Shown here one piece after another: positions 1 through 64,000 of a DNA stretch of 64,000 bases (its first letter is position 1; every line of letters begins with the position of its first letter). The notes beneath the pieces were generated by a model. It was not told the DNA's origin and did no database searches. It saw only the letters and a program-made list of their open reading frames with translations. The stretch spans positions 3,963,501 to 4,027,500 of the forward strand of contig CAJFCV020000005.1 of the NCBI GenBank assembly GCA_904066235.2, given 5' to 3'. The stretch is from Bursaphelenchus xylophilus. Its lineage: Eukaryota; Nematoda; Chromadorea; Rhabditida; Aphelenchoididae. Made by a program: the position numbers and the translations under genes.

Positions 1-357
1 ATTCTTCTTGCAGTCCGCGAGCAACGGCTTAATTTCCTTGACGGTTCGGATCTGAAATTTAAAAAAATGACCGCATAGACTAAAAAAAATGTAAATTAAG
101 ATCAAAAAGCGTTTCGTCATACTAAGTCCTACCTCATCTCCAATGTTTGATTCCAGTAGACGTCTCGTGAAGTTACGATCATTCTCCTGATGAAAATTTC
201 CGGCAGCATAAGTGAAGAAATCATTGCAAGGATCAGCTGTTGTGTCCATACCTTTTTTTATGTAATCCAGCTTCGCTCGCAACGCCTCATGATGATGAAG
301 GGCCTGGACGGCAACGTTTTGCAGGAGAACTGCCCACAGAAAGAGCCGGCCGGTCAT
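1..357 (-). CDS. neprilysin-like M13 zinc metallopeptidase, 5' end only
   Basis: This is the start of a gene that leaves the window on the left. Exon 1 runs from the ATG at 357 to 133 (75 codons exactly), ends in a GTAGG donor, and exon 2 continues in phase 0 from 51 to the edge after a TTTCAG acceptor. The protein opens with a hydrophobic stretch (MTGRLFLWAVLLQNVAVQA) that could be a signal peptide or a type II membrane anchor. It is followed by DPCNDFFTYAAGNF, which matches the conserved DPCxDFYxYACGNW block at the start of the neprilysin ectodomain; the usual Cys of ACGN is Ala here. M13 enzymes are cell-surface or secreted peptidases that cut small peptides. The zinc site (HExxH) would lie outside the window, so activity cannot be judged. 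Another ATG 13 bases upstream is out of frame and was not used. Confidence 0.75.
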   Translation of the reverse strand, partial: MTGRLFLWAVLLQNVAVQALHHHEALRAKLDYIKKGMDTTADPCNDFFTYAAGNFHQENDRNFTRRLLESNIGDEVGLSMTKRFLILIYIFFSLCGHFFKFQIRTVKEIKPLLADCKKN

Positions 358-511
358 CTCGAATGGCCATCGAATGGACGGTGAAGAAAGATAAAAGATT
401 GGAGGCTTTAAATTTGCATATTCAAACTTTGGGCAATACACTTTGTGCCCTCTTATTTTCTGGACTCTACCCTCGACACGGCATTGTGTACTTTTGGGAC
501 ACAACCGGTCT
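358..511. promoter_or_regulatory. 5' flank of the M13 gene
   Basis: AT-rich stretch between the M13 start codon and the duplicated block. It should hold the gene's promoter, but no TATA box or trans-splice acceptor could be picked out with confidence. Confidence 0.25.
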
Positions 512-2235
512 CCACAAATCTATTGAAAATGTTTTTTACCCGAATTTGAAAGCGTAGACAACAAAGTGGTCGCGTGGTCCTGGTTCTTATTTTTTATAAG
601 GTTCACGTGGAAAGAGGCAATTCAGAACCTTATACTAGTAAGATTCACTGGCACTTTTACTTGATTAAACTCGGGAGGGAGAATCACTAAGTAAGGCGAA
701 TAAAATACATATATACAGGGTGTACCAAAAAAATGGAAACTTGTTTTTATAGCTATATTTTTTCGGAGAATCAAAATTCAGCAAAAGTAACGGTTATGAT
801 TAGTAACATAGAGCATTGTTTATAACATGTTCAATCTGTTTCACAGTGGCTGCCTTTGGTGGCGATATAGAGCTCCAAACGTGACGTAAAATTTTGGGGT
901 CCGGGCCGCAGCTTTTTATGGGGGAAATCGGTCCCGTTCTTGGCGCATCATTTACGTTGCGGCTCCAAACTTTTGTGGAGCATAGTACAGGTGCTGGCCT
1001 TCTATTTAAAAAAATATATAGTCCATTGGATTCAGATCTGGGGAGCAGGCGGCCATTTCGCAGGCGGGACAAAATCGGGAAAATCGGTCCCATTTCGGGT
1101 CCTGAGTAGATTTTGCCTTGTGAGCCGGCGCTGAGTCCTGTTGAAACCCCAAGTTTGCATTGCCAAGGTTCTGCTGAGCTCACGGAAGCACGACAAAATA
1201 GAAATTAACGCGGCGCTAGTATTTTGTCCCATTTATTCACGAAAAACATGGAATTCTTGCCGCTGGCACAAATTCCGCCTTAAGCAATGACGACCCGGAT
1301 TTTCGTGGTATTTGACGATGGTCAACAGGCTAGGAGCCTCACTGAAGCAGATTCTATCGTTCTGGTGGTTGTGTATCCGCTAAATATTAAACCGCGAACT
1401 GAATGCGCTCACGTCTCGGAGCTGCGGCCCACCCGTTTCACTTTCCGACATTTTTGCGCTGTATGCACTTTCTCTCGACTTTAAAGATCTGAATTTTTTA
1501 GAGCTTGTATGACATGAGGTTGAGCTCGCCATCGACTATTCGGCCGAGCGATCCGTCGCTGATGTCAGTCTCAAGGGCTAGTTTTTCTTGAAAATCGCGG
1601 ATTTTGCTGTGGGGGATCTTTCGGTTGAAAGAAGCGCTGGCGGTGCGTTTTCTTTCACTTCCTGGGCGCTTACTATCCGTACCATTTTCGCGTCAGGACA
1701 AATGAAAAAAAGTTTCCATTTTTTTGGTACACCCTGTATTAATTGTAAAAAGTTTCAAATTCAACACGATTGTAGTACATACAATCGGAGAGTAACTGTT
1801 AGTATCTGTTAGGTGCCGTGCATGCTTCTCTTATTTACTTTCTGAACTTGTTTTTGTTTGTTTTTTGGTCTTCTTTCCCTTCTCTTTCTTCGTGATTTTT
1901 CCTTTTTTGATGATAATCTTCTGGGCGTTGTGTGTCCTTGATAAACTTCATGCAAGTTTTTTGAACTAATGATTTTATCACAAGCTCCGTCCACTCTCTT
2001 TCCTCTACACACTCTCTCACTGTCTGACTCTCACCTCTCCACATTCTCTCGCCTCTCTCGCTGTCTAGCTCTCCTCCTTTCCCCTACTCTCTCCGTTCCG
2101 GTACCAATGGCTCATTTTTGTACCCTATAACTACTGCCTCATGACGAGTCACGATTTTCCGTTTTGATGTAGAGATACCTTTGACAAGGCTCCATTTTTC
2201 AATCCAGGCGTTTTGGTGATTCCGTATACAACTCC
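512..2235 (+). repeat. duplicated block, copy 1 (interrupted by a mariner element)
   Basis: Sequence 512-715 plus 1737-2235 is closely similar, in the same orientation, to 10,988-11,677. Both copies start at the CCACAAAT/TATTGAAAATG region and end just after TCCGTATACAACTCCA. Copy 1 differs by small indels and by the 1,021-base mariner insertion. A minus-strand Lys/Arg-rich reading frame is shared by both copies (about 1809-2012 here), but it has no clear start context and is probably a by-product of pyrimidine-rich sequence. The block could be an unclassified mobile element or a small segmental duplication. Confidence 0.7.
716..1736 (-). mobile_element. mariner-family DNA transposon, decayed
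   Basis: Perfect 27-base terminal inverted repeats begin CAGGGTGTACCAAAAAAATG (716-742, mirrored at 1710-1736) and are flanked by a TA at both ends, the target duplication of Tc1/mariner elements. Inside, the minus strand keeps pieces of the transposase C-terminal half, including a block readable as FQQDSAPAHKAKSTQ and one resembling SPDLNPMDY, but spread over shifted frames, so no protein can be made. The element sits inside copy 1 of the duplicated block; copy 2 shows the empty site, so it inserted after the duplication. Confidence 0.85.
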
Positions 2236-2401
2236 ACGATCAGGCACCGTTTCCTCTCAACAAGTGGTCCGGAACAACTTCCTCAGACCTCTCGTAAAAC
2301 TCTCAATAATTCCCAATAATCAATAACACACGATTTATCCGCCTCAAACCCGAATACAACATCAACAAATAAATATTATATAAGGTCGATTCATAATTAT
2401 C

Positions 2402-2933
2402 CGGCGGTTTTATTGGCGCGTTTTTTGTTAGTTAAAATTTGCGTTTTGTTAATGTTTTTTTTATAAAAATAATCTTCTCTGGTTAGTTAATAAAATGGCA
2501 GTCGAAACCCATACTCATATTTGCCACATTATGCTCTACCACTTCGAGAAATGTTGGAAGTCAGCACAGTCATTTCGCGATCTCAACGAACTTTTCGGCG
2601 AAGGAACAAAGGATAGACACAATTTCCCAGTGGATGATTCCGCTTAAGTCCCACCACACATACCACGTAGCCTTCTTACAGTGGACGTCTTTTGGTACTC
2701 CTTTGGGCGAAACACCTGCCGATTTTTTTCCTTCGCCGAAAAATTCGTTGAGATCGCGAAATGACTGTGCTGACTTCCAACTTTTCTCGAAGTGGTAGAG
2801 CATAATGTGGCAAATATGAGTATGGGTTTCGACTGCCATTTTATTAACTAACCAGAGAAGATTATTTTTATAAAAAAAAACATTAACAAAACGCAAATTT
2901 TAACTAACAAAAAACGCGCCAATAAAACCGCCG
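2402..2933. mobile_element. palindromic mariner relic (fold-back element)
   Basis: The outer roughly 205 bases at each side are near-perfect inverted copies of each other (2402-2607 and about 2730-2933), ending in CCGGCGG/CCGCCG. On the minus strand a 108-residue reading frame (2570-2896) resembles the first part of a mariner transposase (HICHIMLYHFEKSW) and then jumps to a catalytic-core segment (VWWDLSGIIHWEIV), with the DNA-binding and linker regions between them deleted. The left arm carries a second, inverted copy of the N-terminal part. It looks like an internally deleted mariner rebuilt as a hairpin, unable to encode a transposase. Confidence 0.65.
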
Positions 2934-2959
2934 CACGGCGTTCCGAACATTTTTTCCGC

Positions 2960-3586
2960 CGCCGATCGGTGTCGAAAAAAGGAAAAAATGAAAAGTAGTG
3001 CTTACAAGTCGGTGTATGAAGTCATGGAGTCATCCAGAGACACATCAGTCACGCCAACCTCAGTGGTTCCTAACGCTGGTGTGCTACCTAGATCTTCCAG
3101 ATCACTGAAGTCTCCTAAAAACTTCCTTACGACCCCAGTTTTAACCAAATTGGAACGGTCATCGAAGAGTGGAAAGCAAGTACCCTATGTCCAAGTCTCG
3201 ATGGTTGTACCTAGACTTGGCTGCCGGGCTGGGCCGGCCCGAGAGCCAAGTCTAGTTGTACCCGCTCGTTGGAACGTAATCCCGATGGTCAACCGAGTCA
3301 GTTTGGTCCCGGCGTGCTCTGTTGCCAGTCCGTGTTCCCGCCAAGCTCCGGAGCCAGTTCGATGGAAGTGCCAAGCCGTGCCCGACTTGAGCACTTGGAG
3401 GAGATGTGAGGCGGAACGACCGAACTGAGCCCGAATCCCCACGGAAATCATCATTTATTATTCAAATTTGATTGTACTTCCCTGCGTGGGATTTCCCTAT
3501 ATAAGGGCCGCTTTTCAGTCAATAAATCACTTGATATCGAGCTCTTGTCGTACGTGTGTAATTGTCTCCCGGGCCTCTCGACAGAT
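2960..3586 (+). mobile_element. possible solo LTR or LTR fragment
   Basis: The segment ends abruptly at 3586, where aspartic protease sequence begins in mid-codon series. Near that end it carries a TATATAAG box (3498-3505) and an AATAAA (3521-3526) in the order expected of an LTR promoter and poly(A) signal. A hairpin whose arms read TAGACTTGGCT/AGCCAAGTCTA lies near 3213-3255. The left boundary and any target-site duplication were not found, and no gag or pol sequence is present. A 146-codon reading frame from about 2988 has no recognisable domain and is not called as a gene. Confidence 0.3.
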
Positions 3587-3712
3587 AGGCAGACTTGTAT
3601 GGTGTGGCTTTGATCTTTTTTATTATTTTCTCGAAATCAGCGCGGGGCGCGGGGATGACAGTGGATCCGGTGTCAGTCATCGCTAGACCTGCCAGAACAT
3701 TTAGCCAGAACA
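3587..3712 (-). pseudogene. aspartic protease fragment with second active-site motif
   Basis: Minus-strand sequence readable as LAMTDTGSTVIPAPRADFEK is about 90% identical to the matching part of the broken copy at 8813-9164 and still has the DTGS of the second catalytic aspartate. It stops after about 35 codons, at the junction with the possible LTR. Together with the middle-domain fragment at 6458-6765 it is probably one former gene, with a fold-back element (3969-5364) and a MITE (6140-6343) now lying between the two pieces. Confidence 0.65.
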
Positions 3713-3968
3713 TGGAGCCGAAAATGGCGCAGTTTTATTGAGAACCACAAAAGTTACAGCGATTTTAAACGTGCATTTATAATTCTGTCGAGCAGTGTAT
3801 TAAGGTGAACTGAAGATCGTGCGGGGCCAATTCGAATGTTTCAACAGTGGCCGTGTGTAGCTAAAGAGATGTTTGCTCAGCGGACACATAAAACTAGTAA
3901 GCACAATTGGAGTTTATAATGATTTCTTGGTCTCTTATTTTTAGCAACACAACATGTACGTACTAGCT
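3713..3968. other. no gene seen
   Basis: Short AT-rich spacer between the protease fragment and the fold-back element. No coding or structural signal was found. Confidence 0.3.
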
Positions 3969-5364
3969 ATATAAAGCGGGAGATAAAAGATTTTCTAAAA
4001 AATTTTTGAAATTTTTCTGTTTTTACTTTTTTTTTAAAAAAAAAGTAAATTTTCAGTTTACTTTCCGGAAAATGCAAAAAAAAGTCAATTTTTTGTTTGG
4101 CTTTCCGACTTCAAGGTCGGGAGTAGGACCGGATCTTACTCCCCGCTCGGAGTCGAGGAAAGTCAGAGCTTGTTTTTACTTTCTTCCTCTTTTTGGCCCC
4201 GCACTGCAGGTTGCAAGGTTGACGCCAAGTCTTTCCCTGATGTGTCAAGTTTTTCTCTTCCGAAAAAATTATTTTTATGTTTGTGCGATGTTGTGAAGCT
4301 ATGTTCTCTACGAAGATGGGCTGAAAAGTGATCAAGTAAGTTAGCATTAGCAAGAGGAGATGTACGTTTTTCATTTGACACCAAAAATTTCCCTGTTATT
4401 TCAGAGAAAGGTACAAAATTTTTCCAATTCGTAAAGCTTCATGACCATGGATAATGTAAGTGAGATTATCTCGTTTTTTGCTACGACGTCAAGATTCTAA
4501 GTCGGGAAACGTTTAGAGGAGACCCCACTCTCATGTATATTCTCCATGTATGAAACCCCATCAATTTTGAGGAATAACGACGTAAAAATTTCAAATACTA
4601 AGTTATTGTAACAACGTTATTTGAGCCTTATTACGTTATGACCTCAGTTTAGAACGCCTTCGCGGCAAAAATCCGGCAGATCTGAGCGGATTTCGATATT
4701 GTACATGACACCTAGAAATCGAAATTGATGGCGTTTGATAGATGGAGAATATAACAAAACTAAAGAGTGCGGTGTCCTCTAGAACCCCCAGCCTAGAACT
4801 GTTTACTCCAATAACTGAACAAAAACGAGATAAGCGCACTTACATTATCCATGGTCGTGAAAAACTCCCGAATTGGAGAAATTCTGTAAAATATAAGGAA
4901 AATATTTGGTGTCAATTGAAAGAAGAACACCTGCTCTTACTAATAACAACTTACTTGTCTAGTATTCATGCCATCTTCATGTAGAAACAGGCTATATCGA
5001 AAAGAGGGGAAAAATAATTTTCTTACGGGGGAGAAATTTGACACATCTGGGAATTCCCGGGTGATCAAGGGCGCAGCTCACAAAAATAGTTTTGAAGAAA
5101 ATAAATTGGTGAGTAAAAACGGCGTCTTACTCACCAGCCAAAATGGGCGAGCCATTTTTGTTTCAACTTTCCGGATCGAACTTTTGGCGAGCCATTTTTG
5201 ATCCAACTTTCCAAAAATTTGTCGTTCGGAGTAAGAATGTTTTTTGACTTTCCGAAATCGAAAATTTCCGGAAATTTTTCAAAATTTACTTTTTTTTTTA
5301 AAAAAAAGTGAAAACAGAAAAATTTCAAAAATTTTTCAGAAAATCTTTTATCTCCCGCTTTATA
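3969..5364. mobile_element. 1.4 kb fold-back element with terminal inverted repeats
   Basis: The ends match as inverted repeats for about 95 bases, starting TATAAAGCGGGAGATAAAAG at the left and mirrored at 5340-5364. Weaker inverted similarity continues inward, for example 4370-4520 against 4810-4930 and 4230-4340 against 4940-5060, so the whole element is an imperfect palindrome centred near 4650. No transposase reading frame is recognisable. It is probably a non-autonomous DNA transposon. Confidence 0.7.
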
Positions 5365-6139
5365 TGTACACATATATTTACGTCAATTGAATGGATTTCT
5401 GACTCACAAGGGAATGGTTTGAACTGTCCGTGAGCTTTCAACATGAGACCCACAAATTCTGAAAGGGCATACAAAATTGAGTCAGAATCCGTTTTCTATC
5501 TTTGCCGAATGGTCTTGGCACGGTCGATTTTTATCGACCGGTTTTAGTATACTTATGTATCTTAGAAGTTTGGTTTTCAAAAAATCGAATGCTCAATCAC
5601 CAGAAACGTATATATCTAGAATTTCGGGTCATTACCTGTTTTTATGATGCCGTGAGACATAAAATTCCAAAAAAGACAAATTTATGCAAATTTACACCTT
5701 TCGGGCAGAATTTGGGAAAATTATTTGATGAGTTTGTTAAACACATGTCTACAGTAATTTTTAACCAAAAGATTCAAAATCGACTTTTCCGGAAATATGC
5801 ACGCGGTCCACTATACGCTGACGCAGGAGTCCAAAAATAGTCTTTTCAACTTTTTTGCAAAATTTTAAGAAAACGTGAAAATTTGGCAACATTCTTTTCC
5901 GGAAACTCGAAAAAAGCTTTCCTGGAAAACCTTCTGGAATGGTCCAAAAACATCTTTAACACACCAGAAGATTGACAAATGGCATCATCGGAAAGTCAAA
6001 AATGTTGCCAAAATGTCAACTTTTCTTGAAATTTTGCAAAAAAATCTTTAAAACACTTAAAAAATTTTAAAAAAAGTTTTACGTAGCTATAGAAAGGCTC
6101 ATGTTTACAATTAAAATTGAGGCAATTTAAATTGAAATA
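5365..6139. other. no gene seen
   Basis: About 775 bases, AT-rich, with oligo-A and oligo-T tracts and short related motifs such as CTTTTCCGGAAA. A 112-codon plus-strand reading frame at 5502-5840 has no recognisable domain or splice context and is not called. Confidence 0.3.
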
Positions 6140-6343
6140 CTAGTCGCGACATAAAGTCCGTAGAATTTTTCGCGGCCCCCAAATTCCGTCGCGTTCCGAA
6201 ATGTTGATTTGTCGCTGCGAAAAACGGGAATCGCGCGCGACAATAAGGCAAAATCAACAAAATTGCACAGTGCAAAATGTGTTTTCGGGTGAATGCACAG
6301 TGCGGAGTCGCAGAAAATTCTACGGACTTTATGTCGCGACTAG
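6140..6343 (+). mobile_element. MITE family 1, copy A (CTAGTCGCGAC ends)
   Basis: A 204-base element with roughly 35-base terminal inverted repeats starting CTAGTCGCGACATAAAGTCC, flanked by TA on both sides. The interior contains self-complementary GCACAGTGC-type motifs. Two relatives are at 9216-9409 (opposite orientation) and 62,946-63,170. It lies next to the broken aspartic protease fragment at 6458-6765, probably in a former intron. Confidence 0.8.
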
Positions 6344-6457
6344 TACGTTCACTGGTTGGTATTATCGACCAGGCCGTTCCAACAGGACAAAAATTTGCTG
6401 TCTTGAAATTTTGATCATTCATTTATATGATTTTTGATATCAAAAGTATCTCACCTC

Positions 6458-6765
6458 GATCAAAATAAACCCTTTCTTCTAACTCCATCCATTTTGAACT
6501 TCCAATGGATCTGATTCGGTACAATGTTGGACCACGCTTTTACATTTCAGCAGTGGTTTTTGTCATGGTCCCCGAAAGTGATTAGCCCTCCGTCTTGGCA
6601 ATCATTTCTTCATGTAGGCGGTGAAGATTGGCTCGTCCACGATGCCCTCTTTTACGGCTTGCTCGAAAATATTGGTGGCTTTCCGATCCCCCGGCTAGGC
6701 TAGACCAAGAATCAAGTTGTCAGTGAAATGCATCTCTTCTTTTACGTCAAAGAGACATTCGAATA
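6458..6765 (-). pseudogene. aspartic protease middle-domain fragment, broken
   Basis: The minus strand reads segments such as ATNIFEQAVKEGIVDEPIFT and GGLITFGDHDKNH, parallel to residues 181-225 of the intact neighbour at 6826-8109. It contains several in-frame stops (after LGLA, after the YMKK segment and inside the HC-NV segment) and at least one frameshift, so it cannot make protein. It ends at a GTGAG donor near 6458. The next exon of the same ancestral gene is probably the piece at 3587-3712. Confidence 0.75.
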
Positions 6766-6825
6766 ACAGTTAAATTTATTTTAATATATGGAAAATAAAT
6801 TTAATAGCGCATGCAAGAGTCGTAG

Positions 6826-8109
6826 TCAGTATCTCGCTGGTGCAAAACCAATCCGTCTGTTGGCCACATCATGGACTTGGCAATACCTTCTGATGAACGG
6901 TTCACCCAGAACCCAGTGCTCATAGTCGACCTCACCCAACATTAGATGACAAGTCTCGGCGGAGCCGATGATACGTAGAAGGTATCTAGAGGGTATGTGA
7001 TACTTAATGCCATTGATAATAAAGCGCAATACGAAGTATGTTAGACAAGGCAATGTGTGGCCACCGCCTCTGGGAACGGGATTTAATAATGCAACGATTT
7101 TTTTGAAATCTTTCTTTGGCATACGGATGTGAGACGATCCAGTGTCGGTTATTGCCTTCACGTTCGAAGTCAGTTCAACGTCGTCAAGTTTCACCTTCGA
7201 AGTCAGTTCGACGTCGTCAACTAAAAATTTGTGGTACTTGTTCAGATAGATGAGAGTTTTGTAAATATTCTTACTCCTCGCACCATCCATTCTAAACTTC
7301 CAATGGACTTCTCCTGGTAAGGCCTTTGCCCATCCTTTCACATTGCAGCAATTCTTTTTATCAAAATCACCAAATGTAATAAGTCCTCCATCCTCACAAA
7401 AACCAAAACATTCCCGCGTGAAGACAGTAAAGAGGGGCTTGTCCATTAGGCCTTCTTTCACTGCTTGCTGGAAAATATTTGTGGCTGTCCGCTTGGGATC
7501 CGAGAAAGACAGTCCTAGGATGCCGTCATCGATATGACGCATCGTGTGACCAGCACCAAATTTAACCTTCTCCTTGAATTTGAGCTGTGGGCCGTTTTTA
7601 GGGCCAAACTAGAATGGAAAGCTGTAGTAACTGGCCATAACGAAAGTTGCCTCTTACAGCGAAATTGTCTAGATAGTAGTGTCCCTTCGTGGAGCCTGTA
7701 CCGTATTCAAGACTGAACGATATCTGTGCGAATTCAGCCGTTGAGGAGGCATCTGGATCGTACGTGTCAACATTCGGGCATTTTCGAACAAGAGGCCCGC
7801 TAGATTGACAACCAAGTTTAGGTACCCATAGGACATCAGAGCCAGTGTCAACTAAAACGTTAAACTCCTGTGGCGGAGTCCCCAGCGTTATTTTCCCGTA
7901 GTATATATTAACGTCTTCGCGATTGCTTAACTGTTGCCCGTACACGTCGTATATCACACTTGAGGCGTTGACTGTGGAAATTGAGAATTTTGAGAAAGAA
8001 ATTTACCTGTTGCTTTGGAAACTCCTATACTAAAAGACTTTGAATTTACATAGTGTGTAGTGTAGATGTAAATAAGCAACAAACTCAGATTGATCCCTAC
8101 GAAGGTCAT
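6826..8109 (-). CDS. secreted pepsin-type aspartic protease (A1 family)
   Basis: Three exons join in frame: 8109-8007, 7971-7658 and 7608-6826, giving 399 residues; the introns are only 35 and 49 bases. The start at 8109 was chosen because it opens a signal peptide (MTFVGINLSLLLIYIYTT). Both catalytic motifs are intact: DTGS at about 76-79 in VDTGSDVLWVP, and DTGS at about 294-297 in ITDTGSSHIRM. The flap region is represented by SLEYGTGSTKG. A short pro-segment lies between the signal and residue 50. A1 enzymes act in acidic compartments or the gut lumen; in nematodes many digest food or host protein. An 11-residue tandem duplication containing DDVELTS lies just before the second active site (about residues 269-290). 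It is the only intact member of a local cluster with two broken paralogues. Confidence 0.85.
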
Positions 8110-8812
8110 ATTGGACAAACGTATAAAACAAAATCGGTCCAAAGCACGGAACTTTAAGTATATGTACACAAAACGAGTTTGAACTGAATGGCCTTATTTG
8201 TTCAACATCCAAAAATAGTAGAACACTTGATTTTGCCCCGCCTTTTCAGGTGCGGGGACAGGTTTCGGTATGACGTCCGTGATATCCGGCTGACGAGCGG
8301 CCTCAGTTGATCACTCAGAGCTTCTTTTCCCCCGACAAGCTGATATTCAATAACGGTTATAAACTGCAGTATCGAGCGCACTCTCTATACCATCGTTTTT
8401 GACTGGCCCCGACTTTCCGGATCAACACAAAATCAACCGATATGAGGTCTAGGACGGGCGGGTGCCATAAAAACTGTGTCCTGTTAAAGACGCTAAATGC
8501 GCAAATGACTGAGAAATTGCAATGACAAATTGGGGTACCCCAAAGTACCTATAGTAGCGCCGTTTTTGAAAGTCGCTGGAGTGACCTTTGCGACATGCAT
8601 TGTGCAAGAAAAGTCAGTGTGCAAGCGATAGCCGGATAAAGCCAATCGCACGGTGCAAAAAGCAAGAAGTAAATTTCTGCTTTCTCACTGAGCATAAATC
8701 ACTTCAGAGACTTTGCGAAAGGTCTAGTATACTCCAATCTGTTACACTTTAATTCAACAAATCAATACTTTTTGTTTCGTAAACTCAATTTATTTTCAAA
8801 CTTTCACCCCTC
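8110..8812. other. 5' flank of the aspartic protease; no further gene seen
   Basis: This 700-base gap should hold the promoter of the minus-strand protease. It has short hairpin-forming motifs (GCATTGTGC, GCACGGTGC near 8595-8660). No gene, TATA box or terminator could be supported. Confidence 0.3.
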
Positions 8813-9164
8813 TCAATAATCAATCTTTCTTGCCGGCGCAAATCCCACTCGTTTCCCTTTGAAGTCGTGCACTTGGCAATACTGCCGAATAAACGGATCG
8901 CCCAATGTCCATTGCTTGCCGAAATCATAACTTGGCAATTGGAGTTCAATGGGTGTAAGATTTGATAGGACGGGATGTGGAACTCCTTTCCGGCAATTTT
9001 GAAATGCAATGTAAATTCGGCACTGCAGAATGAGAGATAGGCAGACTTGTATGGTGTGGCTTTGATCTTCTTCATTATTTTCTCGAAATCAGCGCGGGGC
9101 ACGGAGATGACAGTGGATTCGGTGTCAGTCATCGCCAGACCGGGAGTTAGGCGCTCATCGTCAA
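8813..9164 (-). pseudogene. aspartic protease last exon, mutated active site and frameshift
   Basis: The exon starts after a TTTCAG acceptor at 9164 and reads VDDERLTPGLAMTDTESTVI. The second catalytic motif DTGS has become DTES. Near 8955 the frame shifts by one; in the new frame it continues as LPSYDFGKQWTLGDPFIRQY and ends with the typical pepsin C-terminus (VGFAPAR) and a stop at 8813-8815. No upstream exons were found: the MITE at 9216-9409 and a Tc1-like relic follow. Loss of the glycine plus the frameshift argue for a pseudogene. Confidence 0.75.
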
Positions 9165-9215
9165 CTGAAATTGGGGATTTGATTTGAAAAAATGTAAGCA
9201 AAGTTTGCGGTGATA

Positions 9216-9409
9216 CTAGTCGCGGAAAAAAGTCCTTGGAATTTTCTGCGACTCCGCACTGTGCATGAACCCGAAAAGTGATTTTGCACAGTGCAATTTT
9301 CATGTTTTTGCCTTATTGTCGCGCGCGATTCCCGCGACAAATCAACATTTCGGGGTGCGATGAGATTTGGGGGCCGCGAAAAATTCCAAGGACTTTTTGC
9401 CGCGACTAG
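9216..9409 (-). mobile_element. MITE family 1, copy B
   Basis: 194 bases flanked by TA, with inverted ends CTAGTCGCGGAAAAAAGTCC and its mirror ending at 9409. Same family as 6140-6343 in the opposite orientation. It lies about 50 bases upstream of the last exon of the aspartic protease pseudogene, i.e. in its former intron. Confidence 0.8.
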
Positions 9410-9478
9410 TATACAGTGAAACCCCTGTACAATAAATCGCAAGGTAAAAAATAAATTTGATTGCTATAGGGAGGGTTA

Positions 9479-10169
9479 CTCCAATATGTATTACTAGTGT
9501 ACTATAAATCTTGTGCCAAAAAATTACCTTGGAAAGTTTCCACAATTTGGAAAAAAGTTGAAAAAACCAAAATTTTGTCATTTTTAAATAAATCCGAACC
9601 TAAGCCAGCTTGGGGCACGACTTCATATGACGTCCAGTGATGACATCGCTGTGTCTTAGGGCCTTCAGCATAGCTATCCTGCTTCAATTGAGAGCTGTTT
9701 CTTGCTCTATATGAGACACGGAGATGGTGGAGTTGGAAGCTCGGCGGATTTCTTTGCCTTGAGTCTGCCGCGGTGGTAAACCTTTTTTTCCAGAACGTTT
9801 AGATGTGTTGAAGACCTCCGGTTGAGCCGAGTAATCTTTCACGACACCGGCTGAAAGGCCTACCTGAGCCAAAATCTGCCAAACCCAAGGTCTTTGCCGC
9901 CTCAGGGCCGTGATTTCGTCCTTCTCAAACTCTGCCACAGTTTTTTCTCGTAGCACGACAGAAGGACCCCTAGGGATACCATTAAGCCCTATAACTTACT
10001 CTGCTTCAGCAGCAGCGGCAAGAAAATTGCAAAACATTTCGCGAATTTATAATTTTGTCGCAGAGAAAATCACCAAAATTTCGGTTTTTTCAACTTTTTT
10101 CCAAATTGTGGTAACTTTCCAAAATAATCTTTTGGCACAAGATTTATAGTACAATAGTATATATTGGAG
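9479..10169 (-). mobile_element. Tc1-like relic with 95-base inverted repeats
   Basis: The left end (CTCCAATATGTATTAC...) and right end (...TATATATTGGAG) match as inverted repeats for about 95 bases. Between them the minus strand keeps a 90-residue frame (9684-9956) resembling the helix-turn-helix DNA-binding part of Tc1-type transposases (LSAGVVKDY, GKEIRRASNSTISVSHI). The catalytic DDE domain is missing, so the copy is non-autonomous. Confidence 0.6.
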
Positions 10170-10227
10170 CCAAATATGGCGCAGCTTTGGTGAGTATTAG
10201 TCTCATTACGGCAGGACTAGATAAAAA

Positions 10228-10358
10228 TTTCTGGGGCCGTCAATCCAAAATAGAAGAAAAAATATCCCGCCCCTTTTTGGTGATTCGCTCAAAACGAAAT
10301 GTCACTATCCGATAAAACGCATTTTCACGAAGTTTCGAAACGGTTCAAGTCATTTTAG
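10228..10358 (-). repeat. dispersed repeat 2, copy at the M13 fragment
   Basis: Contains GTCAATCCAAAATAGAAG, CCCGCCCCTTTTTGGTGATT and ACGAAATGTCACTATCCGAT, which recur inverted at 53,785-53,990 inside an intron of the receptor gene. Its right end coincides with the TTTTAG acceptor of the adjacent M13 exon. Confidence 0.65.
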
Positions 10359-10942
10359 GTATCCGTCTTGCCTATTTTTCCCACTTCGTCCCTGGAAATA
10401 TCTCGGAGCCCCGATTAATTTCACAGTTCTCTAACAGGCAACTTTTTTTCATCAACTTAGCCCAGACAAAGACGGCTTTCCCACTGAATCCTTTTCCGCC
10501 AGCTCGAGTCCGTGTTTGGGCAGACCTTGCCAATCTTAAAGGATTCGCCGAGGCTTTTGGGTGCCCTGTTGGTTCGAAATACAACCTTCCAGTGGACAAA
10601 AGATGCAATATCTTTGACTTTGACATCGATAGCCCAACTTTCACGACGACGACCACCACCACAACTACAACGACCACTACAACAACTACTACAACGACTG
10701 CACCAACTACCACTGCTGTAACTGACGCAACTCCTCATGCCAGTACAAACACCCCACCGGCACCTGAACGAACTACTCCCTCTGAGCCAAGAACTACTCC
10801 TTCTGAGCCAAGAACTACTCCCTCTCCGCCTGCACGGAACCCAGACGGTAACCACACCGAATATGGAGAGAAATCGGTTCTATTGTCTCCGCCGTATTTC
10901 TTATATCTCCTTTTGGGATTTGCCCATATTATGACCCAATAA
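10359..10942 (+). pseudogene. detached M13 peptidase C-terminal exon with Thr-rich stalk and GPI-like tail
   Basis: From a TTTTAG acceptor the frame reads IRLAYFSHFVPG, NRQLFFINLAQ and GFAEAFGCPVGSKYN, the conserved C-terminal end of neprilysin-family peptidases (FxxAFxCPxGSxMNP). It then runs into about 20 threonines encoded by mixed ACN codons, two TTPSEPR repeats, and a hydrophobic end (SPPYFLYLLLGFAHIMTQ) preceded by small residues. This would suit an O-glycosylated stalk with a GPI-anchor signal. No upstream exons with the zinc site exist between here and the minus-strand protease cluster; repeats abut the exon directly. It is therefore most likely the orphaned 3' end of a duplicated gene. 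The frame itself is unbroken to the stop at 10,940-10,942. Confidence 0.65.
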
Positions 10943-10987
10943 ACGTAAATTTCGGTTTAGTCTACGCGGTTAAGGAAATTCAAACCA

Positions 10988-11677
10988 CCACAAATTTATT
11001 GAAAATGTTTTAACCCGAATTTGAAAGCGTATACAACAAAGTGGTCGCGTGGTCCTGGGTCTTATCTTTTATAAGGTCCATGTGGAAAGAGGCAATTCAG
11101 AACCTTATACTAGTAAGATTCACTGGCACTTTTACTTGATTAAACTCGGGAGGGAGAATCACTAAGTAAGACGAATAAAATACATAATAATTATTAAAAG
11201 TTTCAAATTCAACAAGATTGAAGTACATACAATCGGAGAGTAACTGTTAGTATCTGCCGTGCATGCTTCTCTTATTTACTTTCTGAACTTGTTTTTGTTT
11301 GTTTTTTGGTCTTCTTTCCCTTCTCTTTCTTCGTGATTTTTTCTTTTTTGATGATAATCTTCTCAAAAATTTTTGTGTGTGTCCTTGATAAACTTCATGC
11401 AAGTTTTTTGAACTAATGATTTTATCACAAGCTCCGCCCACTCTCTTTCCTCTACACACTCTCTCACTGTCTGACTCTCTCCTCTCCACATTCTCTCGCC
11501 GCTCTGGCTGTCTAGGTCTCCTCCTTTCCCCTACTCTCTCAGTTCCGGTACCAATGGCTCATTTTTGTACCCTATAACTACTGCCTAATGACGAGTCACG
11601 ATGGCAATTGTGTTGTTTTCCGTTTTGATGTAGAGATACCTTTAACAATGCGTTTTGGTGATTCCGTATACAACTCC
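10988..11677 (+). repeat. duplicated block, copy 2 (empty site)
   Basis: Direct copy of 512-2235 without the mariner insertion. It starts 45 bases after the stop codon of the M13 fragment. Small differences include a roughly 14-base insertion near 11,602 and a deletion near 11,650. Confidence 0.75.
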
Positions 11678-12218
11678 ATTCGCAGTATTGCCGTGTCCAA
11701 CAACCAAGGATGAGTGGTCTAATATGTGGAGTCGGGACTTCAAGACATGACCTTCATAAGTACGGGGAAATCGTCGCGCATTCCCAAATTTGACTTCTTC
11801 ATTTTGTGTAAAGAAAAAATATCCCTAATTGTAAGTTGTTTGATTTTGTATCTCCAACCCCATGGTCAAAATGGCATCAAAAAACAAGCTCTTCGACATT
11901 CTTTGGAGCTTTTGTAATTGTAGATGCTTGCAGAGGAACACTTGTAAAGTGTGATATCTTTTCCTAACTTCTATGTGGTGACTTGTAAAGACATTTCGAA
12001 CGCCCCTCCGTCGTTCCAAAACCTATCATAACAGATCATATCGCGACATTACACAACTACAGTCGACAAGAGTTATACTTTTGCGTCTTCCCATTCAAAC
12101 AACATTCCATTTTTGGAAAACGAAAAATCGACAGAAACCCGTTCGAGTGCGAAAAATAAAAGAAACGGCAAACATCGGCTCTCGAAGCTCCGAAATTATT
12201 GTTCATACGCGCGAAGAG
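11678..12218. other. 5' flank of the cysteine-rich gene; no other gene seen
   Basis: Unique-looking AT-rich sequence upstream of the gene starting at 12,219. No clear core promoter. Confidence 0.3.
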
Positions 12219-12891
12219 ATGTTCCATCGAGTGACTTTTGCCGTGGTAAGCTCTAATTTTTGAGGTTATGTAATCATTTTTGAAAAAATTGATTGTAATT
12301 GTTGTTTTTGCAGGCATTCTTGGTGCATTTCGGATGGGCGCAGACGTCCGATGAAGGCCGTGAATTTTGTATTGACAGATTCTGCCCTGCAGGCACATTT
12401 TGCGAGCCAAGATTTGTTGTGAAATGTGTGCGACAGCCATGTAAACCGATCCTAATGTGTTTGCCTATCAGTGAAAATGGTGAGTTTTGGAATTTTTGGT
12501 CACTTACTGGCAAATTGTTAAGATTAACTACTAATTTATGACTTGAAATTCCAGGATGTGCCCGAAAAACATGTCCAGATGGTACGGTATGTGTCGAGCG
12601 AGTGATCCCTTGTATATCACAGAACTGCGCAAAGAAAGCAACTTGCGCCAAGCCGGGAAGTAAGTTCGAGCGTTCTGAGGAGGCTTTATATACCATTAAT
12701 TCTTTCAAATTTTTAAGTCTCATAGGTAAGGAATAACGTTGTTTTCAGCATGTGACGCCCTTGTATGTCCACCATCCCACCACTGTGAGCTGAATGGCAG
12801 TGGTGTCCCGACTTGTGAACGAGGTCTCTTCAAAGCCAAAGATGTCAAAGTTGAGCTGGCTCAACTCCAGAAGACTCCGGATGCGCAGTAA
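12219..12891 (+). CDS. small secreted cysteine-rich protein
   Basis: Four exons join in frame: 12219-12245, 12314-12479, 12555-12659 and 12749-12891, giving 146 residues. The ATG at 12,219 was chosen because exon 1 plus the start of exon 2 make a signal peptide (MFHRVTFAVAFLVHFGWAQ). The mature part has a repeated pattern of Cys separated by 4-7 residues with PxG turns (CPAGTFCEP, TCPDGTVCVERVIPC, VCPPSHHCELNG), about 16 cysteines in all, then a short helical, lysine-rich tail. This layout resembles disulphide-rich extracellular modules of nematode matrix or inhibitor proteins, but no family could be assigned. It probably acts outside the cell. Confidence 0.8.
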
Positions 12892-13414
12892 ACGCCTTTT
12901 TAATATACGCACATATCAGTCGTTAAAAATAAAGGTCTAATGTTAGCTTTGTAAGCAGCCCAAACCACGCACGTCAAACTGAGATTAGCTAAAACGGTCC
13001 GGTGAACGAATTGGCAATTCGCCAAAAAGACGCAAAAAAACTTCTCGTCGGAAAAGAAGTGGGGAATTTTTACGGCGAGAGAGTACGTTTTTGCGCGCCT
13101 TTTCTCTGATTTCTCTGTGAAATCAAGACGAAGTGTAAAAAACCGATAGCGAAAGGGTTTATTCCGGTCACCGGACTCCTCAGTTTGACGTGCCACGGTC
13201 TTTACGCGGTCCCAACGCGACCTTTGAACTCTTGATAAAAATTGATGATTACAGCGTCAGTTTCGTAGGAAACTTTACTGCCATATACGCCATAATTTCG
13301 CAATCAGACATGACATAATTTATGGAATCAACCGGTAGTGCAACACAACTTTGTTTAAGTAGATTTGAGACCCGTTGTAAATTTGGAAAAATTAAATTAA
13401 CCCATGGCTTCCAA
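12892..13414. other. convergent 3' region; no gene seen
   Basis: Lies between the stop codons of two converging genes. AATAAA-like sequence occurs at 12,928-12,934 (AAATAAA), a plausible poly(A) signal for the plus-strand gene. Confidence 0.4.
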
Positions 13415-15199
13415 TTACTGACAGAAACGGCAACTTCTCCTGCAAAAGTTTTGCATATATGTCGAGGTTTGGCAGAAGTTGATCCATTGAGAGCAGCGGT
13501 TGCTCTGATCCGTATCTCGGCACACTTGAGCTGGAAATAATTCCAAATTTGTTGCTTAAAAGGGGTCTTACGTCTTCGGTTGTTTTCCATTTGGGAAACA
13601 GGAATGATGTGGGTCAAACGTTGAGGGTTGAAGGGCTGACGAGTCGGCTGAGGCTGCAATTTTGATGATTATAAAAGCAGTTTAACTTCATGAGAATAGA
13701 TATGACTTTTCTGCGCAATTTGGCGCAGGTTGAGATTTTTAAAAATGCAGAAAAAACCGAAATAGTAATTGAAATCAATTTTCTCACCACATTGTTCTGA
13801 ACCAGAGTTGCTGGTCGTGGAGTGAACGGGGTGACCGAGACTTGAGGGAAAGTCCGTTGAGGCTGAGTGACCGTAAACTGAGTCGGCGTGAACGCTGGGG
13901 TTGGCTGAGGTGGAGGAGCTGGTCGGAAGGTGGCTGGGGCTGGCCGGAAGAACTGAAAAATCAAATTTCAAACATATTACACACTTATACATGGATTGTA
14001 AGATCTTTTCTTTTGGAAAGATTCTTTTCTAAAATTCAGCTTACGTTCTGATTGGACAACGATTTCTCCAAGAATGTGGTATCTCCTTGATTAAACATGT
14101 GGAAAGTTTGAATCTTGAATTGTCCAGCTGGAGGTGGCTGGGTGACTGGAGGATGTTGCCAGACACCAATTTCCTTCTCAATCCGGCATGGTGGCAGTGG
14201 AGCGGAGAGGACCGATTTCACCCAAAAAGTTTTAAGGGAGATGACAACAGTTGCGCTGAAAAAGGCACATATCAAATGGAGGTCTTAACCGAGCAATACT
14301 TCACTACCCAGCTGCACATATATATGAATTATTTGCGATATTTTTATATTGAGAGCATCCTTACACAAACTGCACGTAGCTCTCTTCATCCTCGTCGTTC
14401 TTCCACCACAGCTCCATTTTCTTCTTTTTCTCGTCGTGACTGTGCGTAACGGAATCTTTATTCTTGAAACACTGTTGTCGCCAACTTCCATTATTGTCCA
14501 ATCTCAGGAAAACACCGATTCTAAATCAGAATATAAGTGAAATTTGGAGAATTTAGACTTGCCTTCGACCAGCTTTCGTGCCTCTCCAAACAAACGGCTG
14601 AATGGCGAAACCTTTGAATTCGTCGTGAGAGTTGTTGCCGCGGAGGGTGACTAGAAATAAAACATAGAATTTTTAGTACCCATATAACATCTAAAACGGA
14701 AAAAAAGGTCAACAATAATCCCAAATTTGGTATCAAAAGGAATCAAGAAAAATAAGAAATTTTTTGGATCTGAAGCGAGAGATTTTTGATTACATAGGTG
14801 TATGCATTACAAAGACCATGCCATAAAGTTTTTAGCAAAGCATCTTTGCCCGCCTTCAAACACTGGCTAAGGTACTAGCATGTGTACACATATATCCTAA
14901 TTTTTCGATGACTCACTTTTTACCGGTTGATTTCTCCAATAACATTTCTGCTCCGTGTCAATTGTAAATGGCGGTGGTGTCAGCTGAAATCATCATTTTT
15001 CAGCTCCTAACTTTACTTGTATATTCAAATTCCTCCTCAAAAAAACTTTAAATTTCCTCACCTGAAGTCCTCCTTGATGCTCCACGGCTTCTAATGGATT
15101 CATACTCTCAAAGGCGGCATGAATACAAGGAGCTCCATCCGGCCACGCCAACACTTTGTTGGCTAGAATCACGGCCAGGAAGAGGACTTGATATGACAT
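13415..15199 (-). CDS. secreted protein with Reeler domain, Pro-rich linker and C-terminal ShKT domain
   Basis: Eight exons keep frame: 15199-15062, 14983-14917, 14650-14563, 14520-14365, 14255-14045, 13952-13788, 13653-13572 and 13530-13415, for 340 residues. A signal peptide (MSYQVLFLAVILANKVLAWP) leads into a Reeler domain (about residues 19-165; WPDGAPCIHAAFESMNP, then FKGFAIQ and WRGT). A Pro/Thr/Phe-rich low-complexity linker (about 220-300) follows. The last 38 residues form a ShKT module with six cysteines at about 306, 315, 322, 332, 336 and 339. Reeler domains occur in extracellular matrix and insect immune proteins; ShKT modules are common in secreted nematode proteins. Exon 3 ends in a GC donor (GCAAGT). 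The combination suggests an extracellular structural or immune role, inferred only from the domains. Confidence 0.85.
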
Positions 15200-17837
15200 C
15201 TGAAATGTTTGGGTGATAAAACTTGAGGAGAATATAAAAAACGCGTTCCGCTTGATATAAAAAAGTTGAGGAGCAGGGGAAGCGGTCATTGCGATACAAT
15301 GAGCAAGGAAAAGATCGCTTTCAAATGTCATAAAAAGTACTTGCTAAAGAAATAACAAAAATAATAATAATTGGAAGAATTTTCGAGGTAAAATACGGTT
15401 TTTTTGGTTAATTTTTTTTTGGAAAAATACGGCTTTGTCTATTACGCTTGGCAATTCAGTATTCCAATTTTTCGCTTAACCAATGGGATTTAGTTTAAAA
15501 AAGTTCTAAACGAATACGGAAACCTTCAGAAAAATCTCCTCCCGGCGACTCCAGAATCCACCTTTTCGTGCTAATCCAAATTTTTACTTTTTCCACACAA
15601 AACCCTAAAAATGACCCCTTCATTTGTGATCATTTTCATCAGCCAAATTAAAAACGGGCCTTCCAACTGAACGCCCTTCAGATTCCTTAAACTTCCGCCT
15701 CTCCAAACACCCACCAGTTCTTGTAAATAGTAAAGGGTTTACAATAGAAGAGAGCCTGTAATCAAGGCGTTTATTCGAGTAAATGTTCTGGTTGACCTTG
15801 GGGAAAAAGAAAGAGGGACTGGAAAGTGTTAAAAATGGAAAAAACTACACCGAAATTCATTAAAAACAGCCATCTTATGAGAGTCTAAAAATTGTGAAAG
15901 ATAAACTGAGAAAAATCAAAAAATTCCCGTTTTTTTTGCAACGAACGGCATCAGAATTAACACTGGTATAGCTGGCATGCCTGCTCTCGGATGGGTCTGT
16001 AATTTTCTGCATTTAATCTGCACAAGTCAAAGTCTAATTCCTAAAAATTTTAGCTTTTGTTTTGCAAACCCATCTGAGATATTCAGCGAACTTTGCAACC
16101 GAGAGAGTACGAAAAATTAGGAGAGGCGGTCAACAAAAATTTTTGGCATATGCTTTATAAAAATTCGGTGTAAAAAATTGCCTCCAAAAATTGAAATGTC
16201 ATCCAATATCAGTGAAATGATGACTAAAAAGTAAAACGAGAAAAATTAGGTCAATTTCGTCGAAACGAACACCAAAATTTTATTAGCTTTACAATATTAA
16301 TTTAGTTTAAGACCAAGTGAACTTCCCCTTACGAAAAATCAACTGGTATGAGGCCCCTTCCGTTCCCCCCGAAGGGCTCTCCACTGCCCCGTTTCCCACT
16401 TTTCCCTCCCGAAAACAATGCCAAATTTCTTGTTTGAAAATATTTGTAAACCGCGCGAGTTTAAACCCCTTGTGGAGACGATTGCGCAACGATTCCAGGC
16501 ATCCTGAAGCCCCCTCGTTTCGTAAAGAGGGGAGAACGGGTTGAATTAATAAATATGTAACGGGAAACTGGCCTTAATAAAATAAATAAATTTTGGAGGT
16601 CACGAAGAAGAGTTGAGGATCGTAAAAGTAATCATAGATCTTGTATTTGTACGATTACTTTACTCTTTAAAAACATGACTTTAATCAGTACAAATTTGGC
16701 CATATAAATTTGATTATTTAGAGAAGTGAGAATAAATTGAACTAATTATGCGATGACATAGCTCTGTAATAACAATAATAATGACGACGTCACACTTCAT
16801 ATTCCGTAGATCCTTTCCCAACCGATTGAATAACTCTCGGAAGCTCTTTAATAACAAACTCGAAGTCAAGGAGAGGTCACGGCGTCATCTAAAAAACCAG
16901 ATTTATTATAGCAAGAGGAGCTCAACCTTGCGGTTTATGGGTTAGAAGGTGAAGGATTTGAGTGATTACAAGTCTTCGACTTCTGAAAATGGCAAAAAAT
17001 CATCTAATAGTATAATTAGAAAGCATGCCGATAACATGTATATTTCTCAGCAAAATTGACGGTCAGACAGCTTAAAAATTTGTGAAACGGCTTTCTTTTA
17101 GGTTACATATCAGTTTCTGCAAGTTTGAGCTTCGCTTTATAGACACATCAGAGAAATTCTACGGCTTTACAGGAAATATATGTACATACTGACCAGAATG
17201 AAAAGAATCGATCGGAGAAGAGTGGTCCTTAGCCAACATCTCATTCGATCTTGAGAGATCTGCAAGTCATTGCAGAAGATTTACACCTGCCGCTTCAAGC
17301 AGAACACGATTCCATCAAATGCGACCCAGTACCGAACCTTAGGCGACTTCCGATCAAAATATCCTGGCCGTTTCTGCATAGTTTATGCTCAAGATTTAAA
17401 ATATGTCTTAAAATGTCCTTATTTTAATTTATGTTAGATTTCATTAAGACCTGACTGTTGCTTCTTGATTGTTTCCCTTGACAAACGGAAAAGAACGTAG
17501 GTCCGCTGCGATATCTTTTGAGCTGTTTTTCAAGTCATAAAAGGTCTCAAAAGATAATGACAGCTGTTTACTTTACCTCGATCAGTTGACTTGTATTTAC
17601 GTGAAGCTTTTTTTTGTTAAATTTGAGTAGATTTTATATTATACATTCCTAGGTAAAACACGAACTTTCTGAACTTGTCTATAATCCTTTTTGATGACGT
17701 ATGACTTTTGGCGCTAGCTGTTTTAAGCTTACTTTTATGTAAATCTTTCCACATCTCCATTTCCAATCCTACTATTCAAACTTTTTTACTTTTCCAAAAT
17801 CTCTAGATTTCCGTTCACTTTAACATAAAACATCAAT

Positions 17838-17870
17838 AATATATATATATATACTATAGTATATATTTGC
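17838..17870. repeat. AT microsatellite
   Basis: An imperfect (AT)n tract with one CT/AG interruption. Confidence 0.7.
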
Positions 17871-18766
17871 TCTTTCTCCCTTCCAGAACGTTTTGCACCT
17901 TCGGTTCAAGGATCGAGAGCTGTTTTTATCCCGCTACAACGTCACTTCGGTTTAAAAAAGCGAAAAACTCGGGGGGAAATCGCTTTTCTCTTGAATAAAC
18001 ATTGCTTTAGAGTTTGGTTGCGTGTTTTGATGAGGGCAATGGAACTAGAGTCGATTTCGGCTTATAAACTTTGCAGTTTGAGGGAATTAGAGGGCATTTT
18101 TCGGGAGAAAATCCGGGGGTTTTGATGGATAATGGGCAATTTTATATTAGACCAAAAATTTTTTTTACTGCTATGGGGAAAAAACTCTATATTATTGTTA
18201 ACAAGCTTGCTCACTGTTTGAATACAAACGGATGTAATCTTTTTGCACTCTATCGATTTCCACAACGGTTATATCTATTGTTGTTGTCATCCTTGCTCAA
18301 ATCCCGGGTTTTCATTTTTCCCGGGGCCGTGAAATGCCTATTTGTCACTTTTTTGAATCAAGTTTCAGATCGGAAGTGAGGCTCGTATCTTTGTGATGAA
18401 ATCGGCAAAGAATTAGAGTTTCGAACACCTTTTTATTGACTTATGTTATACTTGATGACTAAAAAATAATGAAAAAATTAATTTGATTTGAAAATTTTGA
18501 GCAAACTTTATCCTGTTTAGATTACTGTGTGTATTATTGCGATTAGAGGATCATGATTTTTATACAGTATCCTCTGCAACTTGCAAATCGATGAAATTGG
18601 CAGTCGCAGGCTGCGCCCGGCATTGTAAATCTGTTTTTTCCTTGTGCTTTCTTTTGTCGGAAGCCGAATCCAGTGGGATTAGAAGTTGTAAGGAGTCAAT
18701 ATCTTTGCAATTTGTTTCAGTCTCGACTTTCTTTTATCTCCTTTTCTTGATCTATATTATTTTAGA

Positions 18767-19334
18767 TCAACCATCTAAAACAATCTCAAAATTGCCTTGT
18801 CTAAGCTTGAAACAAGGTGCAGATGACCTTTTAGACTCCATGTTGAGCTCCTTTATGTTCTCGCTGACCCATAGTGACGCCTTCAGCTCGCGACCTGTCT
18901 CATCAATCATCGGAAAAACCGCTGAATCGTCGTTTTTCGTGGATTTTTGATCTTCGGAGGTCGACCTTGTCGGCGGGATTGTGGAAGAGCGGTTCAGAAT
19001 CCCACACAAACTGCCAACGCGGCGCTTTTTTTCTGGATGCAGATTGAGAATTCTGATAGTTTATTTTTGCGGCCTGGGGCGCTTAAAAGTGGATTTTAGG
19101 CCCTTGGAATCGGAAAGGTCGTGTTTTAAAAAAATATTCTTCGATCTTAATCCGCGGATTTTGATCTGGCGACTTTGTTAGGGGATGGTCTTCGAATCTA
19201 ACAGCCTTTTGAGTCGTATTTCGATTTGTTTCGATGAATTTTAGGCGTATCCTAAAGTGGGGGTCAAGTGTAATATAAAATTGATAAGATTGCAGGCGCT
19301 GTTGGTCAAGTGAGCTGGTTAGGAGTCTTATCAT
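18767..19334 (-). other. possible unrecognised coding exons
   Basis: Two minus-strand open stretches are unusually long for this AT-rich gap. One opens with ATG at 19,334 and runs 83 codons (MIRLLTSSLDQQRLQSYQFY...). The same frame stays open after a single TAA for about 50 more codons. A different frame is open for about 100 codons from about 19,060 to 18,767 and includes ENIKELNMESKRSSAPCF. No clean splice model joins them and no domain is recognised. Confidence 0.2.
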
Positions 19335-20780
19335 GTTTCAAATAACTACTCTTGCTTTCCACGGGTTTTATATGAGCAGGAGGCACCTGTTAATTGTCTT
19401 ATGATGTTATACTTGGGAATAGACATGAAAAATGGAAAAAACGAAGTTTTATGCATATTTACTCCAAATGAGCCTTGTAAAAAAGAATATTAGACCCTAG
19501 AAAGACATGGCCATGCATGGGAACTTTTTTCTCGAACGTTTTCGGCCAAGAAACCCTTCAAACGGCCGGCTAATTGCCCTCTCCTCATGGACAACATGGA
19601 CGAAGTAAAAGCGAGCGTTCTTTTTTTCTAGACTCATTTCGTTGTTTCTGTTTTTCTCAAAGAACATTTGTTCCTTCTCGTTATATCTATCCTCTCGTTC
19701 GTTCGCAATTTCAAAACAGCTGAATAAAAAAAACACGATTACTCATCATTTCACAATTAATTTCTGTTTAAAGAGTAGTCTTTTTTGACGCTAAAAGGTT
19801 TCCTTTGCACTCCAGAACGATCAGTTTGGAATTTCAGACAAATCGAATTAATATAGTGATTTAAATTTGGGTCTTTTCGATTAGAATTTGTCATGGATAA
19901 CATGTCAGAATTTTAAATTTTGTCTTCCATTTGCGTGAAATTAAAATCTGTCTTTCGGAATCTTCAGAAACGGATACGCATCCAATCTCATTACTTTTTT
20001 TCATTTTTTTGACTTCCATTTGTGCCCTTTTCCAGCTGTTTTTGGAGGTTCGCCGTTCAGGATTTTCCGTCGAAAAAACATTTGAATTCGCGTTTTCTTC
20101 GGTCTCTCGACTTCAATCAGTGGTTCGTTGTCTCGCTTCGGTCAATTCAGAGTGATTCACACCGCAAACCTGCGATCTGACGAAATAAACGTCAATTCGA
20201 TGGTGTGGAAGTGGAGATTTTGGGTAAAAAGTCGATAGTTTTGAACATGTTTGTTAGAAATATGGGTTAATCCAGATACTTTGAGGGTTTATCTGTCAGT
20301 TTGACTCCAAAATCAGGCCTTGCCGCCAGTGAAACACCTGTTTTTTGCTGTTTTTATCAGTGCTTTGAACAAAGTGTTATAAATTTGACGTTATCTTTAC
20401 TAATTGTAGATCTCCAGTGATAAAATTTGATATTTTTTGGATCAATACGGGCTAGTCTTTCTGTTTTATCCATTGTTTTAAAATTATCTTGCACTTTTTT
20501 ATTTTTTATATTACACTAGGTTGGTCAAGAAACCTTTACAATTTTGTTTATTTCGGTGTGTAACTACTTCAGCAGCTTTCTCCATTTTCCCTAAAATTCC
20601 AAATTAATTTATCTGGCAAAAGAACGGCGGAACCACCAAAAACTACTTGCTCTTTGACACACCCCGATTCAAATGATTTCTCCATTTTCTTTATGAATAA
20701 TATCAGTTCTCTTCGCGTTGCATTTGTCCGTGATTGTCTTATCAATTTAATGAAATGAGCCGGAATCGAACCCCTAAATT

Positions 20781-20793
20781 CTTTCAGAGCACC
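20781..20793 (+). promoter_or_regulatory. probable trans-splice acceptor of rme-1
   Basis: CTTTCAG followed by AGCACC and the start codon. A 3' splice site this close to the ATG, with no upstream exon, is typical of spliced-leader addition in nematodes. Confidence 0.5.
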
Positions 20794-23694
<2,901 letters not shown>

Positions 23695-24585
23695 GGGAGA
23701 CATGGAAATTGAGGATTTTTGAAGGATTTTTTTTCAATTTCTCTTTGATCTTTGATAACCTTGTCCTGAAATATATATTGAACTGAAATATATTGAATTC
23801 TAAGTCTACTTCTATCTTTTTTATACAGTTTTTTTATATTGTTCATGTGAGTTTCCCAATATTAAATATTTTTTTTGTTTTTTCTTACGAATCTTTCGAC
23901 ATCCACGAGTCTGAAAGGAAAGTTTGGTGGTCTCTGTGGGAGAATCAACACTTTCCTTCACCAAGCTATGGTAATTATAGGGCCCTGAATACATCGCCTT
24001 TTACTGTACGATCCCTGCTTATCGCTTGCTACGATATCGACTTACTGGTTACAATAAGATTGTATATTGTAATGGCCCGCGCCCTTTTCGTATTCGGCTT
24101 CACATCTCACTTCCAAGCGCCTTACTACAGTAATCTATCTTGTCTTATATCATAATATACAAACTGAAATGCAATCCTACCCCCGAGAGTTAGTCAGATT
24201 ATTTAAACAGTTTTAAGTGATAATAAATATTGAATGGATATTTGGGATATATTGGCATGTTTAAATTGTTTTTTTTTTGGCTTTTTAAAAATATGGTATT
24301 CAAAGTTATTGAGGGGCTTTTAATTTTTTTTTATTTATAACGCCGGATCCAAGTGGAATATCACCCAGATATGGCCGCCTCTCCTTGGATTTGCTGTTTG
24401 GTCACCTGCCCCTCTATATGGATGACAACAAGAATTCCGGTCCGGCCGCAGGAGACTTGATGTCCAGTTGAAGTCAATTCGTAATCAGAGGTGTGGTAAG
24501 ATTAGAGTTTCTTGTCTTCTTATCGTCGAAACTTTAACACAAAAGAGAATTTGTTGTTTCTGCAGTCGGCCTTTCAACGGCTGCA
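23695..24585. other. 3' flank of rme-1; no gene seen
   Basis: AT-rich. AATATATATTGAA repeats directly after the stop may include the poly(A) region. A 120-codon plus-strand frame at 23,793-24,155 has no domain and poor composition, and is not called. Confidence 0.35.
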
Positions 24586-25229
24586 TCACTTGATCATTTG
24601 GGGCTAAGGTAGTACAACCGCCCAGTTCAGTTTAGCCCCCCATGACCCAGTACAACCCCCCTCGTCCATTCTGAACCCACAAAACTTATCCAAGTTGTAT
24701 GGTCCAGCAACAAGCCCCCTACGTTTTAGATGAAACCCCCTAAGTTCTAGACCAAGCCCCCTACGTTTTACAGGGGAAGTACTCTAAGTTCGACGCTCAG
24801 ATTTTCTTTAAAACACGATTTCTGAGTGAGTGTAGCAGCCCTTGACATAGAAAATTTCGATCTCGGGTTTTTCGCCTTAATGTGACCAACATCGTCCTGA
24901 AAACTTATTGGCAAAACAGTTTTGCCTACTTCCGCCGTTAACATAGTTATTTTTACAATTTATTGTTTATACAGTAATCCACAATAATTCAGTAATGACC
25001 ATCCAGACATTCATGAAATTGTGTATACTGATGTTTTTGAACTCGTAGATTTCAAAAAAAGTGGTTTTGACTCATTAGGATTACTGTAACATACCAAACT
25101 GCCGATTCGGCCGCTAAAAATCGGCCGTAAAAAGTTTGTTTCTGAAAACCCACAGCTGATTTTTACATATGTTAATCAGCATAAAATTCTGCCCTATAAA
25201 CGTTAAAAAAAAGTCCAAAAAGTGGGGCG

Positions 25230-25303
25230 GCATTTTTCATGGTATAGTGGTTTTCGGTCAGAACTACCAATCCAGCGTCCCGGGTTCGAGTCCGCCTGGA
25301 TGC
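25230..25303 (+). ncRNA. tRNA-like sequence, left arm of palindrome
   Basis: Perfect Pol III boxes: A box TGGTATAGTGG (25,240-25,250) and B box GGTTCGAGTCC (25,283-25,293). GCATTTT can pair with TGGATGC as an acceptor stem, with G-U pairs and one mismatch. A seven-base loop CAGAACT closed by GGT/ACC would give a GAA anticodon. The T stem is poor (two or three pairs), so function as a tRNA is doubtful. Confidence 0.35.
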
Positions 25304-26131
25304 AAAAACCAAAAATAAAGCGTGAATTAGCTTTAATGTGGTCTTGGGGTCTGTATGAGGAAGACTGAATAATTTTAGATATAGATGATATCCTTATTTG
25401 AGATAAAAATGGATTTTATATAATTTTAGATGATAAATTCGTAAAAAATAAAACGTCTTCAAATCGCTTGAAATTGATAAAAGATCTTCCAGGAATAATT
25501 TTAAGAAACTTTTCCGTTAGCTTTTTTTGATTGCTCACTGTACCATGGAGTACTGTAACATAAAACCCGATTTAGTTTTTCACATACCACAGAGCGCAGA
25601 GGCATCGGACTATCACTGTTATGATAGAAATGGTTAAGAATGAGTCGGTTGGGACACCAGAATGTTTCTATGGCCGTACGATTCAAAAGATCTGAGAAAT
25701 CTCCCGAAGTTTCACCAATTGACGATGATATGAATACACACTGGAATAGAGATGGACTGTTGTTTTAAATATGCAGCGCGTATAGTTTCAACCGTTTAAA
25801 AAAGCCAACCAAAAAAAATCAAAATTTCATTGAAGAATTTAGAAGAAAACCACGGTTAAGGAAAAAAAGTTTTATGTTACAGTACTCCATGGTACAGTAA
25901 GCAATCAAAAAAACCTAACGGAAAAGTTGCTTAGAATTATTCATAGAAGATCTTATATCAATTTCAAGCGATTTGAAGACGTTTTATTTTTCACGAATTT
26001 ATCATCTAAAATTATATAAAATCCATTTTTATCTCAAATAAGGATATCGTCTATGTCTAAAATTATTCAGTCTCCCTCATACAGACCCCAAGACCACATT
26101 AAAGCTAATTCACGCTTTATTTTTGGTTTTT

Positions 26132-26205
26132 GCATCCAGGCGGACTCGAACCCGGGACGCTGGATTGGTAGTTCTGACCGAAAACCACTATACCATGAAA
26201 AATGC
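26132..26205 (-). ncRNA. tRNA-like sequence, right arm of palindrome
   Basis: Mirror copy of 25,230-25,303 with both promoter boxes unchanged. Confidence 0.35.
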
Positions 26206-27283
26206 CGCCCCACTTTTTGGACTTTTTTTTAACGTTTATAGGGAGGAATTGTATGCTGATTAACATATGTAAAAATCAGCTGTGGGTTTTCAGAAACAAA
26301 CTTTTTACGGCCGATTTTTAGCGGCCGAATCGGCAGTTTGGTATGTTACAGTAATCCTAATGAGTCAAAACCACTTTTTTTGAAATCTACGAGTTCAAAA
26401 ACATCAGTATACACAATTTCATGAATGTCTGGATGGTCATTACTGAATTATTGTGGATTACTGTATAAACAATAAATTGTAAAAATAACTATGTTAACGG
26501 CGGAAGTAGGCAAAACTGTTTTGCCAATAAGTTTTCAGGACGATGTTGGTCACATTAAGGCGAAAAACCCGAGATCGAAATTTTCTATGTCACGGCCTAA
26601 CTAAAGGCTGCTTCACTGACTCAGAAATCGTGTTTTAAATTTTGCACACGCATCGGGTATGGACAAAATATCAATTCCTGAAAGTTTTAGCTCGCACTTT
26701 GCAGGTGCCGCCGAGATATCGAACGATTTTTGCCGCCGAGAGAGCACGCTAAACGTGGAGAGCGGTCAGTGAGGAAAGCGTTTTTTTGGCCATAGCTTTG
26801 GCAGTTTCGTGCGGAAAAATTTGATTTTTTGTAGAAACATTATCCTTTACGGTTGAAATAGGCATGAAACTTTTCGTGCCGAAATTTGACAAAAAGTCCT
26901 ATATTTTCGCCGACTTTCAATCTAAAAATCTCGGTTGTTTCTGCAAAGCGCGAGCTAGGATTCCCGCATGTATCCTAGAAAAAATTATTCTAAATTTGTG
27001 CCAAGTTTCATCAAAGTCTGAGCGTCGCGCTTGGAGTACTTCCCCTGTTAGATGAAACCCCCACTTACCGTGAATGAATCGTTTCAGAGTTTACATTTTA
27101 CTCTAATTTGCATTTTTTGTACTATTCTAATTTTTCTTTAGTGTATTAAAAAAGTTTAGTGTATTATACTAATTTTTTCGTTATGTGGGGTGTAAAACGA
27201 GCAATATAGTGGAAGTTTAAACTAGGGGGGCTACTACCAAAACCCCGATCATTACAGCGTACTCCAAGGCTGAGGATGTTAAA

Positions 27284-29159
27284 ATGTCGCTACGATGGAA
27301 GCCGCGACACTGTCTCTTGTTCATTCTTTTTGCTCTAGTATTCCTCCTGTATGTAAAGATTTTCAGACGCTCCGAAAAACAGGGTGAGCACTCTATATCT
27401 CGCTTGTATTATTTCAAACTTTCGGTAAACGTAATTCTTTAGCATCATCCGAACCTTCAAGGGAAAAGACCTTGATAACGAAGCCGTATCGAGGCGGCTA
27501 CTGTGCGGTACTTAATTATTGGGAGCCAGAGGACAAGTGGAGGGACTCTATCACTTATGTCGTCCATTCCACCATGCCTTTCGTCGATTACTTGGGCCAA
27601 TTGGCCTATTGGTGGGATGGACCAATTTCTGTGGCCATTTATGTACCCACCCCTGACTTTAATGCGGGCAGTCGGAGCTATTACAATCGCGAATTTATGG
27701 TAAGAAATCATCAAATCGGCAGTTTCAGAGCTTGCTATAGCATCCTCACTCCCCATACAATAATTATTAAGACATTTTCAGGATGCCTTGAGCAAATTAG
27801 AGAGCTTATCGTCGGTCAAAAAGACGGGCAAAGTTGGGATCCATCTACTGTTTGATCGACCTCTGAACTGCCGAAATTTCACATTCTCCATCGATGATTT
27901 GAAGACCGACATGAGGTATCTTGATGGCCTGTATCGCGGAGAAGCCCATATTGCAAATTATCCATGCCAAGCGTTGCGGAATATCGCAAGATTTGAGATG
28001 AAAACACGGCTATTTGTCATGTCCGACATCGAGAATATACCCTCCGAAAATTATGTGAAACGGGTGCTACCATTGGCCAACGAAATGATTACTGCGTAAG
28101 CCAAAAAAAAGTTGATAGCCTTTGTATATATTTGATATACGTATAGGAAAACTTTGCTTTAGCGGTGAGGATAAGGTGGTATTAGTTCATCGCCGATTCG
28201 AAGTCGATGTTAAGCAACGGATTCCGACAAATAAAACTGATTTAAAGGTAGGAAAAAGTGGTGGACAGAGAAATTATTATTGTCTTGTTTAGAAGCTGTA
28301 TGATCAGAATTTGGCCGTGGAATTTCATAAAGAGTTCTATGCCGCAGGTCACAGTATCCCTCATTTAGAGAGATGGTTTGAGATCCCCGAAGATATGAGT
28401 GCCGCCTCCGTTTTTGAGGTAGGTCTTACAATTGTCAGCATCGTAATAAAGTGTTCCCTTCTTCGTTGTGATAGCCTTTTACTCTGAATCGCTGACTTAT
28501 TCATACAAAATTTAAATTTCAAAAAAGCCTTGTCTTTTCAGTTCGTCAACTACACGAATGGAGAATGGGAGCCTCAATTTGTCGGCGACACAACGCAAGT
28601 CCCCTTCTACGACGAAAGTTTTCCGTATCCGCATCGTGGCCAAACCCAAATGGCCTACGAAGCATGTCGCGCTGGCTTCAAATTCGCCGTCCTCAACGAT
28701 GTTTTCACCGTGCATCCAGGAATAAAACGAAATGCTTCAAGGGCCGAACAAGAGGGAGTTCAAAGAGCAGAGAGCTTCTATTACAATGTAAGTCAATCGT
28801 TGGAGGCGGCGAGTATCCTTTTCGGTTGAGCCTGAACTCTCCCCCTTTTCTGAACTCTCCCCAAAAAAGGCGCAACTCCCCCCCCTTTTTGAACACTTCC
28901 CCATTTTGAAAATGTAAAAAATGAGGTGTGACATGTCATACGATGAAATGTTTTTTCAAATTGAGAAAAAAAAAATTGGATGTCACATGTCACACGATGA
29001 CGATAAGATGTCACACCTAATTTTTTTCTATTTGAAAAAAATTTCATCGTATGATGAAAATGCCGCAACGATCTTTTTCAGATTGTAAACAGTTTCCGTC
29101 AACGAATGGATACTCTATATCCGAAGACAAAGTACAAGTGCGGGTTCTTCAAAAATTAA
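27284..29159 (+). CDS. GT49-family glycosyltransferase (B4GAT1/LARGE-like), type II membrane protein
   Basis: Seven exons keep frame: 27284-27383, 27443-27699, 27782-28095, 28163-28247, 28293-28418, 28542-28787 and 29082-29159, giving 401 residues. A short basic N-terminus precedes one transmembrane segment (HCLLFILFALVFLLYVKIF, about 9-27), as in Golgi enzymes. The lumenal part matches the GT49 pattern: ITYVVHSTMPFVDYLGQLAY, WDGPISVAIYVP, YPCQALRNIAR, and near the end YEACRAGFKFAVLNDVFTVH. The expected DxD metal site appears as DIE (about residues 201-203, LFVMSDIENIPS). The mammalian relatives add glucuronic acid or the matriglycan repeat on O-mannosyl glycans; the exact acceptor here cannot be inferred. 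Intron 6 (28,788-29,081) has C-rich and inverted-repeat sequence, and a transposon lies 15 bases after the stop. Confidence 0.85.
28918..29060. repeat. inverted repeat in the last intron of the glycosyltransferase gene
   Basis: TCATACGATGAAATGTTTTT at the left is mirrored by AAAAAATTTCATCGTATGA at the right, with GTGACATGTCA-like motifs between. Probably a small MITE. Confidence 0.5.
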
Positions 29160-29174
29160 AAATTTCAACATCTA

Positions 29175-30025
29175 CAGGGTGTTTCAAGAAATTCCCCGGA
29201 AAGTAATTGCCGATTTCTTAGCGCTCAGTCAAGTTATCCAAAAAATTTCTTTTGCATGATAAAGAAGAATACGGGCGGTTTTCTGCCTATGAAAATCATT
29301 TTCTCCGCCAACGCGGAAAGCAGTGTATTCGGCGGAGACTTTTGGGCGCTTTTTTGGTCATCACACGAATTTTTAATGCTTTATTGCGACACTGAAGCAT
29401 CCAGAAAGTCTTTAAATTTTTTGCACGATGGATAGATGGCCAGCTAGAATGCTATGCGATCCGATTTAGCAACTGCACGGTGCAATGCAGTCGCTGCAAC
29501 GTCGATAAAGTTGGAGCGCACCGTGCGGATGTTTGGAACAGCATGACAAAGAGAAATTTAAACGATAAATATTTTGTTGTTTTCCAGTGAACCAAGTCGT
29601 TTCTCGATGGCTAAACGTCTAACAAGGCTTGGCGACAAAATATTTGAGGGTTTACGACACCTGCAGAGAACGCTTGCCAGACCGTAAGAATTGTGTTGGG
29701 CCATTTCTTGTCCATAGCTGAGTTAAGATACGGCGAGCAGCTTCCGTACCTTCGCCGAACGCTTGATAAACACAAAAATTAGCAAAAATCCTCATTTCAA
29801 CCATCAGAAACCACAAATAAGCTTTTAAGATGGATGTGATGACCAAAAAAGTGCCCAAAAGCCTCCGCCGAACACCCTGCTTTCCGCGTTGGCGGAGAAA
29901 ATGATTTTCACAGGCAAAAAACCGCCCGTATTCTTCTTTATCATGCAAAATAAATTTTTTGGATAACTTGACTGAGCGCCGAGAAATCGGCAATTACTTT
30001 CCGGGGAATTTCTTGAAACACCCTG
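29175..30025. mobile_element. 851-base TIR transposon, mariner-like ends
   Basis: Terminal inverted repeats of about 195 bases begin CAGGGTGTTTCAAGAAATTC and are flanked by TA. They include TCTCCGCCAACGCGGAAAGC and its mirror. The roughly 450-base middle has no recognisable transposase. It fills the space between two converging genes and begins 15 bases after the glycosyltransferase stop codon, so that transcript must end inside it. Confidence 0.8.
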
Positions 30026-30125
30026 TAGTGTAACAAACAGTTGGTGACCTTTGTTAATAACATGATACAATATTTATTCTGTGACATAAAAGCTCATAAT
30101 AACGAATATACACGACTCTTAATTC

Positions 30126-30871
30126 TTATTCGACCTTATCGCCTCCGGCCTTGATCTTGGGCACTTTAGGCGTAACAACTTCCACTTTCTGTTTCAAAAT
30201 CTTCTCGGAACTGATCTTCTTCGTTGATGGAACAGACTTCTTTCTCGGCTGATATTTCTTGGCCTTCCTGATGATCCTTCGGTCCTTGAGATCCTTCTGG
30301 AAGAGGAGAGCCCAGACCATTTTGAGGGTATTGAAAGGTCTGTTGAGAAGGGAGAGCTCCTCTTTCTCAATCTCATCCAGCTCTTCATCGGTGGGAGGAT
30401 GGTCAATCCACTGAAAAGCCTTATTATTATCACAAAGGATAAGGAATCAAAGATAGTATATATAAAATGGAAGAATAATCGTATCTAAAGTGTCCTTTAT
30501 TCAAAATATTACTCGAAAATACGAAGAATCTATACAGTTTCTGATTTTTGATATCAAAACTCACTAACTGTCAGCACCTGTAAGTCTGCCTATCATCACT
30601 TAAAATATCGAAAGCTAGTCATCAAGTGCAATAACATCGTCTAGACAGTTGAAATTTAATCCCAACTCACCTCCATGGCGCAATCCACAAACACCTTGAA
30701 CAAGTAGAGAGTGAACCCAATCACCGAGAAGAACATGGCCAATCCAATCAACATGAATGCATGACATCTTCCAATCTCACATAGTCCATTCCGTGAACAG
30801 ATTTCGGATCCCAGCCAACAGAGAAAGCTCTCCAGAAACTCGGAGAAATGAAGTTTTGCCTCCAAAAACAT
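30126..30871 (-). CDS. small single-pass membrane protein with basic tail, family unknown
   Basis: Two exons, 30871-30671 and 30410-30126, join in phase 0 to give 161 residues. The start at 30,871 (MFLEAKLHFSEFLESF) is the first ATG in a frame that is open further upstream, so the true start could be earlier. One membrane segment (HAFMLIGLAMFFSVIGFTLY, about 40-60) is followed by an acidic stretch (PTDEELDEIEKEE), a conserved-looking WALLFQKDLKDRR, and a Lys/Pro-rich C-terminal tail. An AATAAA lies about 50 bases after the stop on the minus strand, just outside the transposon. It follows the gene at 31,093-39,132 by about 220 bases on the same strand and may be the second gene of an operon. 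Confidence 0.65.
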
Positions 30872-31092
30872 TTTCCCAACACGTTTCCACCGATCTACTC
30901 GAAACAAAATGAAAAGAAATGCATCAAATCTATCGACAATCCTTTCTAGAACAATCTCAAAACCGGGTTCAAATTTATTCGAATGCTTCGTAAATAACAA
31001 TAAAACAAAAATTAAAAGTATGCGAACATAGAAAATGACCTCAAAACATAAATAGTATTTGCATTTCAATCTCTGATACCTTTTTACAGCCT

Positions 31093-34000
31093 TCAAGCCA
31101 ACTCCTCGAACTGTTGATAGCTGTGGAAGCGGCCGGGTTCGTTCAGTTCGTAGCCCAGACTCCGATCCCTCATCCGGAGCAGGATACTGCGACGTCGGGC
31201 GGTGTCATTGGGCCCCGACGTGTCCACATCCTGCGAATATCCACGAACCATTGGCCTGCGGCCATTCATCAGGTTGCTGGGCATGCTTCGAGGCGATAAT
31301 CGCGGCGATCCGCGCGGCGAAAGGCCCCGAAAATTGGTCGAATTTGAGGGTGATGGGGTGTTGGATTGGGTCTGGAGACGGGGTCGGGGAGGGGCGAACG
31401 GAGAACTCGGCGCTTTCCCATAGTTGTATTGGACCTAAACATAGGACAAGATGAGTAATATGTCATCGAATGGTACCTGATACAGCCCAACATGACCGCA
31501 ATTCCTGGCTCGCAATCTCTCGCACATGTCCAGCGCCTTGATCGTGTTGGAGGGATGCAGAATGTTGCCGAATTCGCACAACACAACGTATGCAAATGTC
31601 CGCTGGTTGTCCTTGCTGGAAATTCGAATTCATGAGTTCGCAAGGCTTTTCGGAATCATCAATATTCAATTTTAGTCATGTTTTGCATGCTTTCTCAAAA
31701 ATATTTTCAAATTTTTTTGGAATTCATACTGTATTTTGACTCAAACTTAATCCAAAAGTTTTTAATTCAAATATTAGAATTCGTAATTAAATAATTCATC
31801 AGTTTTAAGGCTTTCAGAAAATGAGCTTAGTATAGCTCAGCAATTACTCTTCCTCACTCAGGCTTTCAAATTAAGTATAAAATTTGACTCAAAAAACGAC
31901 CCATTTGGCCATAAACTGGCCCAAAACTGCCCTTCGCAACAGCCCCAAATTTTCCGCCCCTCCCCTTACGATAGTCCGGCGATCCTCGTCAACGTGATCC
32001 TCCGCAGATTCCAGGTCCTCGGCGAGTATTTGTAGATCTCGCGGGCTCCAGTCCACGACAGCCACGCCTTCTCCAGCTGTTTCTGTCGACTGGACCGATC
32101 CAGAATCTTGAAACTCGACACGATATATCCCGAATGTCGGTGGGTGGGCAGGGCAGGCTCGATGAAGCTGGTGGACTTCTGGATGGCGAACAGCTCGTCG
32201 TAGACGCCGATCAGAGCGCCGGAGGACAGGTCCAGACTGTCCGCTAATTGACCCGCACCGTTGAATCCGAATGATCCCGTTTCGAAAGTGGCAAAATGGA
32301 GGAAGGAGAAGAGAGCTGCATGTTTGAAATAAGTTAGAAAAAAGGAGGTTTGAGTTGGGTAAGAGGCGACCAAATGTCTTTTTTTGTCACTATGAGGACT
32401 CAAAGTGCTGATGATTTAGGGCTTGTTAGAACGACTTGAAGAACTCACCTTTAGGCTCGATACATTTCAACAAAAGGCCTTCCTTGAATCCGTCCTTGAG
32501 TCGAATTTGGTTGCATTCATTCAGTGCCCGGTCCAAGCCGCAGTCATTGCTTTTGAACCTAAAAATAAATGTGTAAGCGAGAATAATATCGCAATTAAAG
32601 TCAAGATTTCAACATCTCCCAGGAAGTAAACATGAAATACTGTAAATAAAGGGTACTGGGAGAAGTTCAGGAAGTCAAGAATTGAAAAAAAAGTTAAACA
32701 AGGGAAATGCTCAAAGTAAAACGCTCAGATTTTGAAGAACTTGGCAAATAATTAGATCAAAATTTAATAAAAAATGTGGGCTTTAAACTATATCTTCCTT
32801 GGCTAAAACAACAACCAAAAGATCGCTGTTTAAGGTCATCAACTTACTCGCTGTATGCAACTGAGGAAAAGTCATCATTCATGGGATCCTCATCGTCCTT
32901 GAGGGAGCTGGATGAGGAGGGGACAAAGGCCAAGAGAACCTGACGGTCTCCATCCATCGAACTGCTTTCCACGTCCAGGACCTCCACTACTTCTTCGCTG
33001 TTCTGAAAATCAGATTTTTTGAAATTGTGAAGCCGTTGGGAAGCAAATTTCATTGGTTTTCAAGGATTGGACAAAACAAAAATGCAATTTTTAGACAGTT
33101 TATAAGTTAGAAAGGCTAAAAAAGACTCATCTTACTTGTAAAGAAATGCCTTGAAGACGTCTTTTCTCCGACCAAAACTCCGAATTTTACGCAATATCCC
33201 TATGAAAATTATTTTGGAATATCTCAGCGCCTCAAGCAAATTACGAGCTCAAATTTTCAGCGAATGATTAAGAAGACCGAGCGAATTAAAGAGCAAAGTT
33301 TCAATGAAATCGAGGCATTGTGAGTTTGCCTGCTCCCCATCTAAAACTTCCTCCTTGAACCTAAATAAAACATCCAGAATTCTCCCCACAACGTGCTTCG
33401 TGCCCCTAAACCGTGTCCAGCATCATAATGAAGTCATAACAAGCCGTTATATCCAAATTCCCTTGACTTCATTTCGTACATTCTACCACACGAACATTCG
33501 AAAAAACACCCCGATCCCCGCACTAACCACACTCCAGAATCCAATTAAGGGCCGGGTTTTCGACTCGGCCCAAACCCCTCGTTTAATAACCCGCGAAAAG
33601 TTCCGGACCTTGGGAATGCCCTGAAGGCATAAGTTTTGGCGGCCCCGCGTGTGGGAGTGGGAATTAGAAACAGTTCGGAGACACACGGCATCACAAACCC
33701 CCCACCGTTCCTGGCGAGTCGTCCCGGACGACCAGCGGTCGGTCTTGCGGACATGTTTATATCAAAATACACCTTTCTATAGTTACATTTTCGTTGGATT
33801 TCAAATGCGATCGTATAATAAAAGCGGACGATTTTAGCATGAGGATTTCAGAGACTTGTAGTTTTGAGATTTCATACAAGGGAAGTCTTCGATATACGGC
33901 AAGCAGACTAGAGGGATGACATAATCTTAAAGGCTCGTGTTCAAAATGCAATTCCCAGATTTTGATCAACCTTGGTACAACTTTAGAGTAAATATCTTAG

Positions 34001-37000
34001 AGACAAGAGCTTTAGCTTGCGATTTGCAAAAACAAAAAAAAAATATTTTTTTCTATGCGAAATTGGCAAAGATACAGCCAAAAGAATATTTTTTCTGACC
34101 TTTCTCCTCCCATCGCTACTCGCTCTTGGAAAAAAAAAGTTGTAGAATTTACAGGGAGCCCATGCAAAGCTCCAGCCAAAATTTTAATTAATATGCGCCC
34201 TGTGGACAATGTATACGCTGAATTTTAAGCAAATAGTACTAGGGTACCTTGTATATGTAAAATAAAAATTTTTACGCCATTCATAAAAATTAACTTTTGT
34301 CATCCTAATTTTTTCAGTAATGAAAAACTGCTGGATAATTCTGACAAAAAATGACTCAAATCTTATGTTCAAGAACCAAAATAATTTAACTCAAAAATCA
34401 CCTGGGGCCTGTTTCATCAACGAAAAATAAATAAAATAAACGAAAGGGAAAGCGAGAGAACACCCAAAACACGTTTCGAAGCGAGAGAGTCGCGACAGAT
34501 TAGTAGAGACCATCTATAGAGCGGCGCATTTATCACAGCGATCGGAGTGACTTTTTACGTCCAAAACGGGGGGTTCTCAGCAGTAATCAGTGGATAACTC
34601 GGCTCCCGGTGGTCGTAGAATCACCCTTCCAAAAACCAAATAAAGCTATTCCCTAGAGCTACGTGATATCCAAATTTCATATTTATACTTCAAAAAATGA
34701 ACTCAGTAGACACCTAGTAGATCGTAGTATTCAACTTTTTTGACGTTTTTTTCTGAAAAACGTTATTATTTCAGTCAATTTTTGACATAATGGGATAAAA
34801 TTGGTACCAGTCGATAGCCAAACGTTTACTCTACAAAACTTTTTTAGAGGGGCGGTTTATTTCAAAAAATGAACTCGGTAGACACCTAGTAGATCACAGT
34901 ATTTACGCTTTTTTTACGTTTTTTCGGGAAAAAACTTTGTTTTTCACTCAGTCTTTAACATAATGGGATAAAATTAGTACCAGTCGATAGCCCAACGTCT
35001 AATCTATAAAAAATTTTTAGAGGGGCGGCTTCTTTTGCCCTGTGGCCTGCGAAACGTCTATGTTTACTGTCATGAACCACCGTTTTTGACACAAAAAACC
35101 GCGTTTCGAGGGCCCTTTTCCTCTCTTTTGGTTTTTTCGGAAACGATCGAAGGACTTTTTACGCAAATAGAAGACATCGTCTCACGAAATTGAACGTTTC
35201 GCAGGTCACAGGGCAAAAGAAGCCGCCCCTCTAAAAATTTTTTATAGATTAGACGTTGGGCTATCGACTGGTACTAATTTTATCCCATTATGTTAAAGAC
35301 TGAGTGAAAAACAAAGGTTTTTTTCGAAAAAACGTAAAAAAAGCGTAAATACTGTGATCTACTAGGTGTCTACCGAGTTCATTTTTTGAAGTAAACCGCC
35401 CCTCTAAAAAAGTTTTGTAGAGTAAACGTTTGGCTATCGACTGGTACCAATTTTATCCCATTATGTTAAAAATTGACTGAAATAATAACGTTTTTCAGAA
35501 AAAACGTCAAAAAAGTTGAATACTACGATCTACTAGGTGTCTACTGAGTTCATTTTTTGAAGTATAAATATGAAATTTGGATATCACGTAGCTCTAAGGA
35601 ATAGCTTTATTTGGTTTTTGGAAGGGTGATTCTACGACCACCGGGAGCCGAGTTATCCACTGATTACTGCTGAGAACCCCCCGTTTTGGACGTAAAAAGT
35701 CACTCCGATCGCTGTGATAAATGCGCCGCTCTATAGATGGTCTCTACTAATCTGTCGCGACTCTCTCGCTTCGAAACGTGTTTTGGGTGTTCTCTCGCTT
35801 TCCCTTTCGTTTATTTTATTTATTTTTCGTTGATGAAACAGGCCCCTGTGCCTCATAAAAAAATCACACTTCTCACCTCCGCAAAGAATAAAAAATTTTA
35901 CAGCTAAATAAAACAATTGTTAGCTTGCATGCTGGGCACCACAGGCCACATAGATTCCTTTACACATCAGACTTCACACAGAGAAACGCTCAATCCAACG
36001 ACCAAAAATCCCGACATTTCCAACAAACTTTTGATGTTTTGATTTTTATGTTTTTTTGCAGTTGACTAGCCAAGAAGAAATTGATCTATCAAATTTCAAA
36101 AAATTCAACATCTGACAGAAAGAACGCCTTAATGTTTTCCCACCCACGGGGCCCTGAGGGTACGAATTTCAGCGTCAAAATCCAGCGAAGCCTGCAAATC
36201 ACAGGGAAATAAGCGAAAAATTTACAAAAATATAAGTTTCTGGAGCAGAGAACAGCGACGAAAGGCCTTGCTGACGCATGACTCACTTGGCCGGAAATAC
36301 TGTGTCTCTCCGCCCAAGGAAATCGCCGCAAGGTCAAACGAATTTCACGCAACATGGCCTAGACGAGACTTGGAAATTCCGGAATGCGTAAGCGGGAAGT
36401 CCGTAATAGGTAATGAGGAGCCGAGTCCTGGAATCCGAGGGCGCGGGCCACGGCGTCCGAGGGTGTCGGAGATTTTATGGCTCAGCTGGCGCATTGTTTC
36501 CGACGCTTCCAACTGCATCGGGACCGGAAATTCCTGGTTTCAAAAAAAGTGTGAAATACTCGAGAAAGCTTGGAAAAACATGCTTATAGACACAGTAGTG
36601 GCCATAACCATGTCCAATGTTGCTTGGAGAACTGAATAAAAATCTTCGTGAACTCTCCCGTCCCATCTTACAGATCAGCCAAACCGTCGGGCTTTTTGAA
36701 GTGGTCAAAAAACAAATTGCACGCGTTTATCCCCTGCGGGTATTGGTGCGACAGAGCTCGTAAAATCCCTCAGCAGAATGGGATCGTTCCCCTTCTAACC
36801 TCGTTTCGCGCCCCACAATTTCCGGCCCAATTCAGCATAAGCACCGCGCAAACGTGACAAAAAAATAAAAAAAAATAAGAGGATTTGACAGAGTTAAGAC
36901 ATGAACATAAGTAGAGGTGTAAGTGATGTTTGGATGTTCAAGACAGGGGGATTGATGTCATTTGGAGTGATGGCGACGATAAGACGTAAAGTGTATGGGA

Positions 37001-39132
37001 ATGGGATGGGAAAGGCAAAGAGTCAAGTACAGTAATGTCGGGGAGAAATGGACAAGAGGCAAAAGAAAACAAAGATCCCAACAAAACTGACAGGGGAAGT
37101 ATCCCAAATGCGACGCTCAGATTTTGATGAAATTTGGCACAAATTTAGAATAATTCGTTCTAAGATATATGCGAGAATCCTAGCTCGCGCTTTGCAGAAA
37201 ACACCGAGATTTTTAGATCGAAAGTCGGCGAAAATTTAGGACTTTTTTCCGAACTTCGGCACGAAAAGTTTCATGCCTATTTCCACCGTAAAGGATAATG
37301 CTTATACAAAAAATCAAATTTTTCCGCACGAAACTGCCAAAGTTATGGCCAAAAAGCGCTTTTCTCTCTGACCGCTCTCCGCGTTTAGCGTGCTCTCTCG
37401 GCGGTGAGCAGATTCTGCTCTTTTGCCAAGTTATTTGCGATAAGCTTTGTGGAAATTACAAATAATTTTTAGCAAAAGCGGTTTCCAAAAACTCCGCTAC
37501 CCCAGAAGAAGGATGACTAATATTTCCCCTCAACTGATATACGACCGAGATAAACAATATATCAAAAAGACGCCAGTTACATTACAAATTTCAAAACAAA
37601 GATGTCCATGTAAAAATCGCTTCTTGTGAAAATTTCTTCTCTTGGCGCGAGAAGTAAACAAACGCACTTCCGCCGTCTGAATTTCAAAACTAACCTTTAA
37701 TCCTCAAACTTTGACACTACAAAGTCTCTGGAGCAATTCTTTATACGTGCACTCTGTGAAAACAAAAGTGCATCATGCACTGTAACATTTGTTGCTTTTT
37801 GCACGTGCAAACGGTTTTTCCGACCCATCGCTTGCACTTTGAATTTTCTTCAGCGATTTTGCGGATTAGTAAACAACAGTTCCTCATAATATGATCGATT
37901 TGATACATTAACATGAATCCAGAATTTTAAGCTTTCTCCCAACTCACCTGCGGCCTCAGGCTCTCGGCGTCGGCCGCTATGACGGCGCGTTTGAACCAGA
38001 ACTCGCGGGAACAGTTCGCGGCGCCACCGGAAAGCGATCGAACGGCGCCGAAACGCCGCATTCCCCGTGACTGTTGGCAAAAACGGAGGGTTGTTATCTC
38101 CTTGACGCCTCAAAAGACGTCCCCGGAGGGCAACCGATCCCGTGCATCGCGATTCCTCCGCTTCCGACTCACAAATAGCCCCGCGGGGTTTGAGAATGGA
38201 CTGCGCGGAGGTTTCGAGAAAAGTTATGAGGGATTTTGGAGGGATCTGAAGATGGGGAGATTCTAGGAAGTCCAGAGGACAATAAGAGATGAAGAGAGAT
38301 TCTACGGGATCATTGAGGACTCTGGAGGACTCAGAGGATAGTGACAGCTTCCAGAGAGATTCTAGAGGATTCTGGGAGATCTGGAAACAATTCTGTAGAA
38401 TGCTGACATAGCCAGACGACAATGCAAGATTCCGATGGCTCTAAAGAACAAAAAGATATCTCAAAGTCATCATGGAAGTTTCTAAAATGCCCAGAAGCCG
38501 GTCCATTGATCTTGGAGAGTCCCACAAGATCTTGGCCAAGATTTCAAATCATTAAATCATCTCAGAGGATTCCAGAAGCTCCAGAAAACAGCCAAGGCTT
38601 TATGAAAGGTCCCAAAGGGATTCTGGAGGCAGACAAATAAACTCAAAGGGAGTAAACGACTATTTACTCTATCACTGGCCATTTGTTATAACTGACAACC
38701 CATAATTTAGGTACATTTGACTCTAGGGCAAAGACCAATTTATACGTATAAAATCTTTGATTTCATGGTGAAATAGAGCGGAAATGTTATGCAAACCAAT
38801 TTCCAAAGTGCTTCAGAGCCCAGAGACGATATTATAATATTTACAGTATTAGGTGGATAAGTATAATCTTAGGGCTCAAAATGATCGGATAAGAGTCCAT
38901 TTTTTAGTCATAATAAAGCTCAACCTTGGTTAGAACAAAACCAAATAGAATATTTTACCGTGCTGCCGACTGCTTCGGTCATATCGTAATGGCTGTAAAA
39001 GCGGGGAATCGCACTTTTCTTGGGCCTCCTCCGCGAACTCTTGTCTCGAATCGTTGTGAACTCGAATTCGCTGATCGACGCCTTCAGCGGTTGGAAACCG
39101 GAGCGAAATCGCCGATTCAAAAAGTTGATCAT
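31093..39132 (-). CDS. multi-exon protein of unknown family
   Basis: Nine exons keep frame: 39132-38959, 38070-37948, 36358-36287, 36191-36144, 33002-32848, 32558-32449, 32315-31970, 31615-31477 and 31434-31093 (502 residues). The first four junctions are all phase 0 with canonical sites; the four N-terminal exons are less certain than the five C-terminal ones. The N-terminus is basic (MINFLNRRFRSGFQ, KSSRRRPKKS). A Ser/Asp-rich region (about 140-190) leads into a compact core (LFSFLHFATFETGSFGF, LIGVYDELFAIQKS, WLSWTGAREIYKYSPRTWNL, TFAYVVLCEFGNILHPSNT). The C-terminus is Pro/Ser/Arg-rich and likely disordered (SPRGSPRLSPRSMPSN). No signal peptide or membrane segment is seen. I could not name a family. 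The 3.1 kb intron 4 contains a 1.4 kb palindrome. Confidence 0.6.
33003..34403. other. intronic sequence, GC-rich patch
   Basis: Part of the large intron. A GC-richer patch at about 33,540-33,780 contains a minus-strand frame opening MSARPTAGRPGRLARNGGG that could be an unrecognised or alternative exon. No splice sites compatible with the model were found. Confidence 0.3.
34404..35845. mobile_element. near-perfect 1.44 kb palindrome (fold-back element)
   Basis: Arms 34,404-35,056 and 35,190-35,845 are almost identical reverse complements around a roughly 133-base centre. Each arm also holds two direct copies of a unit of about 172 bases starting TTCAAAAAATGAACTC and ending AGAGGGGCGG, so the element has four copies in all. 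The outermost sequence is GGGCCTGTTTCATCAACG. It lies in an intron of the minus-strand gene and has no coding capacity. Confidence 0.85.
37086..37440 (+). repeat. dispersed repeat 3, one-ended copy
   Basis: Starts ACAGGGGAAGTATCCCAA and continues TGCGACGCTCAGATTTTGAT. It shares CGAAAGTCGGCGAAAAT and GACCGCTCTCCGCG with copies at 26,680-27,051 and 46,788-47,224. The right terminal repeat is absent. Confidence 0.7.
38270..38640. repeat. degenerate purine-rich repeat tract
   Basis: Many imperfect copies of AGAGGATTCTGGAGG-like words in a row, next to the second exon of the unknown gene. Low-complexity intronic sequence. Confidence 0.45.
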
Positions 39133-41491
39133 ACTTAAAATACGAGGTCAGACCGTGATTTTATCTCGAAATTCGCGGAAAACGGTGAAAAATATTATTT
39201 TTGGAAAGTTTTCCCTGAGGAATTCGTAATAAAAAAGCGAAAACACAATGCCTCAAATACTATTCGTAACAAAAATAATTTTTGTTTACCAAAGATCTCT
39301 TTTTTACAGAGATTTTTCAGCAAAAAATCCTTCGCCTTCCGATTGACTATATTATCAAAATTACCGCAAAAAGCGGAACAGTTTAGGGCCGAGAATACGA
39401 TTAAAAGCCTCTAAAACTTGGAACTCGGCGGGCCTTAACATTTATGTCCCGGGGATTACGCCCTGCCCTTCTCTTCGCTCTCCGAATTTACATCTTCTTC
39501 CTCTCCTTTTTGACAACGAATTTGAACCAAAATGTCTGAGAAAAGATGCCCACATTCCGAGATTCCGAGTGACCCCAGGAGTTGGCTTCAAATTCGAAAA
39601 ATTCTTTTTTGGTTTGAACAGGCCATTAGCCTCCTGGAATGTCTGCTTTTTATTAGGTAGTTTGGGTAAATTATCGAAAAAAGTGTTTGATTTTGGAAGC
39701 AAAAATTTTTATTAAAAAGGCCTTGATTTGAATTTTCTATGAAATTTTTGCCCGCGTTTTGCAGAAACTGCCGATTTTTTTAGGATGAAATTAGCCATAG
39801 TTTGATTTTTTGCGCAATTTTCAACTTGAAAAAGTTACAGTATCATCGATTATTTTTGCAAAAAACAATAATTTCTTTGCCAAAAAACACAAAGAAAATC
39901 AAAGTTATGAACAACTAATCGCAAAGGCCAAAAAAAATTTGCCTTTTTATGGATTGGTTTTGTTGGATGGGGGTTTACTTTTGACATAAATTCTAAAGCT
40001 AAAACCTTCCTAATTGTTCGTTATAGACAGTTTTTGTTATACTGGAGTTTTATATACAGTCACCATACTGTAACTGAAAAATATTTTCTCCAAAACCGTT
40101 TTTTCTAGAAACATCAATTTCCCATCCTGACCGCTCAAATATCATCTCTAACCAGTTTACATCCCAAAAACTAAATTCAAAACATAACAAAATTGAGGAA
40201 TATAGACGCTCTCCATCAACTCCCACTAGTTTCCCAAGAAATCCCAAAGCGTCAGAAAGGTCCAAACACCAAAAAAATTGTCGAAATTTTGAACTTTTCA
40301 GTACTCTTACTATCCCAAAATATTATAAAAAATTTTTGATTCTTGAGCCGAAGGATTAAATCAGCAAAATTCTGGGCCAAGACTCACACATATAGAGGGC
40401 TAAAAGCGAGCCTCGGAAAAGCTCGTTATAGCGCCATAAACATGGAAAAAGCGTGCTGGAATTTAATCAAGGTCAGCGTTTCTATGGGGAATACGACGAG
40501 CTCTCAGGAGTCCCAGGCCAACAAAGAGTGTGATGTTGTCAAAACAATAAAAAGTACACTAATATCTCTTGCAGAAGGTGATAAAAAGATGAGATAAAAA
40601 ACACTGTTTTGACGGGATTTTGCATCTATATTTATGTGTTCTGAAAATCAAGCAAGCGTAAATATCATGCAAAATGCACCAACTGGACTCTACGTAAAAA
40701 TAATATTTATTTACCCAAACAAACCTTCGAGACAAGAGCAACAAGCGTTTGATCCGGCTCAAACCCTCACGCCCAGCAGGTCTTGTTGCAATCTGTTCGA
40801 TCATGCAGCCGTTCCGAGGCGAGCTGAAGTGCCGTTCATAAACGAAAACAGCTTTTAAAGCCATAAAAAATTGATTAACTGCCGGAACAAATGGTCGGAA
40901 GAGTAAGAAGAGGAAAAAAACAGAGCTATATAGTAATAAAAAGTAAAAAAATGAAGGCAATGTTATATATAGTCATTTTGCAATGCTAATTGAGATTGAT
41001 ATCGCAAATTGAGGAAATAGAAAAAGCCTTTGCATAAACTTCTTCACTCGAGGACATGTTCGAAGTGCGACGCTCAACTTTTCTTTAAAATTTGCTTATT
41101 TTAATAAGCAACGTATCCAGTGACTGCCAAATTTAATGTGTCCTCTACAAGAACATCAAATATAGTCAACAATCTCTGTCGTTTAGGGAGTACGTAAAAT
41201 TCAGAGAACAGTGGGAGAAAAAAGCCCTTTTTTGGCAGATCTCCGCCCATTTTGTCTGGAAAAACATTACATATATCCTCGAAGCATTGCTTATTCTAAC
41301 AATATTTTTGCAACGCGTTTGCTAAGAAAACTCATACACCTACTAAAAAAGAATTGTTCTAAATTTGATACAAGTCTCATTGAAATCTGAGCGTTATTCA
41401 TAGAGAATCTTAAAATTAGCTTTCGATCACTCATTAAAACCTTATTGCTGTCGGGAAAATAATATGGCTCTGTCGCAGCAAAATTTCTCAC
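39133..41491. other. upstream region of the unknown gene; no gene supported
   Basis: AT-rich with a copy of dispersed repeat 3 at its right side (41,052-41,403). Short frames such as 40,343-40,597 (contains MGNTTSSQESQANKE) and 39,442-39,702 have no recognisable domain. Confidence 0.35.
41052..41403. repeat. dispersed repeat 3, copy with both inner ends
   Basis: GTGCGACGCTCAACTTTTCT at the left and TCTCATTGAAATCTGAGCGT at the right form the inverted ends seen in other copies. The interior is diverged. Confidence 0.55.
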
Positions 41492-41845
41492 CTTATCGCC
41501 CACAAAATCTCCAGCTGCGTCTAGCCGTTGCAAAGTGATTACGGGTGATTTTAAGGCTCGACGAATCCACGTTATTTTCCCGACAGACCTATAATTCTCA
41601 TTCCAAAAAATGCGAGAAATCGTAAATCCTACCTGTTTGGCCAATTGTTTTCGTCGGATCGTACTCATACTGGAAGTGGGCGACAATAAATACGGGCTTG
41701 CGCCGACGGTGAGGGAATTCCGACCATTCATTTCTGAAATTCCACAGATTCCATATTCGATATGTGAACGCGCGAAAGGCCGCGGCCCATTTTCGGCCAT
41801 CAAATGTTGACGAGGAAATACAGAGATGTTTTTTGGGGGTGACAT
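41492..41845 (-). CDS. possible exon of an unrecognised protein
   Basis: An open frame starting at ATG 41,845 (MSPPKNISVFPRQHLMAENG) runs 118 codons to a GTGAGA donor at 41,491, and stays open beyond it. A 44-base segment from GTAGG to TATAG within it could instead be a short intron; removing it gives a different, basic C-terminal reading (RRKQLAKQ followed by VCRENNVDSSSLKITRNHF). Either way it looks like a Ser/Thr-rich N-terminal exon. It might belong to the gene downstream at 31,093-39,132, but phases do not join cleanly. Confidence 0.3.
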
Positions 41846-43583
41846 ATACATAAATAAATTTGGCAAAACAAGGGCAGGTTGCGAGTCACAGAAAGGTTAA
41901 GAGGAAATGACACACGAGTGGAGGTGGAGATTATTTGTGTATCTGGATTGAATTACGGGGAAATAGATGAGTTTGGGTGAGTTGATGCAAAAAAGAGTGT
42001 GGACAACGGCTTGGAAATTACTAGGTGTGCTTAGTAACTTTGTGATCGTATTTTACAGAAGTCCGCGTTGAAACTGAAACGTCCAGAAAACTTATTGATA
42101 ATAAATTCCAAGGGAATTCTGCATTTCTCAACACGCATAATTATTTTTAAATTTTAGAAATAAATTTTTCCTAGGCCGCTTAATTCACTCAATGGTAGAA
42201 ATGAGGGTGAAGTTCAAATTATCGCCAAAATTAAGTTTATTTTAAATTCCACTTTCAACCTTTGAAAAATTCCCCAGCAAAATTTCTCAACGTCTTCTAA
42301 AAATCAAGCCAAAACCCAAGTAAATCTCAGCCCACCGCCTGCGTGACATTCAGTTCAAAACTAAACTACGAAAACTTCCAGAACCCCCTCGTCCGGCTCA
42401 TCTACAGTGTTGCAAATCCAAGCAAAGACCACGTTATTTATGACCAAAACCTCCCGCCGCTCTCCTCTCCGAACGCCCGCTATAACCCGAGCAGTGTAAA
42501 GATCCCGGAATTCTTTCGCTAAGGCAATTATCGCCTTTTATAGTGGCCAGGAACCCCATCTGCGGGACTAATTTCCCCGTTACGACCCCGCTACTGAGGT
42601 TCGGATCTGGGGCAATGGGGAGACGTCATTTCACAACAAATGTCGCCGAGATTAGCGAGCATAAAAGTTGAGGGCTCACGAATACTCAAACCATTCGCCC
42701 TCCGGAACTTTGGGGCCGGGTTTCCGGGGAAAATTTATTTGAATACAACCATTTTCGAGCAAAAGAAACAAGATGTCGGGCGTTACATAGCCACTCTTAT
42801 GACTCCGTAAAATACGTCAGTTGCACTCCACTAATTGAGCATTACCCGCAACGTCATTACACGCTCCATTTGCCCGCAATGGATGGAAATAAATAAAACA
42901 GAACAGATGAAAACAGATTAGGCCGCGAGAGAATGGCCTTTCATCCCTTGCAAAAGTGGCTTTGTCCCTCAAAAAACCACTTGACGGATAAAGTTTGGGG
43001 ATTCTGGAGAATGAGTCATTTTTTGAGGGATTTGGAAAAAGTTACATTAAAAATTAATGGCGACTTGGCCGTATTACACCATTTTTTTGTGGAATATATT
43101 AAACTTCTCCAGACTTGGTCTTTTTATTTTCTCCAAGCCTGTGTGGCCCAAAAAGAAAAAATTTTGAAAATTTTAGCCTTCGTTTTACTAATACTACATG
43201 TTTACAACAGAATTGTTCAGTGATATTTTAAGAAGAATGTGCTAGCTTCGTTTTGTAAAGTTTGACGGCCGTTTTGGATCCCTTTCCATAAAAGGTCAAT
43301 TCTTCGACGCAAAATTGGCAAAGAGCCAGCCAGTCAAAAATATTGGTTTCTTCTGCAAAATGCGGTCCCAAATTTTTACCTCTGTTCAATCCAGGGGCCT
43401 CAAGATTCAAGGATCCACTAAGTTTAGTCAACAATAAAGTACAAGAAATGAGTCAATCACTCAGACCACGACTTTTTAATCCTCGACTGAGAAATCATCA
43501 TGAATTATGCAAAACAAAAAATTCGAAAAAAAAGATAAAAATGAATCATAAAGTCGAAATTGGAGGCTAGAATAAACCGCTCT
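41846..43583. other. 1.7 kb without a supported gene
   Basis: Mixed sequence with a slightly GC-richer patch near 42,390-42,790. No domain, RNA gene or clear repeat was recognised apart from weak similarity to dispersed repeat 3 near 43,270-43,440. Confidence 0.35.
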
Positions 43584-44507
43584 ATGAAAATAACAATCAT
43601 TTTCTATTGTCTTCTAGTATTTTCAACGATTTGCGCGGCTTCCGACGTAATTGTAAGCAAAGAATTTAGTAGTTGTATCAGTCTGTCGGAAAAATAATGA
43701 GTAAAATATCGCTATGCCAATCGCGTCGCTGAAGTGAAAAGCAATTTGATTTTGTCGCGAAAAAAAAATCATTTTCTCGGCAGCGATGCTACTTTCATTG
43801 CAATACTTACTGTTTTCCCGACAGACCGATACGTAGAGCTAATGAAGATTAGAAAAAAATAATTTCAGGATGATGTTCAGGACTTGGTAAGAGATCTGAA
43901 CGCGACAGAGAGCTGTGGATTGTGCCCAAAGATCGTCGGCGCCGGGATATGGTTTCTGGGAGCGTCGGGAATAATCCCATTTGTAAGGCCTTTCAAAAAA
44001 CATGTGACTTTTGAAAAGGAGGCTCCAAATACCGGGTTATCAAGATCTAAAATTCCTGAATTTAAGAAAACCTGCTAGCGGCATCCCATATATTTTTGGA
44101 TTGTTTTTTTATAAAAAAGTTATATATAAGGACTCCCTTTTCAGGTGTCAAATCTAATCTGCACTGGCTTGGCAATTGGCCCAATTTGTGATATTGCTGT
44201 AAACAGCCTAACAATGTTGGTGAAGAATGCGCCGGTCGATGAAATTTGCGATACCTTTGGGTTTGAGACTTGTCATGTCATCTCAAGAAGATCCATTGAT
44301 TACTCTTCAGTAACCCACAACTACATCCCAAGATCTCATCGAGCTTTCGCAGCTTATAATCTGGCGCTAGACGAGAATAATAAGATGATTCAGGACAATC
44401 CAGACAGTTTTTTTGAACGTCCGAAAATGGACAAGATCCCCATAGATAATATGGAAAGGCCTGCTGGTGTCAACAGCCTAGCACCACTTAACGAGATCTA
44501 CCAATAA
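43584..44507 (+). CDS. secreted saposin-like cysteine-rich protein
   Basis: Three exons keep frame: 43584-43652, 43869-43982 and 44145-44507, giving 181 residues. A clear signal peptide (MKITIIFYCLLVFSTICA) is encoded by exon 1. Residues about 40-105 have a CxxC (ESCGLCPKIV), a hydrophobic segment, two central cysteines (LICTGLAIGPICDIAV) and a final pair (EICDTFGFETC). That is six cysteines in the order expected of a saposin B fold, although spacing between the central pair is short. The C-terminal 75 residues are hydrophilic and carry no known domain. Saposin-like proteins bind or permeabilise membranes; nematodes have many, some antimicrobial. The assignment rests on cysteine pattern alone. 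Confidence 0.7.
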
Positions 44508-45209
44508 TATTAAAATGCAATTGTAAAAAAAGCCGTAAACATGCCCTTGCGTCCATTTCGAAAGTTTGTTTTGGTTTTGCCACAGTATTTCGTGTAAATA
44601 CTTCACTTTCAAAAGTTTGGAAATAAAGTGTTGAAGGACTTGAAGAGATTTTTTTTACGAAAGTTGTAAACAATTTTTTGGTCCAAGTATGGTTCAAAAA
44701 GTTTCAAGATTTGTACCGTGAACATGCAAAATTATTTGAAAATGTTTCGTTGATAATATACTTTATTAATCAAATATCACGGCTACAGCCCAGATGAACT
44801 CCAATTATTCACTCTAAATGAACAATTTTGAATTTTTTCGTGTTCATTCAAGGCCCTGAGGATCTGATCTTATCATTTCCTCAAACAGAATCATCTAAAT
44901 TTCCTAGCTGTAATTATTGTTTGCGTTTCCGAACTCTTGACACCCACTTATCTCGGATTACCTCACAATTAGCAGACCCTGCGTTTGTTTGACAAAAGAA
45001 ATCCCATTGTTTAAAAGATCCCCGAACCCTAAGGCAAGTCGCGCAAATGCTCAGATCAAAGTAAAAGTAAGTTGGTTTCCGTGGTCCAAGGATCTCTGAA
45101 AAAAAGTCTTTCAAGACCACTGGAAGACTCCGGATTCTGAGAGCTCCACGGAGATTTTGTGTTGCAATTAACTCTCCTCATTCCAAAAGTTTTTAGGATT
45201 GGCCCAATT
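44508..45209. other. intergenic; small minus-strand frame
   Basis: An AATAAA at about 44,621 fits the preceding gene. A 68-codon minus-strand frame (45,120-44,914; contains ICATCLRVRGSFKQWDFFCQ) has a reasonable composition and lies head-to-head with the next gene, but nothing else supports it. Confidence 0.3.
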
Positions 45210-47669
45210 ATGGCGGCCGGATGGCGGAAGTTCACGGGCCAGTCGCCCTACCCATCCGTAGCGGCCAATAGAACGCAAAGTGCCTTTGCCTACGGCGTGA
45301 AACAGGACCGGCAGTTCAGACTGGATTGGGTAAGTGGGACAATGAAGTATTTAAAGGGCCCGCGTGGGGTGGGGAGGTCAAAACAACAAAAAATAAAAGA
45401 TTATTGTGGAGCGGACAAGGAAGATGATGGGAAATAAACTCAGCTTTCACATGCTATTCAATCGGACGCTCAAAATTCATAAAGTCTGCTTGAACGCGTT
45501 GTCCTTTCTTTAGCCAAGTCCATTTCAATGCGGCTGCCCTTTTTTAGCCAAAATATAAGCGATAAATGCGTGAAGGACTTTTGTTTTGGCCCTAGGATTC
45601 TTGCACTCTTAAGGGCAATTAATAAATTCCTTTGTACATTGTCTTCTCAATATAACCTGAACTTTGCACGCAAAACGGAAAAGAACCAAGGATATTGATT
45701 ATAAGCGAGTTGTTGTCAAATAGGGCTGGTCTAAAACAAAAAAATAGAACTGGACCTGGAGCAGGCTAGCATTTACTAGGCGGTCTTAATATAGGGGGCA
45801 ATGAAAGAGTGACTGTTCACAAATTGACAGAGGATGGTTCTCGAAGTGCGATGCTCTCAGATTCTTACGAAACTGGGCAAAAAACTAGACTATATTTTTT
45901 AAGGGCTATGCGAGATTTTTATATTGCGCTTTGCCCAAGAAAAAGCAAAATTTTAGGTCGAAAGTCAGCGAACAATCGAAATTTTTTGCGAATTTTGGCG
46001 GAGAGAGGTTCACCCTAATTTTACTAAAGGGATAGTGAATTTTAAAAACGACTTTTCTAGGCAAAATCCACTGAGATTTGGCCAAACATCTCCCGTCTCC
46101 GGCATCAAGGTCGCTGAATATCCGGGCTGGCTCTACAAAGCGGAGCTTACTAGAAATTCACCCTTTTTTGCAACGTTTTCGTTGCTCCTTTTACATTTTG
46201 CCCACTAAATTACAAACTTTGAAGATTCCTCCTTTATCCCCCTCCAAGCGTAATAAGATAAAATGCGACACTTTGTCTGACCCAAAACCCGGCAATTTAA
46301 AATTCGAACCCCAAGTGCCAACTCCTGCCGGTTTAATTACCCGGCGAAGACAGTTTCAAAAAATGGAAGCCAAGAATACGCAAAGAAGTAGGTCGTTTGG
46401 AGAGCCCTTGAAGCGTCCACATTATCCATGCCTTCTTCTTTGTGCGTCGCTGCAGCGTCCCTATTAATTATTTATTGTAATTTCCTTGGGTTTTTCCCTT
46501 CGTACTACACGAGGTTTTGAAGTTTGAGCGGTCATGGTGAAGTTGTGAAATAATTGATGAAATACAACTTCCTTGTGTTGCGGAACAAACAATGAAAGTC
46601 TTTTTGGAACTGCTTCCTTTCAGATACAAGGCCGAGATTCCGAGAATGAAACCAAACTTTTGCAATTTATTGGCGAACAGCTTGGAGTTGCGCCCCCAAC
46701 GCCAAACCGGGCTGGATTGTGGCTAAAAGACGGGGTGATTCTCTGCAAGTAAGTTGGGTTGAAGATACGTCTTAGATAGGGTTGACTGAAAGGGGAAATA
46801 GCTCAAGTGCGACGCTCAGATTTTGATGAAACTTGGCACAAATTTCAAATATTTTTTTCTAAGCGAGAATCTTAGCTTGCGCTTAACTGAGGTTGAAAGT
46901 CGACGAAAATTTTTGACTTTTTGCCAAATTTCGGCACGAAAACTTGAAAATTTTCATGCCTATTTATGCTATAGAGGATAATGTTTCCACAAAAAATCAA
47001 TTTTTACCGCACGGAACTTGCAAAGTTATGATCAAAAAGTGTTTTTCTCTCTGTCCGTTCTCCGCGTTTAGCGTACTCTCTCGGCGGCAAACATCGCTCA
47101 ATATCTTGGCGGCGCTTGCAAAGCGCGAGCTAAAACTTTCAGGAATTGATATGTGGCATATGGCCAAAGCGTGCGCAAAATTAAAAGGCAATTTAAGCGT
47201 TGCACTTGGTGTACTTCTCTTGTGAGTTGTGAGGGTTTAGCCGAGAAACCACTTTTGCTGACTAGAGAGCATTGAAATTTGGAGTTCGCCCAGAGAGATA
47301 AAGGCTTCTTGGCCATAAGTCTGCTAACTTTGCGTTGATTTTTTATAGCAATGGGTTCCTTCGAAGTCCTTCGAAGTAGAAATCAGTATGAATTTTTCCA
47401 AGACCTCTAAATCCGACTCTTTCAGGATTCTGGAAAAGATGGCCCCGGGCTGTTTGGCACGGCCCTTGAACACCAAAAGATCGGAATTCGCATCCATCGA
47501 GAACATACGCAACTTCCTCGAAAGTGCCGTTAAACTGGGCTTCGAAGAAGGCCACATGTTTGAAGTGAGTGATCTGGTGGATCAGAAGAACATGGGGAAG
47601 GTCCTGGGTGTGCTTCAGATGCTGGCCGATGAAATTCAGACACGGGTCACTGTCAGAATCTACTATTAA
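45210..47669 (+). CDS. calponin-homology (transgelin-like) actin-binding protein
   Basis: Three exons, 45210-45329, 46624-46748 and 47426-47669, join in frame to give 162 residues, close to transgelin/calponin CH proteins. The start is the ATG at 45,210, 14 bases after a TTTTTAG that may be a trans-splice site. After a 40-residue leader (MAAGWRKFTGQSPYPS) the type 3 CH domain shows LLQFIGEQLG, GLWLKDGVILCKILEKMAPG, IENIRNFLESAVKLG and DLVDQKNMGKVLGVLQML. Such proteins bind and bundle actin filaments in muscle or cytoskeleton. There is no C-terminal calponin repeat. Both introns (1,294 and 677 bases) are filled with copies of dispersed repeat 3. Confidence 0.85.
45830..46020 (+). repeat. dispersed repeat 3, diverged copy in intron 1 of the CH gene
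   Basis: TCTCGAAGTGCGATGCTCTCAG, followed by GAAACTGGGCAAAA and TCGAAAGTCAGCGAACAAT, matches the left half of other copies with many changes. Confidence 0.55.
46788..47224 (+). mobile_element. dispersed repeat 3, complete short copy (MITE)
   Basis: 437 bases with inverted ends: AGGGGAAATAGCTCAAGTGC at the left and GCACTTGGTGTACTTCTCTT at the right. The interior contains GACTTTTTGCCAAATTTCGG and CTCTCTCGGCGGC, also found in the copies at 26,680 and 37,086. Sits in intron 2 of the CH-domain gene. Confidence 0.7.
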
Positions 47670-49863
47670 TTATAAACTTTTATTGATGTTGTTTATCGCA
47701 GAAGGATCGTTTTTGTAATGTATAAAAAATGACGTGAAGTGTTGTCCGCACGATCAAGTGTGTTGATCGCTGGCGGAGACGGAAGTGATGGGCTTTTTAA
47801 GTGCTGAAAGTGACATCATCTTCTTGAAATTGCAAGTGATGTCATTACACTTTATTATCAAAGGTTTCGGAATGGGTAAAATAAAAGGGTCTGGAAATGT
47901 GTGGAGATACTTCAGAAACATAAGAGAAGACCTTGGGAAACACTGTTTTATGGTGTTTTGAACATCTTAAAAGATCCAGCAGTTTTTGTGCTTCATCGCA
48001 AACGTAGTGGGGCACGTCAAGAAAAAATAAAACAAAAGCGCTCAAGCAATGAAAAATTCTTGGCATTCTGTTTGATCTCAAAGACAATTTTTTGTTCCAA
48101 AGATAGCCTGATTACACGATGAAGATGGGGTAGAATGGGGTTATTGCATATATAAATTTGAAGCTGGGCTCCTGCTTAACCTGAACATATATATTTCATA
48201 CAAAAAATCGGTCGTCTTCTATCTGTTTTAAGCCTAAACTAACAACGCCTAAAAAATTTTGCGATTTCGAGGATTTCTCTAAGATTTTCCCTCGCCCCTA
48301 TTTGAAGTTTCGTGGAAACATAGTCTGGAACAAGGCGGATTTTTTGAGCCTAAAACGAAAAAAATCAAATGAGCCAGTTTCGAGATAGAAAATCTCTTCG
48401 TTTTGCGCAATATTTCGCCTTTCCTCTGACCTCGTCCAAAAAAACTGTCATTGAGACGGATTTTTTGGACACTTCCGTAAGCGGAAACAGAATGCCAACT
48501 TTCGTGTTGATAGATAACCCTTTGAGCGCAAAATCTTGACGTGTGGGGCCTCTTTGAAAACAGATTCTTTGGTAAAAAGATAACATTCGAAGGGCAGAAG
48601 GATAAGGTTAAAAAGAGAACATACCGTCTGTTTCACTGATCATCTCTCCTAATTTTCTACAGTCTCTTTTTTGCAGGGATTGCTGAATGTCTTGCTGGCC
48701 GTAGCTTCGGACTCAAAAAATCTTGCTAGATGTTTGCCATTTATTCAAGATCTATTGCCAATTTTGATGTCATAATTTCCTCTTCTACGGGACATAATCC
48801 TGCATAATTTTCCTTGCTCAATTCCGTTTTACACCTTGTTGTTTCCCATCGCTGTATATTTGATACTTGTCTTGTCAGAAACTATAAAAAACGGTTGTAA
48901 CATTACACTTGGTATGTTTCTGAGCACCGGCGTTCATGTTTTTCCAAGGCTCCATCACAGAACACACTAACTGTATGATCAAAAGCTGTTTTGCTTTAAA
49001 GTAGGCTAGTTAATTACTAATCGTAACTCTTCTTTCTCAACGATCATCTCCTGTGTTTTCTTGTGAAAACCGCCAGTTCTTTGAAGCCGTCTGGGATCAA
49101 AATAACCACAATCAAGTACTTTATTTCGTTATTTTCAACATTGCTTAACTGTCAAACCGATCACTTGTACCGCAATTTATTGTAAACGACCACAAATAGC
49201 CCCTTCCTTTCGAAACTTTTGACTTCCTTTTGACCTTTGACAACTCTAGCCTTCTTCTTTTGACTGTAAAGAAATTAATGTTCCAATTTGACTGTTTTGC
49301 TTTCAATTTCCAAAAATAGCCCCATTCGAAAACTCTGAGCAGTCGATTTCGTCAAGGGAACGGGAAATTCGTCGATGGGATATCTCGCGAATGTAGGGGA
49401 GGCGGAAGGAACGACGCTTCCTTCTCAATTCTTTGGGAAAACTCTTTTCTCGAAGTTGAACTTTTTTGAGTGTGATGGGGAGAGTTTTACGAATCAACTC
49501 GGTGATTTACTGCCCCACGGCTAGTCTGTAATCTGTGATTTGGAAGAAAGGTCGTGGTGGGGGCTGCAGCTTGCAAATTAATCCTTTATCATCGTTGGTG
49601 CTTACAAACTCACCATTTATATATTTGATTCAATTTTTTGCGCATTTTCAACCTAAACAATCAAAAATCCAATTTTTGTCAACACTTTTGGGTATTTTTA
49701 GTTTCAATTTTACATTTATCATCGCTTTTTGTCCAACACAACATCTAAAGATGCCGTTTTCTCTCCATGAAACTTGTGGTTTCTGCTTTTTGCGAAACGA
49801 ATTCTGTCTCTCTTCGCGTAATGGTCCTGCAAAATGTGTTTTGAATCGAGAAAACAAACTGAA
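47670..49863. other. 2.2 kb without a supported gene
   Basis: AT-rich. Immediately after the CH gene, TTTTATTGATG may contain its 3' end. A 42-codon cysteine-containing frame at 49,751-49,879 (ETCGFCFLRNEFCLSS) has no signal peptide or splice context. Confidence 0.35.
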
Positions 49864-50713
49864 ATGTTTCGAACTTTGATCGCGTTGGCCTTGATCACCA
49901 GTAAGTGATGTTGATGTTCAAGTCTTAACCCACGCTTTTGTGAAATGCGATGATTAAATGTTGACCTGTTAGGTTTGTAGATTTCAATTTCATTTTCTAA
50001 ATAGTAGCAAAACTAACTCTGATATTCATCTTCTTTTTGTTGCCCCTATGATCTATGAAAATGGTAGCTAGAGTCGTGCTGTGTTTGCTTACGTTTTAAT
50101 TACGTTAAGCGAGCTTCATGGGTACGAGACGATAAATATTGAGTGTCCATTGTCTCTGCGGTAATTTTATTGCAAAAGAACTCTTACTTGATGCTTTTAC
50201 TATGTGAAAATGGAAGTTGATACAGGGAAAATTAAAGTTTTCAAAATGGTGATTTAAATGAAAAACTTTCCAATAGTATGTTTTTAACAGTTGCTTATAA
50301 TTCCTAAAATTTTATTTAGCTTCGAGAAATTTTTAAATACATTGCAAAGCCAGCCAAGATGTTTATGACTCTTGCAACTACAAAATTATGCCAAAACAAG
50401 AAAGTGTTATAGGCAAAACAAACTTTTCTGATACAACTTTTCGCACCACCTTTCCTTTCCCTTTTTTTCAACGTTATTTTCAACATTTGTTGAAAAAAAC
50501 AGCACATGCTTTGGAGAACTCTTACTCATCCCATGTGTAAACTTGTTGCGCATTTATGCTTATCTAATCATACGACCTGCAGTTCGCCTACAACCCTTGT
50601 TTATCAAAGTTTTAACCACATCTCCAACTGAGTGCAACGCAAGCCCAAGTCGAGGCCAACCCTTCCTTGCGAGTTGTTACAGACGCCCTTTACAGTCGAG
50701 AAAGACCGAATGA
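49864..50713 (+). CDS. possible tiny secreted peptide gene
   Basis: Exon 49864-49900 encodes a hydrophobic start (MFRTLIALALIT) and ends in GTAAGTG. A candidate second exon 50583-50713 after CTGCAG continues in frame to a stop, giving 55 residues with two cysteines (TECNASPSRGQPFLASCYRR). The 682-base intron is long for this genome and other exons may be missing, so the model is tentative. No family is recognised. Confidence 0.25.
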
Positions 50714-52229
50714 ATTTTTTGTTTTTGGTCATAGCCTTCCCTATTAAATATTGGGGGAAGATGGGGGGTACTCTTGCGCTTCGAGTTTCAGCCGAACCCT
50801 TTCTTATTTACCTTTGATTCAGAATTCTGTTGGGAGAAAATGTTACGGTTTTATTAATAGGGTCAAATATGGTAATGGATATTATTCAATTTTTTGGAAT
50901 AATATGTGTTTGTTCTACCTTGGCTACGTACTTATGACATTTCGGATCTTAAGTTCCGGCGCCGAAATTTTTACGGTACCTTGCCGAAAATGTGTCAAGA
51001 CCTTTTCTGCCCCGCCTAGTACATATCTTGAACTCCCTTTGCAAAGATTGCCAGAGCCCATCACGTGCCAACCCTCGAACCCTCTTAATTCACGTGTCCT
51101 TCCGTCTGCTCTTTCCTGATTCTCAAGTATCCGTTGAATATTCAAAGAGCATGATCCTTACACCTTCTCGGAAACATTCCCCTTTACTGATCATGAATAT
51201 TTCACAAACAGAAATACGATATACGCAGAAAATTGGTAAGTCCTGTGTCGAGGCGACAATGTTTCAAGACAAACAATACTCGGGCATTTGTAAAGTAATC
51301 TACCAGACGTTTGTGTGCAATAAATTTTACCTTCTTTTGGCTATCACATATCGCCAAGATTTCAGACAAAAATCATAGATAATGTACTGTGATTGCTAAT
51401 ATTTTTAATCAAAAATTCCCCATCGCTTACTAGAAGGTATGAATAATTTGGAAATTCGTTTTACAATCAATAGTCTGGCCTTGAGAGTCTTGATTTATAA
51501 TGCCTTTAATATGATTTACGATGCCTTCTTTCCCCCTCTTCGTCCAGTTAACTTTTCTAATTTTAGCTCTCAATGTGAGCTAATTTAACTCCCAATTTTA
51601 TCCCATGATGACCTGAATAGTCTGGTGCACTTTTTCTCAAAAATTTTCTCGTCCTTTCCACCGACCCATCGAGATCAAAACCATCAATTACTATGACTAC
51701 TACTCCTATATTTTACCATTCAATTTTCGATAAATTGGGCTGCTATGTTACTAAGTTTAATCAACGTTTCGTTTGGCTTGAATCGCGTCACGACGTTGGT
51801 TGAACGCCACAGGGTGTAAACTTCATGCGCAGTCTTTTTTGTTTTGTAATAAAAGTTTTGGATGACAATCAGCCCATCTTCGATTATTTTGAAGGAAAAC
51901 AGCTCCCCCATTCTTCCAGAGTCTTCAAGAGCACGTAGTTTTGAGGTAGTCGGGGTTTTTATTCATGTTTTTATGCACATCTCAACTCCATAGTTGCTTT
52001 TATAAGTTGTTTAGAGTAAAGAAGAACATCTCAAGTCCATAGTTGTCATAAATGATTTTTAAATTTATCATCAGAATACCTCATTCGAGCAATCGTAAAT
52101 GTTTTGACGCCATTCGCATCTATGTAATCTCTCCCTTTACATCTCATATCCTCTTAATTCCAGCCAAATCCCTTCTCTCCTCGACGTCCATCCCACCTCC
52201 AGCACGTTGTCCACACAACGCGCCTTGTC
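50714..52229. other. upstream region of the receptor gene
   Basis: No confident gene. A minus-strand frame 51,911-51,720 (MGELFSFKIIEDGLIVIQNF, 63 residues) is open for about 12 further codons upstream and has protein-like composition, but no domain or partner exon. Confidence 0.3.
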
Positions 52230-54277
52230 ATGTCCGTGATGGGCTTCGCCAATCGAAGTACGGACTGCTTCGGATTCGAGAATGATTCGGATCCGGCCAG
52301 CATTGAGGCTCGACGACTGCGACAAGAAACGATGATCCACATCTACAGAGTCTATTACGGATGGGTCCCATTGCCTCTGGCGTTCCTTGCGCTCACCTGC
52401 GCCTGCATCTATTCGATTGCCTGTTTCCGAGCCATCCGAGGCCACAGAGTTAGTCGGAAAAGTTATGTTTTGCTGTTGAATCGGAGTTTGGGAGATATTA
52501 CGACATGTCTTTGGACTTTTGTCATCTTCTTCTATGTCATATTGACCGACGTCCCTACGTAAGTGCAAATCTTTTGGCTCAAGTAATATCTCTTTCTATT
52601 TTAGCCCCGAAATTGTCCAAGTCTTGGATTCTTTCTTTATGGGATGTTTCTGGGCTGGAATGACGTCATATGTCGCGCTGAGTTTTCTAAAACTCTATGC
52701 AGTTGCAAAGCCTCTGGAGTATCGGCACATCATCACCATGAGGCGATGCATCTACTTGATCTGTTTCTCATGGGTAGTGTTCTTGGTGATGGTTAGCTAT
52801 TCCGTGGGGGCCAACGCGTTATCGAATATTGAAAGCTTGAGGGCATGGTCTGGCTGTCGAAAGGAAACTTGTTTGAGGAGTTTCTATCGCTTCAGAAACA
52901 CATGTGTGTGTTTGGTATACATCACAACGCTAGTGTGCTTTGGAGGGACGTGTAAGTGGAAATGATTATGAATTACATAAAATCTATACACAACGAAAAA
53001 AAGCGAAGGCTCATTTTGGTCTGGGCTCTACAGTGACGGACCCAATTCAGTGGCAAAAAACGTACCATTTTGCCTCCGGGAAGCATAAAAAATGTGTCAA
53101 AATGCTTCCCTCTGAGTTTCTTCACTTGGAGAGAGAAGCATTTTGCCACACTTTTAAGACTTCCCGGACGCAAAACGGTCCGTTTTTGCCACTGAATCAG
53201 GTACCCCACTGTAGATACTTCCGAAATCATTTGGTATCGGCAAGTTTTGTTGTACAGAGATTCCACTGATGCTCGTATAAATGTATGTTTATATACATGT
53301 GTTACCTTCTCGGCCAAAACGAACCTCCCTACAACAAAACCCTTCTATAGCGAACTTATCTTTCGGTCCGTTGCGCTTACAAAAAATCTTTTCCAGTAAT
53401 CCTGATCAAACGTCATCAACGTTTCGCTCGGATCCACAGTCGAAAAGCCACTAACGCCGAGAATTACGCGGTCAAAGGAGCGCCAAAAAAGAAGCTAAAG
53501 GACAGATTTCCTCTGTGGAAATTGGCTGTAAATGTGTGCACATTCGCCATCTTCGACGTTTTCTATGTCATCTGGGGAGCATCGCTCCTGATTGGCGCCG
53601 ACAAGTGCTATTTCTACCGCAATTTCAACAAGATGATCTTTTTATTATCGATTCTACATCTGAGTATCTTGGTGAGGATCACGATCGATCCGATTATTGC
53701 GTTCGTCACGGATGTGCCGGTTAGTTTTTTTTAATTTTTATATCAAGGCAGCGGCAGCCGCACGTCAATCCAGCGCATTTCCTGAACCGTTTCGAAACTT
53801 CGTATCGCTTTGGTTGATTTAAAAGAGAGACGAAATGTCGTGAAATTATCGGCACTTTTTCTCGGCCGAAATAATTGCTTTTTCTTGAAAAGGAAGAAGA
53901 AAGATAAGAAAATGCGTTTTATCGGATAGTGACATTTCGTTTTGAACGAATCACCAAAAAGGGGCGGGAAATTTTTTCTTCTATTTTGGATTGACGTAAG
54001 CCGTGATAGTTTTTGACGTCATATTATTTGCTACCTTCTCCCGATTTTCGTCAAACGTGCCTGATTTAACAATTTCTGTCTGTCTAAAATTAATTGCCCT
54101 TGGTTTCAGATACGACGCTCAATGCTGCAAGTAATGCATCTCCAACGATACATCAAGACCTACCAAACGCGTAACGAGGACAACTCTTCCGACGCCGCAA
54201 CTCGAACCAACAGCACCAGCACCTCAATGCACGCAAGGAACTCCACAATCCGCACTCGAATCGACTCCGTCAACTGA
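52230..54277 (+). CDS. seven-transmembrane receptor, probable orphan GPCR
   Basis: Four exons, 52230-52558, 52605-52951, 53397-53719 and 54110-54277, keep frame for 388 residues. An N-terminal part with N-glycosylation sites (FANRSTDC, FENDSD) precedes hydrophobic segments: VPLPLAFLALTCACIYSI (TM1), a segment around TTCLWTFVIFFYVI (TM2), FFMGCFWAGMTSYVALSF (TM3), IYLICFSWVVFLVMVSYS (TM4), NTCVCLVYITTLVCFGG (TM5), VNVCTFAIFDVFYVIWGA (TM6) and MIFLLSILHLSILVRI (TM7). A basic loop (KKKLKDRFPLW) precedes TM6, and the tail is Ser/Thr-rich. Topology fits a rhodopsin-like nematode receptor. The DRY position after TM3 reads KLYAVAKPLEYR. Ligand is unknown. Introns 2 and 3 each hold a MITE. Confidence 0.75.
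53031..53211. mobile_element. MITE in a receptor intron, CAGTG ends
   Basis: 181 bases flanked by TA, with inverted ends CAGTGACGGACCCAATTCAG and CTGAATCAGGTACCCCACTG and longer internal complementarity. Typical of Tc1/mariner-derived MITEs. Confidence 0.8.
53785..53990 (+). repeat. dispersed repeat 2, copy in a receptor intron
   Basis: Contains GAACCGTTTCGAAACTTCGT, ATCGGATAGTGACATTTCGT and AATCACCAAAAAGGGGCGGG, the reverse complement of parts of 10,228-10,358, with about 75 extra bases between the shared segments. Confidence 0.65.
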
Positions 54278-55007
54278 TCTCTTCTTATCGGGTTATTTTT
54301 GTTAATTTGACGAGATATCACTTGATATACACATGACATTTCCGAAACCACACAGTCAACCAATCACTGTGCCATATCGTCTGCTCAACCGGTCATAATA
54401 ACCGTATTTACATTAGATTCTTGTTGTTGTAAAATTGTATCTTGTACATAATTTGTTTCACAAATAAAACGCTGATTTGGAGACAGGCCTACGCGTAGCT
54501 ACGGCATCTTTGAAATTGAATAAAATTTGTTTATTCTGTACATCATCTGATAAAAAATTAATGTTTACAGTAATGTGTGTGCAAGAATTGCCGAAAAATA
54601 TACCCTTGCTGTTTGCAGACTTAAAAGACATAAAAATAATAGTTACTTTAGACGAGGTAAGCGTGGATAGTTGGGGGTCTGAGACGAATTTGAGGTCAGA
54701 CTTGGCGGGGACAGGATTGAGACAGACTAGGCTCCGCTATAGCGGCGCCAGCTAAAACAGGATAAGATTAGCAAAATAATTTTAAAAAAACGCACCTAAA
54801 TTCAAGGCATATCAAAAAGATCTTATCAAAATAATTTCAATTAAGCTTCTTTGGCCTATAAAAACAAAAAACTTGCACTCCTCATCCAACCTAAATTCAT
54901 CATGTATAACATCCAGAATACCTCAAAAACCCGATCAGCAGATTCAGAACTCAAAAGACGAGATCCTCAGACCACTCGCAATGGGATAAACCAATAAAAG
55001 ACAAGAC
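54278..55007. other. convergent 3' region
   Basis: AATAAA at about 54,462 suits the receptor gene. Direct words such as AAAAGATCTTATCAAAATAA occur. No gene seen. Confidence 0.4.
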
Positions 55008-56059
55008 TTACAAAGACTCTTCCGGATCCTCTTCTTCCGCATCATCTGGATGGTCAAAAAGATCTCGAGCTTGTTGATTGATCACACTCTGAGGAATATT
55101 CAAACCAATATCTCCCTTTCCAGCAATCTGTGACTGATTCCAGACCATAATCTTCAAAAGCTTCTCGAATCGGGTTTGAGGAGTGACCCCGAGATGAGTT
55201 AGAATCTTTTGATTAACAACATGAGCCAGCATTTGTTTCTGACTGGAATGCATTAGATGACCGAACGGCGACTCCTCTGGCTTCTCGAATGCCAATAGAG
55301 CATAAGTTTGTTCTAGGAGAGACATTTGTTCCCGGGAGGTGTTGTTGTCGCATTTGTCGGCGAGATATTTTTGAGCAAAGTCCAAGGCTTCATCATCGTC
55401 TCTGAAAAAAATAAAATTGAAGCTAGGGTGATGAAATCGATATACATTCATCTCCTGATGTTCCACATGCGACAACTCTTTCGAACAACCTAAAAACCAA
55501 GAAACAAAGAAGACAATACTCACTTTTTTCGGATAACCTCGACCAAGTGCTGCCGCAGAACTATAAAGTGGAATTCTTTGTCGTTTTCCAACATCCCAGG
55601 ACATAATTCCTTGATTCGATCGATCGCTTCCAAGATTCTCCCATCCTGAATGGCTTCGCGAATTTGATTCCTCTCTGCTAGTTTCTCAATATTCAAGGTT
55701 TCATCCGGAGGCAATGGATAGCCGGATTCTTGTGCCAGCAGCTGCGCCACATCTCCCATGCCTTCTCCAATCAGATAATCGTAAACAAAATCGTGGATCT
55801 TCTCCTCCGGCACACCTTTGTCGAGATCTTCGACAAACTGAGCAAATAACCCTGCAAATACGATTGATAAGTAGATGTCAACGCCTTTAGAGACTCAAAA
55901 AACAGTAGAATAAACCTAAACGAAAAAAGAAACAACAACAACAAGCTTACCATTTCCATTCTCGTTCTGGTGGTGTAGATTCGAATCTGGGGTTGGAACG
56001 CGGACTAACTCCTGAGGCAATGGTGGCAGTTGGTCTTCCTCTTCTTCGTAAGACGACAT
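55008..56059 (-). CDS. GID8 homologue (LisH-CTLH-CRA), CTLH/GID E3 ligase subunit
   Basis: Three exons, 56059-55951, 55851-55524 and 55401-55008, keep frame for 276 residues. After an acidic, proline-containing N-terminus (MSSYEEEEDQLPPLPQE) comes a LisH motif (about 50-80; VYDYLIGEGMGDVAQLLAQE), a CTLH domain (about 88-145; IREAIQDGRILEAIDRIKEL) and a CRA domain (ALDFAQKYLADK, LLEQTYALLAFEKPEESPFG). The ALLAF-xPEESPFG block is diagnostic of GID8/TWA1. In yeast and animals GID8 is a scaffold of the CTLH ubiquitin ligase that links the catalytic RING pair to substrate receptors. The human protein is 228 residues; the extra length is the N-terminal leader and an acidic tail (DDAEEEDPEESL). Confidence 0.92.
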
Positions 56060-56538
56060 TTCTGATTAATGCAGCTCAAAGCTGCAGATGAAAAACTTTT
56101 TCTTTGTTTTTTGCGAATAAACTAACGTTCGAGCTGCGCCCATTAATTGAAGGGTTGACATGTTGTACGATGAAATATAAATTTGCCAGCTCATCGTTGA
56201 GAGTCTTCTATAGCTGAATTGCAGAATACTACTTTAGCAAACGCACCTTTTGACAAAACTATTCGTACTATGTATTCTACATACAGCCGAAGGCGGCTAG
56301 AAATTGTTTTGTTCATTGTTTTCTAGTTGACACTTCGTTTCAATTGAAATGGCATGAGACTTGACCCATTTGGAAATTTGGGTCAACTGTTGGCTTGACG
56401 CGAAGTTTTGACGAAAACGTCTCGATCCTCGCTTCGACTTGAGGAAGACCTCCGTTGCAGTCCTCCAACTAGTCAGATTGTTCGGAATCAGCATCGTACA
56501 CGCAGGTTTCTTCAATATCTCGGTGGATTTCGGTGAAA
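56060..56538. promoter_or_regulatory. shared divergent promoter region of GID8 and TFIIA-L
   Basis: Only 479 bases separate the two start codons on opposite strands, so both promoters must lie here. No TATA box close to either start; this suits housekeeping genes. Confidence 0.5.
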
Positions 56539-58376
56539 ATGGCGCAGAATGCAAGTATCGGCCATGGAATCGTAAGTTTTTTGCATAAATTATCGAATAA
56601 TCGGAATTCAATACCAATTGTAGGAAGACGTTTACAAAAGTGTCATAAGTGACGTGATGGCACAGGTAAAGGACGCGTTCCTGGACGAGAACGTGGACGT
56701 GGATGTTCTCCAGCAGCTGAAAAAGGTACTTTCCGTTCGTTTGTTTGCTCACCTCCAGGGGTTCTTATCACGCGTTCACCGTGTGATATTTGCAAGAAGA
56801 TGGAGTTGCATTCAACCCTGTCTCATGGGAGTTCTTCAGTCAACTTCTTTTTTATATTGTTTAGGTGAATGTTTGGGCTGTCCTTTTGTTGACGTGTATT
56901 TTTTAGGCATGGGAAGAGAAGGTTCAGGAGAGTGGAGCAGTGGATTTAGAGGGTCAAAGGCCCATTCAGCCTCCTCCCATCCGTGTGGATCGGATACAGC
57001 AGCAACGCCAACCTTCCGGGTCTGGTGTTCAACCAGTCCAAGTGCAACAAATGCAGCCGATACAGAATGTGGTGACTGGCATACCGAACACACAGGCTCA
57101 ATCCAGTCAACAGATTCATCAACTCTTACTGCAACAGCAACAACAGCCTCAAGTTCAGGTGTCAAATGCGAATTCTGTCACTTTGTCCAATCAACAGATG
57201 ATGATCTTGAGGCAGCGACAAGGGGAAGGTTTCCAGCAAGTGGTCAGTCAGCCTGGCCCATTCATTGTAAATGCTGGTGGGCAGTTTTTGACGCAGCCCG
57301 GTGGAGGTAACATTCAATTGATCCCCAATGGAGGACAGATTCAACCACAATATGCAGTCATGCAGAGTGAGTATTTTTGATTTGTTTTTTTTTTGATTTT
57401 TAGGTAGGTATGTGGACTACGTGCTATTGAAATCTTTTCGTTGATGTCACATGTTCTTTTTCAATCTGGAAATGAGGCTCTCTATACCTAAAACAGCCAT
57501 GGATTGTATAGATTGTTAATTTTCAGATGGCCGCATGATCCTCGTGCCTGGAAATCAGATGCCAGTCAACTTGGCAAACGCCCAAATAATCAACGCTCTC
57601 CGAGGCCAACAAGGACAAGGGAGTAGCAATGGAAATATCCCCCAATTGGATGGATCGAATGTTATCGATGAGCCAGAGTCTTCTAAGACACCCAAAAAGC
57701 AAGAAGTACAGAAGAAAAAGAAAGTTCAGATTGTGCAGTTGGATGGTAATCATGCAGGGCCCGGTCTGTCTGATTCGTCGTCGGAAGAAGAGGATGAGGA
57801 AGAGGACGATCCGTTGAGGAGATATGCTGGTCTTCAAGATGATACTGGAGGAGATGGAGAGGTAAGAAACTTTTTTTGGGGATGTTTCGTCTTTTTTATT
57901 ACCTTATGGGTGAGTCACGAAAAGAATTCATGGATCGGGACTGTTTTTTACTTTCATCTTTATTGATGTGTATTAAAATTGAATAACTTGTTGTTCCTTT
58001 TTATGTCGTACTTATTTTGGTGAATTCTTGGTAGTATTAGATGAAAACTTGAATTTTGATCTTATATTTTTTGCACTATTGCTTGTTTTCACTACAAAAT
58101 ATGCGTCTATATTAACTTTACTCTTGTTTGACTCGAAATTATTTATAATTTTATCTTTTTTAGGCGAATGAAGAAGAGCCATTGAACTCAGACGACGATC
58201 AAAGTGATGAGGAAGACCTGAAGACCCTGTTCGACTCGGATAATGTTGTTGTTTGTCAATTCGAGAAGGTGCACAGAGCCCGATCCAAGTGGAAGTTCAT
58301 CTTGAAGGACGGGATAATGCATCTGAATGGGAAGGACTACTGTTTCCAGAAGTGCACAGGAGAAGCGGAGTGGTAG
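56539..58376 (+). CDS. TFIIA large (alpha/beta) subunit
   Basis: Five exons, 56539-56571, 56624-56725, 56907-57366, 57527-57861 and 58164-58376, keep frame for 380 residues. The N-terminal helical part (EDVYKSVISDVMAQVKDAFL, about 12-50) forms the four-helix bundle with the small subunit. A long Gln-rich middle (about 65-235) is followed by an acidic stretch (DSSSEEEDEEEDD) and the C-terminal beta-barrel (VVVCQFEKVHRARSKWKF ... GKDYCFQK). TFIIA stabilises TBP on the core promoter. Two QLDG sequences (about 238 and 269) fit the taspase1 consensus that cleaves the human precursor into alpha and beta chains; whether cleavage occurs here is unknown. Confidence 0.95.
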
Positions 58377-58827
58377 AGCGACCGGTGAACAACATACTCA
58401 TTAATGTATTAGCTTGTTTGAAAGATTGGCATGTCATTTATTACTTCTAAAGATTAAATTACTCGTTTGGCTTGACGATAGGTGAATCTGCGATGTTTAC
58501 TGGTTACAATACCATGCGATATTTGATGCTTGGGATATTTTATAAATGGGTTTTCACTTTGAACTTGGTTTTAGGGAGTCTGCATTTTTTGATGATAATC
58601 TTGTTTTGTCCCACAATTTGAATTTTTGTCTGATATTTGTGCTAAATTTATGCTGAACCCGGAAAATTTGACCCTTTTACGAGGTGTTTTTTGGATCTCG
58701 CTAACAGATGGTTTATGATTTTAATGGGTTCGGGGAGAGATAAAAAGAAATAAATTCCCAAAAGATCGCTTTCGAACCATGGATAATATAAATTGCGTCA
58801 AAAATCTTTGATTATTGTGGTTTGCAG
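58377..58827. other. intercistronic region between TFIIA-L and the acyltransferase
   Basis: 450 bases between two genes on the same strand. TTTGCAG directly abuts the next ATG, which suggests trans-splicing of the downstream transcript. No strong poly(A) signal was seen directly after the TFIIA stop. Confidence 0.4.
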
Positions 58828-61800
58828 ATGTCGGACAGTGACCAAGGTCCGACTCTCCGTCCACGACGAGCTTCCAATGCCAAGGATCACTCGGCAGCCG
58901 CAGGGCGCGCAGATTTGAAGCAATTTCGCGGGCCGGAGAAGCCCCCGGGAAGCAGATCTCGCTGGTCTCAGGCCTCGACTCTCGAGAAGATCTTGTGGTT
59001 GGCAGTGGTCCCACTGAGAACGCTGATATGCTGCTCGAACTTTACCATCTTCTTCCTGACTTACTTTGGATTTATGATCCCAGTTTTGTGGGCCAAGCCT
59101 TTATGGCCAAGATTTTATTGGTTCTACGAGGGAAAGTTGTACATGTGGCTCCAGGCTTTCATCGGATATTGGGGCTACACTGCTGATTATGATGGTACGA
59201 GCTTTTCTTTTATTTTTCATAATTTTTAGAGCCAAAAATAACATTGATATTGTAGTATACGAATATGGAGATGACATCACTCAGTACTGCGAATCAGACC
59301 GTCTCCTTGTGATGTGCAATCACCAGTCCACCGCCGACGTCCCCACTCTTTTCACAGTCCTTCAATCCAAGGGCGTCGCCACCAGGAAGACGGTTTGGCT
59401 GATGGATGTCATGTTCAGATGGACTCCGTTCGGGCTGGTCGGAAGAACCCATGGCGATTATTTCATTCAGCAAGGCAAAGCGACCAGAGAAAAGGAACTG
59501 TTGCGGCTGAAAGAACATCTGAGGAAAGTGTTTTGGGAACGCGATCGCAGATGGGTTATCTTATTCCCGGAGGGCGGGTTCTTGTATAACCGGAAGGAAA
59601 GCAGTCAAAAGTAAGTGATTTATTTTTTATTTTTATCTTTTTTAATTTTTAGGTATGCCAAAGAACACGGATTCCCGCACCTGGAACACACGACCCTCCC
59701 TCGAATGGGCGCCGTCAAAGCGATCCTGGAAGAGGTGGGCCCTCGAGGCGACGACGACTCCCAGAACGAACTCCACAAAAGCCGCTCGGCCTCGAAGCTG
59801 AAGCTGATCAAGGACACGGTCGGTGCGATCAGAGAGAAGAAGTACGTGAAGGAGACCAGGCCCCCAATCAAGTATGTCCTGGATGTGACCATCGCCTATC
59901 CCAATGGACACGCCCTCTCGTTGTTCACTTTGCTCTTTGGAAACCGAGAGAACTGTGATATCGCGGTGAATTATAAGATCTACAAAGCGGATGAGGTCCC
60001 TTTCCATGATGATGATAAACTCAGGGATTGGATGTACAAGGTTTATGAAGAAAAGGATAAATTATTGGGTAAGGGGGAGTGGAGAATGGCGGGGTGCAAT
60101 TGATTTGGGATTTGAGGGAGAAAGAAAGGCTTTATATTGAGTTAGATGATGATTTAGGGAAGTTGAGGGGATTTGAGGCATGGGTAATATAAATTAATGA
60201 CAAGCCCCGCTCACGCGGGCCTTGACGCCGCTGTGCGCGCAAAGGTCGTCCAACATAAAGTTGACTTGATCGCACAAAGGTTGATGATCGCGTGCACTAC
60301 AGTTGATCGTGCAGGCCACGCTTCGCGTGGCCAACAACGCGCTGGCGCGCGTTATACTGCCTCAAGCCCGGCAGTTCCGTTGCCAAGGGCCGCGCGCCAG
60401 CGCTACCTTTCAGCAGCTGAACTCTTCTTTGAACTTTACCTCGGCCTTCGGCCTCGGCACAGTTTACTCCAGCAGTCAACTACAACATTCAGAAGGTTCC
60501 GTAATCAACGGCGGCCTTCGGCCGCCGAAGCTTCCAGAAAACACTCACTTTGGCTCGGCCTTCGGCCTCGCAGTCATTTTTTGTGTTGCTTCATCGTTAT
60601 TGAACTTTTCCTATGCCTTCGCCCTCGACAGAATCCCGGGAGCCCGACATTCAGAAGGTTCCGTGACCAACGGCGGCCTCCGGCCGCCGAAGCTTCCAAA
60701 AAGTCCCTTTGACTCGGCCTTCGGCCTCGCCAAGTCGTATTTTAAGAAATTTTGGGTTTCTTTGAACTTTACCTTGGCCTTCGCACAGTTTACTCCAGCA
60801 GTCAGCTACAACATTCAAAAGGTTCAGTAACCAACGGCGGCCTTCGGCCGCCGAAGCTTCCAAAAAAAGCTCCTTTAGCTCGGCCTGCGGCCTCGCAGTC
60901 ATTTTTCGTGTTGCTTCACCGTTATTGAAGTTTGCCTCGGTCTTCGGCGGCTGCAGAATCCCGGTAGACCTACATTCAGAAGCTTCCGTGACCAACGGCG
61001 GCCTCCGGCCGCTGAAGCTACCAAAAAGTCCCTTTGGCTCGGCCTTCGGCCTCGCCAAGTCGTATTTTAGGAAAATTTGGAGTTCCGCACACGAACTGCA
61101 TCCAGAATTTGATTCTGCGTCGATTGGGACCAAAATCATGTCGATAGCTCCACTGGCAGCCGAGTTCTGGAAGGGCGGATCCAGAAAATTTCAAATTTTC
61201 GTCTTTGTCGCTAGGCGGGCGGGGTAAGATGGTCGTATGTTGGGAAATAAAAGTTGTTTCTAGGGCAGTTTGACGTGCTGATTACGGGGCGTATCCCGAA
61301 AATTCGCTGAATTTGCTATTCGTGCCCTCAGGGCCGATTTTGTGCAAAAAATCCCGAAAACTCCCTACGGTGCATTCGATGAGCATTCCGGCACCGTATC
61401 AGAAGCCGAAAATAAGCACAGAGTAACTTCAGTCTATTGCCGAGACAATGCCGAAGCCCTTTTTTTGAATTTCGATCTAGTTTTCCCGGAAAACTTTCCG
61501 GAAAATTTGGCCTTTTTTGGGAACTTTCAGAAAATCCCGAATAGCTAAAATACGAAATACGATAGAAAGATACGAAATGTGGTTCTAGGGCATGTCAGGC
61601 ATGCTGATTCAGAATCCGTTGTCAAAATCCAGAAATTCCGTCATCTTGATGGTGAAAAATGGAAAAATCCGAAAAATGTCGAAAATCGCCAATAACTTTC
61701 GACCGGTCGATCCTACACTCACGATGTTTAGCTCAGAAGGCTTAAAATTTTGCGTAGATAACGATGGAACTCAGTTTCGTCCCACACAATAACGCTCACA

Positions 61801-62372
61801 TCAGGTACCCTCAGGGCATATATGTGAAAAATTCGAAAATTCGCGCGCTTTTGGCCCCAGTCGATAAGAAAAAATGTAGAAAAGCTAAGGGCGACTCGAA
61901 AAATGTGAAAAGTTACAGCCGATCCAAAATCAAAAAATCCCATTTTCAAACGCTCGCAATTCCCGCCAGGATGAAAATTCCAACTAAGTGCTGATGCCCA
62001 AAGTCATCGAATCCCTGCACCAGTTGACAAAAAAAAAGTCTCGAAAAAAAGTGCACGTTGAGTATTTTTCATTTTAGCAAATTGGGGAGTTTTTGATTTT
62101 ATTTGGAACATTTTTGGTCAAACAAAATATAAGTTTAATTTTTGAGAGGCTTACATATATTTATATTGCTTTACACAAATTTATGTTGTCTTTTTTCAGA
62201 TCATTACTACAAATACGGCACTTTTGTGGATGGAGAACCAGGACAAAGAGTGGTGGTCAGATGGCGCCGAATCATTGGCCAATACGTGTTCTGGTTCGGC
62301 AGCTTCTTCGTGCAATGGAAGATCTACAGCTACATCCTCGGTGGTGTCTATCACTTTTTCTTCCCGCATTAG
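58828..62372 (+). CDS. LPGAT1-like lysophospholipid acyltransferase
   Basis: Four exons, 58828-59194, 59256-59610, 59653-60068 and 62200-62372, keep frame for 436 residues. An N-terminal polar leader precedes one or two membrane segments (FTIFFLTYFGFMIPVLW). Acyltransferase block I reads NHQSTAD (about 144-150, the NHx4D catalytic motif), block III reads FPEGG (about 226-230), and conserved WLMDVMFRWTPFG and GDYFIQQGK lie between. The C-terminus has a last membrane segment (YVFWFGSFFVQWKIYSYILGG). The human relative LPGAT1 acylates lysophospholipids in the ER. The last intron, 2,131 bases, is far longer than the others (42-61 bases) and carries a GC-rich hairpin array. Confidence 0.92.
60190..61060. 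repeat. GC-rich tandem array of about 162-base units with three-base-loop hairpins, inside an intron
   Basis: Four units, spaced 161-164 bases, each contain the hairpin CGGCGGCC-loop-GGCCGCCG (60,509-60,527; 60,671-60,689; 60,835-60,853; 60,996-61,014) followed by GAAGCTTCC, and a second hairpin of the form CTCGGCCTTCGGCCTCG (about 60,554; 60,713; 60,879; 61,038). Loops alternate TTC, TCC, TTC, TCC, so the array is two copies of a roughly 326-base dimer. Upstream (60,203-60,420) are unrelated GC hairpins: CCCGC/GCGGG, GGCCACGC-TTC-GCGTGGCC (60,314-60,332) and AACGCGC/GCGCGTT (60,336-60,353). Overlapping open frames on both strands here come from GC richness and are not called as genes. Confidence 0.85.
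61061..62199. repeat. degenerate tandem sequence completing the intron
   Basis: Related segments recur about 325 bases apart: TTCTAGGGCAGTTTGACGTG near 61,258 and TTCTAGGGCATGTCAGGCAT near 61,583, and CCCTCAGGGC near 61,325 and 61,808. It ends in the TTTTTTCAG acceptor of the last acyltransferase exon. Confidence 0.5.
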
Positions 62373-62945
62373 GTATCATTGAAAATTTGATACTTTATTG
62401 AGTGATCGCAAAAAGCTCAAAAGTGCATTTTAACCCAAAGTTCGGTCCCGGTTAGGTGTTAGCACTAATATTATTGTCGTATCCTGTGTTAAACTATGGT
62501 ATCTTGTGTTACTTTATATAACGTGTTTTGCTAATGTCGATGTATTTGTATTATAGATATATCGCTAGAATCATTCAGCTTTATGTTAACATACGTGCTA
62601 TAACTCTTATTTAGTTATCATGAAAACGGTTTCCTTTCTATCGCAAGTTTAATCGCTTACTTATTCATTCTATTTTACATCAAATTTTTTAAGTTATAGT
62701 CACAATATTTGTCGCTTTTTTCTGAAGTTTATGGAATAAATCGATTTTAATATTAATTTTTTGGGGTTTTATTTGGAACCTAGAAGGTTTGTGAGATTTG
62801 GGGAAATGAATAATTGAGGAATAAAAGATTTTTTCTACATTTTTTGGCCAGTCAAATCCACAATTTTCTACGCTACTCCATTCTCTGAACAACGGAAAAC
62901 TAATCCGTTTTTCAGAGGGATAAAATTTTAGGCGACCTGTGTCTC
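62373..62945. other. 3' flank of the acyltransferase gene
   Basis: AT-rich, no gene seen. AATAAA occurs at about 62,733. Confidence 0.35.
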
Positions 62946-63170
62946 TGCAAAAAGTCCTTAGAATTTTCCGCGACTCTGCACTGTGCACGAATCCGAAAAA
63001 AACACTTTGCACCGTGCATCCGGCCCAAAAAGTGCTTTTGCACAGTGCAATTTTGTCTTACGTCGCGCGCGATTCCCATGTTTCGCAGCGACAAACCATT
63101 TTTTTCGGAGTGCGACGGAATTTGAGGGCCGCGAAAAATTCTAAGGACTTTTTGCCGCGACGGGTCTGTC
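62946..63170 (-). mobile_element. MITE family 1, copy C (diverged)
   Basis: Contains AAAAAGTCCTTAGAATTTTC at the left and its mirror AAATTCTAAGGACTTTTTGC at the right, plus TGCACAGTGCAATTTT and TCGCGCGCGATTCCC inside, as in the copies at 6140 and 9216. The outer CTAG ends are changed, so this copy is older. Confidence 0.7.
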
Positions 63171-63594
63171 CCTCTTCAAGCCCTGTCGCATTTCATCGGC
63201 CATTTGCACGGTTATCTTGACTGCCGCATAGCGTTAAGAGTATCCAGAAGGACGTATCCAAAAGCAGCGGTTGCCAGAAGAGAATTTAAGTGAAGCAAGT
63301 TCATGTTAGCCCCAAGAGATAATGACAGAGGCACTGAGGATTTTTTTTAGTTCTCACTTCCATTTACAGTTGATTGCTCACCGTCCAACTGCAATAGAAA
63401 AACAAAATACCATAATTATTAGAAGTCGAGCTGGACCGGAACCTCATCATTGTCAATGGAATTTGTTGCCGGAGGTTAACACTAAAAATGCAGCAATTTC
63501 CGGTTCAATTCCGGTCATCTTGTGTCTCCAATGAAATTTTATTTTCTGAATGCGTTTGAAATGTCAGAGATCAATTGCAAAGGCCACAATAAAC
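63171..63594. other. 5' flank of the cysteine protease; possible exon
   Basis: A plus-strand frame from a TTTACAG at 63,369 to a stop at 63,534 (contains AGPEPHHCQWNLLPEV) reads like protein but has no partner exon or known domain. The rest should be the promoter of the next gene. Confidence 0.25.
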
Positions 63595-63602
63595 TATATA
63601 AG
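63595..63602 (+). promoter_or_regulatory. TATA box of the cysteine protease gene
   Basis: TATATAAG lies 43 bases upstream of the start codon at 63,638, which fits a TATA-driven, strongly expressed secreted enzyme. Confidence 0.6.
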
Positions 63603-63637
63603 CCCTCAGCGCTTCCTGAATCCTCACTTTATCCTTA

Positions 63638-64000
63638 ATGAAGTTCCTTCTTCTACCTTGCCTTCTGGCAATTCCTGCCTTTGGATATGTGCTTGTGGAT
63701 AACTTGAAAGTGTCCGCTGGTGTCGAAAGAACCCTGAAAATGGCCGCTGAAATGCGCAGGGGCTTGGGAGAAGGAAAGGAGGACGTCTACGCCCAGTTCA
63801 CCGACTTCATTGTCAAGTAGGTTAACAGAAATTGGAGGAGTCTGAATTGGTACTTTCAGGTTCGAGCGGGAATACAAAGACGAGAAAGAAGTTGCCCAAC
63901 GATTTGAAATCATCGAGAAATCGTTGAAGAGAATCGCTGAGTTACAAAAGAAAAGTCCAACCGCCCAATTCGGATTGACCAACATGGCTGATCTCTCCGA
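63638..64000 (+). CDS. papain-family cysteine protease precursor (cathepsin L-like), 5' end
   Basis: Exon 1 (63638-63816) and exon 2 (63860 to the window edge) join in frame. The protein starts with a signal peptide (MKFLLLPCLLAIPAFG) and then an I29 inhibitor prosegment: FTDFIVK then FEREYKDEKEVAQRFEIIEK, ending TAQFGLTNMADLSE. This corresponds to the ERFNIN-type helix and the FxDxS/E end of the propeptide. The catalytic Cys, His and Asn lie beyond the window. Such enzymes are lysosomal or secreted gut proteases in nematodes. Between the signal peptide and the prosegment is an unusually long linker (about 40 residues). Confidence 0.85.

Follow-up and report, generated by a model that had tools for sequence, protein, structure and literature searches.

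A non-autonomous Helitron-type element within an intron of a Bursaphelenchus xylophilus acyltransferase gene, with hairpin loops that fit the rule for extra-stable DNA mini-hairpins

Among the closest described counterparts of the element considered here is Helraiser/Helibat (PMC4778049), in which the 3' hairpin serves as a terminator and the circles join TC to CTAG. According to the model set out there, the helicase pauses at the 3' hairpin while unwinding the element, and a nick at CTAG then gives rise to a single-stranded circle. Replacement of the hairpin loop together with its closing pair proved as harmful as deletion of the hairpin; an exchange of the stem kept ~90% of the activity, and a swap with an Arabidopsis hairpin failed (PMC4778049). 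The same source records CTTG as a variant end, both in maize and in a part of the insertions obtained with vectors from which the hairpin or right end was missing. Other systems with points of likeness are the non-autonomous, rolling-circle DINE-1/Helentron-type elements (PMC4067079) and the telomere-associated Helitrons of another nematode, Oscheius tipulae, which likewise have a very large helicase-bearing frame but lie in subtelomeric extensions, with no hairpin rule described in the accessible part of that account (PMC8022731). A separate literature concerns DNA mini-hairpins of the d(GCGAAGC) type: molecules that combine a GNA or GNNA loop with two or more G-C pairs are extraordinarily stable and nuclease resistant (PMC4686876), a sheared G-A pair being typical of GNA loops and the middle base modulating stability (GAA > GTA, as cited in PMC6479982). 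These share their loops and G-C stems with the hairpins described below, but are described there as short synthetic fragments rather than as a recurrent transposon feature.

The window, i.e., the whole stretch of 64,000 nucleotides of Bursaphelenchus xylophilus DNA that was analysed (assembly GCA_904066235.2, contig CAJFCV020000005.1, positions 3,963,501 to 4,027,500 of the forward strand), had drawn attention through an array of GC hairpins placed at 60190..61060. The array does lie there, but this span covers only ~45% of the real unit: the array makes up the 3' half of a non-autonomous Helitron-type transposon of 1,896 bp, 5'-TC...hairpin-CTTG-3' (60201..62096, minus strand), and is not a stand-alone RNA element. 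Its ends were set from copies on contigs C2 and C6 and from tandem junctions; the sequence reads TC at the 5' terminus (62095..62096, minus strand), preceded by a host A, and a host T at 60200 directly behind the 3' end (minus strand). With Helraiser/Helibat (PMC4778049) it shares the TC start, the T after the 3' end, the 3' hairpin, a RepHel protein, precise head-to-tail junctions and, in 5 of 7 stand-alone copies, the preferred A before TC. Unlike Helraiser, which ends in CTAG and has a hairpin with an ATT loop 11 nt upstream of the end (PMC4778049), the window element ends in CTTG, carries an array of GNA hairpins and has a terminal hairpin that includes the end itself. Measured against what is expected of Helitrons, the CTTG of this family thus departs from the 3' CTRR, and the 3' hairpin is present but runs to the very end.

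The array is real and exceeds chance. Tandem Repeats Finder reports periods of 162 bp (3.7 copies, 72%) and 325 bp (2.0 copies, 89%) in the window, which confirms the predicted fourfold unit of ~162 bases in A-B-A-B alternation; the units begin 162, 164 and 161 bases apart and, by repeat and hairpin scans, occupy 60443..61085 (minus strand). The 8-bp hairpin foreseen for each unit was found at all four places, with top-strand loops TTC at 60509-60527, TCC at 60671-60689, TTC at 60835-60853 and TCC at 60996-61014, the last with one non-Watson-Crick pair. Hairpins of the GGCC-loop-GGCC form start at 60443, 60557, 60716, 60882 and 61041; four have the TTC loop originally ascribed to them, whereas the one at 60882 has TGC. 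The three further hairpins said to precede the array are also there: the terminal hairpin CAAGGCCCGC(GTGA)GCGGGGCTTG at 60201-60224, which takes in the 3' CTTG, holds one G.G mismatch and has 69 genome-wide relatives; GGCCACGC(GAA)GCGTGGCC at 60314-60332 (top-strand loop TTC), a subterminal hairpin found by the hairpin scan and the right-end tree; and a second subterminal hairpin, AACGCGC(GCCA)GCGCGTT, at 60336-60353, known from its genome-wide relatives (all read on the minus strand). Between 60200 and 61060 there are 8 GC-rich perfect hairpins (stem of at least 6, loop of 3-4; some overlap), while 200 dinucleotide shuffles give a mean of 0.22 and a maximum of 2. Read on the strand that begins with TC, the array loops TTC, TCC and TGC become GAA, GGA and GCA, each closed by a C-G pair, and the four-base loops are GNNA. 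The array would probably have grown by slippage at its own folds. Internal tandem repeats are also characteristic of DINE-1/Helentron-type elements. Elsewhere in the window a 173-bp tandem duplication (34689-35035, 84% matches) and short repeats with TCTAAAACGTAGGGGG-like sequence (~24711-24810) can be seen.

A search of the genome with the repeat, as the original prediction had advised, showed that the array is not confined to the window. In the 78.25-Mb assembly of 8 contigs, the 871-bp array stretch has at least 52 matches and the stretch 60060-62210 at least 110, with wide variation in length and similarity. The copies found on C2 and C6 match the window over the same ~1.9 kb and end at the same two points, and the flanks of the three copies diverge exactly at TC; over their full length they differ pairwise by at most 1 substitution and at most 4 single-T gaps, a near-identity that points to recent movement. 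No target duplication was seen by eye at these three copies, and no empty site was encountered. Among 13 full-length copies read (1,590-2,127 bp, each with 4-9 GGCC-stem GNA hairpins), 7 stand alone, with A (5), G (1) or T (1) before TC, and 6 directly abut a preceding element as CTTG|TC. All 11 left ends found have TC, in a search that allowed up to 3 mismatches and had TC as part of its pattern, and 69 right ends genome-wide fit a terminal pattern of which CTTG is itself a part. All 40 right ends that were read are followed directly by T (TC 36, TA 4), including all 21 that, by hand count, have no recognised left end behind them, as the other 19 do. The copies occur in both orientations, spread over six large contigs.

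Such precise head-to-tail tandems are consistent with rolling-circle movement, and at C1:4928990-4945976 they extend to a regular array of ten right ends spaced 1,883-1,885 bp. To this extent the suggestion of a satellite seed is borne out, since relatives do build head-to-tail arrays; the suggestion of a mobile hairpin family was right as to mobility, but what moves is an entire Helitron-type element whose ends are defined. The matching ends, the three near-identical copies, the 3' T, the TC/CTTG tandems and a partner frame with Rep and PIF1 domains together make the Helitron-type identity of the element almost certain. Its presence also explains most of the length of the host intron, which by splice sites judged by eye and flanking exon frames spans 60069..62199 on the plus strand (2,131 bp, or ~235 bp without the element). 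The two upstream neighbours measure 61 and 42 bp by eye, in keeping with the earlier estimate of a roughly 35-fold excess (35 to 51 times). The host gene, whose reading frame resumes beyond the intron, has Pfam matches on the plus strand to Acyltransferase (PF01553, E 4.9e-10; 59255..59611, exon at ~59256-59610) and to Acyltransf_C (PF16076, E 3.5e-6; exon at 59654..60067).

A candidate source of the transposase is at hand in the same genome. There are 17 Helitron_like_N matches, seven of them weak or broken, and 8 of the ten strongest lie by coordinates in or beside arrays of the element, with open frames of 1,520-2,836 codons. At C5:10843682-10851895 an intact frame of 2,738 codons joins Helitron_like_N (PF14214, E 1.3e-30) to a PIF1 helicase (PF05970, E 1.8e-28), the Rep (HUH) and PIF1 combination of Helitrons; by eye one can make out HVHLLLW as an HxH stretch and YVLKYILKG as a tyrosine pair, presumably the corresponding motifs. 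Past its stop codon the 3' 213 bp of the window element are matched at 82%, a 317-bp part of the AT-rich 5' leader (61399..61715, minus strand) is 84% like the region upstream of the frame, and the partner's 3' end abuts a copy of the window type; its 5' end was sought and not found. The window element is best read, on these sequence matches, as a non-autonomous relative of this partner and not one simple deletion product, because the array does not occur in the partner in the same form. Helentrons encode an endonuclease (PMC4067079), whereas none was found among the Pfam matches of the partner's 798- and 1,939-residue parts. A Ulp1-type peptidase suspected by eye in the N-terminal part gave no Pfam match (798 residues) and no PDB match (231 residues tried). 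Within the coding sequence a GC hairpin repeat of 42 bp recurs ~18 times and encodes GFPSxLxLGHGRPT repeats. Their loops on the TC strand are TTCG or TGCG, the UNCG style of stable RNA loops. Taken together, it is probable that 60201-62096 is a young non-autonomous Helitron-type element mobilised by the RepHel of a longer relative sharing its 3' end; the movement would pass through a hairpin-terminated single strand.

The loops of this family follow a pattern that is seen when stems are fixed wholly or partly, or flanks are fixed, and the loop is left open in searches for the terminal, subterminal and array hairpins. Terminal loops are GNA or GNNA in 69 of 69 cases genome-wide (GAA 46, GGA 2, GTCA 14, GTGA 4, GTTA 3). 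The pattern AACGCGC(NNNN)GCGCGTT occurs at 72 places in the genome, with GNNA in 50 of 50 among the matches listed, where six kinds are represented (GTTA, GTCA, GCCA, GGCA, GATA, GACA); the array hairpin GGCGGCC(NNN)GGCCGCC has GNA in 45 of 45 genome-wide (GAA 34, GGA 11). When the AACGCGC hairpin was located by its flanking anchors on a tree of 39 of the 40 right ends (one without the anchor being left out), parsimony left the 14 stem sites unchanged and placed 0, 6, 2 and 0 changes at the successive loop bases; were loop changes evenly distributed, the probability of all eight hitting the two middle bases would be 0.004, a figure that ignores tree errors and gene conversion. In the hairpin GGCC[A/G]CGC(GAA)GCG[T/G]GGCC the loop is constant in 39 right ends, and one stem pair is A-T, G.T or G.G. 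The earlier observation of kept stems and varying loops therefore holds, with mainly the middle loop bases varying in the hairpins tested. Random stem mutation in copies elsewhere, which had been named as evidence to the contrary, was not seen in these hairpins; the fixed-stem searches (terminal, subterminal, array) are blind to it, but the right-end tree, without fully fixed inner stems, could show it. The common loop class goes with quite different stems, i.e., CCCGC/CCCCGC, AACGCGC, GGCC[A/G]CGC, GGCGGCC and TCCAGCC, and GCAGCC in a second family. Across the genome 585 of 1,550 GGCC(NNN)GGCC sites (38%) have GNA on one strand versus ~12% expected from window composition, many being copies of one another; in the rest of the window (stem of at least 5, either strand), the fit extends to 4 of 118 hairpins with three-base loops and 1 of 116 with four-base loops.

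The rule has its exceptions. Within the element, at a stem of at least 5, the 133 three-base loops divide into 89 GNA, 32 CGG and 12 others (GAG 8, ACT 2, CTG 1, AGA 1), and 62 of 75 four-base loops are GNNA, leaving 13 that are not. All but one of the 32 CGG loops overlap a GNA hairpin in another register, so that the same arms can fold in either of two competing ways. Of the 98 three-base loops in sequence read beyond the matched stretches, 36 are GNA. The TCCAGCC hairpins have GAA in 32 cases and CAA in 2, provided that one hairpin next to an inverted copy is taken on the strand of that copy; its TTC loop, at C5:12285109, is most likely a wrong-strand reading and was not treated as an exception, the hairpin adjoining an inverted match at C5:12284205-12284847. 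The loops are of common ancestry, so the copies are not independent.

A second Helitron family, with only short patches of sequence in common with the window element, ends GCAGCC(GCA)GGCTGC...GAGCCCTAG|T. It is found at C1:97477-106230 and 54 other places; of its right ends, 58 across the genome match the pattern, some of them in arrays ~2.4 kb apart, one near the start of C1; the CTAG|T end was seen in 4 of 4 read. Its terminal loop is GCA in all 58 ends that match the pattern, with no loop variation, and further hairpins have the forms CGGCC(GGA or GTA) and AACGC(GTA), beside a few other loops (TTG, ATT, CAGA) in the same stretches. This family supports the loop rule beyond one family, although the two may have an ancient common origin. 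It is tentatively proposed, at somewhat short of even probability, that two Helitron lineages carry a single-stranded-DNA "loop code", in which the main structural hairpins, terminator included, would be capped by C-GNA-G or C-GNNA-G and kept by selection on the transferred strand, the stems differing between hairpins and the middle bases drifting. If true, the pattern of evolution would speak for folding of the rolling-circle strand as naked DNA inside cells, and Helitron terminators would gain a readable rule.

Several readings of the hairpins may be weighed against one another. The original prediction had offered, among others, a structured RNA, in which the hairpins would act in a transcript, either the host pre-mRNA or an RNA made by the element. 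In line with this, stems are kept, the repeats in the partner's coding sequence have UNCG-type loops suited to mRNA, and the C-to-T change at 61,013 leaves a G-U pair on the top strand, but on the other strand it is an A.C mismatch. Each of the three near-identical copies has the change a single time, and the rest of the sequence read lacks it, so that it counts as one event; a G.T pair is also found on the TC strand, in seven copies of another hairpin (GCCGCGC/GCGTGGC), with A.C in three copies of AGCGGCC/GGCCGCC. As a test of strand, the contrast of G-T with A-C mismatches was discarded, there being one event each way among hairpins with GN(N)A loops. RNA tetraloops of the GNRA class have a purine in third place. 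Six of the seven tetraloop kinds on the TC strand have C or T there and only GTGA conforms (4 of 62 GNNA loops), so the loop rule fits DNA; we know of no stable RNA loop that the TNC and TNNC loops of the top strand would match. An Rfam search of 59900-62400 gave 0 matches at E<=1, the spread of copies in both orientations over six large contigs argues against host-gene transcription as a common factor, and the element by itself explains most of the intron. A structured RNA is, therefore, very unlikely. The hairpin loops fit the rule for extra-stable single-stranded DNA hairpins and not that for RNA, as far as their sequences tell. DNA energy parameters treat all triloops alike and place the GNNA loops 0.4 kcal/mol better than the opposite strand; as a means of ranking loops they were abandoned, since GNNA is not singled out but ties with loops such as AAAA.

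A single-stranded-DNA role of the hairpins in rolling-circle transposition is granted a little better than even probability. The RepHel of the longer relative would move the window element, and the TC-to-CTTG strand, by extension of the Helraiser model, would peel off as a single strand. The terminal hairpin with its extra-stable C-GNA-G/C-GNNA-G cap would stall the helicase, whereupon the end would be nicked, while the upstream hairpins and the array would form further single-strand folds for stalling, nuclease protection or protein binding. Alternatively, a RepHel or host protein might read the GC-rich motifs as duplex, by sequence and not shape, the loop rule being then a conserved part of the binding site; the near-invariance of the stems of any given hairpin and the scarcity of covariation, with one pair taking the forms A-T, G.T or G.G, would suit this, but the common loop class on unlike stems in both families makes it rather unlikely. 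That an independent mobile or satellite hairpin landed inside Helitrons is extremely unlikely: hairpins of similar style do occur in the partner's 124-bp repeats and in the second family, but all 45 GGCGGCC hairpins lie by coordinates in or beside copies and arrays of the window element's family, and it is the Helitron ends that delimit what moves. A family of young copies with DNA-specific loops would make 3' end recognition, which to our knowledge is poorly understood in Helitrons, testable by simple hairpin swaps. Conserved stems with changing loops, commonly taken as a sign of RNA, can also mark single-stranded DNA, and the difference between DNA GNNA and RNA GNRA loops can separate the two.

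The element is an ordinary kind of object, a non-autonomous Helitron, with an unusual and possibly informative feature. In the literature searched, with subscription journals mostly outside it, nothing was found that treats Helitrons together with minihairpins, triloops or tetraloops. One survey of B. xylophilus has a single table row in which Helitrons are pooled with other DNA elements (PMC3164644); according to another, the elements recently active in this species are Gypsy, Pao, CMC, Harbinger and hAT, Helitrons being mentioned in its accessible part for other species only (PMC11118728). The window element is not described in the accessible parts of either. The loop rule is not general in what was read, since a different intact RepHel family at C6:11897797 and 11908378, with frames of 1,590 and 1,641 codons in the same orientation, has no GNA hairpins (stem of at least 6) in 13.6 kb of its sequence (stretches of 8.5 and 5.1 kb), within which element ends were not located. 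Further traces of Helitron-like sequence are seen elsewhere: close to the start of its contig, C6 has PIF1-like helicase matches at 19555, 26292 and 33029, evenly spaced by 6,737 bp, and Helitron_like_N fragments occur near the starts of C2 and C4, as well as in C7.
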